DNA of 64,000 nucleotides. Origin: Pedobacter yonginensis (GTDB lineage Bacteria; Bacteroidota; Bacteroidia; Sphingobacteriales; Sphingobacteriaceae). Position 1 is the first letter of the stretch. The number at the start of each line of letters is the position of its first letter. The notes under the pieces were generated by a model. That model made no database searches and was not told where the DNA came from. It worked only from the letters and a program-made list of their open reading frames with translations. The stretch lies in assembly GCF_003173595.1 (NCBI RefSeq), contig NZ_QGNZ01000002.1, positions 558,001 through 622,000 on the forward strand, given 5' to 3'. Positions 1 through 64,000 of this stretch are shown here, piece by piece. Position numbers and translations under genes: made by a program.

Positions 1-695
1 TTCAATTGCTCTAGTGCATAAATCTTAGGGTTAGGATAATTTTTACCTAAGGCATAAAATTTATATACCACATATAGGCAAAGCAAATAATTTTTTACGT
101 CATCTTTTGCTTGAGTATCTGTCATAACTTTGGCTAAATTTTCTCTGTCGATGAAATTCGTCAATCCTACATTTGAAGCTAAATAGGCAACCAAATTTGA
201 TAAATTATCTTTTTGATCAACATAGCCATCTTTGGAGTCCTTAATTTCTTCAACAAGTTTTAAATAGGGTGCTATTTCCTTTTCCAAAATGCGCTCATTA
301 ACAGCAATCAATCCTTTTGGAACGTAATAGGTGGAGTCTGTTTTGTAAGGATCAACATAAAGATTGATGGTAGCATGGCTTGTTGGGTTTGTGAGCGTAT
401 AAACATCAACTATCCCTTGTTTGCCCGATTTGCTTCCTCTTTTAGAAAAATCGATGGTGGAGCCATCAGGCCAACGAAAGCTACCTTTAAGCTTTGTCAT
501 TCTGCTTTGCATCGCATTGCGGTCAGCAATATTAGTAAATGCACCGGTTCCAATGGGCTTAATTGAAGTACCATAATCATCGGATTGGCCTTTCAAATTT
601 TCGAAAGTAATGTAAGTTACCAGTTCTGGAGCGGGAAGTTGCGCTTTACAAACTGTTACTGTAAAGCAAATAAGAAATGTACAAATTGTTTTCAT
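1..695 (-). CDS. Secreted protein of unknown function (C-terminus beyond window)
   Basis: The reverse strand is open from an ATG at 695 to the window edge, about 231 codons with no stop, so the C-terminus is missing. The N-terminus is a clear signal peptide: Met-Lys-Thr, a hydrophobic stretch, then a cleavage site around Cys-Lys-Ala-Gln. The rest is soluble and mixed in charge, with a segment rich in Asp/Lys/Tyr around residues 90-150 and no motif I recognise. It is divergent from polA, and the roughly 155-bp gap holds the polA promoter. It is probably periplasmic. The function is unknown and the gene call rests on the continuous frame and signal peptide. Confidence 0.75.
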   Translation of the reverse strand, partial: MKTICTFLICFTVTVCKAQLPAPELVTYITFENLKGQSDDYGTSIKPIGTGAFTNIADRNAMQSRMTKLKGSFRWPDGSTIDFSKRGSKSGKQGIVDVYTLTNPTSHATINLYVDPYKTDSTYYVPKGLIAVNERILEKEIAPYLKLVEEIKDSKDGYVDQKDNLSNLVAYLASNVGLTNFIDRENLAKVMTDTQAKDDVKNYLLCLYVVYKFYALGKNYPNPKIYALEQL

Positions 696-756
696 AAGGC
701 GTTTTAATTTATGATGCATTAAATATAGATATTCAATAAATTAATTTGATTTTTTA

Positions 757-789
757 TTGAAAAGCAATTTACCGATATGATTAACTTTG
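757..789 (+). promoter_or_regulatory. Candidate Bacteroidota promoter for polA
   Basis: TAACTTTG at 782-789 matches the -7 consensus TAnnTTTG, and a TTG lies 22 bp upstream at 757-759 as a possible -33 element. The predicted transcript start is near 795. The leader would contain a perfect 7-bp hairpin, CTGATGA/TCATCAG (804-810 and 818-824), before the ATG at 851. Confidence 0.45.
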
Positions 790-850
790 GTTACTTTTAA
801 CATCTGATGAAATCGGCTCATCAGCATAATCATTAAATCTGTGTAATCAC

Positions 851-3664
851 ATGAATAATAAAAAACTCTTTCTTTTGGATGGAATGGCGTTGATGTATAG
901 AGCGCACTTTGCATTAAGTAAAAACCCACGTTTCACTTCTACGGGCATTAATACATCGGCGGTAATGGGCTTTACCAATACCTTGCTTGATGTGATAAAG
1001 AAAGAAAAACCAACACATATTGCCGTAGTTTTTGATACGGAAGCACCTACAGAACGACATACCTCTTTCGAAGCATACAAGGCACACCGCCAAGCCATGC
1101 CCGAAGATTTAGCGGCAGCAATGCCATACGTAATAAAATTGATTACAGGCTTCAATATTCCAGTAATTACTTCTGATGGCTATGAAGCCGATGATATCAT
1201 CGGTACACTGGCTAAAAAAGCAGAGTTAAAAGGTTATCAAGTTTTTTGCATGACCCCTGATAAAGATTTTGCTCAGCTGGTTTCAGAAAACATTTTCATA
1301 TACAAGCCTGCAAGAATGGGTAACGACATGGAAATTCTGGGTGTGAAGGAGGTTTTGGCAAAGTGGGAAATAGAAAATGTATTGCAGGTTATCGATATTT
1401 TGGGCTTATGGGGCGATGCAGTAGATAACATCCCAGGAATACCAGGCATTGGCGAAAAAACGGCTAAGCTTTTAATTAAGCAATACGGCTCGATGGAGAA
1501 CATTATTGCAAATTCGCATGAGTTAAAAGGGAAGCAACGTGAAAATGTAGAAAACTTCGCTGAACAGGGCTTAATTTCAAAAAAACTGGCAACCATACTT
1601 TTAGATGTGCCTGTAGAATTAGATGAGGCCAGTTTAGAGCTTTGCGATCCAAGCCGAGATTTATTAGAACCCCTTTTCACCGAACTAGAATTTAGAACAT
1701 TAGGTCGAAGAGTTTTTGGCGATGAGTTTTCGGTTACTACTGCAAAATTTCAAGAGGGTACGCAAACCGATTTATTTGGTAACCAATCTGGTGAGGCCAT
1801 TCAATATACCAACACTTTGGTTGAGGAAGAACCCGTAGAAAAACTTCCGGCTAAAACCATAGAAAATACAGAACATCATTATCAGTTGGTTGAAACAGCC
1901 GAGCAACGTGCAGAATTAATTAAATTATTGCTTACTCAAAATCGAATCTCTTTCGATACAGAAACCACAGGAACAGATGCAAATCTTGCTGAATTGGTGG
2001 GATTATCTTTCTGCATAAAACCTGGGGAGGGCTATTACATCCCTGTTCCGGCAGCGCGTGAACAAGCACAGGCCATTGTTGATGAGTTTAAAGTTGTATT
2101 AGAAAACGAAAAAATTGATAAAATCGGACAGAACACCAAATATGATATTTTGGTGCTAAAGTGGTACGGTTTGCAAGTGCAAGGCAAGATTTTTGATACC
2201 ATGCTTGCCCATTACTTAATTGACCCTGATACTCGACACGGAATGGACGTTTTATCGGAAAACTATTTGGGTTACTCGCCAATTTCAATCACCAAGCTGA
2301 TAGGACCAAAGGGGAAAAATCAGGGAACCATGCGTGATGTGCCAATTGTTGATGTGGTTGATTATGCGGCTGAAGATGCCGATGTTACCTTACAGCTTGC
2401 AAACATCTTCGAACCAAAATTGAAAGAGCTTAACGCAGCAAAACTTGCCGAGGAAATTGAAAACCCATTGGTTTATGTTTTAGCAGATATTGAAAAAGAA
2501 GGGGTTCGTATCGATATAGAAACGCTCCAAGCCTATTCGAAAGAACTGGAAACAGAGATCATCAAATTTGAGCAGAATGTTTACGAGAAAGCCGGCATCA
2601 AATTTAATCTGGCATCGCCAAAGCAACTGGGCGAAGTTTTATTTGATAAACTTCAGCTTGATCCAAAAGCCAAAAAGACAAAAACAGGCCAATACCAAAC
2701 CGGCGAAGATGTTTTAACAGCCCTTGCCCATAAAAGCGACATTGTGCAGGATATTTTAGATTTCCGCCAGTTGCAAAAATTAAAATCTACCTATGTTGAT
2801 GCACTTCCTTTGATGGTTAACCCAAAAACAGGTCGGGTTCATACCTCTTACAATCAGGCAGTTGCCGCAACAGGTAGGTTAAGTTCAAATAATCCGAATC
2901 TGCAAAACATCCCCATTCGTTCGGAGCGTGGTAGAGAAGTTAGAAAAGCCTTTATTGCCAGAGATGAGGATCATATTTTACTATCTGCCGATTATTCTCA
3001 AATAGAACTTAGAATTATCGCCGATATAAGCAAGGAAGAAAATATGTTGGATGCCTTTAGCAAGGGTATCGACATCCATACCGCAACGGCGGCAAAAGTT
3101 TACGGAATCGGCATCGAAGAAGTAGATGGAACACAAAGAAGAAACGCTAAAGCCGTAAATTTTGGTATTATTTATGGACAATCGGCCTTTGGTTTATCAC
3201 AGAATTTAGGGATTCCACGTAAGGAAGCTGCTGAAATTATTGAACAGTATTTCGCCCAATACCCAGGCATTAAACGTTACATGAGCGATACCATGAACTT
3301 CGCTCGTGAGAATGGCTTTGTTGAAACGATTATGGGACGCAGGCGCTATTTAAGAGACATCAATTCCGCAAATCAAACGGTGCGTGGTTTTGCAGAACGA
3401 AATGCCATAAACGCACCCATTCAAGGTTCTGCTGCTGATATGATTAAAATCGCAATGATTAATATTCACAGAGATATGAAGGCTCAGAACTTAAAATCCA
3501 CCATGACCATGCAAGTGCATGATGAGCTTGTGTTTGATGTTTTAAGGACGGAGAAAGAAACCATGAAAGCCATTATTCAAGATAGAATGCCCACTGCCAT
3601 TAAAACCACTGTACCTATTGTTGTAGAAATTGGTGAAGGCGAAAATTGGCTAGCAGCACATTAA
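851..3664 (+). CDS. polA: DNA polymerase I
   Basis: This 937-residue family A polymerase fills gaps in lagging-strand synthesis and excision repair. The N-terminal 5'-nuclease domain (about 1-290) shows GYEADD near residue 110 and the helix-hairpin-helix GDAVDNIPGIPGIGEKTA near 187. The 3'-5' exonuclease (about 345-530) keeps DTETTG (near 369), the ExoII Asn/Asp pair in GQNTKYD, and YAAED, so proofreading is probably intact; many bacterial PolI proteins have lost it. The polymerase domain has motif A DYSQIELR (near 714), motif B around KAVNFGIIYGQ, and motif C QVHDELVFDV near 890. Length is normal for the family. It appears monocistronic, with its own promoter and about 210 bp of non-coding DNA after it. 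Confidence 0.98.
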   Translation: MNNKKLFLLDGMALMYRAHFALSKNPRFTSTGINTSAVMGFTNTLLDVIKKEKPTHIAVVFDTEAPTERHTSFEAYKAHRQAMPEDLAAAMPYVIKLITGFNIPVITSDGYEADDIIGTLAKKAELKGYQVFCMTPDKDFAQLVSENIFIYKPARMGNDMEILGVKEVLAKWEIENVLQVIDILGLWGDAVDNIPGIPGIGEKTAKLLIKQYGSMENIIANSHELKGKQRENVENFAEQGLISKKLATILLDVPVELDEASLELCDPSRDLLEPLFTELEFRTLGRRVFGDEFSVTTAKFQEGTQTDLFGNQSGEAIQYTNTLVEEEPVEKLPAKTIENTEHHYQLVETAEQRAELIKLLLTQNRISFDTETTGTDANLAELVGLSFCIKPGEGYYIPVPAAREQAQAIVDEFKVVLENEKIDKIGQNTKYDILVLKWYGLQVQGKIFDTMLAHYLIDPDTRHGMDVLSENYLGYSPISITKLIGPKGKNQGTMRDVPIVDVVDYAAEDADVTLQLANIFEPKLKELNAAKLAEEIENPLVYVLADIEKEGVRIDIETLQAYSKELETEIIKFEQNVYEKAGIKFNLASPKQLGEVLFDKLQLDPKAKKTKTGQYQTGEDVLTALAHKSDIVQDILDFRQLQKLKSTYVDALPLMVNPKTGRVHTSYNQAVAATGRLSSNNPNLQNIPIRSERGREVRKAFIARDEDHILLSADYSQIELRIIADISKEENMLDAFSKGIDIHTATAAKVYGIGIEEVDGTQRRNAKAVNFGIIYGQSAFGLSQNLGIPRKEAAEIIEQYFAQYPGIKRYMSDTMNFARENGFVETIMGRRRYLRDINSANQTVRGFAERNAINAPIQGSAADMIKIAMINIHRDMKAQNLKSTMTMQVHDELVFDVLRTEKETMKAIIQDRMPTAIKTTVPIVVEIGEGENWLAAH

Positions 3665-3877
3665 AAAGATATGAAACAGCTTTTCTTTTTTTTACTTTTA
3701 TTTTCACTGCATAAAGATAGATACCTTTTAAAGTTTCTAATAAGGAAGCTAATGTTCTTTAGCATATTAACATAAACTTCGCTCTGAATTGATTTTTCAT
3801 TATCTTCATTAAATCTTCATCCCTAATATTCAATTTTATATCAACAATTTAACGAGTAAAACAAAAAAATTAGAAAC

Positions 3878-4222
3878 ATGAAAAAATTATTGAGTTTAAT
3901 CGCAATCGCAGCATTTGGTTTAACCACAGCATTTGCTCAAACCCCAGCAACTACTGCACAAGCTAAAAAAGTTGTTAAAAAAGAAGTTAAAAGCACTACG
4001 GCTCCGGTAAAAGCTGGCGCAAAAATGGAAGCTAAAAAAGTTGAAACAAAAACAACTACAACGGCGGCTAAAATGAAGGCAGATGGAACGCCAGATATGC
4101 GCTATAAAGAAAATAAGGCTAAAGCGGTAACTAAGGTTGCTGGGCCGACTAAAAAAGATGGTACCGCAGACATGCGCTATAAAGCAAACAAAACAACCAC
4201 TAAAGTGGTTAAAAAGAACTAG
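3878..4222 (+). CDS. Secreted Lys/Ala/Thr-rich small protein with DGTxDMRYK repeats
   Basis: This is a 114-residue protein with a textbook signal peptide ending FAQ (about residues 1-21). The mature part is extremely basic, built of Lys, Ala, Thr and Val with almost no acidic or aromatic residues. Two copies of a unit read KADGTPDMRYKENK and KKDGTADMRYKANK in the second half. The composition predicts an intrinsically disordered, strongly cationic envelope protein that could bind polyanions (LPS, nucleic acid or peptidoglycan). No enzymatic family is recognisable. It stands alone and is followed at once by a strong terminator, so it is probably a short, separately expressed mRNA. Confidence 0.85.
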   Translation: MKKLLSLIAIAAFGLTTAFAQTPATTAQAKKVVKKEVKSTTAPVKAGAKMEAKKVETKTTTTAAKMKADGTPDMRYKENKAKAVTKVAGPTKKDGTADMRYKANKTTTKVVKKN

Positions 4223-4241
4223 GTTTAGGTTTATAATTTGA

Positions 4242-4278
4242 AAAGGGTCCTGATGAAAATTAGGACCCTTTCTTTTTT
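4242..4278 (+). terminator. Rho-independent terminator between convergent genes
   Basis: A 10-bp perfect stem AAAGGGTCCT (4242-4251) / AGGACCCTTT (4262-4271) is followed by a T-rich run. It ends the Lys-rich protein transcript and sits 2-3 bp from the stop of the convergent hydrolase, so it may act in both directions. Confidence 0.85.
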
Positions 4279-4280
4279 AT

Positions 4281-4958
4281 TTATAAATCGATTGTTTCGC
4301 CGATGGCTGGTAACAGTAAAGTTTTGTTTTCGCGTTTAAACTTATCAACCGCAACCTCTGTATCGATTTCAATTACCGGAAAAGTGTTATAATGTACGCC
4401 GATAACTTTATCGCAATCAAAATACTTGGTTGCAACTAAAGCATCATCAACATCCATGGTGTAATTGCCACCAATGGGCAAAATAGCATAGTCAAGATTG
4501 TAAATATCAGCCAAAACCTTCATTTCGATGGTTAAGCCTGTATCACCAGCAAAATAAATCTGCTTACCGTCCACTTCCAAAACGAACCCTGCCGGATTGC
4601 CACCATAGCTACCATCTGGCAAACCTGATGAGTGTGTGGCGGTAACCATGCGCACCGTTCCCCAATCAAAAGAGAACTTTCCATAGTTCATCGGGTGAAG
4701 CTTTTCAACACCTTGTTTCTGCGCCCATTCTGCTACTTCTGGCATTGCGATAACCGTAGCGCCAGTTTGTTTTGCTAATTCAACCAAATCAGCAACATGA
4801 TCTCCATGACCATGACTTACCAAAATATAATCTGCTTCGATAGCTTTGGTATCTACATCCTTCGCTAGCGGATTATGCGAAATAAATGGATCAAATAGTA
4901 GTTTTTTGTTTGAAGTTTCCAGTAAGAAACAAGATTGTCCGTAATAGGTATATTTCAT
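4281..4958 (-). CDS. Metal-dependent hydrolase, UPF0173 family
   Basis: This 225-residue cytoplasmic protein has the metallo-beta-lactamase fold. The zinc signature HGHGDHVAD falls near residues 49-57; further ligands are plausible in the THSSG (about 108-112), AGDTG and GVHYNTFP segments. Its length and the YYGQSCF start are typical of the UPF0173 / YtkL group, whose physiological substrate is not established. It is convergent with the Lys-rich gene and lies upstream of nothing obviously co-transcribed, about 160 bp from ybaB. Family assignment is confident; the substrate is unknown. Confidence 0.92.
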   Translation of the reverse strand: MKYTYYGQSCFLLETSNKKLLFDPFISHNPLAKDVDTKAIEADYILVSHGHGDHVADLVELAKQTGATVIAMPEVAEWAQKQGVEKLHPMNYGKFSFDWGTVRMVTATHSSGLPDGSYGGNPAGFVLEVDGKQIYFAGDTGLTIEMKVLADIYNLDYAILPIGGNYTMDVDDALVATKYFDCDKVIGVHYNTFPVIEIDTEVAVDKFKRENKTLLLPAIGETIDL

Positions 4959-5119
4959 TGGATTTTAAAATTAGGTCCTAAATTTTGTAGTTGGCTTGAG
5001 ATAGGTTTAAGGAATGAGACATACAGCCCAAAGCATTTTGGATGGGTTATAGCATATGGCCATCCGGTCTCTTCACTTTGAATTTATCTCCAGGTGAATC
5101 CCGAATTCACTTTATTTGT

Positions 5120-5425
5120 TTATTGGCCGAACATTCCGCCTAAACCACCAAGCATGTCTTTTGCTGAAGCTTGCATTTCTGTAGCGCTCACCTCTTCTGC
5201 GCTTGCAAGTGCCTTGTTTATAGCGGTCTGCAACAATTCTTCAATTTCTTCTTTATCCGCATTTTTCAAAAATTCTTCACTTATTGATACGCCAGTGATG
5301 TTTTTATTGGCAGTTGCAGTAATTTTGATGGCACCATTTTCTACCTCGCCATATACCGAAATGGTATCCAATCTTTTCTTAATCTCTTCAGCTTTTTGCT
5401 GTGCTGCGAATAATTTATCAAACAT
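5120..5425 (-). CDS. YbaB/EbfC family nucleoid-associated protein
   Basis: This 101-residue small protein fits the YbaB/EbfC family, whose members are DNA-binding dimers. It begins MFDKLFAAQQKAEEIKKRLD, has a central beta part with GAIKITATANKNITGVSI, and ends in a Gly/Met-rich tail (LGGLGGMFGQ) typical of YbaB. In many bacteria ybaB lies beside dnaX or recR; here it sits alone downstream of a serine hydrolase on the same strand, so its usual recombination context is missing. The longer frame on the opposite strand (5094-5471) is antisense. Confidence 0.93.
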   Translation of the reverse strand: MFDKLFAAQQKAEEIKKRLDTISVYGEVENGAIKITATANKNITGVSISEEFLKNADKEEIEELLQTAINKALASAEEVSATEMQASAKDMLGGLGGMFGQ

Positions 5426-5502
5426 AATTTTTTGTTTTTTTATAAACGATTTAAATCAAGTTGTGTTTTAATCTTTTAACGATGAATAAATATTAATTTA
5501 AG

Positions 5503-6732
5503 TTAATCCTCATCCGTTCCTGGCAAACTTCCATTGCCATGATAAGCACCCTTGCGTATAATTGGCATATTGAAATGTTTATACAAATCATCCAAGTGCA
5601 TTAAACTACCATTGGTTAAATTACCCAAGAAAATAATTACGATGTTTTTATCTAAATCTCGAACGTAGATGTGTCTGAAGCCATGCCACCAACCCGTGTG
5701 ATAAACAACTTTATCCATACCTGCTCCATCAAACATTCTCCAACCATAACCATAGTTAAAATGACCATTAACAGGCTTATTATGGCCTTTATAGGCTGAA
5801 TCTAAGCTTGTTTTAGACAATAATCTGCCGTTTTTCAAATACTTATCAAAGAGTACCAAATCATGCACAGTGCTGTAGATGCCTTTATCTCCAACGGGTC
5901 CATCCAGAAAGTTTTGTGCAACGGAATATTTCCAAGTACGATCATGACCAACCACATCAACAGGAACTTTTTCATACTCTGTGGTACTGTAAACGTGTGT
6001 GTGTTTTAAGCCTGCTGGCTTGAAAACATGCTCCATCATGTATTGAGAATATCGTTGCCCAGTAACTTTTTCTATAATGGCGCCTAACACCATAAAATTA
6101 GAGTTGTTATAATGGAATCTGTTATCAGGTTTAGTGTAAGGATTGGGTTTCTTCTCTGCAATAACATTCATCACTTCTTGGTTGGTTACCCCCTTTTTCA
6201 TGTTTCGCTTTTCCTTGCGCCAAATGTCATCGATAAAGTAAACATAGTTCATCATCCCACTTCGGTGCGTAAGCAAGAGCTTTACGGTAATTCCCTCATA
6301 TGGGAAATTTGGAAAAAACTTCTTCACATTATCGTTTAGAGAAAGTTTTTTAGCCTCTAACAATTGCATAATTGCAGTACCTGTAAAGGTTTTGGTAATG
6401 GATGCCAGTTCAAACTCTGAATTTATTTTTAAGCTATCACGATGTAGATAGTCTGCCCAACCAATGGCCTTCTCATATAAGATTTTCCCATCTTTAGCCA
6501 CAAGCATATTGCCATTGAAACCATATTTCTTATGTAGGTTATCTACAAAATTGGCTATCCATTTATCACCCTTTTCAGGATTATATGCTACTAAAATACT
6601 GTCCGCCTTATCGTCATCTTTGGTGCGGATTTTTTTCTCAGCAGCTTTTTTCTCTTCAGATTTTTTGCTTGAACATGCGGTGAATAAGGTTATGGAGATT
6701 GCTAATGCTGAAACTATACTACGAAAATTCAT
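5503..6732 (-). CDS. Serine hydrolase (beta-lactamase class C / penicillin-binding-like) lipoprotein
   Basis: This 409-residue protein has a lipobox (FTAC, Cys20) followed by a Lys/Glu-rich linker. The beta-lactamase-fold domain carries the catalytic SxxK (Ser111-Ile-Thr-Lys114), a Tyr-Asn-Asn second motif at 208-210 and a His-Thr-Gly third motif in VYHTGWWHG near residue 340. These are the three signatures of class C-type serine hydrolases, which include DD-peptidases and esterases. The family seldom confers real beta-lactam resistance, so a resistance role should not be assumed. It is probably anchored in the envelope and acts on a peptide or ester. It is on the same strand as ybaB, 77 bp upstream. 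Confidence 0.92.
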   Translation of the reverse strand: MNFRSIVSALAISITLFTACSSKKSEEKKAAEKKIRTKDDDKADSILVAYNPEKGDKWIANFVDNLHKKYGFNGNMLVAKDGKILYEKAIGWADYLHRDSLKINSEFELASITKTFTGTAIMQLLEAKKLSLNDNVKKFFPNFPYEGITVKLLLTHRSGMMNYVYFIDDIWRKEKRNMKKGVTNQEVMNVIAEKKPNPYTKPDNRFHYNNSNFMVLGAIIEKVTGQRYSQYMMEHVFKPAGLKHTHVYSTTEYEKVPVDVVGHDRTWKYSVAQNFLDGPVGDKGIYSTVHDLVLFDKYLKNGRLLSKTSLDSAYKGHNKPVNGHFNYGYGWRMFDGAGMDKVVYHTGWWHGFRHIYVRDLDKNIVIIFLGNLTNGSLMHLDDLYKHFNMPIIRKGAYHGNGSLPGTDED

Positions 6733-6799
6733 CTATATCGGGATACTTATTTTAAAACCCGAAAATTAAAGAAATTTGTAGCGCAAAAGGGAAAGAGTT

Positions 6800-7366
6800 T
6801 TACACATTTTCGCAATTATTATTGTACCAACACTCGAAAAGATGCCCTTTACTTCCATAAACAGGATCGCTATCAGGATTTTTTACTCTCGCAATATCTT
6901 CATCTGCTTCAGGTCGCTCTTCAGGCTTGCCATATTTAATATTATAGTCGAGCCCATTTGGGTATGCTCCAACTACTTTGAAATCCTCACTAGAATTCAG
7001 ATTTCTGTGGGCAACTCCTGCAGGAATTAGCACTACATCTCCTTTATCCAGTTCTACGCATACGCCATGTTCGCCCCCAAATTGAACTTCTGCTTTTCCA
7101 CTAAAAACACCCATTACTTCATGTGTATTGCTATGATAATGGTCGTAATTAAATATTCCATTTACCCAAGCATTAGTATAGCCATTGGTTGCAAAAACTT
7201 TTTTTATTGCATCTTCTGTATCGTCTGGATGAATTAGAAAAGCACCTTTATAAATCATTAGGGGTAACTTTGGGTTATTCGGAAAATTCCCATTCTCTTC
7301 TATTTTATGCGCAACCAAATAGGCTTCTTGTATCAATTTATCTTTATCCATGATTTTGTATTTCAT
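6800..7366 (-). CDS. Cupin domain protein
   Basis: This single-domain cupin of about 188 residues is probably cytoplasmic. Both cupin motifs are near perfect: HYHSNTHE (HxHx4E) and, about 25 residues later, GDVVLIPAGVAHRNLN (Gx5PxGx2Hx3N). A divalent metal site is therefore expected. I chose the ATG at 7366; a longer frame begins with TTG at 7375, and an ATG at 7351 (MDKDKL) is also possible. Cupins of this type range from isomerases to dioxygenases, and nothing nearby points to a substrate. Confidence 0.88.
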   Translation of the reverse strand: MKYKIMDKDKLIQEAYLVAHKIEENGNFPNNPKLPLMIYKGAFLIHPDDTEDAIKKVFATNGYTNAWVNGIFNYDHYHSNTHEVMGVFSGKAEVQFGGEHGVCVELDKGDVVLIPAGVAHRNLNSSEDFKVVGAYPNGLDYNIKYGKPEERPEADEDIARVKNPDSDPVYGSKGHLFECWYNNNCENV

Positions 7367-7483
7367 TATAAACAAAGTAATTGATGAAGGGTTTGGTGAT
7401 GGTGGGATTTATAGGTAATTCCTGTTCGGTGGGATAGCAAGTATTTTAATTCTTCCGAAGATCAGAATGATACATGGAGATTT

Positions 7484-7519
7484 ATACAAACAAAAAGAGC
7501 TACCTTTTGATAGCTCTTT
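7484..7519 (-). terminator. Terminator downstream of the pdh genes
   Basis: The stem AAAGAGCTA (7494-7502) / TAGCTCTTT (7511-7519) has an 8-nt loop. Read on the minus strand it is followed by TTTTGTTTG, placing it about 40 nt after the E2 stop codon. It is probably the end of the pdhA-E2 transcript. Confidence 0.8.
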
Positions 7520-7561
7520 CTATTTTTAGAATCCTTCAACAAGTTCAGGAGTAAATTGTAA

Positions 7562-9238
7562 TTATGCAAGTAACCGAATTGGTTCTTCTAATAAGCCCTT
7601 TAGCGTTTGTAAGAATTGTGCTCCGGTTGCCCCATCCACCACACGGTGATCGCAACCTAAAGTCAATTTCATTACGTTACCAGGAACTACAGCACCATTT
7701 TTAACAACAGGCACTTGTTGTATTGCACCTACCGATAAAATTGCACCATCAGGAGAGTTGATAATCGATGTAAACTCATCAATGCCAAACATACCTAAAT
7801 TAGAAACTGTAAAAGTTGAGCCTTCCCAATCTGCAGGTTGTAATTTTTTTGCTTTTGCTTTACCGCCGAAATCTTTTACCTCAGCAGAAATGTGTGATAG
7901 AGATTTACCATCAGCGAAGCGAACAACAGGTACTAACAAGCCATCTTCCACGGCCATAGCCACACCAATGTTTGTATGTTCATTGAAACGGATTTTATCT
8001 CCACCCCATGATGAGTTAACTGCTGGATGTTTCTTCAACGCCACAGCAACGGCCTTGATAACGATATCGTTAAATGAAACCTTAACAGGAGCAACTGCAT
8101 TGATTGCTGTACGAGCAGCCATCGCGTTGTCCATATCGATACTAATGGTTAAATAGAAATGTGGTGCAGTAAATAAGCTTTCTGCCAAACGTTTCGCAAT
8201 AACTTTACGCATTTGAGAAACAGGTGCCTCTGTAAATTTAACTTCGCCAGCATAGGTTGGTATAACTGGAGCTGAAGCAGCAGGTTTATCTGTATTACCG
8301 GCGCTTTCCGCTTTTGGCTTTCCGCTTTCCCCTTGTGCAGCAGGTTTAAAGTTTTCGATATCTTTTTTAATGATTCGACCGCCTTCTGCACTTCCCGCAA
8401 CTTGGGCCAAATCAATACCCTTATCTTTAGCTATTTTTTTAGCCAATGGCGACGCCTTTACACGACTGTCAGATGAAGTTTCGGCAACTGGAGCAGAGGT
8501 TGCATCAGCAGTTGTAGATTGTTTTTCTTCTTTAGGTGCTTCTTCTTTACTTTCAGTTTTTGCAGCTGGAGCAGATCCGCCTGCTAAAATTCCGCTAACA
8601 TCTGTCCCTTCGGGACCAACGATTGCGATAATCCCATTAACTTTTGCGGCTGAACCTTTTTCTACGCCAATATGTAGCAAAGTACCAGTTGCATAGCCCA
8701 TCACTTCCATAGTTGCCTTATCGGTTTCTACATCAGCTAAAACATCATCATCCTTAACTTTATCGCCAACTTTTTTATGCCATTCAGCAATTACGCCTTC
8801 AGTCATGGTATCGCTTAACAAAGGCATACGAATTACCGTAACACCTTTTGCTGCTAACTCTTCTTCGCTTAAGCCACCGCCTTGAGCAGGGGCTTCCTGT
8901 TTCTTATCTTCAGTTTTAGGGGCTTCAGCTACATCTGCTTTTGGAGCTTCTGCTTTAGCTGACCCACCGGCCGCATCAATCGCTGCCTGAAAATCTTCAC
9001 CTTCTTTTCCAATTACCGCGATAATAGCATCAATAGGAACACCTTTTCCTTCTTCAACACCAATATGTAATAAAGTACCTTCCTCGTAAGATTCCAGATC
9101 CATTGTTGCTTTATCGGTTTCTACCTCAGCAAGCACATCACCACTTTTTACTTTATCGCCAACTTTAACATGCCATTTTGCCAATACCCCTTCTGTCATG
9201 GTATCGCTCATTTTGGGCATTCTAACTACTTCAGCCAT
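7562..9238 (-). CDS. pdhC: Pyruvate dehydrogenase E2, dihydrolipoyl acetyltransferase
   Basis: This 558-residue core subunit of the pyruvate dehydrogenase complex moves acetyl groups from E1 to CoA via lipoyl-lysine. Two lipoyl domains are visible, each with ETDKATM: Lys43 in the first and a second around residue 178. They are joined by Ala/Pro/Glu/Lys-rich flexible linkers. A peripheral subunit-binding domain follows (about 262-300, ASPLAKKIAKDKGIDL), then the catalytic trimer domain (about 335-558) with the active-site DHRVVDG near 531. It is 31 bp downstream of pdhA and co-transcribed. E1-beta and E3 are not in this window. Confidence 0.97.
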   Translation of the reverse strand: MAEVVRMPKMSDTMTEGVLAKWHVKVGDKVKSGDVLAEVETDKATMDLESYEEGTLLHIGVEEGKGVPIDAIIAVIGKEGEDFQAAIDAAGGSAKAEAPKADVAEAPKTEDKKQEAPAQGGGLSEEELAAKGVTVIRMPLLSDTMTEGVIAEWHKKVGDKVKDDDVLADVETDKATMEVMGYATGTLLHIGVEKGSAAKVNGIIAIVGPEGTDVSGILAGGSAPAAKTESKEEAPKEEKQSTTADATSAPVAETSSDSRVKASPLAKKIAKDKGIDLAQVAGSAEGGRIIKKDIENFKPAAQGESGKPKAESAGNTDKPAASAPVIPTYAGEVKFTEAPVSQMRKVIAKRLAESLFTAPHFYLTISIDMDNAMAARTAINAVAPVKVSFNDIVIKAVAVALKKHPAVNSSWGGDKIRFNEHTNIGVAMAVEDGLLVPVVRFADGKSLSHISAEVKDFGGKAKAKKLQPADWEGSTFTVSNLGMFGIDEFTSIINSPDGAILSVGAIQQVPVVKNGAVVPGNVMKLTLGCDHRVVDGATGAQFLQTLKGLLEEPIRLLA

Positions 9239-9269
9239 TATATATTATTAATTGAAAATCTTAAAATTA

Positions 9270-10265
9270 TTAGTCCATTACGTAAGGATAGTCCGTCTGC
9301 ATATATACATCTTTGTATAATTCAGAAGCATCTGGCCAAGGCGATTCTTCAGCAAATTTCACAGCTTGATCTACTGTTGCTTTTACTTTAGCTTCAACTT
9401 CTTCAATCCAAGCCTGATCTGCATACTTTTCTTTAAGAATAGTTTCTCTTGCAAGTTCTACTGGATCTTTTGCTTTATAATCTTCTAATTCTTCTTTTGT
9501 ACGATATTTTGCTGGATCTGACATCGAGTGACCGCGGTAACGGTACGTTCTCATTTCCAAGAAAGTTGGTCCTTCACCTTTACGTGCACGTTGAATGGCC
9601 TCATCCATGGCATTATGTACCGCAACTGGGTCCATACCATCAACTGGCGCACATGGCATATCGAAACCTAAACCAATTTTATAAATATCAGTCATGTTTG
9701 TGGTACGTTGTACCGAAGTACCCATGGCATAACCATTATTTTCGCAAACAAAAACAACTGGTAATTTCCAAAGCATAGCCATGTTAAATGTTTCGTTTAA
9801 TGCACCTTGACGCACAGCGCCATCGCCCATGTAACAAATGTTAACATTATCTGTTCCTTTGTATTTTTCTGCAAAAGCAACTCCAGCACCTAAAGGGATT
9901 TGACCACCAACAATTGCATGACCGCCGTAGAAATTATGTTCTTTGCTAAACATGTGCATTGAACCACCTTTACCTTTAGAACAGCCAGTAGCTTTACCAT
10001 ACATTTCAGCCATAATGCTATCTGCACTTACGCCCAATGCTAAAGCATGCGCATGATCACGGTAAGTAGTAATCATTGAATCTCCTTTTTGCATTGCAGA
10101 TATAGCACCTGCAACTACAGCCTCTTGTCCAATGTATAAATGACAAAAGCCACGAATTTTTTGTTGTCCGTATAACTGACCCGTTTTCTCCTCGAATTTA
10201 CGCATAAGCAACATCGACTCGAACCACTTTAACCAGGTATCTTTATTTATTTCTACTGCACTCAT
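9270..10265 (-). CDS. pdhA: Pyruvate dehydrogenase E1 component, alpha subunit
   Basis: This 331-residue thiamine-diphosphate enzyme subunit decarboxylates pyruvate and acetylates E2. The TPP motif is present as GDGAVRQG followed about 26 residues later by NNGYAMGT, along with the YRGHSMSDP phosphorylation-loop region typical of E1-alpha. I chose the ATG at 10265 (MSAVEINKDTW); an upstream TTG at 10295 would add ten residues but leaves no room for a leader behind the TAnnTTTG box. The E1-beta partner is not adjacent, so the E1 heterotetramer is encoded at two loci in this organism. Confidence 0.96.
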   Translation of the reverse strand: MSAVEINKDTWLKWFESMLLMRKFEEKTGQLYGQQKIRGFCHLYIGQEAVVAGAISAMQKGDSMITTYRDHAHALALGVSADSIMAEMYGKATGCSKGKGGSMHMFSKEHNFYGGHAIVGGQIPLGAGVAFAEKYKGTDNVNICYMGDGAVRQGALNETFNMAMLWKLPVVFVCENNGYAMGTSVQRTTNMTDIYKIGLGFDMPCAPVDGMDPVAVHNAMDEAIQRARKGEGPTFLEMRTYRYRGHSMSDPAKYRTKEELEDYKAKDPVELARETILKEKYADQAWIEEVEAKVKATVDQAVKFAEESPWPDASELYKDVYMQTDYPYVMD

Positions 10266-10292
10266 TTTAGGGTATTTGTTTTTTTGCGACAG

Positions 10293-10300
10293 CAAATCTA
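10293..10300 (-). promoter_or_regulatory. Candidate -7 element for pdhA
   Basis: On the minus strand TAGATTTG matches TAnnTTTG and lies about 28 nt upstream of the chosen pdhA ATG. No convincing -33 TTTG is present at the right spacing, only an AT-rich tract. Confidence 0.35.
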
Positions 10301-10700
10301 ATTTTTTATTGTAATAAAATGAACTATTTAGTGTAAAATGAACACGATAAAGACATCAAAATGAAAAATAATTTATCAAACTTGCTTTTGTAATAGACTT
10401 TAAATCTAATTAGAATGTTTTGGATAAAAAAATGTATTTGAAACGCTCCTATTGTGTTTTTTGAACCAATAAAATGCATAACTAAGTTATCCAAGAAGTA
10501 TATTATTGATTTATCAATTACGATGAATTATAATTTGGCAAAAAGCAATGCGAGTAAAATTAATAGCGGATTAGTTTTTAATTAGAATAACGATTCAAAA
10601 ACAGACCAATGAGTTAAGTTATAAACAGTTTTATGACTATTTAAATGAATATAAGGGTTATATACACAAAAAATGTTAATAACTTTAACTTTATAGCCCA
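10301..10700. other. Long AT-rich intergenic region between pdhA and the NlpC/P60 gene
   Basis: About 500 bp separate the divergent genes. The DNA is very AT-rich with no open frame of useful length, no clear hairpin and no recognisable RNA gene. Only the two promoter candidates at its ends could be supported. Confidence 0.5.
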
Positions 10701-10705
10701 AAACA

Positions 10706-10737
10706 TTTGGATAACATTTGTATTATTAATACTTTTG
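10706..10737 (+). promoter_or_regulatory. Bacteroidota-type promoter for the NlpC/P60 gene
   Basis: TTTG at 10706-10709 and TACTTTTG at 10730-10737 (TAnnTTTG) are separated by 20 bp, the expected spacing for the sigma factor of this phylum. The start would be near 10744, giving a leader of about 60 nt before the ATG at 10806. This is the best promoter match in the window. Confidence 0.6.
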
Positions 10738-10805
10738 AAATCCGACAATAAGCCCATGTGGTTTACGTTAATGTGTAAGTGAATACCCAAACATAACTGT
10801 ATAAC

Positions 10806-11363
10806 ATGATTAAAAAATTTTTGTTTTCATCCCTAATCGTAATTTGCACGCTCTCAGTTGCATTTTCGCAAACAAAAACAAAAGAATCTGGTAAAGACCT
10901 TAATGATCCCGACAACTTAGCTTCCCAATATTTCTCACAAGTGATGGGTGTAGCTGTAGATGCGACTTCGAACTTAAAATTATATAAGTTTGTTTATGAA
11001 TGGATTGGAACGCCCTACAGTTTCGGAGGAAACAGCAAAAAAGGGATTGATTGCTCTGCTTTTACAAAAGCGATCTACGACAAAGTTTTCAACACAACAA
11101 TAAGACGCAATTCTCGCGATATCTTCAGTATGGTTGACCCATTATCCAAAGAGGATTTAAAAGAAGGCGATTTGGTTTTCTTCAAAATAAAAAGTAGAAG
11201 TATTTCACATGTTGGTATTTACTTAGGCGACAACAGATTTGCTCACGCATCTAGTTCTCGTGGTGTAGTAATCAGTAATTTAAACGAACCCTATTATAGC
11301 CGCTATTTTTACAAAGGCGGCCGCGTTTTAGAATCGTTCAAAAAAGAATTTACAGTAGAATAG
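10806..11363 (+). CDS. C40 family NlpC/P60 peptidase (cell-wall hydrolase)
   Basis: This 185-residue secreted protein has a signal peptide ending near SVAFSQ (about residue 22). The C40 domain (about 55-170) shows the catalytic Cys83 in GIDCSAF, His135 in SHVGIYLG and a third polar residue, His147, in FAHAS. These enzymes cut gamma-D-Glu-diaminopimelate bonds in peptidoglycan stem peptides. There are no SH3 or LysM targeting domains, so it is a minimal endopeptidase of the Spr/MepS size class. It has its own promoter and is closed by a terminator at 11406-11438. Confidence 0.93.
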   Translation: MIKKFLFSSLIVICTLSVAFSQTKTKESGKDLNDPDNLASQYFSQVMGVAVDATSNLKLYKFVYEWIGTPYSFGGNSKKGIDCSAFTKAIYDKVFNTTIRRNSRDIFSMVDPLSKEDLKEGDLVFFKIKSRSISHVGIYLGDNRFAHASSSRGVVISNLNEPYYSRYFYKGGRVLESFKKEFTVE

Positions 11364-11405
11364 TAATTTGGAGTTAACCAATTGTGTTAACCTCCATCAA
11401 AATAC

Positions 11406-11438
11406 AATCCTCCTAAAGCAATTTTGGAGGATTTTTTT
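11406..11438 (+). terminator. Rho-independent terminator
   Basis: AATCCTCC (11406-11413) pairs perfectly with GGAGGATT (11426-11433), extended by AAA/TTT after one mismatch and followed by a run of seven T. It closes the NlpC/P60 transcript. A TTG frame start for the next gene at 11424 would lie inside this stem, which is why the ATG at 11457 is preferred there. Confidence 0.88.
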
Positions 11439-11456
11439 ATATATGCTAAGTTTAAA

Positions 11457-12554
11457 ATGAAGTTTATCAATAGTCTAATCATTTCATCCTTCACCCTAAT
11501 TATTTTCATTAGTTGTACAAGCAACAGCGCTAAAGTGGTTGTTCAAAAAGCAAATACAGATACGTTAGTACGAAAAATTAAGGATACCATTTCTATTGTT
11601 GCCGTGGGCGATATGATGTTGGGCTCGGCTTTTCCATCCGAAACAAACCTTCCACCAGACGATGGTGAAGACAGTTTTAAAGCCGTAGATGGTTTGCTAA
11701 AGGGCGACATTGTTTTTGGGAACCTAGAGGGATGCTTTTTGAACTCCGGCAATTCAAACAAATGTGACGGCATTAACCCAAACAATTGTTATGCTTTCAG
11801 AATGCCTGATCGATATGCTGCAATTTATAAAAAGGCCGGTTTTAATGTTTTGAGCATAGCCAATAATCATGTTGGCGATTTTGATGCTAAAGGACGGAAA
11901 AATACTGCCCGAATGTTAGATTCCCTTCAAATCCATTATGCTGGCCAGCTTAATAAGCCTTTTGAAATTTTTGAAAAAGATAGTGTAAGATATGCTTTCT
12001 GTGCATTTGCTCCGAACGAAAACACCGTTTCGATAAAGGACATAAAAGGAGCGAAAGCTTTAGTTGCGAAATTAAAAACGATGGCAGATATTGTTATTGT
12101 TTCATTCCATGGTGGTGGCGAAGGTGCTCGTTTTGAGCATGTAACGCGCAAAACTGAATTATTTTACAATGAAAATCGAGGGAATGTTTACGCATTTTCT
12201 CACGCTGTTATTGATGCAGGTGCCGATGTAGTTCTTGGTCATGGTCCTCATGTAACCCGAGCAGTAGAAGTTTACAAGCACAAATTTATCGCTTACAGTT
12301 TAGGTAATTTTTGCACCTACGGCATGTTCAGCTTGAAAGGATCAAACGGATTTGCGCCACTCCTACACTTAAAGCTTAATGCCAAAGGCGATTTCTTGTT
12401 TGCCGACGTTGTTTCCATTAAACAAGATAAAATAAACCGTTTAACGTTGGATGACAATTTCACCGCCTTTAAACAAATCAAAACTTTAACCGATACCGAC
12501 TTTGCAGGGCATCAATTAAAGTTCGAGAACAACAGAATTTCTTTAGTAGAATAA
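11457..12554 (+). CDS. CapA family lipoprotein (poly-gamma-glutamate capsule-type metallophosphatase fold)
   Basis: This protein of about 365 residues starts at the ATG after the terminator; its lipobox is ISC (Cys20). The PGA_cap domain, related to calcineurin-like phosphoesterases, shows its usual order of motifs: VAVGDMMLGS, GNLEGCF, ANNHVGDF, SFHGGGEG and GHGPHVTRAVE, ending with AYSLGNF. Acidic and His residues in these motifs are likely metal ligands. CapA proteins take part in poly-gamma-glutamate export or anchoring in Bacillus, but most Bacteroidota homologues have no capBC neighbours, as here, so the substrate is unknown. A 60-residue membrane protein follows after 7 bp. Confidence 0.9.
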   Translation: MKFINSLIISSFTLIIFISCTSNSAKVVVQKANTDTLVRKIKDTISIVAVGDMMLGSAFPSETNLPPDDGEDSFKAVDGLLKGDIVFGNLEGCFLNSGNSNKCDGINPNNCYAFRMPDRYAAIYKKAGFNVLSIANNHVGDFDAKGRKNTARMLDSLQIHYAGQLNKPFEIFEKDSVRYAFCAFAPNENTVSIKDIKGAKALVAKLKTMADIVIVSFHGGGEGARFEHVTRKTELFYNENRGNVYAFSHAVIDAGADVVLGHGPHVTRAVEVYKHKFIAYSLGNFCTYGMFSLKGSNGFAPLLHLKLNAKGDFLFADVVSIKQDKINRLTLDDNFTAFKQIKTLTDTDFAGHQLKFENNRISLVE

Positions 12555-12561
12555 TCCCAAC

Positions 12562-12744
12562 ATGAAAAAAGGAACCCTAATACATTATATAATTGGCATT
12601 TGTGCCGCCATTTTAGTGTTGGCTGCTGCCTATTACATCAATCAGAATCCTAAAAATTTAATATCTGCGGGCATTATAATTTTAGCAGGTTCTTTAGTAG
12701 CATTCAGTCAATACCTCATCATCAAAAACAAAAATAAAAGCTGA
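12562..12744 (+). CDS. Small two-helix membrane protein
   Basis: This 60-residue protein has two predicted transmembrane helices (about 7-26 and 33-53), separated by a short NQNPKN turn and ending in a Lys/Asn-rich tail. It starts 7 bp after the CapA-like gene, so translation is probably coupled to it. It has the size and shape of small inner-membrane proteins but no motif I recognise. The tight spacing and regular hydrophobic pattern support a real gene. Confidence 0.65.
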   Translation: MKKGTLIHYIIGICAAILVLAAAYYINQNPKNLISAGIIILAGSLVAFSQYLIIKNKNKS

Positions 12745-13114
12745 TGAAGGCTTACGGGTAAGTGAGAAAGACTAAAAACAATTAATTTCCATCTGTATGC
12801 TGAAATAAATTCAGCAACACGGACTGATTTTAAAATTGTTAAAATTCATCGACATTTTATATCGTAATGAAGAAATCATTGAACTTGGTTGGAATAAAAT
12901 CCGCATATCTATTGTCAATAAGATATCTCTTAGATAACCTAGTTGATTTCATTCCTAATTTCAAAGATCTCTCCATTTCGCTGCGCTCCAGTCGAGAAGA
13001 AGGATTTCTGATGCGTCTTCTCAGTTTTTAAAAGAAATTTTGTAACCAGAACTCCCTTTGATTAGATAATTCTTGGCATTCGTTTTATAAACACGAGTGG
13101 ATACTTGAAAGGTT
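12745..13114. other. Intergenic region with a dispersed-repeat fragment
   Basis: This 370-bp stretch between convergent small genes has no credible frame. It contains one copy of a short repeat (12959-12993) whose diverged partner lies at 29079-29113. No clear terminator was found for either flanking gene. Confidence 0.5.
12959..12993 (-). repeat. Dispersed intergenic repeat, copy 1
   Basis: The minus strand reads GACTGGAGCGCAGCGAAATG and continues GAGAGATCTTTGAAA. It matches copy 2 (29079-29113, plus strand) at 27 of 35 positions by hand alignment; seven of the eight differences are transitions. This suggests a decaying family of small non-coding repeats. Confidence 0.6.
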
Positions 13115-13300
13115 TTAAACCTCGTCTTTGGTGTTTTTTACCAGACCGATTCCAGAAACGAAGAATATTAATCCAATAATTCCATAAACCATTAAGCCTC
13201 TGGTATTTTGGCTATGGTTTACAAAGCCCCAGCCCGCGTAGATTAATCCAACAATTCCAAGTACGGTTAATATTGTTCCAAAAGTGCGTTTTACATTCAT
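13115..13300 (-). CDS. Small two-helix membrane protein
   Basis: This 61-residue protein begins MNVKRTFGTILTVLG. It has two hydrophobic helices (about 8-26 and 34-55) joined by NHSQNTRG, and a charged KNTKDEV tail. The layout resembles small Bacteroidota inner-membrane proteins of unknown role. It is divergent from the SPFH gene and separated from it by about 125 bp. No function can be assigned. Confidence 0.65.
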   Translation of the reverse strand: MNVKRTFGTILTVLGIVGLIYAGWGFVNHSQNTRGLMVYGIIGLIFFVSGIGLVKNTKDEV

Positions 13301-13424
13301 TTTGATAGATTTTATTACGTTAAGACAAATTTTTGATGAATTTGTTTTGAGATTAGTTTAAGTTGATGGCGGAGTAAAGACCATTTGCATGTATTTTTTT
13401 ATAACTTCATAAAAAAAATGAATT

Positions 13425-14363
13425 ATGCAATACACCATCTACATTCTAATCTTCCTCGCAATTATCATCCTTTTAAGTTCTTTTGTAACGGTAAAGCAGG
13501 GTACAATTGCTGTTGTAACGGTATTTGGAAAATATCGAAGACAACTAAAACCAGGCTTAAATTTCAAGATTCCACTGATTGAGCAAATTTATTCTCGTAT
13601 TTCTATTCAAAATAGATCTGTAGAACTTTCATTTCAGGCGGTAACTCAAGATCAGGCAAATGTTTACTTTAAGGCCATGCTTTTGTATTCGGTTGTTAAC
13701 CAAGATGAGGAAACCATCAAAAACGTAGCCTTCAAGTTCGTGGATGCTACGAATTTAATGCAAGCCTTAATCCGTACCATTGAAGGTTCGATTCGTGCTT
13801 ATGTTGCTACCCAGAAGCAAGCAAATGTATTGGCTCAGCGAAATGAAATTGTTCTTCATGTTAAGGAACAGATTGATCAGGTTTTAGATGGCTGGGGCTA
13901 TCACCTTCAGGATCTTCAATTAAACGATATTACTTTCGATGAAGAAATTATGCGTTCTATGAGTCGCGTAGTGGCCTCAAACAACTTAAAAGCAGCAGCC
14001 GAAAACGAAGGACAAGCTTTGCTTATTACAAAAACCAAAGCTGCCGAAGCGGACGGTAACGCAATCAAAATTGCAGCTACGGCAGAACGTGAAGCGGCCC
14101 AGTTACGTGGTCAGGGTATTGCGCTGTTCCGCGCTGAGGTTGCCCATGGTATGACAAAAGCTGCACAGGAAATGGAAGAAGCTAACCTGGATATTTCTGT
14201 AATTTTATTTACGATGTGGACCGAATCCATCAAGCATTTTGCTGAAAATGGCGATGGCAACGTTATTTTCTTGGATGGTAGTAGTGAAGGCATGAATAAA
14301 ACCTTAAAAGAAATGATGGCTATGCAACTAAATAAGCCGAAAGAGCCAAAAACAAAAATATAG
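13425..14363 (+). CDS. SPFH/Band 7 (stomatin/prohibitin-like) membrane protein
   Basis: This 312-residue protein has one N-terminal transmembrane helix (about 3-22), then an SPFH domain starting FVTVKQGTIAVVTVFGKYRR, a signature of stomatin-like proteins. A Glu/Ala-rich coiled coil follows (about 190-250, AAAENEGQALLITKTKAAEA). These proteins oligomerise as ring scaffolds in membrane microdomains and often control a protease such as FtsH or an NfeD partner; no NfeD-like gene is adjacent. The C-terminus is short and Lys-rich. It is transcribed alone. Confidence 0.9.
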   Translation: MQYTIYILIFLAIIILLSSFVTVKQGTIAVVTVFGKYRRQLKPGLNFKIPLIEQIYSRISIQNRSVELSFQAVTQDQANVYFKAMLLYSVVNQDEETIKNVAFKFVDATNLMQALIRTIEGSIRAYVATQKQANVLAQRNEIVLHVKEQIDQVLDGWGYHLQDLQLNDITFDEEIMRSMSRVVASNNLKAAAENEGQALLITKTKAAEADGNAIKIAATAEREAAQLRGQGIALFRAEVAHGMTKAAQEMEEANLDISVILFTMWTESIKHFAENGDGNVIFLDGSSEGMNKTLKEMMAMQLNKPKEPKTKI

Positions 14364-14511
14364 TTCGGTACTAATTAAATATGAGTGCGGTTAAACCCTA
14401 AGGTAGAAAGACCAGAGCAAAACAATACCAATTAAAATGCTTATTTCAAGGCCTTAACTCATTTTTTAAACAATATTTTTGTTATCCTGAACATACTATC
14501 TTTAACTAAAA

Positions 14512-14555
14512 AAAGCCCTTAGAAATTAAATTCTAAGGGCTTTCTTCTTATTTAT
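14512..14555. terminator. Strong bidirectional terminator
   Basis: A 13-bp perfect stem AAAGCCCTTAGAA (14512-14524) / TTCTAAGGGCTTT (14531-14543) with a 6-nt loop has T-rich tracts on both strands. It separates the convergent SPFH and protease genes and lies 18 bp from the protease stop. Confidence 0.9.
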
Positions 14556-14560
14556 CCTTT

Positions 14561-16714
14561 TTAAAAAGAACCTAAGTTCATCACGTAACTTCCAGATTGT
14601 TGCATGAAATCGCCCATTACTTTTAGCGATTCATCTTCGATAAAATCGAAGGTATCTTGTTTTGTAACTTTATCACCTTTTTTAACTGCTGGCAACCCTC
14701 TTAGCGCTCTTAAATCATTTTGTCTGGCTAAAGTTTTCGCTTCCTGAGCATCACGTTCTGCTTTTAATTTTGCCTCATTTAAAGGTACTGAAACTTCAGC
14801 GTCGCGTTTTTTAAGATCGGCAATATCTTGTTTCAAGTATTTAAAATCCAATGAACTATTTACACGTTGTTCACTATTTTTAATTAAGCCTGCTTTTACG
14901 GCCGTTAAATTAGCAACAGGTTTAAAAGTAGAACTTGCAATAACATCCCAAGGTAAGGCAGAGGGTTCTGTATCTTCGCCAATTTTATCCATTGGGTACA
15001 CGGATGGGAAAACCACATCTGGCGTTACGCCTTTATGTTGTGTACTGCTACCAGCCACGCGATAAAACTTAGCCATTGTTAAATTAATTTGGCCTAGGTT
15101 AATATCGGCAGGGTTAGCACTTGCAGGAGATGTACCAGTGGTTTTGTTTTTGGTGACTAAACTTGCAACGCGTTGTAGCATTGATGGATTAACCAATTTA
15201 TTCAAATCAATTGATGATTGAACAGTGCCTTTGCCATAAGTTTGGCTTCCCATGATAATTCCACGTCCGTAATCCTGAATTGCACCGGCAAATATTTCGG
15301 ATGCTGAAGCGCTTAAACGATCTACAATTACGCCAAATGGGCCATCCCAACTAACTCCTGTATTTTGATCTTCGTCAACTTCAATTTTACCACGTAAATC
15401 TTTAACCTGTACAACTGGCCCCTTATCAATAAATAGGCCAGTTAGCGAAATGGCTTCAACTAAAGATCCTCCACCGTTTCCACGTAGATCCATTACAATG
15501 GCATCAACTTTATCTTTATTTTTTAATGTATCGATTAATAATCTAACATCACGGGTTGTACTTTTATAATTTTTATCGCCTGCATTTGCCGCTTTAAAAT
15601 CAGCGTAAAATGCTGGTAATGAAATCACGCCAATTTTATATGCTTTACCATTGGTGTTGATGGTTTTAACCTTTTTCTTAGCGGACTGATCTTGAAGAAT
15701 AATTTTCTCGCGAACCATTTCGATGATTACCGCTTTAGATGACATTTCTTTACCCACTGGAATTACTTTTAAACGAACTTTTGTGCCAGCAGGGCCTTTA
15801 ATTTTCGATACGGTATTGTCTAATCTCCATCCAACAACATCAACAAATTCGCCATCCCCTTGTGCCACAGCAATGATTCTATCGCCAGCACTTAATTGTT
15901 TTCCTTTGAAGGCAGGTCCACCGGCTATAATTTCTGAAATTTTTACCACTTCATTTTCAAGCTGTAAACGAGCGCCAATGCCTTCGAATGAACGAGACAT
16001 GTCTTCGTTAAAGGCAACTGCGTTAGATGGATTGAAGTAATTGGTATGTGGATCAATCGATTCGGTAAAAGCATCCATCAAAATTTGAAAAACATCTTGA
16101 TTGTTTGTTTTAGAGGTTTGCGATTGTAAATTCTGGTAGCGTTTTGTTAGGGTTTCTACATTTTTAGCTTCTGCAGTTCCTGTTAAGTTTAAGTTTACCA
16201 ATTCGTATTTAACACGTTTTTTCCAGGTATCATTTAAAGTAGCTGCCGAAGTTGCCCAAGGCATTTTTTCTCTGTCATAAACGTATGTATCGTTTTGATT
16301 GAAATCGAATTTGGTTTTAATGGAAGCCAAAGAATAGGTAAAATATTCATTCAATCGCTTTGCGTAAACGTTGTAGATGTAGAAAGGTGCGCTTAAATCG
16401 CCATTTTTAAAATCATCATCAAGAGTAAATCTATATTTCTCGAATTCTTTGATGTCTGAAGCCAGAAAATAATTCCTACCTTGATCTAAAGCTTTGATGT
16501 ATTTATCTAGAATTAGAGAAGAAATAGAATCGTTAACCTGAATTTTTTTGTAGTTGTAGCTCTCAATTAAGTTCACCACCTCTTTAATAACAAGTTGTTG
16601 TTGCTCATCTGGTTTCACGTTTGTAACCCCTTCAACAATTGGTTGAGGCTTTGGTGCGGCATGACAAGCGAGTACTGCAGCAGTAAAAATTACAAAAAAT
16701 ATTCTTTTTAACAT
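14561..16714 (-). CDS. Tail-specific protease, S41 family (Prc type), lipoprotein
   Basis: This protein of about 717 residues resembles E. coli Prc/Tsp, which degrades periplasmic proteins and peptidoglycan hydrolases from their C-termini. I chose the ATG at 16714 because it begins directly with a lipoprotein signal (VLAC, Cys17); an ATG at 16738 would add eight residues. An N-terminal helical domain precedes a PDZ domain (around GIGARLQLENEVV) and the S41 core. The Ser in SASASEIFAGA (near 470) and the Lys in YGKGTVQ (about 25 residues later) match the Ser-Lys dyad spacing. A C-terminal Prc-type extension is present. The gene is monocistronic with a strong terminator. Confidence 0.95.
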   Translation of the reverse strand: MLKRIFFVIFTAAVLACHAAPKPQPIVEGVTNVKPDEQQQLVIKEVVNLIESYNYKKIQVNDSISSLILDKYIKALDQGRNYFLASDIKEFEKYRFTLDDDFKNGDLSAPFYIYNVYAKRLNEYFTYSLASIKTKFDFNQNDTYVYDREKMPWATSAATLNDTWKKRVKYELVNLNLTGTAEAKNVETLTKRYQNLQSQTSKTNNQDVFQILMDAFTESIDPHTNYFNPSNAVAFNEDMSRSFEGIGARLQLENEVVKISEIIAGGPAFKGKQLSAGDRIIAVAQGDGEFVDVVGWRLDNTVSKIKGPAGTKVRLKVIPVGKEMSSKAVIIEMVREKIILQDQSAKKKVKTINTNGKAYKIGVISLPAFYADFKAANAGDKNYKSTTRDVRLLIDTLKNKDKVDAIVMDLRGNGGGSLVEAISLTGLFIDKGPVVQVKDLRGKIEVDEDQNTGVSWDGPFGVIVDRLSASASEIFAGAIQDYGRGIIMGSQTYGKGTVQSSIDLNKLVNPSMLQRVASLVTKNKTTGTSPASANPADINLGQINLTMAKFYRVAGSSTQHKGVTPDVVFPSVYPMDKIGEDTEPSALPWDVIASSTFKPVANLTAVKAGLIKNSEQRVNSSLDFKYLKQDIADLKKRDAEVSVPLNEAKLKAERDAQEAKTLARQNDLRALRGLPAVKKGDKVTKQDTFDFIEDESLKVMGDFMQQSGSYVMNLGSF

Positions 16715-16787
16715 CTCTTTAAATAATTTAAAATCCATTTCTAATTCTATATAGCCAATATGATACCATTTTAACGAAAAAACAAAA

Positions 16788-16813
16788 AAGAGACAGCAAT
16801 ATTACCGTCTCTT
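16788..16813 (-). terminator. Possible terminator for the TPR gene or cyanophycin operon
   Basis: AAGAGAC (16788-16794) pairs with GTCTCTT (16807-16813). On the minus strand the stem is followed by TTTTTGTTTTTTCG. It lies about 280 bp beyond the stop of the TPR protein, so a long 3' untranslated region would be needed. Confidence 0.5.
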
Positions 16814-17095
16814 GTCAAAACGTATCAAATCTACCTAAAAGCTTTTTATTAAGCAATTCTTTGATTTAACGTTAGCCAATAGTTTTTGTTTTAAAACACT
16901 GAGCTAAATGCCGATAAGACCAAATCCTATAAGTTGTAGATGCATCCAATTGGGAAATCCTTTCCACAGTACCTTTACTTTTTATTGCCTAGGGTGGATA
17001 CTTAATTTGCACCTATGTACTTCTACAGCAAAAAATAATTACCTGGCTGTTTTTGCATTGGCTATTTTGGCCCCTTACTTAGAAGATACTAGCAG
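16814..17095. other. Intergenic region, no gene supported
   Basis: About 280 bp lie between the terminator-like hairpin and the TPR gene stop. A plus-strand frame (16908-17150) overlaps that gene on the opposite strand and has a Cys/His/Tyr-rich translation unlike a real protein. Nothing else was recognised. Confidence 0.4.
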
Positions 17096-17776
17096 CTATT
17101 TTTTTGGAGAAATCTTGATGGCAATAAGTTCTCTGGCGTCTTTAATCTGAGTTTTATACTGCGTGGTTTTGATAGAATTTGCCAGCCATTCTGCGCTTTT
17201 CAAATCTCTTAAAGCCAAGGTGAAATCTTTCTTTCTGATTTTGACTTGTGCAATGCCCAAAATAGATTCTATGTACGAATTATTGCTTTTCAGTTGTTTG
17301 GCTAGAATACCTTGCTGGGTGTAAAACCACATGGATTGGGTATATTTACTACTGGCCAAATACACTTTACCCAGTAAATTATAGGTATTCATTAAGCCAT
17401 TTTTACTACCCATTTTCGAATAGTTTTTGAGGGCAACATTTAGCAAAATTTGTTCGGCATCTGTAAATCGGCCTAACTGATAGTGCATATTGCTCATTTT
17501 TATGATGGCTTGACCATACCTATTGAAGTTTTTTACCGCACTATATTCGAAAGCCGCCTTGCCGAACAAGGTTAACGCTTCATTGAAGTCGCCTTTTCGT
17601 TCCAGATTTTCGGCTTCATCGAAAAACGAATTTCCATCGGCCTCATTAAATTTAGAAACGGCTATATTAATGGCATTGCCACCATTAGGTTCTTGATTTT
17701 CAGGGCGATCGATGTTTTGAGCGTAAAGTTGTAATGAGGCAAAAAGGCTAATAAAAGCCAAAACTATTTTGGTCAT
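17096..17776 (-). CDS. Secreted TPR-repeat protein in the cyanophycin operon
   Basis: This 226-residue protein has a signal peptide (FISLFASLQLYAQ, cleavage near residue 19). The rest is helical with tetratricopeptide-like repeats across about 50-205: alternating Ala/Gly/Tyr/Phe helices such as FNEALTLFGKAAFEYS and GLMNTYNLLGKVYLAS. TPR domains bind proteins; no enzymatic site is visible. It starts 29 bp after the isoaspartyl peptidase stop on the same strand, so it is probably co-transcribed with the cyanophycin-degrading genes, but a periplasmic scaffold has no obvious link to a cytoplasmic polymer. The link may be incidental. Confidence 0.8.
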   Translation of the reverse strand: MTKIVLAFISLFASLQLYAQNIDRPENQEPNGGNAINIAVSKFNEADGNSFFDEAENLERKGDFNEALTLFGKAAFEYSAVKNFNRYGQAIIKMSNMHYQLGRFTDAEQILLNVALKNYSKMGSKNGLMNTYNLLGKVYLASSKYTQSMWFYTQQGILAKQLKSNNSYIESILGIAQVKIRKKDFTLALRDLKSAEWLANSIKTTQYKTQIKDARELIAIKISPKK

Positions 17777-17805
17777 GCAACAAAAATAATACTTTAATTA
17801 CAATA

Positions 17806-18648
17806 TTAGCTAAATACCTGTAAATTAACATCAAATGAAGCCCAAACCATATATGGATGTGAATCACAGTGATAAATTTCGCCTTTTGCAGAGATGCCTA
17901 TAACACCTGCAAATCCGTCATAGGGTTTAAGCTCGGTGAAAGACTTGTCGCAGGCATCTTTTAGAGAAAAGCCATCTGTAACGCGGGTAACTATTTTTGC
18001 GGCTAAGGCTGTGCTGGTGATGTCTTCGCCCACCCCGGTGCAAGATATGCCAGCAAATGGATTTGCATAATTTCCTGCTACTGTAGCAGAATCGCTTACT
18101 CTACAAGGAATTTCAAATCCTTTGCCTCCTGTTGAGGTTGCGGCGGCTAAATTTCCATCTGAATCCAATGCCACGCAGCCAACTGTTCCCTTATTGTTTT
18201 TTTGGTTCAGCTTTGCTTCGTACTCCGTTTGGCGTTGGGTGGTTATCGGATCAAAATAATCGAATCCATTTGCACGGGCAAAATTCTGCGCACCTTCTCC
18301 ACTTAACACACGATCATCGTAAGTGATTAAAGTTTGGGCAATTTGTATCGGGTTTTTGACATTCTCTACGTTAATTACTCCACTAAATTTTTCAGTTTTA
18401 CCATCCATAAGTGATGCGCTTAACCTTACCTTTCCATCGCTCTGGATTTGAGAACCGATGCCTGCATTGAATAGCTCATTATCTTCCAAAAGCGCTACCG
18501 TATAAACTACAGTTTCTAAGGCGGTGTGTGTTTTTAAATATTCGTGGCCAAGGCTAACAATTTCTGATAAAGCATTTTGCTTCGCTTTTTTTGTTTCTTG
18601 GTTTGTTGATGACTCACTGAAAAAGCCACCATGTATGATTAATTTCAT
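17806..18648 (-). CDS. Isoaspartyl peptidase / plant-type L-asparaginase (Ntn hydrolase)
   Basis: This 280-residue Ntn-hydrolase-family protein is synthesised as a precursor that cuts itself before a Thr. The cleavage site KGTVGCVALD places the nucleophilic Thr near residue 154, giving subunits of about 153 and 127 residues; the downstream STGGKGFEIPCRVSDS and GVGEDI are also typical. Such enzymes (IaaA type) hydrolyse beta-aspartyl dipeptides. It lies 68 bp downstream of cyanophycinase, whose product is beta-Asp-Arg, so its likely role is the final step to Asp and Arg. It is somewhat shorter than E. coli IaaA (about 320). Confidence 0.93.
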   Translation of the reverse strand: MKLIIHGGFFSESSTNQETKKAKQNALSEIVSLGHEYLKTHTALETVVYTVALLEDNELFNAGIGSQIQSDGKVRLSASLMDGKTEKFSGVINVENVKNPIQIAQTLITYDDRVLSGEGAQNFARANGFDYFDPITTQRQTEYEAKLNQKNNKGTVGCVALDSDGNLAAATSTGGKGFEIPCRVSDSATVAGNYANPFAGISCTGVGEDITSTALAAKIVTRVTDGFSLKDACDKSFTELKPYDGFAGVIGISAKGEIYHCDSHPYMVWASFDVNLQVFS

Positions 18649-18716
18649 TTTGTTCGGTTGAAATAGCGAGCGCTAGATATCAAATTTGGCCTCTGAGGCC
18701 CTCAATCTTAAAAAAA

Positions 18717-19592
18717 TTAGCCTACCGGAATAACTTTGGGATGATGGATCACCAAACTGTGATCAGTTAAATCGTACACATCGCCATCGCACATTACGTG
18801 TACAACCATGTTTTTAATGGAAACCGGTTGTCCCATTTCCACATCGGTTAAATTAGTATCGGCCATGTTTCTACCATCTACCAAGATCACCATACCAGAG
18901 CCAATGGCTTCCATAATGTGTCCATCGGAAATGAAAAGACCTGTATCTTCACCCAATCCAATTCCTAAAATACCTGGGTTACTTGCGGCGGCATACAATA
19001 AGCGGCCAATTCTACCGCGCTGTACAAAGTGCGTATCTACAATCACATCATCAATAAAGCCCAGTCCGCCCGTAATTTTAACTTCGCCTTTAAGCAGAGC
19101 ATCTTTACTGCTTCCTTGGTAAATCATGTTTTTAGAACTTGCAGCAGCACCGGCAGATGTACCTGCAATCACAACGGGTTCATTTTTGTATTTTTCTAAT
19201 AGAATTTGATGGATTTTAGTGCCACCAAAAATGGATGATAAGCGAAGTTGATCGCCACCTGTAAATACAATAACATCTGCTGCTTTAATTCGCTCGCAGT
19301 TTTCTAAAGAATTTGCTTCTTCACGATTCGTGATGTTTAAAACACCCACATTATGAACATCTAATTGGGCATAAGCTTTGATGTATTCTTCACCAACCTT
19401 TTCGGGCATTAACGAAGCTGTGGTAATGATTTCAAAACGAGATTCTATGTCTTTTGTCGATTCTGTGGTAATCCGCTTTAGGATGCCGCGTTCAAAAAAG
19501 TTCATATTCTCTGGCAAGCCAAACTGCGTTTCTGCAAAGCTACCTGTGTTTATTGCGCCACCAATAATGATGAGTTTACCCTTCGGAACCAT
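18717..19592 (-). CDS. cphB: Cyanophycinase
   Basis: This 291-residue S51-type serine exopeptidase cuts cyanophycin (a poly-Asp backbone with Arg side chains) into beta-Asp-Arg dipeptides. It begins with a Rossmann-like KLIIIGGAINTG and has the nucleophile Ser in GTSAGAAA (near residue 145), the preceding FTGGDQLRLS loop, and the GLGFIDDVIVDTHFVQRGRIGRL block with the active His region. There is no signal peptide, so the enzyme is intracellular, as expected for granule mobilisation. It is divergent from cphA across 298 bp and is the first gene of a cphB-peptidase-TPR operon. Confidence 0.96.
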   Translation of the reverse strand: MVPKGKLIIIGGAINTGSFAETQFGLPENMNFFERGILKRITTESTKDIESRFEIITTASLMPEKVGEEYIKAYAQLDVHNVGVLNITNREEANSLENCERIKAADVIVFTGGDQLRLSSIFGGTKIHQILLEKYKNEPVVIAGTSAGAAASSKNMIYQGSSKDALLKGEVKITGGLGFIDDVIVDTHFVQRGRIGRLLYAAASNPGILGIGLGEDTGLFISDGHIMEAIGSGMVILVDGRNMADTNLTDVEMGQPVSIKNMVVHVMCDGDVYDLTDHSLVIHHPKVIPVG

Positions 19593-19890
19593 TCGTTGTG
19601 TTTATATTATTGTATCAAAAAACTCAAATATATCAGCTTATGATAAAAAACACGACTTTTTTTGTCAATATTATTCATTTTATTAACAAACGTTGAAATA
19701 ATTTGGGATAAAATCGACCTTCTTTATCCAAAAAATAAAACAAATCTTGTTAAAAATACATTTAGGTATTTGGGCTGCCGTTTTTCAAAATAAATGTATA
19801 ATTTACAATCACCAATTTATATACAATACAATCGAGTTTAATGGGCGCGAAATTGCTTGTTGATAAGTAAAAACAGACAGATTTTTTAAC
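19593..19890. promoter_or_regulatory. Divergent cphB/cphA control region
   Basis: This is the 298-bp region between the degradation and synthesis genes. On the minus strand TATATTTG (19625-19632) matches the -7 consensus about 33 nt before cphB. An inverted repeat GGATAAA (19706-19712) / TTTATCC (19723-19729) with a 10-bp spacer lies mid-region and could bind a dimeric regulator. No convincing -7 box was found for cphA. Confidence 0.4.
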
Positions 19891-22506
19891 ATGAAGATAT
19901 CAAACTTACAAGTATTAAGAGGGCCAAATATATGGTCGATAAGCCGTAAAAAACTCATCCAAATGCGATTAGATTTGGAGGAATTGGAACAAAGACCTAC
20001 CAATGTAATTGAGGGTTTTGGAGAACGATTGGAAAAATTAATTCCAAGCATGTTCAGTCATCGCTGTTCTAAAGGTGTGGAAGGTGGTTTTTTTGCCAGA
20101 GTGAAAGAAGGCACCTGGATGGGCCACGTTATTGAACATATTGCTTTAGAAATTCAAACCATTGCCGGAATGGAAACTGGCTTTGGCCGTACGAGACAAA
20201 CCAAAACTGAAGGCATTTATAATGTAGTATTTAGTTACCTCGAAGAAAAAGTTGGTGTTTATGCTGCTGAGGCTGCTGTAAATATTGCCCAGGCTTTAAT
20301 TGACAATGTAGAATATGATTTAGAGCACGACATCAGGCGGATGAAAGAAATCCGCGAGTTAGAAGCGCTAGGTCCAAGTACAGGTTCTATTGTTGAAGAA
20401 GCTGTGAGCAGGAGTATTCCTTGGATTAGATTAAACAAGAGTTCTTTGGTGCAGTTGGGCTATGGCAAAAATCAAGTGCGTTTTAGGGCCACCATGACCG
20501 AGCAAACCAGCAGCATTGCAGTTGATATTGCCAGTAATAAAGAAGAAACAAAAAGATTATTAACTGAAGCGGCAATACCTGTTGCTTCTGGAGTGACCAT
20601 TTCAAACCCAGATGATTTGGAAGCATCGGTTAAAAAGGTTGGCTTTCCATTGGTATTTAAGCCTTTAGATGGGAATCATGGAAAAGGGGCTACCATCAAC
20701 GTTAAAACTTTAGAGGCTGCCAAAGAAGCTTTTGAGTATGCCAAAACCTATTCTCGCCGGGTTATCATCGAAAAATTCATTACTGGATACGATTTTCGTG
20801 TTTTAGTGATTGACCATAAAGTGGTTGCTGCTGCACAACGCGATCCGGCTCATGTTAAGGGTAATGGTATTCATACCATTCAAGAATTGATTGATAAGGA
20901 AAATGAAGATCCACGTCGTGGTTATGGCCACGAAAATGTGTTAACCGAAATTGCTGTTGATCGGGATACTTTGGATTTATTGGCGAAGAAAGAATACACT
21001 TTAGAAACCATTCCAGAAAAAGGTGAAGTTGTGTATTTGAAATCGACTGCCAATTTAAGCACTGGTGGAACGTCTATTGATGTTACGGATATTGTTCACC
21101 CACAAAATATTTTCATTTGTGAGCGAATCTCTCGCGTAATTGGTTTGGACATTTGCGGGATAGATATTATGGCGCAAAATTTAACCCAACCTTTAACTGA
21201 AAACGGTGGCGTGGTATTGGAAGTGAATGCTGCTCCAGGGTTTAGGATGCACTTGGCTCCAAGTGAAGGCTTGCCAAGAAATGTTGCGGCTTCTGTAATT
21301 GATATGCTTTACCCGCCGGGAAAATTATCGCAAATTCCAATTATTGCGGTTACTGGAACCAATGGAAAAACAACTACTACCCGTTTAATTGCTCACATTA
21401 TCAGAAGCAATGGTAAACGTGTGGGTTTCACCACCAGTGATGGTATATATGTGCACAATACCATGCTCATGCAGGGCGATACTACTGGGCCAGTAAGTGC
21501 AGAATTTATTTTAAAAGATCCAACAGTTGAATTTGCCGTTTTAGAGACCGCCAGAGGGGGGATCTTGCGTTCGGGATTGGGTTTTAATGCTTGCGATATT
21601 GGTGTGATAACAAATATTCAGGAAGACCATTTGGGCATTGCAGATATCCACAATCTTGATGATTTAACCCGAGTTAAAGAGGTTGTTATTGGAGCCGTAC
21701 GCCGTAAAGGATGGGCCGTTTTAAATGCAGATAATGGCTACTGTGTGAAGATAGCCAGAAATGCCCGCTGTAACGTGGCGTATTTCAGTATGGATGAGAA
21801 TAATCCAGTTATTAAAGACCATTGTAAAAAAGGTGGTATAGCTGCGATTTACGAGAATGGCTTTATCACCATTAAAACTGGCGACTGGAAATTGAGGGTT
21901 GACAAAGCCACTCACATTCCTTTAACATTTGGTGGAGCAGTAAACTTCATGATTCAGAATGTGTTAGCGGCAACCCTTGCAACTTATTTGTGGGGTTATA
22001 AACCGGAGGATATTCGTTTATCATTAGAAACTTTTATTCCTTCTGCTGCACATACTCCAGGTAGAATGAATGTGTTTAGGTTTAAAGATTTTAAAATTTT
22101 GGTAGATTTTGCACATAATCCAGATGGCTTTAATGGAGTAAAAGCCTATTTACAGAGTGTTGAGGCTACGCAACATGTAGGAATAATATCTGGAACGGGC
22201 GATAGGCGTGACGAGGACATTATCGAAACGGCCCGCATTGCAGGCCAGATGTTCGATAAAATTTACATTTGCCAAGAAAAGTATTTGCGTGGACGAGCGC
22301 AACAAGAGCTAATTGATTTACTGATTAAAGGCATCCATCAGGCTGATCCAAACAAGGAAATTATCATTAACAATAAGAGCACAGCCTGTTTGGAGGAGGC
22401 CATAAATACCGCAATTAAAGGTTCGTACATCACAATTTTAAGCAATACCATTGACAACACCATCCAAAGAGTTACTGAACACTTGGATAGAGAACTGGAG
22501 GCTTAG
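19891..22506 (+). CDS. cphA: Cyanophycin synthetase
   Basis: This 871-residue enzyme matches the length of CphA1, which polymerises Asp and Arg using ATP without a ribosome. The N-terminal domain (about 1-160) precedes an ATP-grasp domain (about 165-480), seen in FKPLDGNHGKGATINV and VLEVNAAPGFRMHLAP, that activates the backbone carboxylate. The C-terminal Mur-ligase-like domain has the P-loop GTNGKTTTTRL near 489, then ETARGGILRSGLG and the DFAHNPDGF region; it adds Arg side chains. Both modules and the N-domain are complete, so this is the full two-substrate enzyme, not the shorter CphA2. It is divergent from cphB and closed by a terminator at 22651. Confidence 0.96.
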   Translation: MKISNLQVLRGPNIWSISRKKLIQMRLDLEELEQRPTNVIEGFGERLEKLIPSMFSHRCSKGVEGGFFARVKEGTWMGHVIEHIALEIQTIAGMETGFGRTRQTKTEGIYNVVFSYLEEKVGVYAAEAAVNIAQALIDNVEYDLEHDIRRMKEIRELEALGPSTGSIVEEAVSRSIPWIRLNKSSLVQLGYGKNQVRFRATMTEQTSSIAVDIASNKEETKRLLTEAAIPVASGVTISNPDDLEASVKKVGFPLVFKPLDGNHGKGATINVKTLEAAKEAFEYAKTYSRRVIIEKFITGYDFRVLVIDHKVVAAAQRDPAHVKGNGIHTIQELIDKENEDPRRGYGHENVLTEIAVDRDTLDLLAKKEYTLETIPEKGEVVYLKSTANLSTGGTSIDVTDIVHPQNIFICERISRVIGLDICGIDIMAQNLTQPLTENGGVVLEVNAAPGFRMHLAPSEGLPRNVAASVIDMLYPPGKLSQIPIIAVTGTNGKTTTTRLIAHIIRSNGKRVGFTTSDGIYVHNTMLMQGDTTGPVSAEFILKDPTVEFAVLETARGGILRSGLGFNACDIGVITNIQEDHLGIADIHNLDDLTRVKEVVIGAVRRKGWAVLNADNGYCVKIARNARCNVAYFSMDENNPVIKDHCKKGGIAAIYENGFITIKTGDWKLRVDKATHIPLTFGGAVNFMIQNVLAATLATYLWGYKPEDIRLSLETFIPSAAHTPGRMNVFRFKDFKILVDFAHNPDGFNGVKAYLQSVEATQHVGIISGTGDRRDEDIIETARIAGQMFDKIYICQEKYLRGRAQQELIDLLIKGIHQADPNKEIIINNKSTACLEEAINTAIKGSYITILSNTIDNTIQRVTEHLDRELEA

Positions 22507-22650
22507 GCTAATATTTTAATTTAAACAAAAGAAGGTTATATCAGTAATCGAAATGAGCTGTATCGCCTGAATTTAATTTTGAAGCACTTAAGAAACGAAG
22601 GCCAAAAAAACCGACGTTAGAAATTTGTGAGCAAAAATTAACTTAAAAAA

Positions 22651-22679
22651 AAAAGCACTTCCAATGGAGGTGCTTTTTT
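22651..22679. terminator. Bidirectional terminator between cphA and the DUF2383 gene
   Basis: AAAAGCACTTCC (22651-22662) and GGAGGTGCTTTT (22666-22677) form a 12-bp stem with one G-T wobble and a short loop. It is flanked by A-runs on one side and T-runs on the other, suited to stop both converging transcripts. Confidence 0.85.
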
Positions 22680-22696
22680 GTTAACTTTTAGCTCAA

Positions 22697-23152
22697 TTAT
22701 GCTTGAGAATCGCGTAATCTTTTGATTTCATCGTGCGATCGTCTTAACGATGATTTTTGATCAGAAATTAAATCTCTGATGTTTGAGGGTAAGTCTTCTT
22801 CTTCGAGAGCCAGTTTATAAGCATTTTGAGCAGCGTCTTCACCAAACTCACAATTGTTTAAAACTGTTTGGCGATCGTGACCTGTGAACAATGCTTTTAC
22901 ATCCATCCATCCTCTGTAAATTTTACCAGATGTAGTGGTGCCAGTATCAATATCTGAACCAGATGCTGCAACTTCGGTAGCCAAAGCCATTTTGTATTTC
23001 TGGCTTTCTTCAATCATATTTAAGAATAGAGATTTCAAATCGGCATCGCCATCTTTTAGTTCTTTGCGGGCTTTTTCATAACCTTCTATACGGTCGTTAT
23101 TAATTTGAATAAGGTCGTTTAAAACCTCTGCTGTTGCTGTTGTCGTTTTCAT
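22697..23152 (-). CDS. PA2169-type four-helix-bundle protein (DUF2383)
   Basis: This 151-residue helical protein begins MKTTTATAEVLNDLIQINNDRIEGYEKA. It shows the two-part ferritin-like pattern of DUF2383: a first helix pair with conserved Glu/Asp, a Ser/Thr/Gly linker (SGSDIDTGTTTSGKIYRGW) and a second pair with CEFGEDAAQNAYK. Members resemble ferritin-fold bundles and are often stress- or stationary-phase-induced; no metal-binding function is established to my knowledge. It is convergent with cphA and transcribed alone. Confidence 0.88.
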   Translation of the reverse strand: MKTTTATAEVLNDLIQINNDRIEGYEKARKELKDGDADLKSLFLNMIEESQKYKMALATEVAASGSDIDTGTTTSGKIYRGWMDVKALFTGHDRQTVLNNCEFGEDAAQNAYKLALEEEDLPSNIRDLISDQKSSLRRSHDEIKRLRDSQA

Positions 23153-23378
23153 GTTTTTTATAGATTTTGATGTATAAAAGGAACAGGACGAAGCATAAAA
23201 GGTTTGTCATAAAACTAAAAAGGGTATTCGTAAAAGCTATAACCGAAATGCCGGGATTACCATATTATTAACAAACAGTCGCAATTTTTTTACTTATAAT
23301 ATCCCCTTCAAACTGCAAAATTTCGCTCAAATAAATGCAGATTGCACTCATTCAAATTTTACATCTTACTAAAAGATT

Positions 23379-24068
23379 ATGAGCGCCTTTATCCAAAATC
23401 CTCCTGATGGTGGCACCATGTACACTGAAACTAATCTTAGCCAGCTTTTTCCTGAGCCATTAAACACACTTACGAGTTGTTTTTTTTTAGGTATTGCCGT
23501 TTACTGGACATTTAAGCTTTGGGGAGATTTTAAACAACATACTTTTTTATCTATCGCTTTAGTGCTACTATATATTGGGGGTATTGGAGGTACCACCTAC
23601 CACGGGTTTAGACGGTGGCCAATTTTCATTGTTATGGATTGGTTGCCCATTATGCTGCTCTGTTTGTCAGCCGGCGTGTATTTTCTTGCAAAATTAACGA
23701 AATGGTACTACGCGGTTTTGATTGTGGTGGTTTATGCTTTATTCCAGATTTTTTTAAGGAGACAATTTGTTGGTGGCGATTTTCAGATATTTATCAATAT
23801 TAACTATGCATTTATGGCTGCATTGGTTTTGTTTCCTGTTTTTGGCTATTTGCTTAAAACTGAATGGCTCAATGGCAAATGGGTTGGTTTTGCTCTAATT
23901 TCGTTTATTTTCGCCTTAACTTTTCGCATTGCAGACAAATGGGAGGTTTTAACTGTGGGTACGCACTTTTTGTGGCATAGCTTTGGTGCGGTAGCGTCTT
24001 TCTGTATGCTGTATTATATCTATCTGGTTAACGCAAAGAAATCAAATCTTAAAAAGACATTACCTTAA
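23379..24068 (+). CDS. Seven-helix CREST-superfamily (alkaline ceramidase-like) membrane protein
   Basis: This 229-residue protein has seven predicted transmembrane helices (about 30-47, 55-75, 81-105, 108-126, 138-158, 167-184 and 193-216). Conserved-looking polar residues sit where CREST hydrolases place their zinc site: His75 at the end of helix 2, Asp87 early in helix 3, and a His196-x3-His200 pair in the last helix, plus Asp186. The usual Ser four residues before the first His is Gly here, with Thr nearby. If functional, it would be an intramembrane amidase acting on ceramide-type lipids, plausible because Sphingobacteriaceae make sphingolipids. The assignment comes from motif spacing only. 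Confidence 0.6.
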   Translation: MSAFIQNPPDGGTMYTETNLSQLFPEPLNTLTSCFFLGIAVYWTFKLWGDFKQHTFLSIALVLLYIGGIGGTTYHGFRRWPIFIVMDWLPIMLLCLSAGVYFLAKLTKWYYAVLIVVVYALFQIFLRRQFVGGDFQIFININYAFMAALVLFPVFGYLLKTEWLNGKWVGFALISFIFALTFRIADKWEVLTVGTHFLWHSFGAVASFCMLYYIYLVNAKKSNLKKTLP

Positions 24069-24075
24069 AAACAAA

Positions 24076-24122
24076 TTAGGCTATTATTTACGGCATTGTA
24101 AACCGCAAACAACAGCCTAATC
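24076..24122. terminator. Hairpin between convergent genes
   Basis: ATTAGGCT (24076-24083) and AGCCTAAT (24115-24122) form a perfect 8-bp outer stem with an inner CGG/CCG pairing. On the minus strand a T-rich stretch follows. It is probably a terminator for the genes on either side, weaker than the others here. Confidence 0.5.
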
Positions 24123-24154
24123 ATGAAGCTTCATCAGTTTTTTTTAAGTAGAAT

Positions 24155-24919
24155 TTACATTTTAGAATGCGATTTAGAATAATCTAATTTTTGTTTGCCA
24201 ATGGCATACTCAAGACCTCCAAGAAGGTGCTTCAAAAATTTGTCGTCTCTCCAAGTTTCATCGGTGTGACCCATCGATGTATAGAAAGCTCTACCTCCAT
24301 CAAAATCATGGTACCAGCTAAAGGGATGGTAATTCCCGTTTGTACCGCCTTTATATGATTTTTCATCAATGGTAACTAATACCTTAAGATCTGGATTGAT
24401 TTGCTTGAAATTGTACAGCTCATCCTTATGCATCCAAACTGAATCTGTTAAGAACTTAGTTGATGGATGTTTTTTGTCTTTTACCACAAATCTTGCTTCT
24501 TGTACGGCTGGGTGGCTGCTAAAGTATGCTCCCGCAAGTTTTCCGTACCAAGGCCAATCGTATTCAGTATCGGTAGCCGCATGAACACCTACATAGCCCC
24601 CTCCTGCTTGGATATATCTTTCAAAAGCAATCTGCTGTTGTTGATTCAAGACATCGCCAGTTGTGCTTAAAAAAATTACTGCTGAATAATTTTTAAGATT
24701 TTCATCTGTAAACTTCGAGGCGTCTTCTGTGGTATCAACAGCAAAGTTGTGTTCTAAACCTAATTTCTGAATGGTTGTTTTACCCAGCTCGATAGATCCA
24801 TGTCTGTAACCTTTTGTTTTAGAAAACACTAAAACCTTTGGTGTTTTCTTTATTGGAATATGGCTTTGCAAGAGCATCACTGATGCAATTAGAAAGCAGA
24901 TTGAAAGTAATTTTTTCAT
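24155..24919 (-). CDS. ThuA-like domain protein, secreted
   Basis: This 254-residue protein has a signal peptide (MKKLLSICFLIASVMLLQS). The glutamine-amidotransferase-like ThuA domain follows: VLVFSKTKGYRHGSIELGK at the start, a NYSAVIFLSTTGDVL strand, GGGYVGVHAATDTEYDW mid-domain and the typical GGRAFYTSMGHTDETW near the end. ThuA proteins were first noted in trehalose utilisation, and Bacteroidota forms are often attached to sugar-related secreted proteins. The catalytic Cys of true amidotransferases is absent, so hydrolysis is not assured. It is 39 bp downstream of the phosphatase gene on the same strand. Confidence 0.9.
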   Translation of the reverse strand: MKKLLSICFLIASVMLLQSHIPIKKTPKVLVFSKTKGYRHGSIELGKTTIQKLGLEHNFAVDTTEDASKFTDENLKNYSAVIFLSTTGDVLNQQQQIAFERYIQAGGGYVGVHAATDTEYDWPWYGKLAGAYFSSHPAVQEARFVVKDKKHPSTKFLTDSVWMHKDELYNFKQINPDLKVLVTIDEKSYKGGTNGNYHPFSWYHDFDGGRAFYTSMGHTDETWRDDKFLKHLLGGLEYAIGKQKLDYSKSHSKM

Positions 24920-24958
24920 CGCTGGGTTTGGTTAGGGTGACGCTTTACGATTGTGAAT

Positions 24959-25393
24959 TTAAGAAAGTTGTTTGATAATTTCTTTACATCTTTCTTCTAC
25001 TTGTTTACAAACAGACTCAAAGAGGGAATCGTCCCAATAAGGGTCTGTAACTTCATCGTTATCTAAAAATAATTTGACTTTCTCTCGCTCCTCTGCCGTT
25101 TTTGCCAAGCGCTGAACATCGCTCAAGTTGTTTCGATCCATTACCAAAATCAAATCATACGCCTTGAACATATTGTAATTAAACTGTTGCGCTCTTTGAC
25201 TGGAGATGTCGTACCCACTTTGTTTGGCCGCTAAAATGCTTCTCCGATCGGGTTCTTTACCGATGTGCCAATTGCCGGTTCCTGCAGAGGCTATTTCCCA
25301 ATCTAGTTTGTGCGATTGGCTTAGATGCCGCATAATACCTTCTGCCAAAGGCGAGCGGCAAATGTTGCCCAGGCAAACCATTAAAATTTTCAA
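24959..25393 (-). CDS. Low-molecular-weight protein tyrosine phosphatase
   Basis: This 144-residue cytoplasmic phosphatase carries the P-loop VCLGNICRSP (Cys7, Arg13) at its N-terminus, as required for this fold, and the general-acid Asp in VTDPYWDD near residue 116. In Bacteroidota such proteins may counter BY-kinases in capsule export or act more generally; no kinase or polysaccharide genes are adjacent. It starts 4 bp after the lipoprotein gene, so the two are translationally linked. Assignment is firm; the physiological substrate is unknown. Confidence 0.95.
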   Translation of the reverse strand: MKILMVCLGNICRSPLAEGIMRHLSQSHKLDWEIASAGTGNWHIGKEPDRRSILAAKQSGYDISSQRAQQFNYNMFKAYDLILVMDRNNLSDVQRLAKTAEEREKVKLFLDNDEVTDPYWDDSLFESVCKQVEERCKEIIKQLS

Positions 25394-25397
25394 TCGT

Positions 25398-25832
25398 CTA
25401 TTTTTTAGCTGTGTATATGTATTTTACAGTATAAGTTACACTATTTTCAGTAAAGGTGTAATTATTGGTCATTGTGTTTCCGTTTAGGTTTAGGTAGCTT
25501 GCATTGCCAAAACCATCTTCCAATTTAAATTCGTTGCCACTTCTTGTCCACTTGGCATTTTTATAGGTAATCATGTCGCAAAGGGGGCCAGTTGATGTGA
25601 ATGCGTAAGACCCATCTTTTGAAAAAACCAAGGTGAAGTTATTGTTCAAACAAGCAGATGGGCCAGAAATTAACATGAAATTTGTTTCTGCTTTTCCATC
25701 TACCACCTTTGCGGGAGTAATGGTTGCCGATGTTAATGGCCATTTGTACATGGTAACATCATCAGCATCAACCGTTTTCTTTTTACAGGCAATAGCCAAA
25801 CAAATGGCCGCGATAAGTAATAATTTTTTCAT
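25398..25832 (-). CDS. Small lipocalin-like lipoprotein
   Basis: This 144-residue protein has a lipobox ending AIAC (Cys16), then KKKTVDADD. The rest is beta-rich, with alternating hydrophobic strands and a late pattern SYAFTSTGPLCDM ... AKWTRSGNEFKLED. This resembles the lipocalin-like family that is common in Bacteroidota lipoproteins, where a strand reports a value next to a WxxxGN turn. Three Cys residues are visible; two in the mature part could pair. It is the first gene of a three-gene run with the phosphatase and ThuA-like protein. Function is unknown. Confidence 0.75.
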   Translation of the reverse strand: MKKLLLIAAICLAIACKKKTVDADDVTMYKWPLTSATITPAKVVDGKAETNFMLISGPSACLNNNFTLVFSKDGSYAFTSTGPLCDMITYKNAKWTRSGNEFKLEDGFGNASYLNLNGNTMTNNYTFTENSVTYTVKYIYTAKK

Positions 25833-25919
25833 AGCTTTTTTTGATTTCTATTTAAACGAGTGGAAGTTCAAAATGGCTACAAGAGATGATTAATATCGCT
25901 AAAAATGATGCTGATTGAA

Positions 25920-26726
25920 TTAGCCATAAATATCGTTGAGCATTTTAGCCAAACGCACACCACCTTTTAACAATTGCTGATTGAGGGTTTCTACCCAATC
26001 AAAGTTATAGCGGTAGCTTAATTTGGAATCTGGTTTGGTGTTATCATATATTTTACTGCAAACCTTATAGGATTCGAAAATACAGTCTTTTAAGCTTGTA
26101 TTTTGCCAGTTGTACAGCTGAATTGCTGAAGGATGATTGATGGCCTTTGCAAATTCTGTATAACTTAATTGCTGATATTCTATCAATTGCTCATCCCAAA
26201 CCCTATGTAAATTAGATTTTTCGTTGAACCATGAAACGGAGACACGGTTTCCTCCTAAATCATCTTTGTGGGCAACGTGCATGGGCTGGCATAAATCGCC
26301 TGCCAGGTGAACAAGCATTCTTAAAGCTAACTTTTTTTGATCGGCTGTGCTGCTTGACTTTTTCAAAATCGCAATTAGATCTGGGATTTTGTTGTACAGA
26401 TTAGGCGTTTTTTCTGTTTCTAAAATCTTGTATAGGCCAGCTTGGTCCAACCCTTCGGGCAAATTTACGAAATGCCAGTTGTACATGTAATTGTATGTAG
26501 AATCTGATTTGATAAAATCGCCCCAATTTGCAGACATGGCCAAGCTTTCAGCGCCTAAAATAGATTGGATGGCTTTTCGGGTTTTCACTTTTAGGTAGCT
26601 ATCGGCAATTTCGCCTACCACGCGATGACCAATCATACCCCAAGCGTTTGCCTGAATGGGCAAGTAAGCCAAGGTTCCAAAAATCAATGCTGAAGCTAAT
26701 TTCTTTTTAATCGAGGTAAACATCAT
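25920..26726 (-). CDS. S1/P1-family zinc-dependent nuclease
   Basis: This 268-residue secreted nuclease is cut after Ala-Asn-Ala, leaving Trp29 as the mature N-terminus, the residue whose amino group binds zinc in S1/P1 enzymes. His34 (WGMIGHRVVGEIA), HFVNLPEG, the HLAGDLCQPMHVAHKDDLGGN block and NLHRVWDEQL supply the other trinuclear zinc ligands. Such enzymes degrade single-stranded DNA/RNA and remove 3'-phosphates, here probably for nucleotide scavenging in the periplasm. It begins 1 bp after the stop of an upstream lipoprotein gene, so the two are tightly coupled. Confidence 0.94.
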   Translation of the reverse strand: MMFTSIKKKLASALIFGTLAYLPIQANAWGMIGHRVVGEIADSYLKVKTRKAIQSILGAESLAMSANWGDFIKSDSTYNYMYNWHFVNLPEGLDQAGLYKILETEKTPNLYNKIPDLIAILKKSSSTADQKKLALRMLVHLAGDLCQPMHVAHKDDLGGNRVSVSWFNEKSNLHRVWDEQLIEYQQLSYTEFAKAINHPSAIQLYNWQNTSLKDCIFESYKVCSKIYDNTKPDSKLSYRYNFDWVETLNQQLLKGGVRLAKMLNDIYG

Positions 26727-26727
26727 T

Positions 26728-27279
26728 CTATAGTTCTTTTTGTACGCAGGTAACGCTTGATTTGAGGCTTAATTTGATTTCACGCTGATCGCTTAAACTC
26801 TCGAGCAGCAAGGTATCTGCTGAGCGTTTCTTAATCAGGAAGTTTTTATCGTAACGACCAATGCGGTAACAACCCGAAATTTTTTGCTTGTAATTGGCGT
26901 AGGTAAATGTTGTTCCAACAAATAGTGTATCGCCTTTTACTGCATACACGCCCTTGGCGTATTCTTTCCAAACGCCATTGTTATAGCAAGAATCTTCATA
27001 AAAATTCACCTTGCTATGGGTTTCAAAATCTATGTAAACCGAATCGCAGGTAAATTTGAAATGGTGTTGGGTATAATTTGTTAATTTATTGCTAAAGGCA
27101 ACAGAATCTTCATTCCAAACGCCCTGCATAAATGCTTCGCCTTTCCCTTGAATATTTGGACGAGGGCTACAGGCAAAAAACAAAATCGAAAAGGAAAAGA
27201 GCATCAAGATTACATGCCTTAAATTAAAGGCAATCTTGATTTTTTTGAAGTCAAAACTTTTATTGATTGATTTTGGCAT
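26728..27279 (-). CDS. Lipoprotein of unknown function, coupled to the S1/P1 nuclease
   Basis: This protein of about 183 residues was taken from the ATG at 27279 (a TTG at 27288 would add three residues). A positively charged N-terminus of about 30 residues leads to a hydrophobic stretch and a lipobox FFAC. The mature part is beta-rich: repeated Phe/Tyr-bearing strands, an ESFYED-like Asp/Glu cluster (FYEDSCYNNGVWKEYA) and several Cys. No family is recognised. Its stop overlaps the start region of the nuclease, suggesting a linked function, possibly as a surface or envelope partner. Confidence 0.75.
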   Translation of the reverse strand: MPKSINKSFDFKKIKIAFNLRHVILMLFSFSILFFACSPRPNIQGKGEAFMQGVWNEDSVAFSNKLTNYTQHHFKFTCDSVYIDFETHSKVNFYEDSCYNNGVWKEYAKGVYAVKGDTLFVGTTFTYANYKQKISGCYRIGRYDKNFLIKKRSADTLLLESLSDQREIKLSLKSSVTCVQKEL

Positions 27280-27314
27280 TTTTCGCAAGGCGATTATTTT
27301 TCTTGAACTGCATA

Positions 27315-27364
27315 AACTTATGAAGTGTAATTTGCACCAATTGACAGATTAAACTTCATAAGTT
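27315..27364. repeat. Perfect 12-bp inverted repeat upstream of the lipoprotein-nuclease operon
   Basis: AACTTATGAAGT (27315-27326) and ACTTCATAAGTT (27353-27364) are exact reverse complements separated by 26 bp. The element lies about 35 bp upstream of the lipoprotein start, in its probable promoter or leader, and could be an operator, an RNA hairpin or a mobile-repeat remnant. Confidence 0.6.
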
Positions 27365-27418
27365 ATTGATCAAGTTGGGGTTATTTAACCTTAGTTCGGG
27401 ATAGCAACAATATCTTTT

Positions 27419-27466
27419 TAAAAAAAGACCCTTAATTAAATTCGGGGTGATAGTTCAATAACTATC
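27419..27466 (-). terminator. Possible terminator of fumC
   Basis: On the minus strand, GATAGTT (27460-27466) pairs with AACTATC (27449-27455) around a 4-nt loop. A second small ACCC/GGGT stem follows, then a run of seven T. It lies about 50-95 nt after the fumC stop. Confidence 0.45.
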
Positions 27467-27513
27467 TTTGATTTGCAATGGCTTTCTCCATTAAGGCTTA
27501 AACCGAACTCCGA

Positions 27514-28911
27514 TTATTTTAAACTTCCAACCATATCTTCTGGGCGTACCCATTCATCAAACTGCTCGTTGGTTAATAAACCCAATTCAACGGCTGCAGC
27601 TTTTAACGTTTTATTTTCTTTGTGCGCTTTCTTTGCAATTTTAGCAGCGTTTTCATAACCCACATGAGGATTTAATGCGGTAACCAGCATCAGCGAGTTT
27701 TGCAAGTGTTTCTCAATTTCTGGTAGGTTAGCGGTGATGCCTTCTGCACAATTATCGTTGAATGATACGCAAGCATCGCCAATTAAACGTGCAGATTGCA
27801 ATACGTTTGCTGCAATTAATGGTTTAAAAACATTCAGTTCGAAATGTCCTGACATGCCTCCAACTGATACTGCAACGTCGTTACCCATAACTTGCGCGCA
27901 AACCATTGTTAGTGCTTCTGGTTGTGTTGGATTAACTTTTCCGGGCATAATTGAAGATCCTGGTTCGTTATCGGGAATTACGATTTCGCCTATTCCACAA
28001 CGAGGGCCTGAGCTTAACATGCGCACATCATTAGCAATTTTCATTAATGCAACGGCTGTACGTTTCAATGCTCCAGATAATTCTACCATGGCATCATGCG
28101 CTGCTAGTGCTTCAAATTTATTCGGGGCAGTTACGAAAGGCAATCCGGTTAAATCGGCAATTTTTTTAGCCACCAAAACATCATATCCTTTTGGGGTATT
28201 TAAACCCGTACCTACAGCAGTTCCGCCTAAGGCAAGTTCAGCTACCATAACTAAGGCGTTTTTAATCGCTCTAATGCTGTTATCGATTTGCTGTACGTAA
28301 CCAGAAAATTCTTGTCCTAACGTCAAGGGCGTTGCATCCATAAAATGCGTACGACCTGTTTTAACGATTGAGCTAAATTCTTCAACCTTTCTGGCTAGGG
28401 TGTTTCTTAGTTTTTCTAAACCTGGAATTGTATTTTCTACCGTTAACTTATATGCCGCAATGTGCATAGCTGTTGGATAGGTATCGTTTGATGATTGCGA
28501 TTTATTTACATCATCATTAGGGTGTAGTACTTTTTTATCATCAGCTAATGAACCACCATTTATTACATGAGCGCGGTTTGCAATTACCTCATTACCATTC
28601 ATGTTACTCTGCGTACCCGAACCTGTTTGCCAAATTACTAAAGGAAACTGATCGTCTAATTGGCCGGCAATAATTTCGTCGCAAGCTTTTGCAATTAAAT
28701 CTGCTTTTTCGGCAGAAAGCACACCAAGTTCAGTATTGGCTTGTGCTGCTGCTTTTTTCAAGTATCCAAAGGCATGAATGATTTCTTTAGGCATTGAACC
28801 TTCTGGTCCGATTTTAAAGTTGTTGCGTGAGCGTTCGGTTTGTGCACCCCAATATTTATCTGCAGGTACCTGCACCTCGCCCATTGTATCGTGTTCTATT
28901 CTGAAACTCAT
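27514..28911 (-). CDS. fumC: Fumarate hydratase, class II
   Basis: This 465-residue TCA-cycle enzyme interconverts fumarate and malate. Class II (oxygen-stable, no iron-sulfur cluster) is shown by the family signature [13 protein letters not shown], the substrate-binding [18 protein letters not shown] region, and [18 protein letters not shown] chose the ATG at 28911 ([16 protein letters not shown]); an in-frame TTG at 28935 would add eight residues but overlaps the -7 promoter element. It is monocistronic with a well-placed promoter. Confidence is high for the product. Confidence 0.97.
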
Positions 28912-28932
28912 GATTTTTAAATTTTGTTGTCG

Positions 28933-28961
28933 CAAATTTAAGTTTTTTGCCTACAAAGCAA
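28933..28961 (-). promoter_or_regulatory. Candidate promoter for fumC
   Basis: On the minus strand TTG (28961-28959) is followed after 18 bp by TAAATTTG (28940-28933), matching the TTTG-TAnnTTTG layout of the phylum. The leader to the ATG at 28911 would be very short, about 15 nt. Confidence 0.45.
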
Positions 28962-29078
28962 GGTATTATCTTCGATATTTACCCGGCTGTGATTCCGCAA
29001 GTTATTGTTGAATTGGAAAATGGCCTTGAAGGATTGCAAGCCTTAGTTTTAAAGGATGAGGCTGTAATCCGTCACCGC

Positions 29079-29113
29079 GATTGGAGTGCAGTGGAACGGG
29101 GTGATCCTTGAAA
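29079..29113 (+). repeat. Dispersed intergenic repeat, copy 2
   Basis: GATTGGAGTGCAGTGGAACG followed by GGGTGATCCTTGAAA aligns with copy 1 (12959-12993, minus strand) at 27 of 35 positions. Downstream, at about 29138-29170, a stretch (TTTCTCCACTACGGTCGAAAG) looks like a partial inverted arm. Together they form a small hairpin-type element in the fumC-fucosidase gap. Confidence 0.6.
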
Positions 29114-29206
29114 CCAATAACTAAAATCTCCTTAAAAGATTTCTCCACTACGGTCGAAAGGACGATCCTTCAATACGGCCGAATTCTGCCTAAATCAGGA
29201 AAGGTT

Positions 29207-30529
29207 TTACTCTATCTCCACCACCACAACATTATCTACTTCGTTGTTATCAAAGTTGGCAGAAAAGGTTAATTTTCCTTTCGCAAAAGTATATTTAACT
29301 ACTTTTCCTCCATTTAGCAAATAGGCTTTTTTGATTTTTTTTGCTGGAAAATTGCTTAAGGAAATCAATGGTTGTGATTTAAATACATGCACAAAAATCT
29401 TGTTTCCCTTGGTTGTGATGCTCCCCCAATCTTGTGGTTTGATGTAGCCAGCTTGCGTACCATAAATGCTTTCGCCATGAGTTTTAAGCCACTCACCCAT
29501 CAAATCTAACCTTGTTAAAAATTCTGGTTGAATTTCGCCATTTGGCATTGGCCCAATGTTGAGCAACAAATTTGCACCCAAACTACTTGCTTTAACTAAC
29601 GTTTGGATTAGTTCTGCTTTGCTTTTATAATTGTTATCGGTTAAGTTGAAGCCCCAAGATCCATTCATGGTTACGCAGGCTTCTAATGGAACTTTAGCAC
29701 TTGCTTCCTGAAAACTCAATCCAGATTTATTTTCACCTGGCAAGTCTTGTTCAAACATTTGGAAATCTTCGCCAGGGAAAGGAGATAGATGATGATTATT
29801 GCCAATCATACATTGTGGCTGGAGCTTATGAATGAGTCCATAAATTTCATTGTATTTCCAATCGATGCGCGAAGATCGATCTGCGGCTCCTTCGGGTGCG
29901 GTTTGATCCCAATGTCCATCAAACCAGATCCCACCGATCTCGCCATAGTTGGTTAGCAACTCAGTGAGCTGATTTTTCATGAAAGCCAAATAGCTTGCAT
30001 AATCGCCATGCCCTTTCCGACCGCTGGATTGCCCAGTTTTGCCCGTCTCGTGCGGATAATCTTCTCGCCTCCAATCTAATAAAGAGTAGTATAGATAAAG
30101 TTTGATGCCTTGTTTATGGCATTCATCAGCCATCATTTTTACGATATCCTTTTTGTAAGGGGTAGCCATGATGTTAAAATCTGAATATTTGGTATCCCAC
30201 ATGCTAAAGCCATCGTGATGTCGAGTAATGAGCGTAATGTATTTCATACCCGCGTTTTTTGCGGTGCTTACCCATTTAGCGGCGTCAAAATCTATTGGGT
30301 TAAAAAACTTTTCTAAACGGCTATAGTTTTCTACCGTTATTTTCCGCTCATTCATCACCCACTCTCCACTGCCGGGAATACTAAAAGGGCCCCAGTGTAT
30401 AAAGAGGCCAAAACGTGCATCTGAAAACCACGCTCTTTGTTTTAAATTGGCTTCAGTTGGTTTGTAATCTTGAGCCTGTAGTTGTAGATTGAGGCATAGG
30501 ATGAAGCCTATCAATAGTAGTTTTTTCAT
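29207..30529 (-). CDS. Alpha-L-fucosidase, GH29 family, secreted
   Basis: This 440-residue protein has a signal peptide (MKKLLLIGFILCLNLQLQAQ). The GH29 catalytic barrel follows: WFSDARFGLFIHWGPFS at the start, the YITLITRHHDGFSMWDT block, and the likely nucleophile Asp in IGGIWFDGHW near residue 202. It ends with a small beta domain. The family releases terminal L-fucose from glycans. The closest neighbour is an S41 protease 27 bp upstream; no fucose isomerase or kinase is near, and the SusC/SusD pairs are several kb away. The specificity (alpha-1,2/1,3/1,4) cannot be told. Confidence 0.95.
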   Translation of the reverse strand: MKKLLLIGFILCLNLQLQAQDYKPTEANLKQRAWFSDARFGLFIHWGPFSIPGSGEWVMNERKITVENYSRLEKFFNPIDFDAAKWVSTAKNAGMKYITLITRHHDGFSMWDTKYSDFNIMATPYKKDIVKMMADECHKQGIKLYLYYSLLDWRREDYPHETGKTGQSSGRKGHGDYASYLAFMKNQLTELLTNYGEIGGIWFDGHWDQTAPEGAADRSSRIDWKYNEIYGLIHKLQPQCMIGNNHHLSPFPGEDFQMFEQDLPGENKSGLSFQEASAKVPLEACVTMNGSWGFNLTDNNYKSKAELIQTLVKASSLGANLLLNIGPMPNGEIQPEFLTRLDLMGEWLKTHGESIYGTQAGYIKPQDWGSITTKGNKIFVHVFKSQPLISLSNFPAKKIKKAYLLNGGKVVKYTFAKGKLTFSANFDNNEVDNVVVVEIE

Positions 30530-30556
30530 TGGGGATGTTTAGTTTTATCGTAAATA

Positions 30557-32248
30557 CTAATCTATAGGGGTAGTTTCTTTTACTGGCTTGCCAATTATCT
30601 TGTAATTTCCATCGCCTTTTAAAATGGCTAACATTTGATTTTGGTTATTAAAAAGCGATTTTGCTGCAGCCAATTCTTTATCGTATTGAAAGCTCTGCTC
30701 AATCCTACCTTTTTCGTAAAAATACCTACTTACAATTTGTGTTTCCAAAACCCGTTTAATTTCTGCCTTATGGGTAGCCAAATCTGTTTTTTTTGAGGAG
30801 GTTAGTTTGTATTTTAAATTCTCTAAATCGGCCTTAACCTCTGTTGATTTATTTTCCCTTTCGGCTTCTAAGCGTAAGTCAGACAGTAGTCTTTCTGTTT
30901 TACTTTGATAGGTTAAGTCTTTATCTGGCAGTGAACTCGCAAATACAGCATAATCTGCATCGGAGATTTGGAAATTTTTTGCTGAGGTAATGGTTGGCTT
31001 TTCCTTTTTGTATTGATTGGCGTAGTTAAAAAACAGGTTCTTATTAAGCATAGTAATGGTGATGGGACTCAATTTCGCTTGCTCAACCACCACATCTGGA
31101 TAAATACCATTACCACTGTAAACATTCCTGCCGGCCTTAGTTTGAAACATGGCTATGGTAGAATCTGCAAATCTTTCTGCAACCCCATCTGCATTTTTAT
31201 GGCTATAATCTAACTTCTGAATACATCTCCCAGATGGGGTATAATATTTTGCCACCGTAACTTTTACCAAACTGTTGTACGGAAGATTAAACGTTTGCTG
31301 TACCAAACCTTTTCCAAAGCTGCGTTGACCGATTACAATTGCCCGATCTAAATCTTGTAACGAGCCGGCAACAATTTCCGATGCCGATGCCGAACCTGCA
31401 TTGACCAATACCACCAACGGAACGCTTAGTGAAACTGGATCTTGTAAAGTTTTATAAGCAATTGTTTTCTCGGCATTCTTGGCCTTTTGGGTTGCAATGA
31501 GTTGATCTTTATTAACGAATAGATTGACAATTTTTACGGCTTCTTGAACAATGCCACCACCGTTATTTCTTAAATCGAGTACAATACCTTTTGGGTTTTC
31601 TTTATTAATTGCCAAGAGTGCATCTTTCACCTCTTGCCCCGAGTTTTCCAAAAACTTATCTAATCTTATGTATCCTATGCCATCGCCAATCATACCTGAA
31701 TAGGAAACATTTGGCTGTTTTATTTCTTCGCGGATTAGTTTTTTGATGAGTTCTTTTCCTTCTCTCAATAAAACCAAATCAACTGGTGAACCTTTTGGTC
31801 CACGAAGTAATTGACTGATCTGGGCTCGGTCTTTTCCACGAACATCAATAGCATTAATTTTTATGACCTGATCGCCAGGCTTCACATCTTGTTTATGCGC
31901 CGGATAGCCTTCACTCACTTCATTCACAAATAATTTACCATCAATAAAAAGTGTGCTTGCTCCGATTCCACCATACTGTGTGCTTACGTATTTGAGGCGA
32001 TAATCTTCGATCTCTGATTCCGGAACATATTCTGTGTAAGGATCTAAACTTTCTAACATGGCATCAATCCCTGTTTTCATCAGTTGTGGTGCGTTAGTTT
32101 CATCAACATAATTAATATTGATTTCCTTATATAGAGAAGCGAAAATATCCAGATTTTTAGAAACTAGAAATAAATCTTCTTTGAAAGAAAAAGATAATAG
32201 GGCGATGCCAAATGCTCCCATTAAAAGACCGTATTTAATTTTTTTCAT
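30557..32248 (-). CDS. Carboxy-terminal processing protease, S41 family (CtpA type)
   Basis: This 563-residue protein was taken from the ATG at 32248 (a TTG at 32287 would add 13 residues). One N-terminal hydrophobic segment (about 5-21) anchors or exports it. A helical start (FASLYKEININYVDET), a PDZ domain (about 80-165, GIGASTLFIDGKLFV) and the S41 core follow. The catalytic Ser sits in NAGSASASEIVAGS and the Lys in RSFGKGLVQ about 25 residues later. The C-terminal about 160 residues are helical and charged. It is smaller than the Prc-type protease at 14.6-16.7 kb, so the two are probably distinct functions, not duplicates. Confidence 0.95.
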   Translation of the reverse strand: MKKIKYGLLMGAFGIALLSFSFKEDLFLVSKNLDIFASLYKEININYVDETNAPQLMKTGIDAMLESLDPYTEYVPESEIEDYRLKYVSTQYGGIGASTLFIDGKLFVNEVSEGYPAHKQDVKPGDQVIKINAIDVRGKDRAQISQLLRGPKGSPVDLVLLREGKELIKKLIREEIKQPNVSYSGMIGDGIGYIRLDKFLENSGQEVKDALLAINKENPKGIVLDLRNNGGGIVQEAVKIVNLFVNKDQLIATQKAKNAEKTIAYKTLQDPVSLSVPLVVLVNAGSASASEIVAGSLQDLDRAIVIGQRSFGKGLVQQTFNLPYNSLVKVTVAKYYTPSGRCIQKLDYSHKNADGVAERFADSTIAMFQTKAGRNVYSGNGIYPDVVVEQAKLSPITITMLNKNLFFNYANQYKKEKPTITSAKNFQISDADYAVFASSLPDKDLTYQSKTERLLSDLRLEAERENKSTEVKADLENLKYKLTSSKKTDLATHKAEIKRVLETQIVSRYFYEKGRIEQSFQYDKELAAAKSLFNNQNQMLAILKGDGNYKIIGKPVKETTPID

Positions 32249-32416
32249 GCTCCTATGTGTATTTATAATACCGTTTGCTTGTTTCAACTAAACCTAAAAA
32301 GGTTTAATGCTGAAAACTACAAAGGTAAATGTACAAAAAGAGATAAAGATTAAAAACAGCTTGGGCGAGCAGCAGGTAATTAAAGCGTTACTGGGTTAAG
32401 GGGATTTAGGAAAGTT

Positions 32417-32632
32417 TTAGAGCCTATTGCCTTTTGTATCGGCCAATGCTTTTTGAATGGTAAATTCGATATAGGTCCGATCGCGTTTTACCAAACGCAT
32501 CAAATCTTCAATAAGCTGATCTTCTTTACCTGGCGCAAAATCTAAAGGTTCATTAGCTAGATCGCGATATTTCCTTAAGAATTTCGTTTTTACTTTAAAT
32601 GCAGTTTCTGCGGTAAGTTGAAAATTAGCCAT
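32417..32632 (-). CDS. Small conserved-looking protein of unknown function
   Basis: This 71-residue, charged helical protein has no signal peptide: MANFQLTAETAFKVKTKFLRKY then an acidic LDFAPGKEDQLIEDLMRLVKRDRTY and IEFTIQKALADTKGN. The composition and even spacing of hydrophobics look like a real small cytoplasmic protein, possibly a regulator or partner. It stands alone between the S41 protease and the outer-membrane barrel gene, with no tight operon link. I do not recognise a family. Confidence 0.6.
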   Translation of the reverse strand: MANFQLTAETAFKVKTKFLRKYRDLANEPLDFAPGKEDQLIEDLMRLVKRDRTYIEFTIQKALADTKGNRL

Positions 32633-32804
32633 AGCAAAATTATTTAGGGCAAAAGTAAAAAATATTTATGGCAGGTTTATGGCTTTTTAATGGATATGAT
32701 AAAAAAACATCAATAATGCTATGATTTTAGCATGATAATTGTGTTAAAAGTGCGTTATAAAACCCAAATAACTATTCTTACCAAAAAATTAAACTTTAAA
32801 CACA

Positions 32805-33407
32805 ATGAAAAGACTTATCTTCTCACTTGCTTTCCTAACCCTTGGTTGGGCAACAACACAAGCGCAAACCTTTAACATTGGCTTAAAGGCAGGCGTTAAC
32901 CTTGCAAAAATTAATGCTGATTTTGCCAGCGAAGAGAATCGACTAGGCTACCAGATTGGTGCTTGGGCCCGTATTGGTGGTGCAGGTTTCTATGTACAAC
33001 CTGAAGCTTATATTGGCAGTAAGGGAAATAAATTTATCAGCTTTACCAATAACAGCAATACAGAAGTTGCAGCTGAAGGTAAAGTGAAGTTTACCACCCT
33101 TGATATTCCTGTTTTATTCGGAACAAAATTTGGTTCTAATAACTTAAATTTCCGCCTAATGGCCGGCCCTGTTATTTCTTTTATTTTAGATGACAGTTCT
33201 ACCTTTAGTTCTGCCTATGCACAAGCAACAGACTTTAATAACTACAAAAATCAAGCTTTAGGTATTCAGGCTGGTGCTGGTGTAGATATTAGCCGTATTT
33301 CTGTTGATTTACGCTATGAGGCGGGTTTATCAAACATTAGTAAAAGCGATAAGTACAAACAAACGCCTAACTTATTTCAATTGAGTTTGGGCTTTAAGAT
33401 TTTGTAA
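32805..33407 (+). CDS. Small outer-membrane beta-barrel protein (PorT-like)
   Basis: This 200-residue protein has a signal peptide (about 1-20, TTQAQT) and then repeated amphipathic strands with aromatic belts, beginning FNIGLKAGVNLAKINADF, the usual opening of the outer-membrane beta-barrel family in Bacteroidota. GLKAGVN and QLSLGFKIL at the ends mark the first and last strands, and the final residue Leu after Ile is typical for a barrel C-terminus. The predicted product is an 8-stranded outer-membrane barrel with no known ligand. It is monocistronic and ends at a strong terminator. Confidence 0.88.
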   Translation: MKRLIFSLAFLTLGWATTQAQTFNIGLKAGVNLAKINADFASEENRLGYQIGAWARIGGAGFYVQPEAYIGSKGNKFISFTNNSNTEVAAEGKVKFTTLDIPVLFGTKFGSNNLNFRLMAGPVISFILDDSSTFSSAYAQATDFNNYKNQALGIQAGAGVDISRISVDLRYEAGLSNISKSDKYKQTPNLFQLSLGFKIL

Positions 33408-33430
33408 TTTCACTTAAGATTTAATCTTGA

Positions 33431-33475
33431 AACAAATCGGGGCGATTTTTTAAAGAAATCACCCCGATTTGTTTT
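33431..33475. terminator. Bidirectional terminator between the barrel and DUF4397 genes
   Basis: A 12-bp perfect stem AACAAATCGGGG (33431-33442) / CCCCGATTTGTT (33462-33473) with an inner GATTT/AAATC pair is followed by TTTT on the plus strand. It ends exactly at the stop codon of the convergent DUF4397 gene. Confidence 0.88.
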
Positions 33476-34259
33476 ACCTATTTGGTGTATTGTCAATAAA
33501 AGGTCGATTAACAGCCGTCCCTGTATATGGCAATGTTATGTCGCCTCTTAAACTAAAGGAATATGTGTTGGATTTTGTAACACTTACGGCAGTTCTAACC
33601 ACAATATTGGCTGTAGTATTTGGGTATCTCAAAATCAAATCATACACTCCTTGTTGAACTTTAACAAATGGAGAAGCGCTTTTGTAAGCAATATTTGTAG
33701 CAACCGGTGTTTCCACATTTGTGGTGGTATTTTTCAAAATCAAATCAAAAGCATTCGCGTTGTATGATGTATGTACAAGTCGAACGTAAGCACCCGATGT
33801 ATCAACGGCAGGAAGAACATCATCTACAGCGAAAATATCGGTTTTTTTTGTTGTAGTATTATATATACCAGATAAATAGATGGAATAGTTTTTACCATCA
33901 TCAACTTGCTTTGTTAGGTTGGCTATACTCAAGTTTGCATCTGTGGTTAAGGTGCTTGGACGTTGAGCTGCAAAATCATAGCTTCCTGAAGCAATCACCG
34001 TGTAAGCGTTAGTAGAGGGATAAACAGTTGAAAATGCAATTCCTGTTGTTGAACTTTCTGCTCCGGTAGTTGAAGAAGCTGCTGAAACTTTGGTTCCATT
34101 GGCGTAAAAATTAATTACTGGAGCGTTTAAGGCAAAGTTAAAATACTTAATCTGCGCACCTGAAATTGGTCTTGCTATATTTTGAACTGCATTTTTTTTG
34201 CAAGAAAAAATTGTGATAGATAGTAATACTACCGTTAGTATGATATATTTTGTTTTCAT
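33474..34259 (-). CDS. DUF4397 lipoprotein, third gene of the SusC-SusD operon
   Basis: This 261-residue lipoprotein (lipobox FSC, Cys20) has the DUF4397 layout: an Ig-like beta sandwich with AQIKYFNFALNAPVINFYANGTKV in the first half and YVRLVHTSYNANAFDLILKN in the second. The conserved VRLVH and GVYDLILRY patterns repeat, as expected of two related domains. It is the last gene after SusC and SusD, 7 bp from the SusD stop, so it probably forms part of the same outer-membrane uptake or binding complex at the cell surface. Its ligand is unknown. Confidence 0.85.
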   Translation of the reverse strand: MKTKYIILTVVLLSITIFSCKKNAVQNIARPISGAQIKYFNFALNAPVINFYANGTKVSAASSTTGAESSTTGIAFSTVYPSTNAYTVIASGSYDFAAQRPSTLTTDANLSIANLTKQVDDGKNYSIYLSGIYNTTTKKTDIFAVDDVLPAVDTSGAYVRLVHTSYNANAFDLILKNTTTNVETPVATNIAYKSASPFVKVQQGVYDLILRYPNTTANIVVRTAVSVTKSNTYSFSLRGDITLPYTGTAVNRPFIDNTPNR

Positions 34260-34266
34260 AATAAGC

Positions 34267-35856
34267 TTATTGAGGGGTTGTGATCCACATTTCTTTAGTT
34301 TGGTAGTCAGTTGCTAAGCCACCAATTGCATCTAAGCCAGCTCTGTTCCACACATATTCGGAATTAAATCTAGGACGCATCCTCTGAACTACTTTATTTT
34401 GGTTATCAGGGAAAAGCGAAGTAGGGATAGCAAACCCAATAAATACCTGATTACCTGTAATCGGATCTTTATCCGTGTAATGATATCTTCTTAAATCAGT
34501 CCATTGTTCTAAATGCCCCCAAGCCCATTGAGCAATATACTTCTGACACATGATTTGTGAAAGTGTTAGGGTATTAGGATCAGTAGGAGTTACACTAGCA
34601 GAAGCTAAATATGTTGCTTTCTCAGTTGCACTGATTTGCGTTGGACTTTGTCCATCATCAGTATTTCTAAGGTTCACAAAATCAAAGTGAGCTGATACTG
34701 CATTTTTATAGGCTGCCAATGCTGTTGCTTTGTCTCCCTTTTTATATGCCGCCTCTGCTTTAATAAATTGCAACTGTGCATAGGTGATAATCGGAAACTT
34801 ATTTTTACGTGCAAATAAGTATCTAGCGGGCGTTGTAGCTGAAGCATTAGCCGCTGCTTGTGATGCATATCCCCAAAGATTTAAAGGTTGCTGGGTGGTT
34901 GTTAATGCTGCCGTTCCGAATGTAGGTTCTAATCCCCTGTATAATCCATCAGGCGATGGCGCCAGCATTCTGCTCAATCTTGGGTCAACTGCACCAGTGA
35001 AAACTGTCCCATCCATTAAAGACAATATGAATTTAGACTGCCTTAATGTTCCAATGTTATTTCTAGTAGCGGATAGGAAGTTGGCATCATCATTCGCTGT
35101 ACCAGCATATTGAATAAGTGCATCTTCTGCATTGCTGGCAAATGATGCATCAACTGCTGCAATAACTTGATCGGCTTTATATTGAGAAGGTTTATTTGAA
35201 TAATGATTTAAAACCATAGCTTTAAAACCATATGCAAACTTAATCCATAATGCTCTCTTGCCTCTATAAATGATATCAGTTTTAGCTAAATAGGCTTCAT
35301 TAACGGCTCCATCAGTACGGTTTAAATTTGCAATAGCGGCATCTATTAACCTTAGTGTTTCTTGATAAGCATACTCTTGACTATCATAATTAAAGGTTAG
35401 CTTACTTGCATCAATTGCTTCTTTTACAATTATTTCGCCATTTGCATCTGTTGCAGTATTCCAACCCCATGCTTTCAAAATTTGTGCAACTCCAAGCAAA
35501 TCCCAGCGTTGCTGACTTTCGGCTTTCTGAGTCATGTCAACCAGATTTTGACCAAAATCATAATAGGTTGTTCTCCAAATCTGTCCACCTTGATCTGGAG
35601 CGGTACCACCTTGATTATGGCCATGACGCTCCCAAAGATCTTGTGATGCAGTTGAGGCCCAGTTTTGTGTATATCTTGCGATATAAATTCCATCGAATTG
35701 TGGGGCCGTAGCCATCCAGTGAAGCATTGGCGATAAATATAAATTTGCCTCTACAGTTTGAGGCGCATTAGGATTGGTATTTACATCCAAAAACTTTTTA
35801 CAACTACTAGTACTCATTATAGCACCAAATAGTAATGCGATATATAATTTTTTCAT
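34267..35856 (-). CDS. SusD/RagB-like outer-membrane lipoprotein (pair 1)
   Basis: This protein of about 529 residues was taken from the ATG at 35856; its lipobox is SSC (Cys19), then KKFLDVNTNPN, the classic SusD N-terminal motif. The body matches the SusD-like group 2 type: FQDGI-like surface region, tetratricopeptide-like helices (TLRLIDAAIANLNR, KAEAAYKKGDKATALAAYKNAV) and the C-terminal domain ending WITTPQ. SusD proteins bind the oligosaccharide or peptide and hand it to the SusC channel. It is 13 bp from the end of SusC1 and 7 bp from DUF4397, consistent with one operon. Confidence 0.93.
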   Translation of the reverse strand: MKKLYIALLFGAIMSTSSCKKFLDVNTNPNAPQTVEANLYLSPMLHWMATAPQFDGIYIARYTQNWASTASQDLWERHGHNQGGTAPDQGGQIWRTTYYDFGQNLVDMTQKAESQQRWDLLGVAQILKAWGWNTATDANGEIIVKEAIDASKLTFNYDSQEYAYQETLRLIDAAIANLNRTDGAVNEAYLAKTDIIYRGKRALWIKFAYGFKAMVLNHYSNKPSQYKADQVIAAVDASFASNAEDALIQYAGTANDDANFLSATRNNIGTLRQSKFILSLMDGTVFTGAVDPRLSRMLAPSPDGLYRGLEPTFGTAALTTTQQPLNLWGYASQAAANASATTPARYLFARKNKFPIITYAQLQFIKAEAAYKKGDKATALAAYKNAVSAHFDFVNLRNTDDGQSPTQISATEKATYLASASVTPTDPNTLTLSQIMCQKYIAQWAWGHLEQWTDLRRYHYTDKDPITGNQVFIGFAIPTSLFPDNQNKVVQRMRPRFNSEYVWNRAGLDAIGGLATDYQTKEMWITTPQ

Positions 35857-35869
35857 TTCCTTCTTATTA

Positions 35870-38800
35870 TTATAATCCAATTCTTACTCCAAAGTTTAAA
35901 CCGATCGGTATTGGGAAGTTACCATAGTCTATTCCAGAAGCCCCAGAACCACCTACAGCAGCTGTATTACCGTTTACAACTGGATCTAAACCAGAATAGT
36001 TGGTAATCAAAAACAAATCTGTTCCTGTAACAAAAACACTTGCACTTTTAACAAAATTTTGTTTTCTGAAAACACTTTGTGGCAATTTATATTGCAAAGT
36101 AACATCCTTTAACCTTATCCAGTTTATGTCTTTCTCAATGAATAATTCCTCACTTAAATTGGTATAGTATGTATTTTGATAAAACGGTGTTACTGATATG
36201 TTATTTACTGTAGGATTGGCTGAGTTTTCTTTACCATCTTGAAGTACTCCTGTTACAATTCTCGGAGTCAAGCGATCAAGTGTCATTGTGCTTAAACCTC
36301 TTGCTGTTAAGAAACTTTGAGTGGCATTAAGTACATCCCCGCCTTTTCGAATGTCCAATAGAAACGATAAGGAGAAATTTTTATAAGCAAAACTGTTCGT
36401 AATACCAATTGAAAAATCAGGTTGCCTATCATACCCTTCTCCCTGACCTTGAATAACTACACTAGATCTAACTGGCAAACCAGAGGCTGGATTAATCAAA
36501 ATATCACCATTAGTATTTCTCAAATAGAAAGTTCCTGTTAATGACCTTGTTGAATAACCTGGCGTTGTTCCGTTTCTTATCGTTCCATAAATATTGGTAT
36601 CGGAAACGTAAGTCTCTGGCAGTGAATTAGGCAAGGTTAGGACTCTTGCTCTTGCACTTTCAAAATTCACCAATGCGTTCCAAGTAAAGTTATTGGTTTT
36701 AATTGGCGTACCTCTTAATGTTATCTCAAGGCCTTCACTCCTCGTACTTGCGCCATTTAAATTAAACAAAACATATCCTGTTGCATAGCTTCCTCGGATA
36801 TCATTAACAATCTGATCTGAAGTTTCTTTACGATAAACAGTAACATCCAATCCCAATCTATCTTTAAAGAATGCCAACTCAGTTCCTAGTTCATAAGAAC
36901 TTGCAAACTCTGGCCTCAAGGCTAAGTTAGGGCCTGTAAAACCATAACCGAAGCCACCGCCCACTGTAGATTTGCTTTCTAATGACGGCACGTAACTGTA
37001 TGGCCTTGCATCCTTACCCACATTTGCAAAAGCAGCTCTTAACTTACCTGAAGTAAATATTTTACTTAAACTCTCTTTGAAAGCTGGTACTTCTGTAAAC
37101 ACAAAGCTTCCTGAAACGGATGGATAAAAGAATGAATTTGCACCAATTGGGATGGTTGATGTCCAGTCATTCCTTCCTGTAGCGGTAATGTATAAGTAAT
37201 CTTTATAGTTTAAGGTAGCTCGACCGAACAAACTGAAAAGCCTTCTTTGTGAAATTGAAGATTTTGCGTTTCTTAAAGTCGTAGTAGTGTTATTTATTGA
37301 AACAAAGTTAGGATCTAAGAAACCTTCACCGTATTGTGCGTCAATATTTGATCTTAGATCTTGAATAGCATTACCTAATGTTGCATCAATTGATAGATCG
37401 GATGTTATTTTTTGCTTAGTTAAATTAAGCAAGTTCTGAATGTTAACATTTCTCGTATTATCATTTGCAACATCCATAATTCCTTGTTTGTTGAAACCTC
37501 TAGAACTTTCAGGATGACTTAATAAAAGGTTTTTATTAGAATAAACATCAAAACCAACATTCGATTTCAAGTTTAACCATTTAACTGGGGTAATTGTAAA
37601 ACCGAAGTTTGATGTGATTCTATTTTGAATGGAGTTGATTTTATTTTTGTTTACGTTGAAATATGGATTCTCAATTTCAGAAGTCAAATCGGTAGCAGTA
37701 GTAAATCGCCTTCTTGTACCTGCCGGTGTTAAATAATTTTTCGCATCATCCTCTTGTGGCCAAAGTAGTAAGCCAATTAATGGCCCACCAGATCCTTTAA
37801 AAGGTTGATTATTCACGGCATAAGTGTATGTCATTGATAAGTCAACCTTCAACCATTCATTAAGCTTCCCATTTGTTGATCCATTTAACGTAAAGCGATC
37901 ATAATTCGAATTTGGAACAACACCATTTTGTTCTGTATATGACGTTGATATTCTATAACTCATATCCTGACTTCCGCCATCTAGTGAGAGGTTATGTTTT
38001 TGAGTCAAAGCGGTTTGAAAGAAACCATCAATGTTATCATAAAGAACAGTACCTGGTGCATAAGCCGGGCCGAAATATTGTAATGTTCCAGATGCCGGAA
38101 TACCACCCGCACCTAATCCAAAAACATTTTGAATTTCAGGTTTTGTATTTGTTTTCTCTAAACGAAAACTGTTGCTATAGTTAATAGAACCTTTTCCAGA
38201 TTTTCCTCTTTTCGTGGTAATTACAATTGCACCATTGGCAGCGTCTATACCATAAAGAGCAGCTGCTTCTGGGCCTTTTAAAACCACTAAACTCTCAATA
38301 TCTTCCGGATTAATATCCGCAGCCCTATTGGTAAAGTCTACTCCTCTATTAGAAAATGCTGTAGTAGAGCTGTTGTCAGAATAAAAGGCGCTTGTGTTAA
38401 GGGTCTTATTATCAATAGGCAACCCATCAACTACAAAAAGAGGTTGGTTGCTACCACTAATAGAACTAACACCTCTTATCGTTATAGATGTAGAGGCACC
38501 TGGGATACCCGATGTGCTTGTCACCTCCACCCCTGCAATTCGGCCCTGCATAGCATTTATGAAATTTTCACGCTGTGTATTCGCCAAATCTTGTCCTTTC
38601 ACTTCTTGTTGGGATGTACCTAGAGATTTTTTTGAAACCTTTTGCCCCAAAGCTGTGACCACAACTTCATTTAATGAATTTGTATTCTGCTCTAAAAAAA
38701 CGTTGAGAGATGTATTATTTCCGACGCTTTTTTCTTGTACAGCGTAGCCTACATAAGTAAAAGTTAGTACATCGGTTTTTAATGCCTTGATGGAATAGTT

Positions 38801-38971
38801 TCCATCTCCATTGGTTTGTGCAACCACGGTAGTTCCCTTTACTCGAATGGAAACACCAGGTATAGGCCCGTCACTCGACGAAACCTTACCGGTAACGGTT
38901 ATTTGTTGGGCAAAGGCTTGAGCCAGCAACAAAAACGTACCAAGAAAAATTAATAGTAGCTTTTTTTTCAT
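35870..38971 (-). CDS. SusC/RagA-like TonB-dependent receptor (pair 1)
   Basis: This protein of about 1033 residues was taken from the ATG at 38971; an upstream in-frame start would add 27 residues of poor composition. A signal peptide ends at LAQAFAQ. A carboxypeptidase-regulatory-like domain (about 22-100, VTGKVSSSDGPIPGVSIRVKGT) precedes the plug, which has the SusC hallmark DIESLVVLKGPEAAALYG, and the 22-strand barrel ends in FGVRIGL. With SusD it makes a lidded importer powered by TonB; SusC-type proteins take up sugars or peptides. No glycosidase is adjacent, so the substrate is open. It is divergent from the DeoR-family gene. Confidence 0.95.
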   Translation of the reverse strand: MKKKLLLIFLGTFLLLAQAFAQQITVTGKVSSSDGPIPGVSIRVKGTTVVAQTNGDGNYSIKALKTDVLTFTYVGYAVQEKSVGNNTSLNVFLEQNTNSLNEVVVTALGQKVSKKSLGTSQQEVKGQDLANTQRENFINAMQGRIAGVEVTSTSGIPGASTSITIRGVSSISGSNQPLFVVDGLPIDNKTLNTSAFYSDNSSTTAFSNRGVDFTNRAADINPEDIESLVVLKGPEAAALYGIDAANGAIVITTKRGKSGKGSINYSNSFRLEKTNTKPEIQNVFGLGAGGIPASGTLQYFGPAYAPGTVLYDNIDGFFQTALTQKHNLSLDGGSQDMSYRISTSYTEQNGVVPNSNYDRFTLNGSTNGKLNEWLKVDLSMTYTYAVNNQPFKGSGGPLIGLLLWPQEDDAKNYLTPAGTRRRFTTATDLTSEIENPYFNVNKNKINSIQNRITSNFGFTITPVKWLNLKSNVGFDVYSNKNLLLSHPESSRGFNKQGIMDVANDNTRNVNIQNLLNLTKQKITSDLSIDATLGNAIQDLRSNIDAQYGEGFLDPNFVSINNTTTTLRNAKSSISQRRLFSLFGRATLNYKDYLYITATGRNDWTSTIPIGANSFFYPSVSGSFVFTEVPAFKESLSKIFTSGKLRAAFANVGKDARPYSYVPSLESKSTVGGGFGYGFTGPNLALRPEFASSYELGTELAFFKDRLGLDVTVYRKETSDQIVNDIRGSYATGYVLFNLNGASTRSEGLEITLRGTPIKTNNFTWNALVNFESARARVLTLPNSLPETYVSDTNIYGTIRNGTTPGYSTRSLTGTFYLRNTNGDILINPASGLPVRSSVVIQGQGEGYDRQPDFSIGITNSFAYKNFSLSFLLDIRKGGDVLNATQSFLTARGLSTMTLDRLTPRIVTGVLQDGKENSANPTVNNISVTPFYQNTYYTNLSEELFIEKDINWIRLKDVTLQYKLPQSVFRKQNFVKSASVFVTGTDLFLITNYSGLDPVVNGNTAAVGGSGASGIDYGNFPIPIGLNFGVRIGL

Positions 38972-39034
38972 AAAATGCCAATAATGATGATTAAATATTT
39001 GTTTAGTTGTTAGTTGATTACATCTTCTTTTAAA

Positions 39035-39164
39035 ACACGCACAATAACGCATTTTTCAGAATATTTAGCTAATATCATAAATGTTTTTGAATTAAAAAAC
39101 AAATAAACAAGATTAATCTAACTTAGTATCAAAACATTAATGCACAAAAACGCAAAAACACGCA
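39035..39164. promoter_or_regulatory. Candidate operator region between SusC1 and the DeoR regulator
   Basis: Two copies of CGCA-N6-CGCA with an exact 10-bp period occur at 39038-39051 and 39151-39164, in the same orientation, in an AT-rich 246-bp divergent control region. The 10-bp period puts both half-sites on one DNA face. DeoR-type repressors often use multiple direct-repeat sites, so these are plausible binding sites for the adjacent regulator. Confidence 0.45.
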
Positions 39165-39217
39165 AAATTTAGAAAATCGGGAAAACTTTTATACATTCGC
39201 TTAAACCAAACAAAATT

Positions 39218-39964
39218 ATGCTCAAGAAGGAACGCCATGATTTTATCATGCGCCAAATTAACTTACATAATCGAGTGCTTACTTCCGATTTAGTTCAATT
39301 ACTCAACGTATCTGAAGATACCATCCGTAGAGATTTGCAGGAATTGGTTGATGAGGGACATCTTTTTAAGGTTCACGGGGGTGCGCTTTCGAAATCTTAT
39401 CACAGCTCCTTTGATGACAGTACCGTTTATGCAAGAGATAAAAAAATCGTGATTGCAAAAAAGGCTACGGAGCTGATTAAGGACGGAATGGTAGTGCTTA
39501 TTGGCGGGGGAACCACCATTTTAGAGTTTACCAAACAGCTTCCACAAGGCTTATCAGCCACATTTTTTACCATTAGCCCGTTGGTTGCGGTAGAACTGGC
39601 CAAATATAACAATGTTGAAGTGGTTTTAATTGGGGGCTTATTTTCAAAAAATTCTCAGGTTACCTATGGTGGGCATGTAATTTCTCAGTTATCAGAAATT
39701 AAAGCTGATTTGTGCTTAATGGGAACCAGTGCACTTCATCCAGAAGGGGGACTAACCGATACCGATTGGGAAATCAATCAACTTAAAAAAGCCATGCTTG
39801 CCTGCTCAAAAAAATCGGCAGTTTTATGCATTTCAGAAAAACTAAACATTACACTAAGGCTTAAGGTTTGCCCAATTGAAAGCATTAGTTACCTTGTAAC
39901 AGAGCTGGATAAGGAGCACGAGTCTTTATCCAACTATCAAAAAAAAGATGTAAATATTTTATAA
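39218..39964 (+). CDS. DeoR/GlpR-family transcriptional regulator
   Basis: This 248-residue repressor-type protein has an N-terminal winged HTH (about 5-60, VLTSDLVQLLNVSEDTIRRDLQELVDEG with the family's FKVHGGA turn) and a C-terminal ribose-5-phosphate-isomerase-like sensing domain with IGGGTTILEF and MGTSALHPEGGLTDTD. Such proteins respond to phosphorylated sugars. It sits between two SusC/SusD operons and near amino-sugar genes, so an amino-sugar phosphate is a reasonable inducer guess; an AgaR-like role is possible but not proven. It is divergent from SusC1. Confidence 0.93.
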   Translation: MLKKERHDFIMRQINLHNRVLTSDLVQLLNVSEDTIRRDLQELVDEGHLFKVHGGALSKSYHSSFDDSTVYARDKKIVIAKKATELIKDGMVVLIGGGTTILEFTKQLPQGLSATFFTISPLVAVELAKYNNVEVVLIGGLFSKNSQVTYGGHVISQLSEIKADLCLMGTSALHPEGGLTDTDWEINQLKKAMLACSKKSAVLCISEKLNITLRLKVCPIESISYLVTELDKEHESLSNYQKKDVNIL

Positions 39965-39999
39965 ACAAAAGGCTCGAATAAATCGAGCCTTTTGTTTTG
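39963..39999. terminator. Bidirectional terminator
   Basis: A 15-bp perfect stem AAACAAAAGGCTCGA (39963-39977) / TCGAGCCTTTTGTTT (39983-39997) begins in the DeoR stop codon region and faces the SusD2 stop at 40005. It stops both converging transcripts. Confidence 0.9.
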
Positions 40000-40004
40000 C
40001 TTTG

Positions 40005-41300
40005 CTAAAAAGTTGGATCAGCGGGGGTATTTGGATTGTTATCCCTTTCTTGGAAAGGATATGGGAAAAAGTTTCTTTTTCTATCGGTTAAGGGCTGGTT
40101 GAACCTTCTCATATCTTCAATTTTTAAACCAGAAGCATATAGTTCAATTGATCTGTGTTTGTAAATCAGATCAAGCAGTTGTTGCTGTGTGTAAGGACCT
40201 ATTAATGCTGGAAGAGCTGCCGCAACGCCGAACAAATCGGAGGTTTTGGTAACTACCTTATTCAATTCAATAAGCGAATTGGTTAAATCTGGCTGTCTTG
40301 CATAGGCTTCTGCTTTAATTAAAGTCATTTCCCCTGGTAAATAAATTGGAAAAGGCGATGCTGTAGCCGCAGCGAAACCATTCATGCGCAAGGTTGCCGG
40401 ACTACCTACTAACACCGTGTAAAATGGAATTCTTTTATCACCTGCATCGGGCACATTAGCTCCAGTAAGTCCTAAATTAGCATTCAATGGTTGAAAAACG
40501 TTATTCGAAGATATAATTGTGAATAAGATGTTTGGCGAAGTGGCATCAAATTTAAAGAAGGATGACTTTGTTAAGTCAACCGCGTTTGCTTCGCTTAATG
40601 CCAAAGGGTAATTTCCACTAAACAACGCATATCTGGCTTTCAGTGCATGAAGCGTATTTACAATATTAATATCGGTTGGCACATTGGTGGCAAACCCTGC
40701 CGAGATTGGATTGGCAGCTACAACAGATAGCGCATTGTCCAACACCGATATGGCTTTTGCAAACCCAGCTGCACGGGTTATAAAACCAACGTTCTTACCT
40801 GTTCCATCAGGAATTTTTTCCCAATACTGAGACATATTTCCAATAGCTAAGGCTTTAAAAATACTCGAATAGGCGATTAATCCGGAGGCGTAACCTTTAT
40901 CCCCCAAATTATTTGCATTCGTAATGACCAAATCTGCATCGTAAACAATTTTGTTTGCGCTTGTCCACAAATTAAATAAGATGGTGTTTGTTCCGTCAAC
41001 AGAACTTCCACCAGTACTTAACTGTAACTCTGGGATGTTACCTGCATTTAATAGAGCAAGCTCATTGGTTACAAAGCCATTTGCCGCAATTGAATTAAAC
41101 ATCACACCTGTTCTGGTTAATGTATAAACCCTTTGTAAGCCGATGGCTACTGCCGTTAACCCTTGTTGAGTGGTTAAAGCCACATCTGTCTTCGCTCTTG
41201 CTGGATCTTGATATTCTTTTGTACATGATGAAGAAAACAGGATGCATGAAAGGGCAACACAGGTTAAATATTTTGAAGTATTATTTCTTAAACTTTTCAT
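40005..41300 (-). CDS. SusD/RagB-like outer-membrane lipoprotein (pair 2)
   Basis: This 431-residue lipoprotein (lipobox SSSC, Cys26, then TKEYQDPAR) is shorter than SusD1 but has the family layout: helices of TPR type (LKARYALFSGNYPLALSEANAV), the AYARQPDLTNSLIELNKV segment, and the C-terminal KHRSIELYASGLKIEDMRRF with EDMRRF, typical of the SusD/RagB C-terminal domain. It follows SusC2 by 17 bp and ends at a strong terminator. It binds substrate at the surface for SusC2. Its identity with SusD1 is low, so the two pairs probably import different ligands. Confidence 0.92.
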   Translation of the reverse strand: MKSLRNNTSKYLTCVALSCILFSSSCTKEYQDPARAKTDVALTTQQGLTAVAIGLQRVYTLTRTGVMFNSIAANGFVTNELALLNAGNIPELQLSTGGSSVDGTNTILFNLWTSANKIVYDADLVITNANNLGDKGYASGLIAYSSIFKALAIGNMSQYWEKIPDGTGKNVGFITRAAGFAKAISVLDNALSVVAANPISAGFATNVPTDINIVNTLHALKARYALFSGNYPLALSEANAVDLTKSSFFKFDATSPNILFTIISSNNVFQPLNANLGLTGANVPDAGDKRIPFYTVLVGSPATLRMNGFAAATASPFPIYLPGEMTLIKAEAYARQPDLTNSLIELNKVVTKTSDLFGVAAALPALIGPYTQQQLLDLIYKHRSIELYASGLKIEDMRRFNQPLTDRKRNFFPYPFQERDNNPNTPADPTF

Positions 41301-41317
41301 AAAATTTCCTTTAACGA

Positions 41318-44300
41318 TTAAAATTTAACTTGTAAACCTAAACTAAAGGTTCTTGGAATTGGAACGGAACCGAAATCGATATTTCTTAAGATGGTAGATT
41401 GACCGCCTGAGTTTAGTTCTGGATCGTAGCCTTTGTAATTATCCCACGATATTAGATTTCTTCCACTCAAGGTAACGGTTAAATCTCTTAAATACTTAAC
41501 CTTTCCGATGTTATAGCTTAAAGAAACTTCTCTAAGTTTCACAAAAGAGCCATCATCAATCCTCCATTCTTCAGTTGCATAAACACCCGCAACATAACCT
41601 CTTGGCACCTGCCCTAAATCTTCTGCCTCGGCTACTTTTCCATTACCAACACCTTGGCGGGTTCTCCAATCTGCGTTCCAAACATCTCCACCCTGAACGG
41701 CATCTAGCTGAATGTGTAGATTAAATTTTTTATAGCTAAAATCATTAACGAAAGATGCGGTATAATCTGGATTTGGGTTTCCTAAAACCTTACGAAGCGT
41801 TGTACCCGTTGGCAAGCCTGTTACAGGATCGCGTTGTGGCGTAAAGGTTGTTGTAGAGTTTTGAATTCCTTTTTCCAATTGTGGAATTCCAGCGGCATTG
41901 GTTAGCAAACTTCCGTCTGGATTACGCGCAAAGAATGTTCCATAAAAAACACCAATGGCCTGTCCATCAATAATGGCTACCGGCGCACCAGGATTGGTAC
42001 TGAACAATCTTAATCCACCAACATTTATGGCTTCATTTCTATTTCTATTAAAAACAACGGTCGTATTCCAGCTAAAATCTTTTGCCTTTAATGGTGTGCC
42101 ACCTACCACCAACTCAATTCCTTTATTTCTTAAAGAGCCGATGTTATCCAAAAAGCTAGAGAAGCCTGTTGATGGCGCTGTAACACTGGCAATTAGTAAA
42201 TCGCTAACTTTTTTATTGTACCAGTTAAATTGTAACGACAATCTGTTTTTGAAGAAGGATAAATCTGTACCTAACTCCAATTCGCGTTGGCGCTCTGGCT
42301 TAACGTTTTCATTGGCTAAAGTTGCGCTAGAGAATAAGGAAGCTCTGCCCAAAAACGATTGGGTAGAATAAGCATTTATACGATCATAAGCACCAATTCC
42401 CGTTAAGTTGCCAGATTCGCCATAGGCAGCTCTGATTTTAAAAGTATCCCACCAAGATGAAACACCAAAATCTTTCCAATAATCGGCAGATGACAATACA
42501 TAACTCGCATTTCCTTTGAAATAGGTTTGGGTTCTGTTATCGGCTCCGAATACGGTAGATTGATCTACCCTCACTGCCCCTGTTAAAAAGAAATGCTCTT
42601 TGTATTTAAAGGTTTGTTGTAAATAACCCCCAGTTACAGATAGTTGGGTTCTACCATCAACACTTGGCAATTGTGTAGCTGCCGCGTTAACCGTTTGGAT
42701 TAAGGGGGCGAGCCCCCTACCATTAACCAATTGATACTTAGTTTGTTCGTACTGAAACGAATAGCCCAACTGCGTAGTGGAAGAAATTAAATCAGAAATT
42801 TTAGCTTGATAAGTTGCGTTAATTTCGTTGTTAAACTGGAAAGCATTGTTGCTTGCCGCACTGGCGTAACCATTTAGCGTGCCATCCAAAGCGGCGCCAC
42901 CACCAAAAAAATCTGGGTTTACATTATAGGCAAAAGGCGGAATATAAGTTGAGCCATTTGAACCAGAATTATCGGCACCGATTAAAAAGTTTAAGGTAAC
43001 GTTCTTAACTGGGTACAGCTTTAAATTGGCACTTGCAATTATTCGATTGGTTTCTTGGCGTTGCTTAATATCTTCTATCACAGATACTGGATTAACCCTT
43101 CCGCGCTCGCCAACGGCAAGCAAGTTACCATTGGCATCTCTTGCAAAAATATCATGGAAATTACCAATAATCGTAACCGAATTCATTGGGGAGAAAAAGG
43201 AGTTTCCATCAGGCTTTTCATTTGCCGCACTTCTTATGTAATTCATTCCTACACTTAAAGCAGCCCAGTCAGTAATCTTTTGATCTACATTAGCCCTTAA
43301 GTTATATCTGGTGAAATCTGTATTTTTAATGATTCCTTGATTGGTAAAATAACTTGCTGATGTATAGAATTTTGTATTGTCTGTACCACCGCTAACAGAA
43401 ACTGTGTTGTCTGTGCCATAACCGGTTTGAAAAATATAATCTTGATAGTTATATCTGGTTACAGGGGTAGTATTTGTTAATGCAGGAGTTAAAATATCTT
43501 GAGTTTGTGTATTTACCGACCCCCCGAATTTGATTGGTGCCTGATTGACTTCAACCTGTTTACGAAGCTCGCTGATCGTTAAACTCGTATTGAAACTAAC
43601 TTGTGCTTTGCCACTCACTCCTCGCTTAGTAAAAATCTGTATCACACCAGAATTTGCCCTTGAACCATAAATAGCCGCGGCCGCCGCGCCATTCAACACC
43701 TCAATTCGATCGATATCAGCTGGGTTAATATCCACCATTCTATTCTGGCCAATGCTTCCAACAAAGTTACCCCCATCATAGTTGGATGAGGTGTTGGTAA
43801 CCCTTGTAGTAGAATTATTTACTATTACACCATCAATAATATAAAGCGGTTCTGATGATGAATTTACAGAACTAATGCCTCTTAGTCTTACTGACATCCC
43901 CCCTGCTGGGTCTCCAGAGTTCTGACTAATTTGTGCGCCTGCTGTTTTACCCTGCAACGATGAGAGTACATTGCCACTAGGCGCTTTATTTAAGTCGTCG
44001 CCCTTCACGGTACTTACATAACTTCCCAATTCCTTTCGGGTGGTTCCGGCCGATGTACCAGTTACAATCACCTCATCCAGGCCTACTGCATCACCACCTA
44101 AAGCAGCATTTAGTTGAACAGATACATTATCACCTAATGTAATGGATTGGGAAGAGGCTTTATATCCAACAAAAGAAAATTGAAGTTGGTATTTGCCGGG
44201 TGCCAAATCTACTGTGAAGGAATAGGTGCCGTTGCCACTCGTGCTGGTGGCTAATGTTGTATTTAATATCTTAACAACCACCCCCGGAATTGGATCGTTA

Positions 44301-44440
44301 TTTGAAGCATCGGTTACTTTTCCGTTAATGGTATAACGCTTGCTCTGAGCTTGTGCCATTTCTGTACATAAGAGCAACAGCAATGGCATCATCAAAACTG
44401 CTAGAAATTTTGATGACCATTTTAGGTAACTTTTTTCCAT
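41318..44440 (-). CDS. SusC/RagA-like TonB-dependent receptor (pair 2)
   Basis: This 1040-residue protein has a signal peptide ending AQAQS, then a carboxypeptidase-regulatory-like domain (about 33-115, YTINGKVTDASNNDPIPGVVVKI). The plug carries DIDRIEVLNGAAAAAIYGSRA, a variant of the SusC motif, and the barrel ends in FSLGLQVKF with the expected C-terminal Phe. It is the first gene of the SusC2-SusD2 operon with its own promoter in the 70-bp gap after anmK. Proximity to anmK and the amino-sugar genes suggests import of peptidoglycan or chitin-derived fragments; this is an inference. Confidence 0.95.
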   Translation of the reverse strand: MEKSYLKWSSKFLAVLMMPLLLLLCTEMAQAQSKRYTINGKVTDASNNDPIPGVVVKILNTTLATSTSGNGTYSFTVDLAPGKYQLQFSFVGYKASSQSITLGDNVSVQLNAALGGDAVGLDEVIVTGTSAGTTRKELGSYVSTVKGDDLNKAPSGNVLSSLQGKTAGAQISQNSGDPAGGMSVRLRGISSVNSSSEPLYIIDGVIVNNSTTRVTNTSSNYDGGNFVGSIGQNRMVDINPADIDRIEVLNGAAAAAIYGSRANSGVIQIFTKRGVSGKAQVSFNTSLTISELRKQVEVNQAPIKFGGSVNTQTQDILTPALTNTTPVTRYNYQDYIFQTGYGTDNTVSVSGGTDNTKFYTSASYFTNQGIIKNTDFTRYNLRANVDQKITDWAALSVGMNYIRSAANEKPDGNSFFSPMNSVTIIGNFHDIFARDANGNLLAVGERGRVNPVSVIEDIKQRQETNRIIASANLKLYPVKNVTLNFLIGADNSGSNGSTYIPPFAYNVNPDFFGGGAALDGTLNGYASAASNNAFQFNNEINATYQAKISDLISSTTQLGYSFQYEQTKYQLVNGRGLAPLIQTVNAAATQLPSVDGRTQLSVTGGYLQQTFKYKEHFFLTGAVRVDQSTVFGADNRTQTYFKGNASYVLSSADYWKDFGVSSWWDTFKIRAAYGESGNLTGIGAYDRINAYSTQSFLGRASLFSSATLANENVKPERQRELELGTDLSFFKNRLSLQFNWYNKKVSDLLIASVTAPSTGFSSFLDNIGSLRNKGIELVVGGTPLKAKDFSWNTTVVFNRNRNEAINVGGLRLFSTNPGAPVAIIDGQAIGVFYGTFFARNPDGSLLTNAAGIPQLEKGIQNSTTTFTPQRDPVTGLPTGTTLRKVLGNPNPDYTASFVNDFSYKKFNLHIQLDAVQGGDVWNADWRTRQGVGNGKVAEAEDLGQVPRGYVAGVYATEEWRIDDGSFVKLREVSLSYNIGKVKYLRDLTVTLSGRNLISWDNYKGYDPELNSGGQSTILRNIDFGSVPIPRTFSLGLQVKF

Positions 44441-44467
44441 AAAATTTAGTTTTGTTTGTATTGATTA

Positions 44468-44505
44468 GGATTTTAACAAATTTAACAAAATCCCTTGCAA
44501 ACAAA
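44468..44505 (-). promoter_or_regulatory. Promoter with overlapping palindrome for the SusC2-SusD2 operon
   Basis: On the minus strand TTTG (44505-44502), a 17-bp spacer and TAAATTTG (44484-44477) give a good TTTG-TAnnTTTG promoter. An inverted repeat GGATTTT (44468-44474) / AAAATCC (44487-44493) spans the -7 box and could be a repressor site. Confidence 0.55.
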
Positions 44506-44510
44506 ATTTT

Positions 44511-45707
44511 TTATTCGGGCAAGCTTATTTTTCCCATACAAACAGAAGGCACACCCTGCCTACCACCAAAGTTTATTGGGCTTCCACACAAAGTTTCATT
44601 GGCGAGTACAGCAAATAACACCGCTTCTTTTGCGTCAGGATTAATATTTAAATCGTCAGTGGTAGCAAAGGTAGATTGGGGTAGCAGTTTTTGTAACAGT
44701 TTAACCAATAGTGGGTTGTGCATCCCTCCACCACTCATAAACACTTGTGCTTTCGCTTCATTTCCAAAACATTTTTTAATCGCATCGCTAATGGTTATGG
44801 CAGAAAAATGGCAAAGGGTAGCCATTATGTCTTCCGGTTTTAAGTGCTGTGTTGATGAACTATTTTGTGCCTCAGTCAAATAATCTAAGTTGAATAATTC
44901 TGGTCCTGTTGTTTTAGGGAAATCAAAATCGAAGAAATCACCAGCTAGCAACGCATATAAGAGCTCTTGATTGGGCACCCCCGAAAGCGCCACAGCAGCA
45001 TTTTTATCGTAAAACTGGTTGTAATGCTTTTGCATGTATTGATCCATTAAAGTATTTCCAGGGCCAACATCCGTAGAAAAGATTTCACTCGCATTTAAGT
45101 TTCCGGGTAAGTAAGTAAAGTTGGCAATACCTCCAATATTTAACATTACGCGGTCTTCGTTCGCTTTAGAAAACATCAAATAATCGCCATATACGGCAAG
45201 TGGAGCACCCTCACCACCAGCTGCTAAATGCTTCTGCCTGAAATCAGATAATGTGATGATACCCGTTTTTACGGCTAGGTGGTCACCATCTCCAATTTGT
45301 AATGTGCCGTTAGGGTAATCTTGCATTTTATGCAATGATTTTGGCGCATGAAAAATGGTTTGCCCGTGGCTGGCAATAAAATCAATACGCTTACTTTCAT
45401 AACCCCAGTCCGCCAAAGCTTGGTTAATTAAATCGGCATGGGTGTTGGCAACAAGTTCATTCATTAGGCAAACCAATTGCAAATCGACTTGTTTTTTTGA
45501 GAAAATTGCCTTGATTTTGGCTCTGAAATCGTCGGTAAAATCAGTCGTCTTAAATGCCAAAACCTCAATGTCAGTTTCCGCACCATTACCCCGAACGCGA
45601 CAAAGTGCAATGTCCAATCCATCCATAGAGGTTCCACTCATTAAGCCGATAATTAATCGTTCAGCTTTATTCGCTCTGTTGTATAGTTCTTTTATTTGGC
45701 TGTTCAT
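44511..45707 (-). CDS. anmK: Anhydro-N-acetylmuramic acid kinase
   Basis: This 398-residue kinase converts 1,6-anhydro-MurNAc, released by lytic transglycosylases, into MurNAc-6-phosphate for recycling. The defining N-terminal motif is GLMSGTSMDGLDIAL (about 21-35), followed by ASHGQTIFH, LNIGGIANFTYLP, the DVGPGNTLMD segment and MSGGGMHNPLL near the C-terminus. Length is usual for AnmK. It lies between SusC2 and the divergent NagB fusion gene, in the amino-sugar island. MurQ (the next recycling step) was not found in this window. It is a strong indicator of peptidoglycan recycling here. Confidence 0.95.
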   Translation of the reverse strand: MNSQIKELYNRANKAERLIIGLMSGTSMDGLDIALCRVRGNGAETDIEVLAFKTTDFTDDFRAKIKAIFSKKQVDLQLVCLMNELVANTHADLINQALADWGYESKRIDFIASHGQTIFHAPKSLHKMQDYPNGTLQIGDGDHLAVKTGIITLSDFRQKHLAAGGEGAPLAVYGDYLMFSKANEDRVMLNIGGIANFTYLPGNLNASEIFSTDVGPGNTLMDQYMQKHYNQFYDKNAAVALSGVPNQELLYALLAGDFFDFDFPKTTGPELFNLDYLTEAQNSSSTQHLKPEDIMATLCHFSAITISDAIKKCFGNEAKAQVFMSGGGMHNPLLVKLLQKLLPQSTFATTDDLNINPDAKEAVLFAVLANETLCGSPINFGGRQGVPSVCMGKISLPE

Positions 45708-45861
45708 GAGGTTATTATTTTAAAAACGATCCAGGGTTTGTTTATCACTTTAAGCTGTATTTATAGAAATAGTTGGAATAAAAGTATGTAACCTTTGTTA
45801 GAAATTGAGCATAACTCTCTATATTTACTGCTCCGTACATTAAAATCCCTACAAAGAAAAA

Positions 45862-47781
45862 ATGGCTAGATTAAATCTACTGGAGGAGACACGCTTCGAG
45901 AAATTACACGTAAGTGTGTTCGAAAATCCAAAAATTGCTTCTATTAATGTGGCACATCGCATTGCGAATCTCATTAAAACAAAGCAAGCAAACAATGCAC
46001 CTGCAGTACTGGGCTTAGCAACAGGTGTTACCCCAATTGCCGTTTACGCCGAACTGGTGAGACTGCATAAGGAGGAGGGCTTAAGTTTTAACAACGTAAT
46101 TACTTTCAATTTGGATGAGTATTATCCAATGCAGCCAACCGCAGCGCAGAGTTACGTTACCTTTATGAACGAAAATCTTTTCGATCATATCGACATTAAA
46201 AAAGAGAATATCCACATTCCTGACGGAACACTTCCACTGGAGGACATTCCGGCATTCTGTTTGGATTACGAAAAAAAAATCGGCGATCTTGGCGGATTGG
46301 ACATCCAGATTCTCGGCATTGGTCGTACTGGTCACATCGGTTTTAACGAGCCGGGCTCTGCACCAAACTCTGGAACCCGTCTGGTTACCCTAGATGACCT
46401 AACCCGTAGAGATGCGGCAAGAGATTTCGGAGGAAAAACCTTCGTTCCAACCAAAGCCATTACCATGGGTATTGGCACAATTTTCAAAGCGAGGGAAATT
46501 ATTTTGATGGCTTGGAGCCGTAAAAAAGCTTCAATTATTAAAAAGGCTGTTGAAGGTGAAATCTCTGGCGATGTTCCTGCTACTTACCTTCAGCTTTCAG
46601 ATCATGTTGAGTTTATCTTAGATACGCCAGCAGCATCAGAACTGACTCGATTTAACACTCCTTGGTTGGTTAAAGATTGTGTGTGGACAGATACTCTAAT
46701 TCGCAAAGCCGTAATTTGGTTAGCAAACACTTTAAAGAAACCTATTTTAAAGCTTACCGAAGATGATTACAACAACAACGGTATGGCACAATTGGCAACT
46801 GAAAAGGGCCCAGTTTACAACATTAACATCCATATTTTCAATAAATTACAACATACCATTACAGGTTGGCCAGGCGGAAAACCAAATGCGGATGATTCTC
46901 AGCGACCAGAAAGAGCTGAACCAGCAAAAAAACGTGTCATTATTTTTTCTCCGCACCCTGATGATGACGTAATCTCTATGGGTGGTACATTTATTCGTTT
47001 GGTTGATCAGAAACATGATGTTCATGTGGCTTATCAAACTTCGGGCAATACTGCGGTTTGGGATGATGATGCACTACGCTTTGTAGAATTCAATGTAGAT
47101 TTTACAGAAAAAATGGGCATGGATAATTCGCACTTAAAGGATTTGTATAATAAAATGCGAACCTTTATTGAGCAGAAGAGACCAAACCAAGTAGATACGC
47201 CAGAAATTCAAACGGTTAAAGGTTTAATTAGAAAAGGAGAAGCCATTGCTGGTGCACGTTATTGTGGATTAGATGACGATCACATTCATTTCCAAGCACT
47301 ACCTTTTTACGAGAGCGGAAAGAATCAGAAAAATCCGGTAACGGATGAAGATATAGAGCTTACCATTGATTTGCTTCAGAAAGTTAAGCCTCAGCAAGTT
47401 TTTGCCGCCGGCGATTTTGAAGATCCGCATGGAACACACATCGTTTGCTTTAACATTATTCTTGAAGCACTTAAACGTTTGCGTAAAACGGAAAGCTGGG
47501 CACAAGATTGCTGGTTGTGGATGTACCGCGGCGCATGGCACGAGTTTGAAACACACGAAATCGAAATGGCCGTTCCAATTAGTCCACAAGAATTAGAACG
47601 CAAAAAATATGCAATCTTTAAGCACCAAAGCCAAAAAGACCGAGCCGTTTTCCCTGGTGATGATGCTAGAGAATTTTGGCAACGTGCAGAGGATCGTAAT
47701 CGCGATACGGCTAAAGCTTATGATGAGTTAGGTTTGGCCGAATATGAAGCCATGGAAGCGTTTGTACGCTGGAAATTTTAA
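45862..47781 (+). CDS. Glucosamine-6-phosphate deaminase fused to a PIG-L/LmbE deacetylase-like domain
   Basis: This 639-residue protein joins two enzymes. Residues about 15-280 are NagB-like: FNLDEYYPM (Asp85) and the GIGRTGHIGFNEPGS phosphate loop near 152. This half turns glucosamine-6-phosphate into fructose-6-phosphate plus ammonia. After a linker (about 285-355), the second half (about 355-639) has the PIG-L metal motif HPDDDVISMGG near 365 and DPHGTH near 522, typical of zinc-dependent GlcNAc-type deacetylases. Fusion suggests deacetylation and deamination of GlcNAc-6-phosphate in one chain, replacing a separate NagA; this is an inference. Long NagB-like proteins of this form occur in other Bacteroidota. 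Confidence 0.9.
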   Translation: MARLNLLEETRFEKLHVSVFENPKIASINVAHRIANLIKTKQANNAPAVLGLATGVTPIAVYAELVRLHKEEGLSFNNVITFNLDEYYPMQPTAAQSYVTFMNENLFDHIDIKKENIHIPDGTLPLEDIPAFCLDYEKKIGDLGGLDIQILGIGRTGHIGFNEPGSAPNSGTRLVTLDDLTRRDAARDFGGKTFVPTKAITMGIGTIFKAREIILMAWSRKKASIIKKAVEGEISGDVPATYLQLSDHVEFILDTPAASELTRFNTPWLVKDCVWTDTLIRKAVIWLANTLKKPILKLTEDDYNNNGMAQLATEKGPVYNINIHIFNKLQHTITGWPGGKPNADDSQRPERAEPAKKRVIIFSPHPDDDVISMGGTFIRLVDQKHDVHVAYQTSGNTAVWDDDALRFVEFNVDFTEKMGMDNSHLKDLYNKMRTFIEQKRPNQVDTPEIQTVKGLIRKGEAIAGARYCGLDDDHIHFQALPFYESGKNQKNPVTDEDIELTIDLLQKVKPQQVFAAGDFEDPHGTHIVCFNIILEALKRLRKTESWAQDCWLWMYRGAWHEFETHEIEMAVPISPQELERKKYAIFKHQSQKDRAVFPGDDAREFWQRAEDRNRDTAKAYDELGLAEYEAMEAFVRWKF

Positions 47782-47789
47782 ATAAGATC

Positions 47790-47846
47790 ATCTTGCGAAG
47801 TTTGGAAAGCCTAAGGGCATAAAAAGACTTCGCAAGATTTTTTTTT
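47790..47846 (+). terminator. Strong terminator of the NagB fusion gene
   Basis: ATCTTGCGAAGT (47790-47801) pairs perfectly with ACTTCGCAAGAT (47827-47838) and is followed by nine T. The 25-nt loop is unusually long. The element overlaps the end of a repeat-like open frame on the other strand. Confidence 0.85.
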
Positions 47847-47850
47847 GAAT

Positions 47851-47985
47851 ATTGCGCGCCAGCGCAATTAATCGCTGCCCTTTTGGTTCGTCACCAAGAG
47901 TAGAAAATCCATCAAATGCTTTTGGTCCGTCTAAACTTGATGGTTTGCGCCCTAGGTATGATATTGCTGTTTTCTTTTCAGTGTC
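47851..47985. repeat. Hairpin-rich intergenic element, repeat-like
   Basis: Three hairpins follow in close order: ATTGCGC/GCGCAAT (47851-47857 and 47862-47868), TTGGT/ACCAA (47883-47887 and 47893-47897) and CCATCAA/TTGATGG (47909-47915 and 47937-47943). An open frame without a start codon runs on the minus strand across 47788-47988 with SSLDGPKAFDGFS in it. It reads like a repeat-borne frame rather than a gene. Confidence 0.5.
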
Positions 47986-48021
47986 CAGCTAATTCAATAG
48001 GTTGTTTGATCAATTTAGCAA

Positions 48022-49182
48022 TTATACTTTAATAATGATGTTTCGCTTATACATAATCCAAAGAAGCACATAGAAACCCAAAACATAGGTAATTGCCCAA
48101 ACCAATGATGCATTTATGGGCGAGAAAAAAGGTTGATAACAGGTATCATAAAAATGAACCAATAAAGGCGTTTTAGTTCCATCAGGTTGAGTAATTTTAA
48201 TCATATTCAATACTCGTGGCATCAATCCCGCAAGGAAAAAAACAGTAATGGCGTTTACACCATAAACAACAAAAGGCGTAGTAAATTTTTTATAGCCCTG
48301 CACATCAATAAGCCAATAACACAATGCCAAGGCAATAGATGCTAGTCCGCCAGCATATAAAACATAGGAGCTTGTCCATAATGCTTTGTTGATTGGAAAC
48401 TGCAAATCCCACAACAAGCCTGCAACAACCGATAAAATACCCACCGTAAACAACCAAGATACTTTGCTTGCATTGTCTATATCTTTCCTGCGCATCCAGA
48501 TGCCAACTAAAACCCCAAATAAGCAGGTGCCAACGGCTGGCAATGTGCTCAATACCCCCTCAGGATCCCAAGTTTTGGAAGATGCCCACGTGTGTGCTTC
48601 AGTTAATACACCGCGATCAATCCATGCGGCTAAATTGGTTTCCTTTTCTAAATTGGGATAGCCAACGCCTGGTACGGGAACAAACGACATTAAAGCCCAA
48701 TATACCGCTAGGATAACAATTAAAGTTTTGAAGATGGTTTTCTCTGATGCTTTCAGAAAAACAATACTGCTGATGATGAACACAATTCCAATTCTCTGCA
48801 AAACGCCAAGCAACCTTACGGTTTCAAAAGCCTCCCAAATGGATCTGTGATCGATTATTGCATTTATGATTTTAGAAAATATGGCTAAGAAAAAGCCTAA
48901 AAAGTAAAGTGTTAAGCCTCTCTTGATGGCTTTGAAAATTGTTTTGCTATGTGTTGATGGATTGGCTTTGCTGCTGCTCATGGCAAAGGCTATGGAAACA
49001 CCCACAATCCATAAAAAAAAAGGAAAAATTAAATCGGTGGGTGTACAACCGTTCCATTCTGCATGTTCTAAAGGGGCATAAATATGTCCCCAACTTCCGG
49101 GGTTGTTTACTAAAATCATGGCGGCTACAGTTAAGCCTCTAAAGAAATCTAGAGAAAGCAAGCGTTGTTTTGGTTCGGTCAT
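48022..49182 (-). CDS. NagX/DUF5009-type membrane acyltransferase (heparan-alpha-glucosaminide N-acetyltransferase-like)
   Basis: This 386-residue polytopic protein has about ten transmembrane helices. The N-terminal RLLSLDFFRGLTVAAMILVNNPG with DFFRG, followed by WNGCTPTDLIFPFFLWIVG, marks the HGSNAT-related family (DUF1624/DUF5009; NagX of some GlcNAc-utilisation clusters). The eukaryotic relative transfers acetyl to terminal glucosamine; bacterial activity is not firmly shown. Its position near anmK and the NagB fusion fits an amino-sugar role, possibly re-acetylating or transporting sugars at the inner membrane. It lies on its own strand with about 175 bp to the next gene. Confidence 0.88.
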   Translation of the reverse strand: MTEPKQRLLSLDFFRGLTVAAMILVNNPGSWGHIYAPLEHAEWNGCTPTDLIFPFFLWIVGVSIAFAMSSSKANPSTHSKTIFKAIKRGLTLYFLGFFLAIFSKIINAIIDHRSIWEAFETVRLLGVLQRIGIVFIISSIVFLKASEKTIFKTLIVILAVYWALMSFVPVPGVGYPNLEKETNLAAWIDRGVLTEAHTWASSKTWDPEGVLSTLPAVGTCLFGVLVGIWMRRKDIDNASKVSWLFTVGILSVVAGLLWDLQFPINKALWTSSYVLYAGGLASIALALCYWLIDVQGYKKFTTPFVVYGVNAITVFFLAGLMPRVLNMIKITQPDGTKTPLLVHFYDTCYQPFFSPINASLVWAITYVLGFYVLLWIMYKRNIIIKV

Positions 49183-49358
49183 GATTTTTATTCGGGGTTG
49201 AGAAACCTAATTTAAAGGTTTGTTTTTATAATTAGAAATAAAATACTGAAACGATAATTAAAGCGTCAGTTGGATTCTTCAAGCATCACTCAAGTGGCGA
49301 TGAAAATATTTTTTTGCTGGTATTTTGAAAATTGAGCAACTATATAGCCATGTTTCGT

Positions 49359-50474
49359 TTATGCCAACCTTTTACGCAACCATTTGCGAACAGGTTCGTC
49401 ATACCATTTTAAGGTAAGATAGGCCAAAACAATTGCGCCGATTAAAATGAGCAGGGCGTAAGGCCATGCCTCAAAAATTGTTAGCCCTTTATGATTGCTG
49501 ATCCAGGCAACATAGAAATATACCAACGGATAATGTACCAGATAGAGTGGGTAAGATATATCGCCGAGAAATTTGCATAGCCTTTGCTCGGCTTGAGTTT
49601 TAATAATGCCACTCGCCCCAAGATAAACGATTAATGGAAAAACGATGATGATGCATACAGATTCGTAAAGCCCATTCATCCAAAGGTGTTCTGCACCGCC
49701 TATTCGTGGCATATAAAGTACAACCGCAATCAAAAGACTACACCACAAAAAAGCGTTTTTAATTTTGGTGGGCTTGGCCATGCGAGATAGTAACAAGCCA
49801 GCAAAAAACGGATACATGGTACGGGTTAAGCCTATGCGTACCTGCTCCACATTGAGTGTCCAACCTCCACTAACATCGCCATTTGTAATTGCCAACTGCG
49901 CAAGGGCAATCCCTGCAATCACCACTAGAATACCCAATGCTACTTTGGAAAACTTCCGAACCCAAACTGCATAAAGAATATTGGCAATGTATTCGAAAAA
50001 TAAGGACCAACCGACACTATTTAATGGATGCATTTCCTGCCATCCACGAATATCGAGACTTAGCGGCACTGGAAGTATGGTATAGCCGATCAGCATCACC
50101 AATAGCATTTTCCAAATCGGTATGGTGTGAATGAGTGGCCATATTGTCGAATCTGTATAGTAGAACCCAATAGCACCTAAGGTCAGGCCGAGTACCACCA
50201 TCGGTTGAAGACGCTGGATACGGCGCTTGAAAAAATTGCCAATTGTCATTTTTGGCCAACGATCGTCGTAGGCATAGCCCATCACAAAACCAGAAAGCAA
50301 AAAGAAAAAATCAACGGCCAGGTAACCGTGGTTAACTAAAATATCTAAATGCCCAGTGCCTAACGTTTCAGTAAGGTGAAAGGTTACCACAATTATGGCT
50401 GCAACGCCCCGAAGACCATCTAAAATGGGGTAATGCGGTTTAGTTACAAGGGCATTGGTTTGGTCAGTTTTCAT
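49359..50474 (-). CDS. Acyltransferase family 3 (OafA-like) membrane protein
   Basis: This 371-residue integral membrane acyltransferase has about ten helices. The N-terminal part has YPILDGLRGVAAIIVVTFHL with the typical DGLRG and the catalytic-type His, followed by FFFLLSGFVMGYAYDDRW. These enzymes O-acylate surface sugars, lipopolysaccharide or exopolysaccharide. It is on the same strand as the NagX-like gene and a GHL10 hydrolase but is not tightly packed with either. The acceptor sugar cannot be told from the sequence. Confidence 0.92.
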   Translation of the reverse strand: MKTDQTNALVTKPHYPILDGLRGVAAIIVVTFHLTETLGTGHLDILVNHGYLAVDFFFLLSGFVMGYAYDDRWPKMTIGNFFKRRIQRLQPMVVLGLTLGAIGFYYTDSTIWPLIHTIPIWKMLLVMLIGYTILPVPLSLDIRGWQEMHPLNSVGWSLFFEYIANILYAVWVRKFSKVALGILVVIAGIALAQLAITNGDVSGGWTLNVEQVRIGLTRTMYPFFAGLLLSRMAKPTKIKNAFLWCSLLIAVVLYMPRIGGAEHLWMNGLYESVCIIIVFPLIVYLGASGIIKTQAEQRLCKFLGDISYPLYLVHYPLVYFYVAWISNHKGLTIFEAWPYALLILIGAIVLAYLTLKWYDEPVRKWLRKRLA

Positions 50475-50600
50475 TTAGGCTATAAAACCGCAATTTGTCG
50501 AAAAATGAGTAATATTCTCTTTTCCGACGAATTTTTTACAATATAGGCCGTCAATCATTTTAACGATGGAGCAGATGCAAATCCAATTTAAAAGAGCGAA

Positions 50601-52145
50601 TTACTCTTTAGAAACCGGAACTTCTACACCAACAGGCCCACTTGGTTCGCTTTCGTTTTTCAGCCGATCTAAAGCAGTTACCAAATAACTGTATCTCTTG
50701 CCATTCTCAACACTGGTGTCGATAAAGGAAACATAATCTTCAAAACTGATTTTTAGGATGTTTTTTGGATCTAAGGTTGAGATTTTTTCACCTTCGTTAA
50801 ACCTATAAACCACAAAGCCAGATGCGGTTTCCCCATCTTTGGCTTTTGCAGGAAGTTGCCATTTTAAATGCACCCCATCTTTTAGGGCATCAGCAGCTAA
50901 AGCTTGCGGCTGGTTCGGTGCAACTTCATCCAACCAAGGCATTTGCGGAGGCAGTGCAGGATATTTATATAAATCTGTTTTTAGCGAATCTCCTGTGGCG
51001 CGGGCTACTGTACTTAACGATTTTGACGAAAAGAAAACGCTGCCCTGGATGCGATTATTTTCTCGCAAATATCTAATCTGATTGGGAATTTCTGATGGAT
51101 TTTTCCAGGCCATTTCAGCCCTCGAATTAACCAAATAAGCGCCCTGACCGATATATACATGTCGCCCGTAACTGTTGTTGCTCCACCAATCTACTAAAGT
51201 GGCGTATGGTGCAACTTTTCTGCTAAAAGTAAAGTAAACTTGTGGATTGATGTAATCTACCCAACCCTCTTTAACCCATTTACGACTATCGGCATACAAT
51301 TCTGCATAGTTAGATAGGCCACTACTTGCCGATCCTTCAGGATCTTCATATTTATTTCGCCAAATGCCGAAGGGGCTTATTCCAAACTTAACGAATTTTT
51401 TATAGTGGTGAATGCTGTCATCCAATTCCTTAATCAATAAATCTACGTTGTTTCGTCGCCAATCTTTAATGTCAGAAAAGTTGTTTGGGTTTTTATAAAA
51501 CGTGTCGCCATCATTAATTTTTTGTCCTTCTATCGGGTAAGGATAGAAATAATCATCGAAATGCACGCCGTCTATATCGTATTCTTTAACAACATCTAAA
51601 ATTACCTGAACAATGTATGCCCTAACTTCAGGAATGCCCGGATCGAATTGTTTTTTGCCGCCATAATTAAAAAACCATTCTGGATGTTTCCTTGTAATAT
51701 GATCTGCACTAAAAACGGTATTTGCACTCATGCTTGCGCGATAAGGATTAAACCAAGCATGCAACTCCATCCCTCTAAAATGGGCTTCTTTAATTGCAAA
51801 GGCTAAAGGATCGTATCCGGGCGCTGGCGCTAAACCCTGCTTGCCCATTAGCCATTGGCTCCAAGGTTCTCTAGATTTGGTATAAAAAGCATCGGCAGCT
51901 GGCCTAACTTGTAAAATTACAGCATTCATACCCTGGCTCTTATGCCTTTCTAGTATGCCGATTAACTCTTGTTTTTGTTGATCAATGCTTAATCCTGGCC
52001 TTGAGGGCCAATCGATATTGGTTACAGTGGCCACCCAAACGCCCCTGAACTCTCTTTTTGGTGCAATTTTTGATAATGCTTGAGCATTTAATATGAAAGG
52101 TATCACGATTAAAAATAAAAGTGCGTTTAGAAAGTTTTTAAGCAT
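50601..52145 (-). CDS. Secreted glycoside hydrolase-like protein (GHL10/DUF187, DigH/YddW type)
   Basis: This 514-residue secreted protein has a signal peptide ending NAQ. The TIM-barrel-like GHL10 domain (about 30-400) has FRGVWVATVTNIDWPSR at its start, DIDGVHFDDYFYPYPI with the likely acidic catalytic pair, and GWVDYINPQVYF. A fibronectin-III-like domain (about 405-510) follows. E. coli DigH (YddW) of this family cuts denuded peptidoglycan glycan strands, so this may release the amino sugars used by the neighbouring genes. It is divergent from a coiled-coil gene and has no tight operon partner. Confidence 0.93.
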   Translation of the reverse strand: MLKNFLNALLFLIVIPFILNAQALSKIAPKREFRGVWVATVTNIDWPSRPGLSIDQQKQELIGILERHKSQGMNAVILQVRPAADAFYTKSREPWSQWLMGKQGLAPAPGYDPLAFAIKEAHFRGMELHAWFNPYRASMSANTVFSADHITRKHPEWFFNYGGKKQFDPGIPEVRAYIVQVILDVVKEYDIDGVHFDDYFYPYPIEGQKINDGDTFYKNPNNFSDIKDWRRNNVDLLIKELDDSIHHYKKFVKFGISPFGIWRNKYEDPEGSASSGLSNYAELYADSRKWVKEGWVDYINPQVYFTFSRKVAPYATLVDWWSNNSYGRHVYIGQGAYLVNSRAEMAWKNPSEIPNQIRYLRENNRIQGSVFFSSKSLSTVARATGDSLKTDLYKYPALPPQMPWLDEVAPNQPQALAADALKDGVHLKWQLPAKAKDGETASGFVVYRFNEGEKISTLDPKNILKISFEDYVSFIDTSVENGKRYSYLVTALDRLKNESEPSGPVGVEVPVSKE

Positions 52146-52355
52146 TATTTCTGTTGTGTTTTTTTTTCAGGATGTATGTGTGTGTTCATTTTAATACAGA
52201 GCGAACGTTAGCAAGTAAACGATTTTTTTTAAAAAGTCATATAAGTTTATTTAAAAATTTTAATTTGCACGCCTATTTAGAATTAATTGTGTAAAACCAT
52301 TTACCTATGGAGATCCAAAATTATATTAATTTGAGAAGATACAGCATTATTAAAA

Positions 52356-53258
52356 ATGGAACCACAAAACGTTAGTAAAGGCGATAGGAACAAAATTTAC
52401 TTTTTAGTTATTGTTATTGTAGCCTTAATTGGCACTAACGCATTCTTATTTTTTAAAGACCGACAGCAGAGCCAAAGGTTTGTTACGGTGAGTACCGAAA
52501 AGGATAAGTTGCGCCTAGAGGTAGAAAAAATAGAAGTCGAACTGGATAAAGTTAATGCCTTGAATCTGGATTTGGGCGAGAAATTAGAATCTGAACAAAA
52601 ACTCGCTAGAGAGAAAATTGCCGAACTCAAAACTGCATTAGAAAAAGGGCAAATTACGCAAGGAGAATTAGATAAAGCCTACACACAAATTAGCGAGCTT
52701 AAGGTATTTGTTAAGAATTATAACGATCAAATCCTACAGCTACAGCGCGATAATTTATTTTTAAAAAATAGCCGAGATAGTTTAGAAAGCACTCTAAAAA
52801 ATCTAAGCGGAAGGGCTTCAAACCTCGAAAACGAAAATTCTAACCTTAATGCTAAAGTTAAAACCGCAGCAGCATTAAAACTTCAAAATGCAGAAATTGT
52901 TGCTTTTAGAACCAAATCAAATGGTAAGAAAATTGAAGTTACTAAATCTTCAGGGACAGAAAAGTTAAGCGTTCGCTTTAGTATTGTGCCTAATGAACTT
53001 GCAGAAAAAGGCCACCACAACATTTATTTAAGGGTTTTTGATCCGGCAGGCAATCTTCTTGCCGATGAAAGTAACCGTTTTGAAGCCGATGGGCAGGAAA
53101 TGCAATTCAGCCATTCTATTTTTATCAATTACAATAACGACGATAGTACCTATGTAATCGATTGGGCAAATCCAAATCCCTTCATCAAAGGCATTTATAC
53201 CGTAATTTTATATGCTGACGGAAATACATTGGGCAAAGCGCAAATAGATTTAAAATAA
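52356..53258 (+). CDS. Single-pass coiled-coil membrane protein of unknown function
   Basis: This 300-residue protein has one transmembrane helix (about 14-33), then a long coiled coil (about 45-185) with heptad-like Leu/Ile and charged residues. A globular beta-rich C-terminal domain (about 190-300) ends IYTVILYADGNTLGKAQIDL, like a small Ig-like or lipocalin-type fold. The N-terminus is short and cytoplasmic. It may be a periplasmic spacer or scaffold. It faces away from the DigH-like gene, and an 8-bp inverted repeat overlaps its stop. I do not recognise a named family. Confidence 0.78.
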   Translation: MEPQNVSKGDRNKIYFLVIVIVALIGTNAFLFFKDRQQSQRFVTVSTEKDKLRLEVEKIEVELDKVNALNLDLGEKLESEQKLAREKIAELKTALEKGQITQGELDKAYTQISELKVFVKNYNDQILQLQRDNLFLKNSRDSLESTLKNLSGRASNLENENSNLNAKVKTAAALKLQNAEIVAFRTKSNGKKIEVTKSSGTEKLSVRFSIVPNELAEKGHHNIYLRVFDPAGNLLADESNRFEADGQEMQFSHSIFINYNNDDSTYVIDWANPNPFIKGIYTVILYADGNTLGKAQIDLK

Positions 53259-53309
53259 TCTGAGTTCAGGAAAACAGATTATCTTTCAAAACTGTGCGTT
53301 TTCAGCTGG

Positions 53310-56300
53310 TTAAGCTAGTGGAAAAGTTAAATAAAATATTGTTCCCACCCCTGTTACCGAAGTAAAGCTAATCGTTCCACCGGCGTTTTCTGTTGCTTGT
53401 TTTACAAATGCCAAGCCTAAACCCGTACCCGATGTTTTGGTGGTAAAATTTGGAACAAATATCTTATCGTGCAGCATTGCAGGAATCCCCTTTCCATTAT
53501 CTTTTATTTCGATGTAAACAAAATCTTTGTCGTTGTACAAAGTTGTCGTTATACAGCATTTACTATCCGAATCTATGGCTTCAATTGCGTTTTTAAATAG
53601 ATTATTGAAGGTGCGCAACAGCTGATCGCTATCTGCAAGGATATGCAGGGTAAAGGTTGCCTTGTATAAAATGTTAATCTCTACATTTTCTGTACTTTTA
53701 AAAACTTCGCGGGCACGCTCTACAATCGGCAAAATTTCCAAACGCTCTAAACGGGTATCGGGCATCTTGGCGAAATTAGAAAACTCAGAAGCAATTTTTG
53801 ATAAGCTATCTATCTGCTCGATAAAGGATTTGCTAAATTTATTAAACTTGACTTCAAAATTCGGGTCTTTCTCTTTCCAAGATTTTTCCAGCAACTGAAC
53901 CCCCAATTTTAATGGCGTTAAGGGGTTTTTAATCTCATGTGCCACCTGCTTAGCCATTTCCCGCCATGCACTCTCACGCTCGGAACGGGCAAGCTTCAGT
54001 GCACTATCCTCTAAGGCCGCAATCATGCTATTATACTCTTTGATTAAAGAACCGATCTCATCATGCCTCCGCCACACGATAGGTTCGTTGCGCTGACCAA
54101 TTTTTGTTTTACTGATGCTTTCTTGAATGAAAGTTAAAGGGTTGGTAATTTGATTGGCTAAAAACACGGCCAATACGCCAATCGCCACAAAAACAAGAGC
54201 ATAAATATTAATTAGATTACTCACAAACAAAGCAATCTTATCACTATATTCTTCCTCGTTTGAATAATTTGGCAAACTAATGTATGCAATCGTTTTATTC
54301 TGGGCATTCCGTATGGGGGCATAAGCGGCGGCGTAAGTTAAGGCCCCAATTTTCTCTTCCGAGTTGATAAACTCCGAACGGTGTAAATCGTGCAGGTAAA
54401 TGTATGCCATAGGCCCCATTTTCGTTCCGATAACTTTAGAAGTAAACAACTTCGGATAGGTTGTCATCATCAAATCTCCATTTGTATCATATAGATTCAA
54501 ATCGGCGTTGTTTATATCGGCAAAGTTGTTAAAATCAGCTGCAGAATTTTCATCATTTGAAATCATTCCATTGTTAAAAACCTGTTTTTCAAAGTTTTGC
54601 TGCACCTTTCTGATTTTATCTTTAATGATAATATCTTGTTGACTTCTATATTCATTATTCATATAATAATAGGTGGTATAGCCCACAATAAGTAAGGTGG
54701 CCACAACCGATAGCACAATGGATAATTGAATTCGTGTTTTATAGAGGATTTTGTTGGCATTAATCATTAACGATCGGTTAATGCTAAACCAGCCCACGCG
54801 GTCATCATCTAAATTTTTAATCAGCCAAACCAATCCATATAGCAATAGGGAGAATACAATAAATACGATAAAGAAAAATGAAAGTGCTGCTAAGCGCTCT
54901 ACATAGCCCACTTTTTCTTTGCTGATAACCACCATCTTACTGTCTGATGGTTTATAAATCAAATGGCTATAGTGTAGCGCATCATCACTACTGTTTACAA
55001 AATCATCCTTAACTCCCTTGAAAACACTGCCATTTAAGGGGTATGTATAATTACCCGACTGGTTAAGGAGTTTATTGTTGCTGTACAGGGCAATTGAGTA
55101 ACCCTTAAAATCATCATTCTTGATTAATTTTTGATCGCCCAATAAATCAGGTAAACGATTGTTGTAGTTGTAAGGTTTCGATCGTAGCTCAACAATCAAG
55201 GTTCCCTGCAAGCTGTTTTTATTAAACACGGGGATGATCCCAAAATAATCTTGATAACCGAAAGTATTATTTACCTGATAGAAATAGTTTGATCCATCTA
55301 TTTTAACCGATCCCGCCTCAACCAAATTCTTATACTTGTCAATGGGTTGGGTATTGGCTTTATTGATCGATTTTTCGAATTTGTTGTAGGCATATATTTG
55401 ATAATCAAATCGGGTTAAGTATCCATCCAGATAGTTTTTGACATGGTTTTTAAGTACCCCGTATTTACCGCTATCACTTTCAGTAAAAAATTTCACCAAA
55501 AAATTATCTGTAAGAAGTTGGTTTTCCAAACCGCTTAAGGCAATTATCGCACTCGGATCATCAGATGATTGAACTTTTCTGGCTAATGGCTCGCGCAAGC
55601 TACGCTCGGTAATATCTTTGTATTTAATATATTTTATGGATGTATTAAATGCTAAACAGAAAAAAACAATGGCAAATAAGCCTATAGAGAAACGGATTTC
55701 TTTTACATAAGCACTTCTTACAACGACGAAAAAAACAAGAGCAAACACAATAAAAAAGGCAGTAAAATCTGTGCTTAGTTTATAGATAAAAACAGCTATA
55801 AATCCGGTTAAGAATATGGTTAAGCGTTCAGAATTGCTTACGTTTAATTGCTTAGTAACACAGGTAGAAATGATGGTTACCAGATAAATTTGAAACCAAA
55901 CCAAACATAAAATTACAATACTTACCCAGCTCGTTCCGCCCAGTTTTAGGATGTTTACGATATCAAAATTGATTTTTGAGTTGTAAATTAAACCAAAAAA
56001 CACTTCATCAGCCAATAGCGCAATCCACCCAATAAACACCATCAGCAAGATGTGAATAGCGATACCTACAAACTTGTTTTGTTTAATCCACTCGCCAAAC
56101 TTATATTGCTCTTTATGGTTATAAACAAACAGTAACACCCAGGTTATGGCAATTACGTTCATTAAAAAATCTCCCAAAGAGGGCATTAGAAAACTTTCAG
56201 CATAAATTACAGGGTCGAACAAATCGACTGCAAAACGATGGTTAAACCAGCCATAGGTTAAATCTGTTAGCCTAAAGATTAAAAAGAAAGCCACAAACAA

Positions 56301-57041
56301 GAGTGTAGCGAGCATAATATGCCCCTTTCTTGCAATTAACGATACAAGCGAATTAAAAAACATACAGATGCAGAGCAAACCCGCCACAAATAGCCATAAC
56401 TGTGTAGGCGAATAATACTGATCGGTATAACCCGACTTAATCTTCAACCCGAAAAGAAATTTATTATCCAGGCTTTTGATTGTATATACATCCTTATCTG
56501 TAAATGAGGCGGATGTGAGCATTTTCGAGTTCGAAAGCAGCGGATTTAGATCGTTTTTAAAATACTGATTTTCTTTTATAGCATATTGATTTTGAATGGC
56601 GATCAAGAAAATTAAGTCGAAATTTCCATGTGTTTTCTTAATCGTTTCGTACCAGCCATTGGATAGGAAAAGAACCGACGTACCTTCTTTGATGGAGGTA
56701 GGATCTACGTCAGAGATGTTAAATGTACTCCAGAATTTGAGCTTATTATTTTGAAAGGTAAGGAGGTTGATCCCATTATTTTTACGATAAACCTTTAAAA
56801 AATCTAATGCCTCTTGCGGATTTAAATGATAGTTTTCTGCCTTTAAAACCTGTTCTTTATCGGCTAAAAAATTTTCTACAATTCTTTCCTTACTGGATAG
56901 ATTTTCTTGGAGCTGCTGAGCATCGCGCTCTAGCAATTCATTGTTTGAGGTAAATCGGCTTAATGAAATTGAGGTTGCAATAAGGCAACAACCCAAAACA
57001 AGCAGTAGAAATCTTATTTTTACACCAAAGCTCAATTTCAT
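53310..57041 (-). CDS. Large NtrY-like sensor histidine kinase
   Basis: This 1243-residue membrane kinase is far longer than typical NtrY (about 750). A signal-anchor helix near 10-26, a large extracytoplasmic segment and a cluster of about eight helices (210-480) precede a second sensor segment, another helix pair and a HAMP linker. The HisKA motif is QVAHEIKNPLTPLK (His near 1035) with NLFKNAIEAI and the G boxes KGIP and GTGLGLAF in the ATPase part. The PLTP after the phospho-acceptor is typical of the NtrY group. No response regulator is adjacent, so its partner is encoded elsewhere. The signal sensed is unknown. Confidence 0.92.
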   Translation of the reverse strand: MKLSFGVKIRFLLLVLGCCLIATSISLSRFTSNNELLERDAQQLQENLSSKERIVENFLADKEQVLKAENYHLNPQEALDFLKVYRKNNGINLLTFQNNKLKFWSTFNISDVDPTSIKEGTSVLFLSNGWYETIKKTHGNFDLIFLIAIQNQYAIKENQYFKNDLNPLLSNSKMLTSASFTDKDVYTIKSLDNKFLFGLKIKSGYTDQYYSPTQLWLFVAGLLCICMFFNSLVSLIARKGHIMLATLLFVAFFLIFRLTDLTYGWFNHRFAVDLFDPVIYAESFLMPSLGDFLMNVIAITWVLLFVYNHKEQYKFGEWIKQNKFVGIAIHILLMVFIGWIALLADEVFFGLIYNSKINFDIVNILKLGGTSWVSIVILCLVWFQIYLVTIISTCVTKQLNVSNSERLTIFLTGFIAVFIYKLSTDFTAFFIVFALVFFVVVRSAYVKEIRFSIGLFAIVFFCLAFNTSIKYIKYKDITERSLREPLARKVQSSDDPSAIIALSGLENQLLTDNFLVKFFTESDSGKYGVLKNHVKNYLDGYLTRFDYQIYAYNKFEKSINKANTQPIDKYKNLVEAGSVKIDGSNYFYQVNNTFGYQDYFGIIPVFNKNSLQGTLIVELRSKPYNYNNRLPDLLGDQKLIKNDDFKGYSIALYSNNKLLNQSGNYTYPLNGSVFKGVKDDFVNSSDDALHYSHLIYKPSDSKMVVISKEKVGYVERLAALSFFFIVFIVFSLLLYGLVWLIKNLDDDRVGWFSINRSLMINANKILYKTRIQLSIVLSVVATLLIVGYTTYYYMNNEYRSQQDIIIKDKIRKVQQNFEKQVFNNGMISNDENSAADFNNFADINNADLNLYDTNGDLMMTTYPKLFTSKVIGTKMGPMAYIYLHDLHRSEFINSEEKIGALTYAAAYAPIRNAQNKTIAYISLPNYSNEEEYSDKIALFVSNLINIYALVFVAIGVLAVFLANQITNPLTFIQESISKTKIGQRNEPIVWRRHDEIGSLIKEYNSMIAALEDSALKLARSERESAWREMAKQVAHEIKNPLTPLKLGVQLLEKSWKEKDPNFEVKFNKFSKSFIEQIDSLSKIASEFSNFAKMPDTRLERLEILPIVERAREVFKSTENVEINILYKATFTLHILADSDQLLRTFNNLFKNAIEAIDSDSKCCITTTLYNDKDFVYIEIKDNGKGIPAMLHDKIFVPNFTTKTSGTGLGLAFVKQATENAGGTISFTSVTGVGTIFYLTFPLA

Positions 57042-57077
57042 CGATTTTGATAAAGATATTAATTATTGACCAATAAA

Positions 57078-57190
57078 AAGGGTGTTCTATTGGTACAACT
57101 CGTCATCCCAACAAAGTCAGCTGCTCAAAACTGTGCTTAGCTTAAGAGATACTGAAAATCAGTAAAACGAGTGTCTTTTAGAACACCCTT
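57078..57190. repeat. Long-range inverted repeat with internal stems, possible structured RNA
   Basis: Perfect 12-bp arms AAGGGTGTTCTA (57078-57089) and TAGAACACCCTT (57179-57190) enclose 89 bp. Nested inside are ACTCGT/ACGAGT (57098-57103 and 57167-57172), ACTGA/TCAGT (57151-57155 and 57159-57163) and AGCT/AGCT (57119-57122 and 57139-57142), giving a multi-branch fold. On the minus strand the outer arm is followed by TTTTTATTG, so it may also end the fabD transcript. Confidence 0.55.
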
Positions 57191-57199
57191 CAAAATTTT

Positions 57200-58081
57200 T
57201 TAGGCTACTGCTGCGCTGCTCGTTTGCACCTCTCGACTAACCTTCTTCACCAAACCTTGTAACACATTACCTGGGCCAACCTCTACAAATTCTGTTGCAC
57301 CGCCTGCCAGCATGTTTTCAACGGTTTGTGTCCAGCGTACAGCCCCAGTTAGTTGTTTGATTAAATTCTCTTTAATTTCTGTCGGATCGGTATAAGGTTT
57401 CGCATCAACGTTTTGATAAACAGGGCAAATTGGTGCAGAAATATTGGTATGCTCAATGGCTTCCTGCAATTCAATTTTAGCTGGCTCCATCAATGGTGAG
57501 TGAAAAGCGCCACCTACATTAAGTTTCAACGCCCTTTTTGCGCCTGCTTCGGTCAGCTTGGCACAGGCTAAATCAATGCCTTCTATACTGCCAGAAATAA
57601 CCAATTGCCCAGGACAATTGTAGTTAGCTGGTACTACCACGGCATCAATTTCCGAACATATTTTTTCGACCACATCATCCGCCAAGCCTAAAATGGCTGC
57701 CATGGTAGATGGTTGTGCCTCGCAAGCTTTTTGCATGGCATTTGCACGCGCAATCACCAATTTTAAGCCATCTTCAAAACTTAAGGCATTTGCAGAAACT
57801 AATGCGGAAAACTCGCCTAACGAGTGCCCTGCAACCATTTCTGGTTTAAAACCTTCGCCCAAAACCTTTGCTAAAATAACCGAGTGTAAAAATATTGCTG
57901 GTTGCGTTACATTGGTTTGCTTCAATTCTTCATCTGTTCCGCCGAACATAATATCACTAATGCGGAAACCGATAATTTCATTCGCTTTTTCAAATAAATC
58001 TTTAGCTAATGGATGCTCATACAAATCTTTACCCATGCCTACGAATTGCGCCCCCTGTCCGGGAAAAATAAATGCCTTCAT
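57200..58081 (-). CDS. fabD: Malonyl-CoA:ACP transacylase
   Basis: This 293-residue enzyme charges acyl carrier protein with malonate for fatty-acid synthesis. It begins MKAFIFPGQGAQFVGMG, has the nucleophile Ser87 in GHSLGE, and GGAFHSPLM with the catalytic His near 197; EVGPGNVLQGL near the C-terminus is also conserved. Length is typical. It is not beside fabH, fabG or acpP here. It lies 76 bp after folE on the same strand and is closed by the inverted-repeat element. Confidence 0.97.
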   Translation of the reverse strand: MKAFIFPGQGAQFVGMGKDLYEHPLAKDLFEKANEIIGFRISDIMFGGTDEELKQTNVTQPAIFLHSVILAKVLGEGFKPEMVAGHSLGEFSALVSANALSFEDGLKLVIARANAMQKACEAQPSTMAAILGLADDVVEKICSEIDAVVVPANYNCPGQLVISGSIEGIDLACAKLTEAGAKRALKLNVGGAFHSPLMEPAKIELQEAIEHTNISAPICPVYQNVDAKPYTDPTEIKENLIKQLTGAVRWTQTVENMLAGGATEFVEVGPGNVLQGLVKKVSREVQTSSAAVA

Positions 58082-58157
58082 TGTAATTTAGTTTTAAGGG
58101 TAACCAAAATCATGCACCTTGATGCAGAATTTCAATCCCTAGATATTCTATTCAATA

Positions 58158-58790
58158 TTAATCTAAACTTGCAGTAATTAACCTTAAAAATTCTGCTCTT
58201 GTTTTATCGTTACTTAAAAAAGTACCTGTAAATGCAGATGTTGTAGTTACCGAATTTTGTTTTTGAACGCCACGCATGGCCATACATAAATGCCTGCACT
58301 CCATAACCACTGCTACACCCATTGGGTTTAAGGTATTTTGGATACAATCTCTAATTTCGTTTGTTAACCGTTCTTGTACCTGTAATCTCCGTGCAAAGGC
58401 ATCAACAACGCGTGGGATTTTGCTTAAGCCAACAATATGGCCGTTTGGAATGTAAGCAATGTGCGCTTTGCCGAAAAATGGCAACATGTGGTGTTCGCAC
58501 ATAGAATAAACCTCAATATCTTTAACTACAACCATTTGGCTATAATCTTCTTCAAACATGGCCGATTTTAAAATCTCATCGGGCTTCAAATCGTAACCAT
58601 GGGTTAAATATTGCAAGGCTTTGGCAACGCGTTCGGGTGTTTTTAATAATCCCTCGCGTTCCGGGTTTTCGCCCAATTGGCTAAGAATATCTTTATAATG
58701 GGTGGCTACTGCCTCAATTTTTGATTCGTTGTAACGGTCTATTTTTACATAGCCGTCTCTCGATTCTTCATTTAAATAGTCTTTTTCCAT
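58158..58790 (-). CDS. folE: GTP cyclohydrolase I
   Basis: This 210-residue FolE1 enzyme converts GTP to 7,8-dihydroneopterin triphosphate, the first step of folate and other pterins. Zinc ligands are Cys98 and His101 in [10 protein letters not shown] plus the later Cys in [28 protein letters not shown] and [12 protein letters not shown] are diagnostic. It is downstream of and 7 bp from the pterin synthase gene, so both steps of a tetrahydropterin route are made together. No folB, folK or folP is nearby. Confidence 0.97.
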
Positions 58791-58797
58791 TTAGGTT

Positions 58798-59208
58798 TTA
58801 ACCAAAGTATTCTACGTAATTATTTTCTGTTTCGTAAAGTTTTACAGAGTGCAAAATAGTGCCGCTTTCGGCAATTGGAGCCAAAAGTTGGTTCCAAATG
58901 GCTATGGCTAAATTCTCTGTAGAAGCCAGTTGCCCTTTCATAAAATCTACGTCCAGATTTAAGTTTTTATGATCCACTAAATCTACAACATAATTATTCA
59001 TAACATCCTTAAGCCACTTCAAATCAACAAGAAAACCCGTTTCCGGATTAATCTCACCCTTTACCGTAACATATAACCAATAATTATGACCATGCCAATT
59101 TGGATTTGCGCATTTGCCATAAACTTCAGCATTCTTTTCATCATCCCAATCGGTACGAGCCAGTTTATGCGCTGCGTTAAATGATGCTTTTCTTGTTATA
59201 TAAATCAT
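58798..59208 (-). CDS. 6-pyruvoyl/6-carboxy-tetrahydropterin synthase family (COG0720, PTPS-II motif)
   Basis: This 136-residue zinc enzyme acts on dihydroneopterin triphosphate. Zinc ligands are His14 (FNAAHKLA) and His39/His41 in CANPNWHGHNY. The catalytic Cys33 precedes HGH by five residues (CxxxxxHGH), the pattern of PTPS-II and eukaryotic 6-pyruvoyl-tetrahydropterin synthases; queuosine-type QueD uses CxxxHGH. It is therefore a better candidate for a biopterin-like tetrahydropterin than for queuosine, although many databases label the whole family QueD. It is the first gene of the pair with folE, and no other que gene is close. Confidence 0.92.
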   Translation of the reverse strand: MIYITRKASFNAAHKLARTDWDDEKNAEVYGKCANPNWHGHNYWLYVTVKGEINPETGFLVDLKWLKDVMNNYVVDLVDHKNLNLDVDFMKGQLASTENLAIAIWNQLLAPIAESGTILHSVKLYETENNYVEYFG

Positions 59209-59225
59209 TATAAAAAAATAAACAG

Positions 59226-59233
59226 CAAATATA
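59226..59233 (-). promoter_or_regulatory. Candidate -7 element for the pterin synthase-folE operon
   Basis: On the minus strand TATATTTG matches TAnnTTTG about 18 nt before the ATG at 59208. A TTTG farther upstream has a 25-bp spacing, a little long. Confidence 0.4.
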
Positions 59234-59309
59234 CTGATAAAGCTTAAAGCCTAAACACCAAACCTTAAAGAAACCCACTTTAATCAAAACAATCTGTTAA
59301 ATTTACCTT

Positions 59310-59936
59310 ATGAAAACATTGGTTGTTGCTGCTACTAAGGCCGAGCTTGCTTTTTTTTATCAGCATTTTAATTTACCTGAGGGTGATTTTATCGAAGCAA
59401 AAAACTTCGATTTGCTGATTACTGGTGTTGGGATGGTAGCCACTGCGTTTTCTTTAGGGAAGCACCTCGATGCTTCGAGATATAATTTGGTATTAAATGT
59501 CGGCATTGCCGGATGCTTCGACCGAAAAATTGAGCTGGGCAGTTTAGTAAATATTACTGAAGATATTTTTGCCGAGCTTGGCGCCGAAAATGGCGATGAT
59601 TTTTTAACCATTACCGATTTGGGCTTCGGCGAAAATCACTTTTATTCCAAATCGAATATAAATGTTGGTTTACCCATAGCTAAAAGCATTACTGTAAATT
59701 GTGTAAGTGGAAATGAAAAAGGCATTAACGGACTTATAAAACGGCTTAACCCAACTACCGAAAGCATGGAAGGTGCTGCCGTTTTTTATGCCTGCAAACA
59801 AGAGCATATAGATTGTTTGCAAATTAGGAGCATCTCCAATTACGTGGAGCCCAGAAATAAAGACAAATGGAAAATCGGGCTTGCCATCAAAAATTTAAAC
59901 GACTGGGCAATCGCTTTTGTTGGAGATATGAATTGA
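59310..59936 (+). CDS. mqnB: Futalosine hydrolase
   Basis: This 208-residue nucleosidase removes hypoxanthine from futalosine to give dehypoxanthine futalosine in the alternative menaquinone pathway. It has the phosphorylase/nucleosidase fold: MKTLVVAATKAELAFFYQHF, ITGVGMVATAFSLGKHL, LVLNVGIAGCFD and ESMEGAAVFYAC, where the Glu contacts the ribose, then IRSISNYVEPRNKDKW. Length is typical. It is followed 41 bp later by mqnD on the same strand, the usual two-gene unit in Bacteroidota. Confidence 0.96.
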   Translation: MKTLVVAATKAELAFFYQHFNLPEGDFIEAKNFDLLITGVGMVATAFSLGKHLDASRYNLVLNVGIAGCFDRKIELGSLVNITEDIFAELGAENGDDFLTITDLGFGENHFYSKSNINVGLPIAKSITVNCVSGNEKGINGLIKRLNPTTESMEGAAVFYACKQEHIDCLQIRSISNYVEPRNKDKWKIGLAIKNLNDWAIAFVGDMN

Positions 59937-59977
59937 TTATGACCAACTAAGCTATTGTAGTACGTAATTTTGATTTT

Positions 59978-60826
59978 ATGAAACTTACACTTGGTTTTTC
60001 GCCCTGCCCTAATGATACCTTTATATTTGATGCCCTAATTCATCATAAAATTGATACGGAAGGTTTGGAATTTGAGGTTCTGTTTGATGATGTTGAAACG
60101 CTTAATCAGAAAGCCTTACGTGGCGAACTGGATATTACCAAACTCAGTTTTCACGCCTTTGCCTATGTAGCCAATCAATATGCACTATTAGATGCCGGAA
60201 GTGCCTTAGGTTTTGGTGTAGGACCGCTTTTAATTAGCGATAAATTTACCCCTGAGGGTTTGCTTGATGCATTGAATTCAGAAACTAGCGATTTAAAAGT
60301 CGGGATTCCTGGCAAATATACTACGGCAAACTTTCTTTTAGGTATCGCCTATCCACAGCTTCAGAATAAACAAGAATTGGTTTTTTCGGAAATTGAATCG
60401 GCCTTACTGGAAAACCGAATAGACCTTGGATTAATCATTCACGAAAATCGCTTCACTTATCAAGATAAAGGCTTAACCAAAATTGTAGATTTGGGAGATT
60501 ATTGGGAGCAATTAACGGGTTGCGCCATCCCACTCGGTGGTATTGTAATCAATAGAAATTTAGATCGAGAAGTTCAGTTAAAAGTTAACCGATTGGTTCG
60601 GCAATCGGTGGAATATGCTTTTGCCCACCCAAAATCGGGCATCGAATTTATACGCGAACATGCCCAGGCAATGGATGAGGCTGTAATGTATAAGCACATC
60701 GATCTTTATGTGAATAAATACAGTATAAACCTAGGAGAGGAAGGCCGAAAAGCGATTGATACCTTATTTAATCTTGCGCAGGAAAGAGGAATCATTCCTG
60801 CTATTCGAAAGAATTTGTATATCTAA
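59978..60826 (+). CDS. mqnD: 1,4-dihydroxy-6-naphthoate synthase
   Basis: This 282-residue enzyme turns cyclic dehypoxanthine futalosine into 1,4-dihydroxy-6-naphthoate in the futalosine menaquinone route. It begins with the diagnostic LGFSPCPNDTFIFDALIHHKI, and ELDITKLSFHAFAYV and IIHENRFTYQ are also typical of the solute-binding-like fold. With mqnB it shows that respiratory menaquinone is made by the futalosine pathway. mqnA, mqnC and mqnE are not in the window. Confidence 0.96.
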   Translation: MKLTLGFSPCPNDTFIFDALIHHKIDTEGLEFEVLFDDVETLNQKALRGELDITKLSFHAFAYVANQYALLDAGSALGFGVGPLLISDKFTPEGLLDALNSETSDLKVGIPGKYTTANFLLGIAYPQLQNKQELVFSEIESALLENRIDLGLIIHENRFTYQDKGLTKIVDLGDYWEQLTGCAIPLGGIVINRNLDREVQLKVNRLVRQSVEYAFAHPKSGIEFIREHAQAMDEAVMYKHIDLYVNKYSINLGEEGRKAIDTLFNLAQERGIIPAIRKNLYI

Positions 60827-60855
60827 GCCCCGAAATTCAGGGTAGATAAGCAGCC

Positions 60856-61551
60856 TTAGCTTACTAAAAGTTTATAGCCTTTACCGTGTACGTTGATAAT
60901 TTCAACGCTCGGGTCTTCTCTAAGGTATTTACGCAACTTGCTTAAAAAAACATCCATACTCCGCCCGTTAAAGTAATTATCATCGTGCCATATGCTTAAT
61001 AGAGCCTCTTCTCGGGTTAAAACAGTGTTCTTTTTTAAGCACAATAAGCGCAACAATTCCGCCTCTTTGGTTGATAGTTTTTGTTGCTGACCATTAAAAG
61101 TGATGATTTGTGTCGTATAATCGAAATTATACTTACCAATAGAGAATTGTGTTTCTGTAGCTTCTTCGCCACCATCTGCTTTATTTGAGACACGTTTAAA
61201 CATGGCGTTTATGCGCAATAAAAGTTCTTCAATACGGAAAGGTTTGGTGATGTAATCATCTCCACCTAAATCGTATGCAGCAGATTTATCTTCGAGCATG
61301 GTTTTTGCCGTTGCAAAAATTATCGGTACCTGTGCATTTACTTTTCTGATGTCTTTGCCTAATGTAAAACCGTCCTTTTTGGGCATCATCACATCCAAAA
61401 TACAAAGATCAAAGTTTTGTTTATTGAAAGCCCTTAAACCCTCCTCACCATCAGTGCACAAAACCACATCAAACTTGCCTTTTAACTGCAAATAATCTTG
61501 CAGCAATAAACCTAAATTAGGATCGTCCTCTACCAGAAGTAATTTTTTCAT
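60856..61551 (-). CDS. OmpR-family response regulator
   Basis: This protein of about 231 residues was taken from the ATG at 61551; the longer frame upstream adds 31 residues of no family match. The receiver domain (about 1-120) has acidic Glu8/Asp9/Asp10, phospho-acceptor Asp53 in CILDVMMPKKDG and the Lys of YITKPFR. The OmpR winged-helix (about 135-231) has SFTLKEAELLRLLC-like and SMDVFLSKLRKYL. It is the partner of the kinase immediately upstream, 76 bp away. The pair resembles Bacteroidota RprX/RprY but that link is unproven. Confidence 0.95.
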   Translation of the reverse strand: MKKLLLVEDDPNLGLLLQDYLQLKGKFDVVLCTDGEEGLRAFNKQNFDLCILDVMMPKKDGFTLGKDIRKVNAQVPIIFATAKTMLEDKSAAYDLGGDDYITKPFRIEELLLRINAMFKRVSNKADGGEEATETQFSIGKYNFDYTTQIITFNGQQQKLSTKEAELLRLLCLKKNTVLTREEALLSIWHDDNYFNGRSMDVFLSKLRKYLREDPSVEIINVHGKGYKLLVS

Positions 61552-61627
61552 GTTGTTTAATTTTTTCGCGTGTGTGTTATGCTGCAATATGCAATACAGA
61601 GTAATATCTATTCCTTTTTTAGTCGAT

Positions 61628-63460
61628 TTATAAAGGCAAAACAATTTCGAACTTCGTTCCTTTGTCTTTTTCGCTGCTTACTTTAATGCTGCCGTTAAGT
61701 TGTTTGATAATATCCTGAACGTAATTTAGGCCAAGCCCAAAGCCTTTAACATCATGCAAATTGCCTGTAGGCACTCGGTAAAACTGATCGAAAATGCGTT
61801 TAGAATGTTCTTTCGTCATGCCAATTCCCTTATCGGCAATTTCAATTATTAAATTTTTCCCTGCATTTCTTGTAGTGATGGTAATTTCGGGTGCATTTGT
61901 GCTGTACTTATTTGCATTATCAATTAAATTGTAAAGTACGTTTGATAAATGCAACTCATCACCAAAAACAATGGAATTTTCGGCATCGGTATTTACTGTT
62001 AAAACGGCATTTCTTTTTTGCAGTTGCAAGCTCATGCTATCGAGCACAATCAAGATTAGATCGTTCATATCTACCTCGCTGTTCTCCATTTTCAGCTCGT
62101 TTTTTTCTAAACGGGCAATGCTTAAAACGCGTTCTATATGATTACCCAAACGCACATTTTCATCGTAAATGATACCTGCTAAACGCTTTAAACGAGTTTT
62201 ATCCGCTGTAACTTCCGGATCTTTGAGGGCTTCGCTGGCAATCATAATGGTAGCTACAGGGGTTTTAAACTCATGCGTCATATTATTAATGAAATCGGTT
62301 TTCATTTCCGATAGTTTCTTCTGCTTCAAAATGGCATAAAGCGTATAAGAAAATATAAAAACCAGCACCAGTAAAAGTCCAACTGATGATGCTAAGGTGG
62401 CGCCCAGATTAGAAATTATTGCGGCATTTTTATCTGGAAAACTCACAATCAATGTTCCAGGATCGCGAAATAAATCGTTTCCGAAAATTGGAACTTTATA
62501 GGTGTTTTTGGGTAGAAATTCTTCTTTTGAATGCGATGCCTCAATAAATAATACCGAATCTTTATTGGCCAGGGCAATTTTGTAAGCAGGTTTTTGTGTA
62601 ATGTTGTGGGCAAGTAGCTCTGTTTTAAGCAAAGCCCCCAAGGCATTGTAATTGATTCTTTTATAAATTGGAACGTTGCCCTCCTTCATTTCCTTGGCAA
62701 CATCTTCTAGCAAACGTGAGCTTGTGTAGGGCGTGGTATCTTTACCCAAAGCCGCAATTTTTAATTCGAGTTTCTTTTTGGCAATTTGGTCTTCTTTTTT
62801 GAATTTCAGGGCTAAGTCATCCGAAATTTTCGGAAGACCAACCAAAAGTGGATTTCCCGTTATTGGATCATTTACGAGATACCTGATGGTATCGGGCAGG
62901 GTTTGAGGGGTGCGAAAATTAAACGTTTTCGCATCTGGAGCAAATAGTTTAGAGCGCATACTGTACGACTGCAACTTAAAATCTTGATCTACCATTGCAT
63001 CCATTTGTACATCAAGCCGCGCACCACCTGGCAACGAACTTTCTGGTGTTGTTAAAGACCTATAGGTAAGCTCAGACAACATTTGTGGCCTTCTATAAGA
63101 AACCCGAATGATGCTGTCTTGGTTATTGAGGTATTGCTCAATTTCTACCTCTCGCTCCTCTTGCCTAATTTCTGTTTCTTGAACGTATTGTTGCTTTAAA
63201 TCTTTAATATCGAGGGCACGTTGCCTTAAATTTTGAAGTTGTTGTAGTTTATTTTCGGCATCTTTTTTATTGATGTGATCTGCCGCATTTCGCCTTTGCA
63301 CTTTATTAACCACAACACTTAAGGTTTGATTCACTTGCTGATCGAATAGTTGAGATTTAAGCGTATAGGATTCCCTGATGTAATACAATTGCATTACAAA
63401 TACACCAAGTAAAGCCACCGTCATTAAAACGGTAATAATCCAAAAACTTCCTTTCTTCAT
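61628..63460 (-). CDS. Sensor histidine kinase, partner of the OmpR regulator
   Basis: This 610-residue inner-membrane kinase has a first helix (about 8-28), a large periplasmic sensor with a Lys/Gln/Glu-rich coiled-coil start (residues 30-120), a second helix (about 350-375) and the kinase core. HisKA shows MTHEFKTPVATIMIASEAL with His396; HATPase has NVLYNLIDNANKYS, DKGIGM and GFGLGLNYV. No HAMP or PAS domain was recognised. It is co-transcribed with the response regulator. The signal is unknown. Confidence 0.95.
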   Translation of the reverse strand: MKKGSFWIITVLMTVALLGVFVMQLYYIRESYTLKSQLFDQQVNQTLSVVVNKVQRRNAADHINKKDAENKLQQLQNLRQRALDIKDLKQQYVQETEIRQEEREVEIEQYLNNQDSIIRVSYRRPQMLSELTYRSLTTPESSLPGGARLDVQMDAMVDQDFKLQSYSMRSKLFAPDAKTFNFRTPQTLPDTIRYLVNDPITGNPLLVGLPKISDDLALKFKKEDQIAKKKLELKIAALGKDTTPYTSSRLLEDVAKEMKEGNVPIYKRINYNALGALLKTELLAHNITQKPAYKIALANKDSVLFIEASHSKEEFLPKNTYKVPIFGNDLFRDPGTLIVSFPDKNAAIISNLGATLASSVGLLLVLVFIFSYTLYAILKQKKLSEMKTDFINNMTHEFKTPVATIMIASEALKDPEVTADKTRLKRLAGIIYDENVRLGNHIERVLSIARLEKNELKMENSEVDMNDLILIVLDSMSLQLQKRNAVLTVNTDAENSIVFGDELHLSNVLYNLIDNANKYSTNAPEITITTRNAGKNLIIEIADKGIGMTKEHSKRIFDQFYRVPTGNLHDVKGFGLGLNYVQDIIKQLNGSIKVSSEKDKGTKFEIVLPL

Positions 63461-63657
63461 TCAGCTGAGCAGTTCCTTGTATTCTGATCGTTTAGAGATC
63501 ATCCATCTGAAATACAATTTAGCGATCAAAAATACTTATTCGCTAAGTTAACTGTTTGTTTTTAACATATTTTAACAACGGACGATCACCCTGCTAATGA
63601 AGGGTTAATGATTGAGACAGCACTGTCTTGTAAACTACAACTGGAGTGATGAAACCG

Positions 63658-64000
63658 TTAATTTTGAAATTCTTCTGGTTTGATTGCGGCAATTTTATCC
63701 TGGATGTGGGTGAATAAAACCTGCAATTTTTCTAGCGGTACTAGCGCAACACATTCAATTTCCGATTGATCCGATTCGAATACAAGTATGCCCTTACCCT
63801 GATTTTCAAATTCGCTTGGCTTTATTTTACAAACTGAATTTTCGAGGGGAATTTCCTTCTTATTTCCTTTAAACCAGCCATAATCCGCCTCATAGGTTAT
63901 GGTATTTAGTCCAAAGCTAATCACCTCTTTTCCGAAAGTATTCCACAAGCAGATGCGGAGTAAGTAAAACCCTAGCAGAAAATAACCTGCAAAGATTAGC
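63658..64000 (-). CDS. Membrane protein of unknown function (N-terminus beyond window)
   Basis: The frame is open from the stop at 63658 to the window edge. The region before Trp-Asn-Thr-Phe is strongly hydrophobic (AGYFLLGFYLLRI), so a transmembrane helix precedes a globular domain of about 90 residues. An apparent start at 63948 is an internal TTG, not the real one. The C-terminal part is acidic and ends EEFQN. I do not recognise a family; it may be a small membrane-anchored PH-like or regulatory protein. Confidence 0.65.
   Translation of the reverse strand, partial: LIFAGYFLLGFYLLRICLWNTFGKEVISFGLNTITYEADYGWFKGNKKEIPLENSVCKIKPSEFENQGKGILVFESDQSEIECVALVPLEKLQVLFTHIQDKIAAIKPEEFQN

What the first reader, a model, noticed from the sequence alone, without database searches (positions are those of the whole stretch)
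17096..22506. Complete cyanophycin cycle in a Bacteroidota genome
The sequence shows cyanophycin synthetase (full ATP-grasp plus Mur-ligase modules, 871 residues) divergent from cyanophycinase and an isoaspartyl peptidase. The family roles are established: polymer synthesis, release of beta-Asp-Arg, and cleavage to Asp and Arg. A nitrogen and carbon store in this heterotrophic lineage is a clear physiological prediction, and the divergent arrangement suggests opposed regulation.
Basis: partly seen in the sequence, partly recalled or inferred. Interest (0 to 1): 0.65.

Follow-up and report, generated by a model that had tools for sequence, protein, structure and literature searches.

The report
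Cyanophycin cycle with divergent dipeptidase
This bacterium (genus Pedobacter) carries a three-gene set to make and break down the nitrogen-storage polymer cyanophycin, which is already known in its phylum, but the last gene belongs to a short, divergent enzyme branch that travels with this set and may be the last-step enzyme that a published survey listed as undiscovered there.

Summary
The genes are real. CphA (19891-22506, 871 aa) passes NCBI's cyanophycin synthetase cut-off and keeps all but one of the published catalytic residues checked. CphB (18717-19592) passes the cyanophycinase cut-off. The third enzyme (17806-18648, 280 aa) is a plant-type asparaginase/isoaspartyl peptidase homologue with the catalytic Thr and all Asp-binding residues. 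The window is from Pedobacter.

CphA plus cyanophycinase in Bacteroidota is already published (86 genomes, PMC10206079), so the cycle alone is not new. The peptidase is the interesting part: a well-separated clade ("type I") with its own active-site motif. In 151 genomes of the family, 89 of 90 CphA-positive and 2 of 61 CphA-negative genomes carry it; 86 of 90 have it within 5 kb of cphA. No IadA match was found in the 151. PMC10206079 says the Bacteroidota dipeptidase remains undiscovered; in a phylum-wide sample 25 of 33 CphA-positive genomes carry type I (17) or a canonical IaaA near cphA (8).

No activity, polymer, substrate specificity or regulation was shown. Storage physiology and "opposed regulation" remain predictions.

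The parts
19891..22506 (+). cphA: cyanophycin synthetase 1 (N domain with Cx19HxxEH motif, ATP-grasp G domain, Mur-ligase M domain), 871 aa
   Evidence: TIGR02068 1252 bits vs cut-off 850; Pfam Cyanophycin_syn N-domain, RimK/ATP-grasp, Mur_ligase_M, Mur_ligase_C; residues 1-857 aligned to PDB 7lg5; C59, H79, E82, H83, H57, F67, R70, E87, R100 present
19593..19890 (.). 298-bp divergent cphB/cphA spacer with separately conserved blocks at the two sides; on the cphB side an invariant TATATTTG (cphB strand) and a conserved TTGACA-17-TATCAT match
   Evidence: alignment of 16 Pedobacter spacers; TTGACA/TATCAT 11 of 12 on the minus strand at 19668-19640, but the scan's total is at chance level, 18 found vs 20.5 expected
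18717..19592 (-). cphB: intracellular-type cyanophycinase (peptidase family S51), 291 aa, GTSAGA motif
   Evidence: TIGR02069 221.5 bits vs 126.6; the three solved chains matched, 7uqv, 3en0 and 7uqw, are all named cyanophycinase
17806..18648 (-). type I isoaspartyl peptidase (short, divergent plant-type asparaginase family, Ntn hydrolase), 280 aa; proposed beta-Asp-Arg hydrolase
   Evidence: PF01112 267.7 bits; T155, T173, R183, D186, S187, T204, G205 match the catalytic and Asp-binding residues of EcIaaA; fold match to EcAIII and human asparaginase-like protein; linkage to cphA
17096..17776 (-). 226-aa protein with weak TPR matches, 29 bases downstream of the peptidase gene; associated, not a known part of the cycle
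   Evidence: TPR matches below Pfam cut-offs; a homologue lies beside the locus in most Pedobacter loci, none was matched at 1e-8 in the Mucilaginibacter loci
16788..16813 (-). terminator-like hairpin downstream of the cphB-peptidase-TPR run
   Evidence: number of such sites in the region at chance level, 5 vs 5.5
22649..22679 (+). terminator-like hairpin (14 pairs) downstream of cphA
   Evidence: number of such sites in the region at chance level, 5 vs 5.5

Best explanation
The locus encodes a self-contained intracellular cyanophycin cycle. CphA polymerises Asp and Arg with ATP; its intact N-domain Cx19HxxEH motif predicts that it needs no added primer. CphB releases beta-Asp-Arg dipeptides. 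The 280-aa type I peptidase, made as a precursor that should cut itself before Thr155, hydrolyses the isopeptide bond to give Asp and Arg. Type I is a divergent branch of the IaaA family kept mainly for this job. Shown here: gene identity, conserved catalytic and Asp-binding residues, clade separation, and linkage and co-occurrence with cphA. Inferred: enzyme activities, polymer identity, self-cleavage, role in storage.
For: Curated models over cut-off for CphA and CphB. CphA residues named in PMC9262961 and PMC9427784 (passages) are present when read by eye off the alignment to SuCphA1: C59/H79/E82/H83, and the positions of K220, K261, H267, R309, R323, N394, S396, R458, K499, E558 (T522 is Ser). 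Peptidase: EcIaaA T179, T197, R207, D210, S211, T230, G231 (PMC10206079) correspond to T155, T173, R183, D186, S187, T204, G205, invariant in 19 of 19 type I rows. Sphingobacteriaceae, 151 genomes: type I in 89 of 90 CphA-positive and 2 of 61 CphA-negative, 86 of 90 within 5 kb. Outside that family, in the phylum sample: type I in 11 of 29 CphA-positive and 3 of 259 CphA-negative. cphB and the peptidase gene are co-directional in 79 of 79 loci and within 10 bp or overlapping in 26 of 79. In 8 of 33 CphA-positive genomes of the phylum sample a canonical IaaA without an obvious signal peptide lies near cphA, directly beside cphB in 7 of the 8. IadA model: no match at E <= 1e-20 in 151 genomes; AstE/AspA model PF04952: none in the window's genome. 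The canonical IaaA of the window's genome begins with a signal-peptide-like stretch (by eye), so type I is the cytosolic candidate.
Against: No activity data. Type I also occurs without CphA: two orphans in the family sample (G065, G118) and three genomes of family f12. One CphA-positive genome of the family sample (G062) lacks type I, and 8 of 33 CphA-positive genomes of the phylum sample show no IaaA-family gene within about 7 kb of cphA. The published IaaA and IadA from cph clusters were promiscuous (PMC10206079), so linkage does not prove specificity. The AlphaFold model is weak at the active-site loop (residues 177-189 below 50 pLDDT) and the five models averaged 80, 64, 56, 50 and 48. 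Co-occurrence counts are not corrected for relatedness. M14 peptidases (PF00246) and the genome's third PF01112 protein were not examined as alternatives.
Confidence: 0.82

Rival explanations
1. The type I peptidase is a general isoaspartyl aminopeptidase that clears isoaspartyl dipeptides from damaged proteins; it may cleave beta-Asp-Arg as well, but its place beside cphB is convenient, not dedicated. (This overlaps with the best explanation on activity and differs on role.)
For: Family members, even from cph clusters, are promiscuous (PMC10206079). The two orphan copies persist without a cphA or cphB match.
Against: Presence tracks cphA (89 of 90 against 2 of 61); a housekeeping enzyme should stay when cphA is lost. 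It differs at 35 clade-invariant positions from the 14 canonical rows compared.
Confidence: 0.3
2. The CphA homologue makes a different Asp-backbone polymer (for example with Lys, ornithine or citrulline side chains), and the peptidase cleaves the matching dipeptide.
For: Some CphA1 enzymes also incorporate Lys, at lower efficiency (PMC10206079). M-domain residues for Arg choice were not tested here.
Against: The protein matches SuCphA1 end to end (969 bits, query residues 1-857), with all but one of the published positions checked kept.
Confidence: 0.1
3. The locus serves mainly to scavenge outside cyanophycin rather than to store it.
For: In f12 genomes type I occurs without a CphA match; in two of them it lies near cyanophycinase-family proteins with signal-like starts, in one of these with a TonB receptor and a DcuC-family transporter.
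Against: The window locus holds an intact CphA and no transporter among the genes annotated, and CphB starts at its catalytic domain without a signal-like stretch (by eye).
Confidence: 0.07

Closest known systems
Cyanophycin synthetase 1 (SuCphA1, PDB 7lg5; PDB 7wac)
   Same: Full three-domain architecture, N-domain Cx19HxxEH primer-making motif, Asp-recognition and ATP-site residues
   Different: Position T522 is Ser; E90 is Thr; 871 aa against solved chains of 879 and 910
Cyanophycinase CphB (PDB 3en0, 7uqv; TIGR02069)
   Same: S51 family, over the curated cut-off, GTSAGA motif
   Different: Nothing notable found
Isoaspartyl aminopeptidase IaaA / EcAIII (PDB 2zak, 2zal) and the cph-cluster enzyme RhIaaA (PMC10206079)
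   Same: Fold (TM-scores 0.79-0.87 to EcAIII chains 2zak and 3c17), catalytic Thr and all Asp-binding residues
   Different: 280 aa instead of about 320; shorter stretch before the catalytic Thr; 35 positions invariant in 25 type I rows and never so in 14 canonical rows, among them K176-G177-F178-E179 for M-T-N-K, S185 for G, D209 for F/Y
Cyanophycin dipeptide hydrolase of alpha- and gamma-Proteobacteria (annotated as M14 / succinylglutamate desuccinylase-aspartoacylase family; known here only through PMC10206079; that it is the enzyme called CphZ is recalled)
   Same: Would fill the same step of the pathway; also found by cphA1-cyanophycinase clusters
   Different: Unrelated family; no PF04952 match in this genome

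Membership tests
Cyanophycin synthetase 1 (CphA1) | Over the curated equivalog cut-off TIGR02068 | tested here: met
   1252 bits vs 850
Cyanophycin synthetase 1 (CphA1) | Catalytic residues of the G and M domains named in PMC9427784 | tested here: met
   10 of 11 positions checked are identical, read by eye from the alignment with TeCphA1 numbers taken as SuCphA1's; T522 is Ser
Cyanophycin synthetase 1 (CphA1) | N-domain Cx19HxxEH motif (in 83% of nr70 CphA1s; absent from CphA2, PMC9262961) | tested here: met
   C59, H79, E82, H83
Cyanophycin synthetase 1 (CphA1) | Makes multi-L-Arg-poly-L-Asp | not testable with these tools
   needs enzyme assay
Cyanophycinase CphB | Over TIGR02069 cut-off, S51 family | tested here: met
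   221.5 bits vs 126.6; PF03575 70.5 bits vs 23.9
Cyanophycinase CphB | Releases beta-Asp-Arg from cyanophycin | not testable with these tools
   needs enzyme assay
Plant-type asparaginase / IaaA family (PF01112) | Over Pfam cut-off and Ntn asparaginase fold | tested here: met
   267.7 bits vs 27; best structure matches are asparaginase / isoaspartyl peptidase chains
Plant-type asparaginase / IaaA family (PF01112) | Catalytic Thr and Asp-binding residues (EcIaaA T179, T197, R207, D210, S211, T230, G231) | tested here: met
   all seven present and invariant in 19 of 19 type I rows
NCBIfam equivalog beta-aspartyl-peptidase NF007589 | Over curated cut-off 567 bits | tested here: not met
   144.6 bits. 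Three canonical Bacteroidota IaaAs also miss it (347-359 bits), so the cut-off is narrow; not filed as this equivalog
Plant-type asparaginase / IaaA family (PF01112) | Self-cleavage before Thr and activity on beta-aspartyl dipeptides | not testable with these tools
   needs purified protein
IadA zinc dipeptidase (TIGR01975) | Presence in these genomes as the alternative last step | tested here: not met
   0 of 151 genomes at E <= 1e-20; the E. coli control rings

The most novel reading that the evidence does not exclude
The type I clade is an Ntn-type isoaspartyl peptidase specialised for cyanophycin dipeptides, perhaps the first of its family. Its KGFE/SDSAT/GED active-site set would bind the Arg (or Lys) part of beta-Asp-Arg, and it would fill much of the gap that PMC10206079 left open for Bacteroidota. 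The two orphan copies, in genomes without cphA and cphB matches, have changed E179 to Q, as expected if E179 serves the Arg side.
Probability: 0.4. Interest if true: 0.6.

Novelty: new variant of a known kind. Interest (0 to 1): 0.42.

Why it matters
PMC10206079 found an isoaspartyl dipeptidase in only 22.1% of CphA1-bearing Bacteroidota and called the enzyme of this phylum undiscovered. The type I clade is a concrete, assayable candidate with a sharp sequence signature and a specific prediction about specificity. If it is specialised, it would be a case of the promiscuous IaaA family narrowing to cyanophycin, to compare with the unrelated dipeptide hydrolases of Proteobacteria. It also makes cyanophycin storage in Pedobacter, Mucilaginibacter and their relatives directly testable.

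Tried and rejected
Considered and rejected: (a) that the peptidase is broken or an unrelated asparaginase: the catalytic residues are kept and the clade is strongly conserved. (b) That IadA or an AstE/AspA-type hydrolase does the last step in this genome: neither model matches; other M14 peptidases were not searched. (c) That the locus is peculiar to this genome: it is common in Pedobacter and Mucilaginibacter and found in a Daejeonella. (d) Neighbours of cphA in genomes without an adjacent IaaA as alternative dipeptidases: of the 10 proteins scanned, 8 come from L208-L211 and are glycoside hydrolases (3, one with a response-regulator domain), an aminotransferase, an outer-membrane channel, a DUF6438 protein, an S41 peptidase and an S1-domain protein; no convincing candidate, but not every neighbour was scanned. 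(e) Reading the leaving-group pocket from an AlphaFold model: the loop is below 50 pLDDT and no coordinates were available. (f) Consensus promoter and terminator scan: counts at chance level. (g) A Pedobacter mendelii protein, WP_188415469.1, is a query in PMC10206079 (listed under IadA, though the two lists look swapped, since Roseivivax is listed there and is an IaaA in the text).

Papers: PMC10206079 outline, parts 1-2 of 5 of the whole text, sections 7, 8, 10. PMC9262961, PMC9427784, PMC10687191, PMC11573002, PMC12661447: passages only. The paper on the cyanophycin dipeptide hydrolase: not seen, known through PMC10206079. No paper on the type I clade was seen in the listings of searches; these cover only openly licensed PMC papers, and searches listed 20 of 1,433, 31 and 769. 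Recalled, from no call: the Bacteroidota promoter box TAnnTTTG, the role of GTSAGA as the cyanophycinase nucleophile motif, and the name CphZ for the M14/AstE-type enzyme.
Full report
WHAT IS THERE. The window lies in a 4.37 Mb genome. I place it in Pedobacter by inference: genome G127, labelled 'same genus', has a 163,911-base contig carrying the locus with a peptidase at 93%, and the named record of that length and identity is Pedobacter fastidiosus. The gaps are 298 bp between cphB and cphA, 68 bp between cphB and the peptidase, and 29 bp between the peptidase and the TPR gene.

CphA. It scores 1252 bits against the TIGR02068 cut-off of 850 and aligns over residues 1-857 with the solved cyanophycin synthase 7lg5. 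The residues whose importance is stated in PMC9427784 and PMC9262961 (passages) were read by eye off that alignment. The N-domain zinc site C59-x19-H79xxE82H83, with H57, F67, R70, E87 and R100, is present; E90 is Thr. Primer-independent synthesis is therefore predicted. At 10 of 11 G- and M-domain positions checked the residue is identical (K220, K261, H267, R309, R323, N394, S396, R458, K499, E558); the eleventh, T522, is Ser. Residues that choose Arg over Lys in the M domain were not tested.

CphB. 221.5 bits against the TIGR02069 cut-off of 126.6. The three solved chains that match are all named cyanophycinase, and the GTSAGA motif is present.

THE PEPTIDASE IS A DIVERGENT CLADE. It has 280 aa, about 40 fewer than E. 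coli IaaA (320), and scores 144.6 bits on the NCBIfam beta-aspartyl-peptidase model, where three canonical Bacteroidota IaaAs score 347-359; all miss the 567-bit cut-off. The seven residues that hold the Asp part of the substrate or act as nucleophile in EcIaaA (named in PMC10206079) are present and invariant in 19 of 19 type I rows. In a comparison of 25 type I rows with 14 canonical rows, 35 positions are invariant in type I and never have that residue in the canonical set (the two orphans, the glycosylasparaginase-like row and four other PF01112 rows were left out of that count, and two of those four do not have the MTNK motif themselves). Several of the 35 flank the active site in sequence: K176 G177 F178 E179 where the 14 have M T N K; S185 for G; A188 for P; D209 for F/Y; D262 for F. 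In a maximum-likelihood tree of 46 rows, type I with f12 and the orphans forms one group, support 99/99, on a branch of 4.25 changes per column; such a long branch calls for caution about its placement. The AlphaFold model (mean pLDDT 80.1, pTM 0.85; the other four models averaged 64 down to 48) matches EcAIII and human asparaginase-like protein, but the active-site loop is not resolved.

LINKAGE AND CO-OCCURRENCE. In 151 genomes of the order sample, all in one family (f1, Sphingobacteriaceae), 90 have a CphA match at E <= 1e-180, all over the cut-off, and 91 have type I at E <= 4.1e-120, the next match being at 1.1e-32. Both occur in 89; 86 of the 90 have them within 5 kb, 2 at about 14 kb, one (G024) far apart, and one (G062) has no type I. 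Type I without a CphA match: G065 and G118, both also without a cyanophycinase match at E <= 1e-5. Fisher's exact p is 2e-38, but relatedness is not corrected for. This set was chosen by the peptidase and so does not measure frequency. cphB and the peptidase gene lie within 10 bp or overlap in 26 of 79 (starts taken as the first Met), as expected of an operon.

WIDER BACTEROIDOTA. In 296 genomes sampled across the phylum, 35 match CphA at E <= 1e-180 and 33 are over the cut-off. I dropped the two below it, G326 and G373, from the count. Of the 33, 17 carry type I (16 within 5 kb of cphA by the coordinates; in G401 the cphB-peptidase pair lies on another contig) and 8 carry a canonical 306-310-aa IaaA without an obvious signal peptide within 5 kb of cphA; it faces cphB, directly beside it in 7 of the 8, with two ORFs between in G316, whose cphA is itself interrupted. 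The other 8 (G194, G221, G244, G272, G311, G375, G386, G435) show no IaaA-family gene in about 7 kb on each side; five of them (G194, G272, G375, G386, G435) have a more distant PF01112-type match elsewhere, which I did not examine. So 25 of 33 carry type I or a canonical IaaA near cphA, 24 of 33 within 5 kb. Six of the 33 are Sphingobacteriaceae also in the first sample. Outside that family type I is in 11 of 29 CphA-matching genomes (the two below cut-off included) and in 3 of 259 others. Those three, of family f12, have no CphA match. In G155 and G151 the type I gene lies near cyanophycinase-family proteins with signal-like starts, one of them with a T9SS-tail match just under Pfam's cut-off; the G155 locus also holds a DcuC-family transporter, an RpiR-type regulator, an M14 peptidase and a TonB receptor. 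In G165 the peptidase is at the start of one contig and the cyanophycinases are on another. This looks like a scavenging locus.

COMPARISON WITH WHAT IS PUBLISHED. PMC10206079 reports 86 Bacteroidota genomes with CphA1, all with a cyanophycinase and 22.1% with IadA and/or IaaA, and says that the isoaspartyl dipeptidases of Firmicutes and Bacteroidota 'remain undiscovered'. My sample gives a much higher share of IaaA-family genes. The difference may come from sampling (complete RefSeq genomes of May 2022 against one genome per species) or from detection; I could not decide, and the authors' query list includes a Pedobacter mendelii protein that may be this very enzyme. IaaA and IadA from cph clusters were promiscuous, so specificity of type I must not be assumed.

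WHY TYPE I IS PROBABLY THE LAST STEP. It is the PF01112 protein tied to cphA in this lineage. The canonical IaaA of the window's genome (L220) and of two other Pedobacter genomes read (L221, L222) starts with a signal-peptide-like stretch (judged by eye, no predictor run). A third PF01112 match of the genome is counted, but its place was not among the listed rows and I did not examine it. The IadA model matches none of the 151 genomes at E <= 1e-20 and the PF04952 model finds nothing in this genome. In other Bacteroidota a canonical, apparently cytosolic IaaA takes nearly the same place. The two orphan copies, in genomes without cphA or cphB matches, changed 3 of the 35 clade-defining positions (E179 to Q, V206 to I, F246 to C). 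They are sister sequences, so this counts as one event.

REGULATION. The 298-bp spacer has conserved blocks on the cphB side and on the cphA side, with a variable middle, in 16 aligned Pedobacter spacers, as expected of two divergent promoters. A TATATTTG box and a TTGACA-17-TATCAT match lie on the cphB side; the general consensus scan is at chance level. Nothing here tests opposed regulation.

VERDICT. The finding is real and mostly ordinary: a known pathway, in a phylum where it is already recorded. Its value lies in the third gene, a divergent, cph-linked peptidase clade that gives a concrete candidate for a step recorded as missing. Activity, specificity and physiology are unproven.

Noticed in passing
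L195 and L227 (G155), L196 and L228 (G151), L229 (G165): Family f12 genomes carry cyanophycinase-family proteins with signal-like starts (one with a T9SS-tail match just under Pfam's cut-off); in G155 they lie with a DcuC-family transporter, an RpiR-type regulator, an M14 peptidase, an enolase-superfamily enzyme and a TonB receptor near a type I peptidase: a likely cyanophycin-scavenging locus.
   Followed up: partly
L221 (G126:C6), L222 (G086:C3) and other Pedobacter genomes: A second, weaker cyanophycinase-family gene (about 150-166 bits) lies next to the canonical, probably exported IaaA in several Pedobacter genomes: a possible periplasmic scavenging pair.
   Followed up: no
L213 (G244), L214 (G386), L215 (G375): Two adjacent CphA-like genes, the second shorter; in G244 the second holds Mur-ligase domains. 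A cyanophycinase lies beside them only in G386.
   Followed up: no
L207 6903-11969 (G316): CphA appears interrupted by an insertion carrying three ORFs (97, 113 and 522 aa).
   Followed up: no
L218 10489-11489 (G062): A co-directional cphA-cphB-IaaA run whose IaaA reads in two frames in this assembly.
   Followed up: no
window 22697-23152: A DUF2383/PA2169-family four-helix-bundle gene lies beside cphA in many Pedobacter loci; a 35% homologue lies near cphA in L204 (G356).
   Followed up: no
L102 (G401:C26) and L219 (G401:C51): The cphB-type I pair lies on another contig than cphA, well inside both contigs, so the pair can part from the synthetase.
   Followed up: partly
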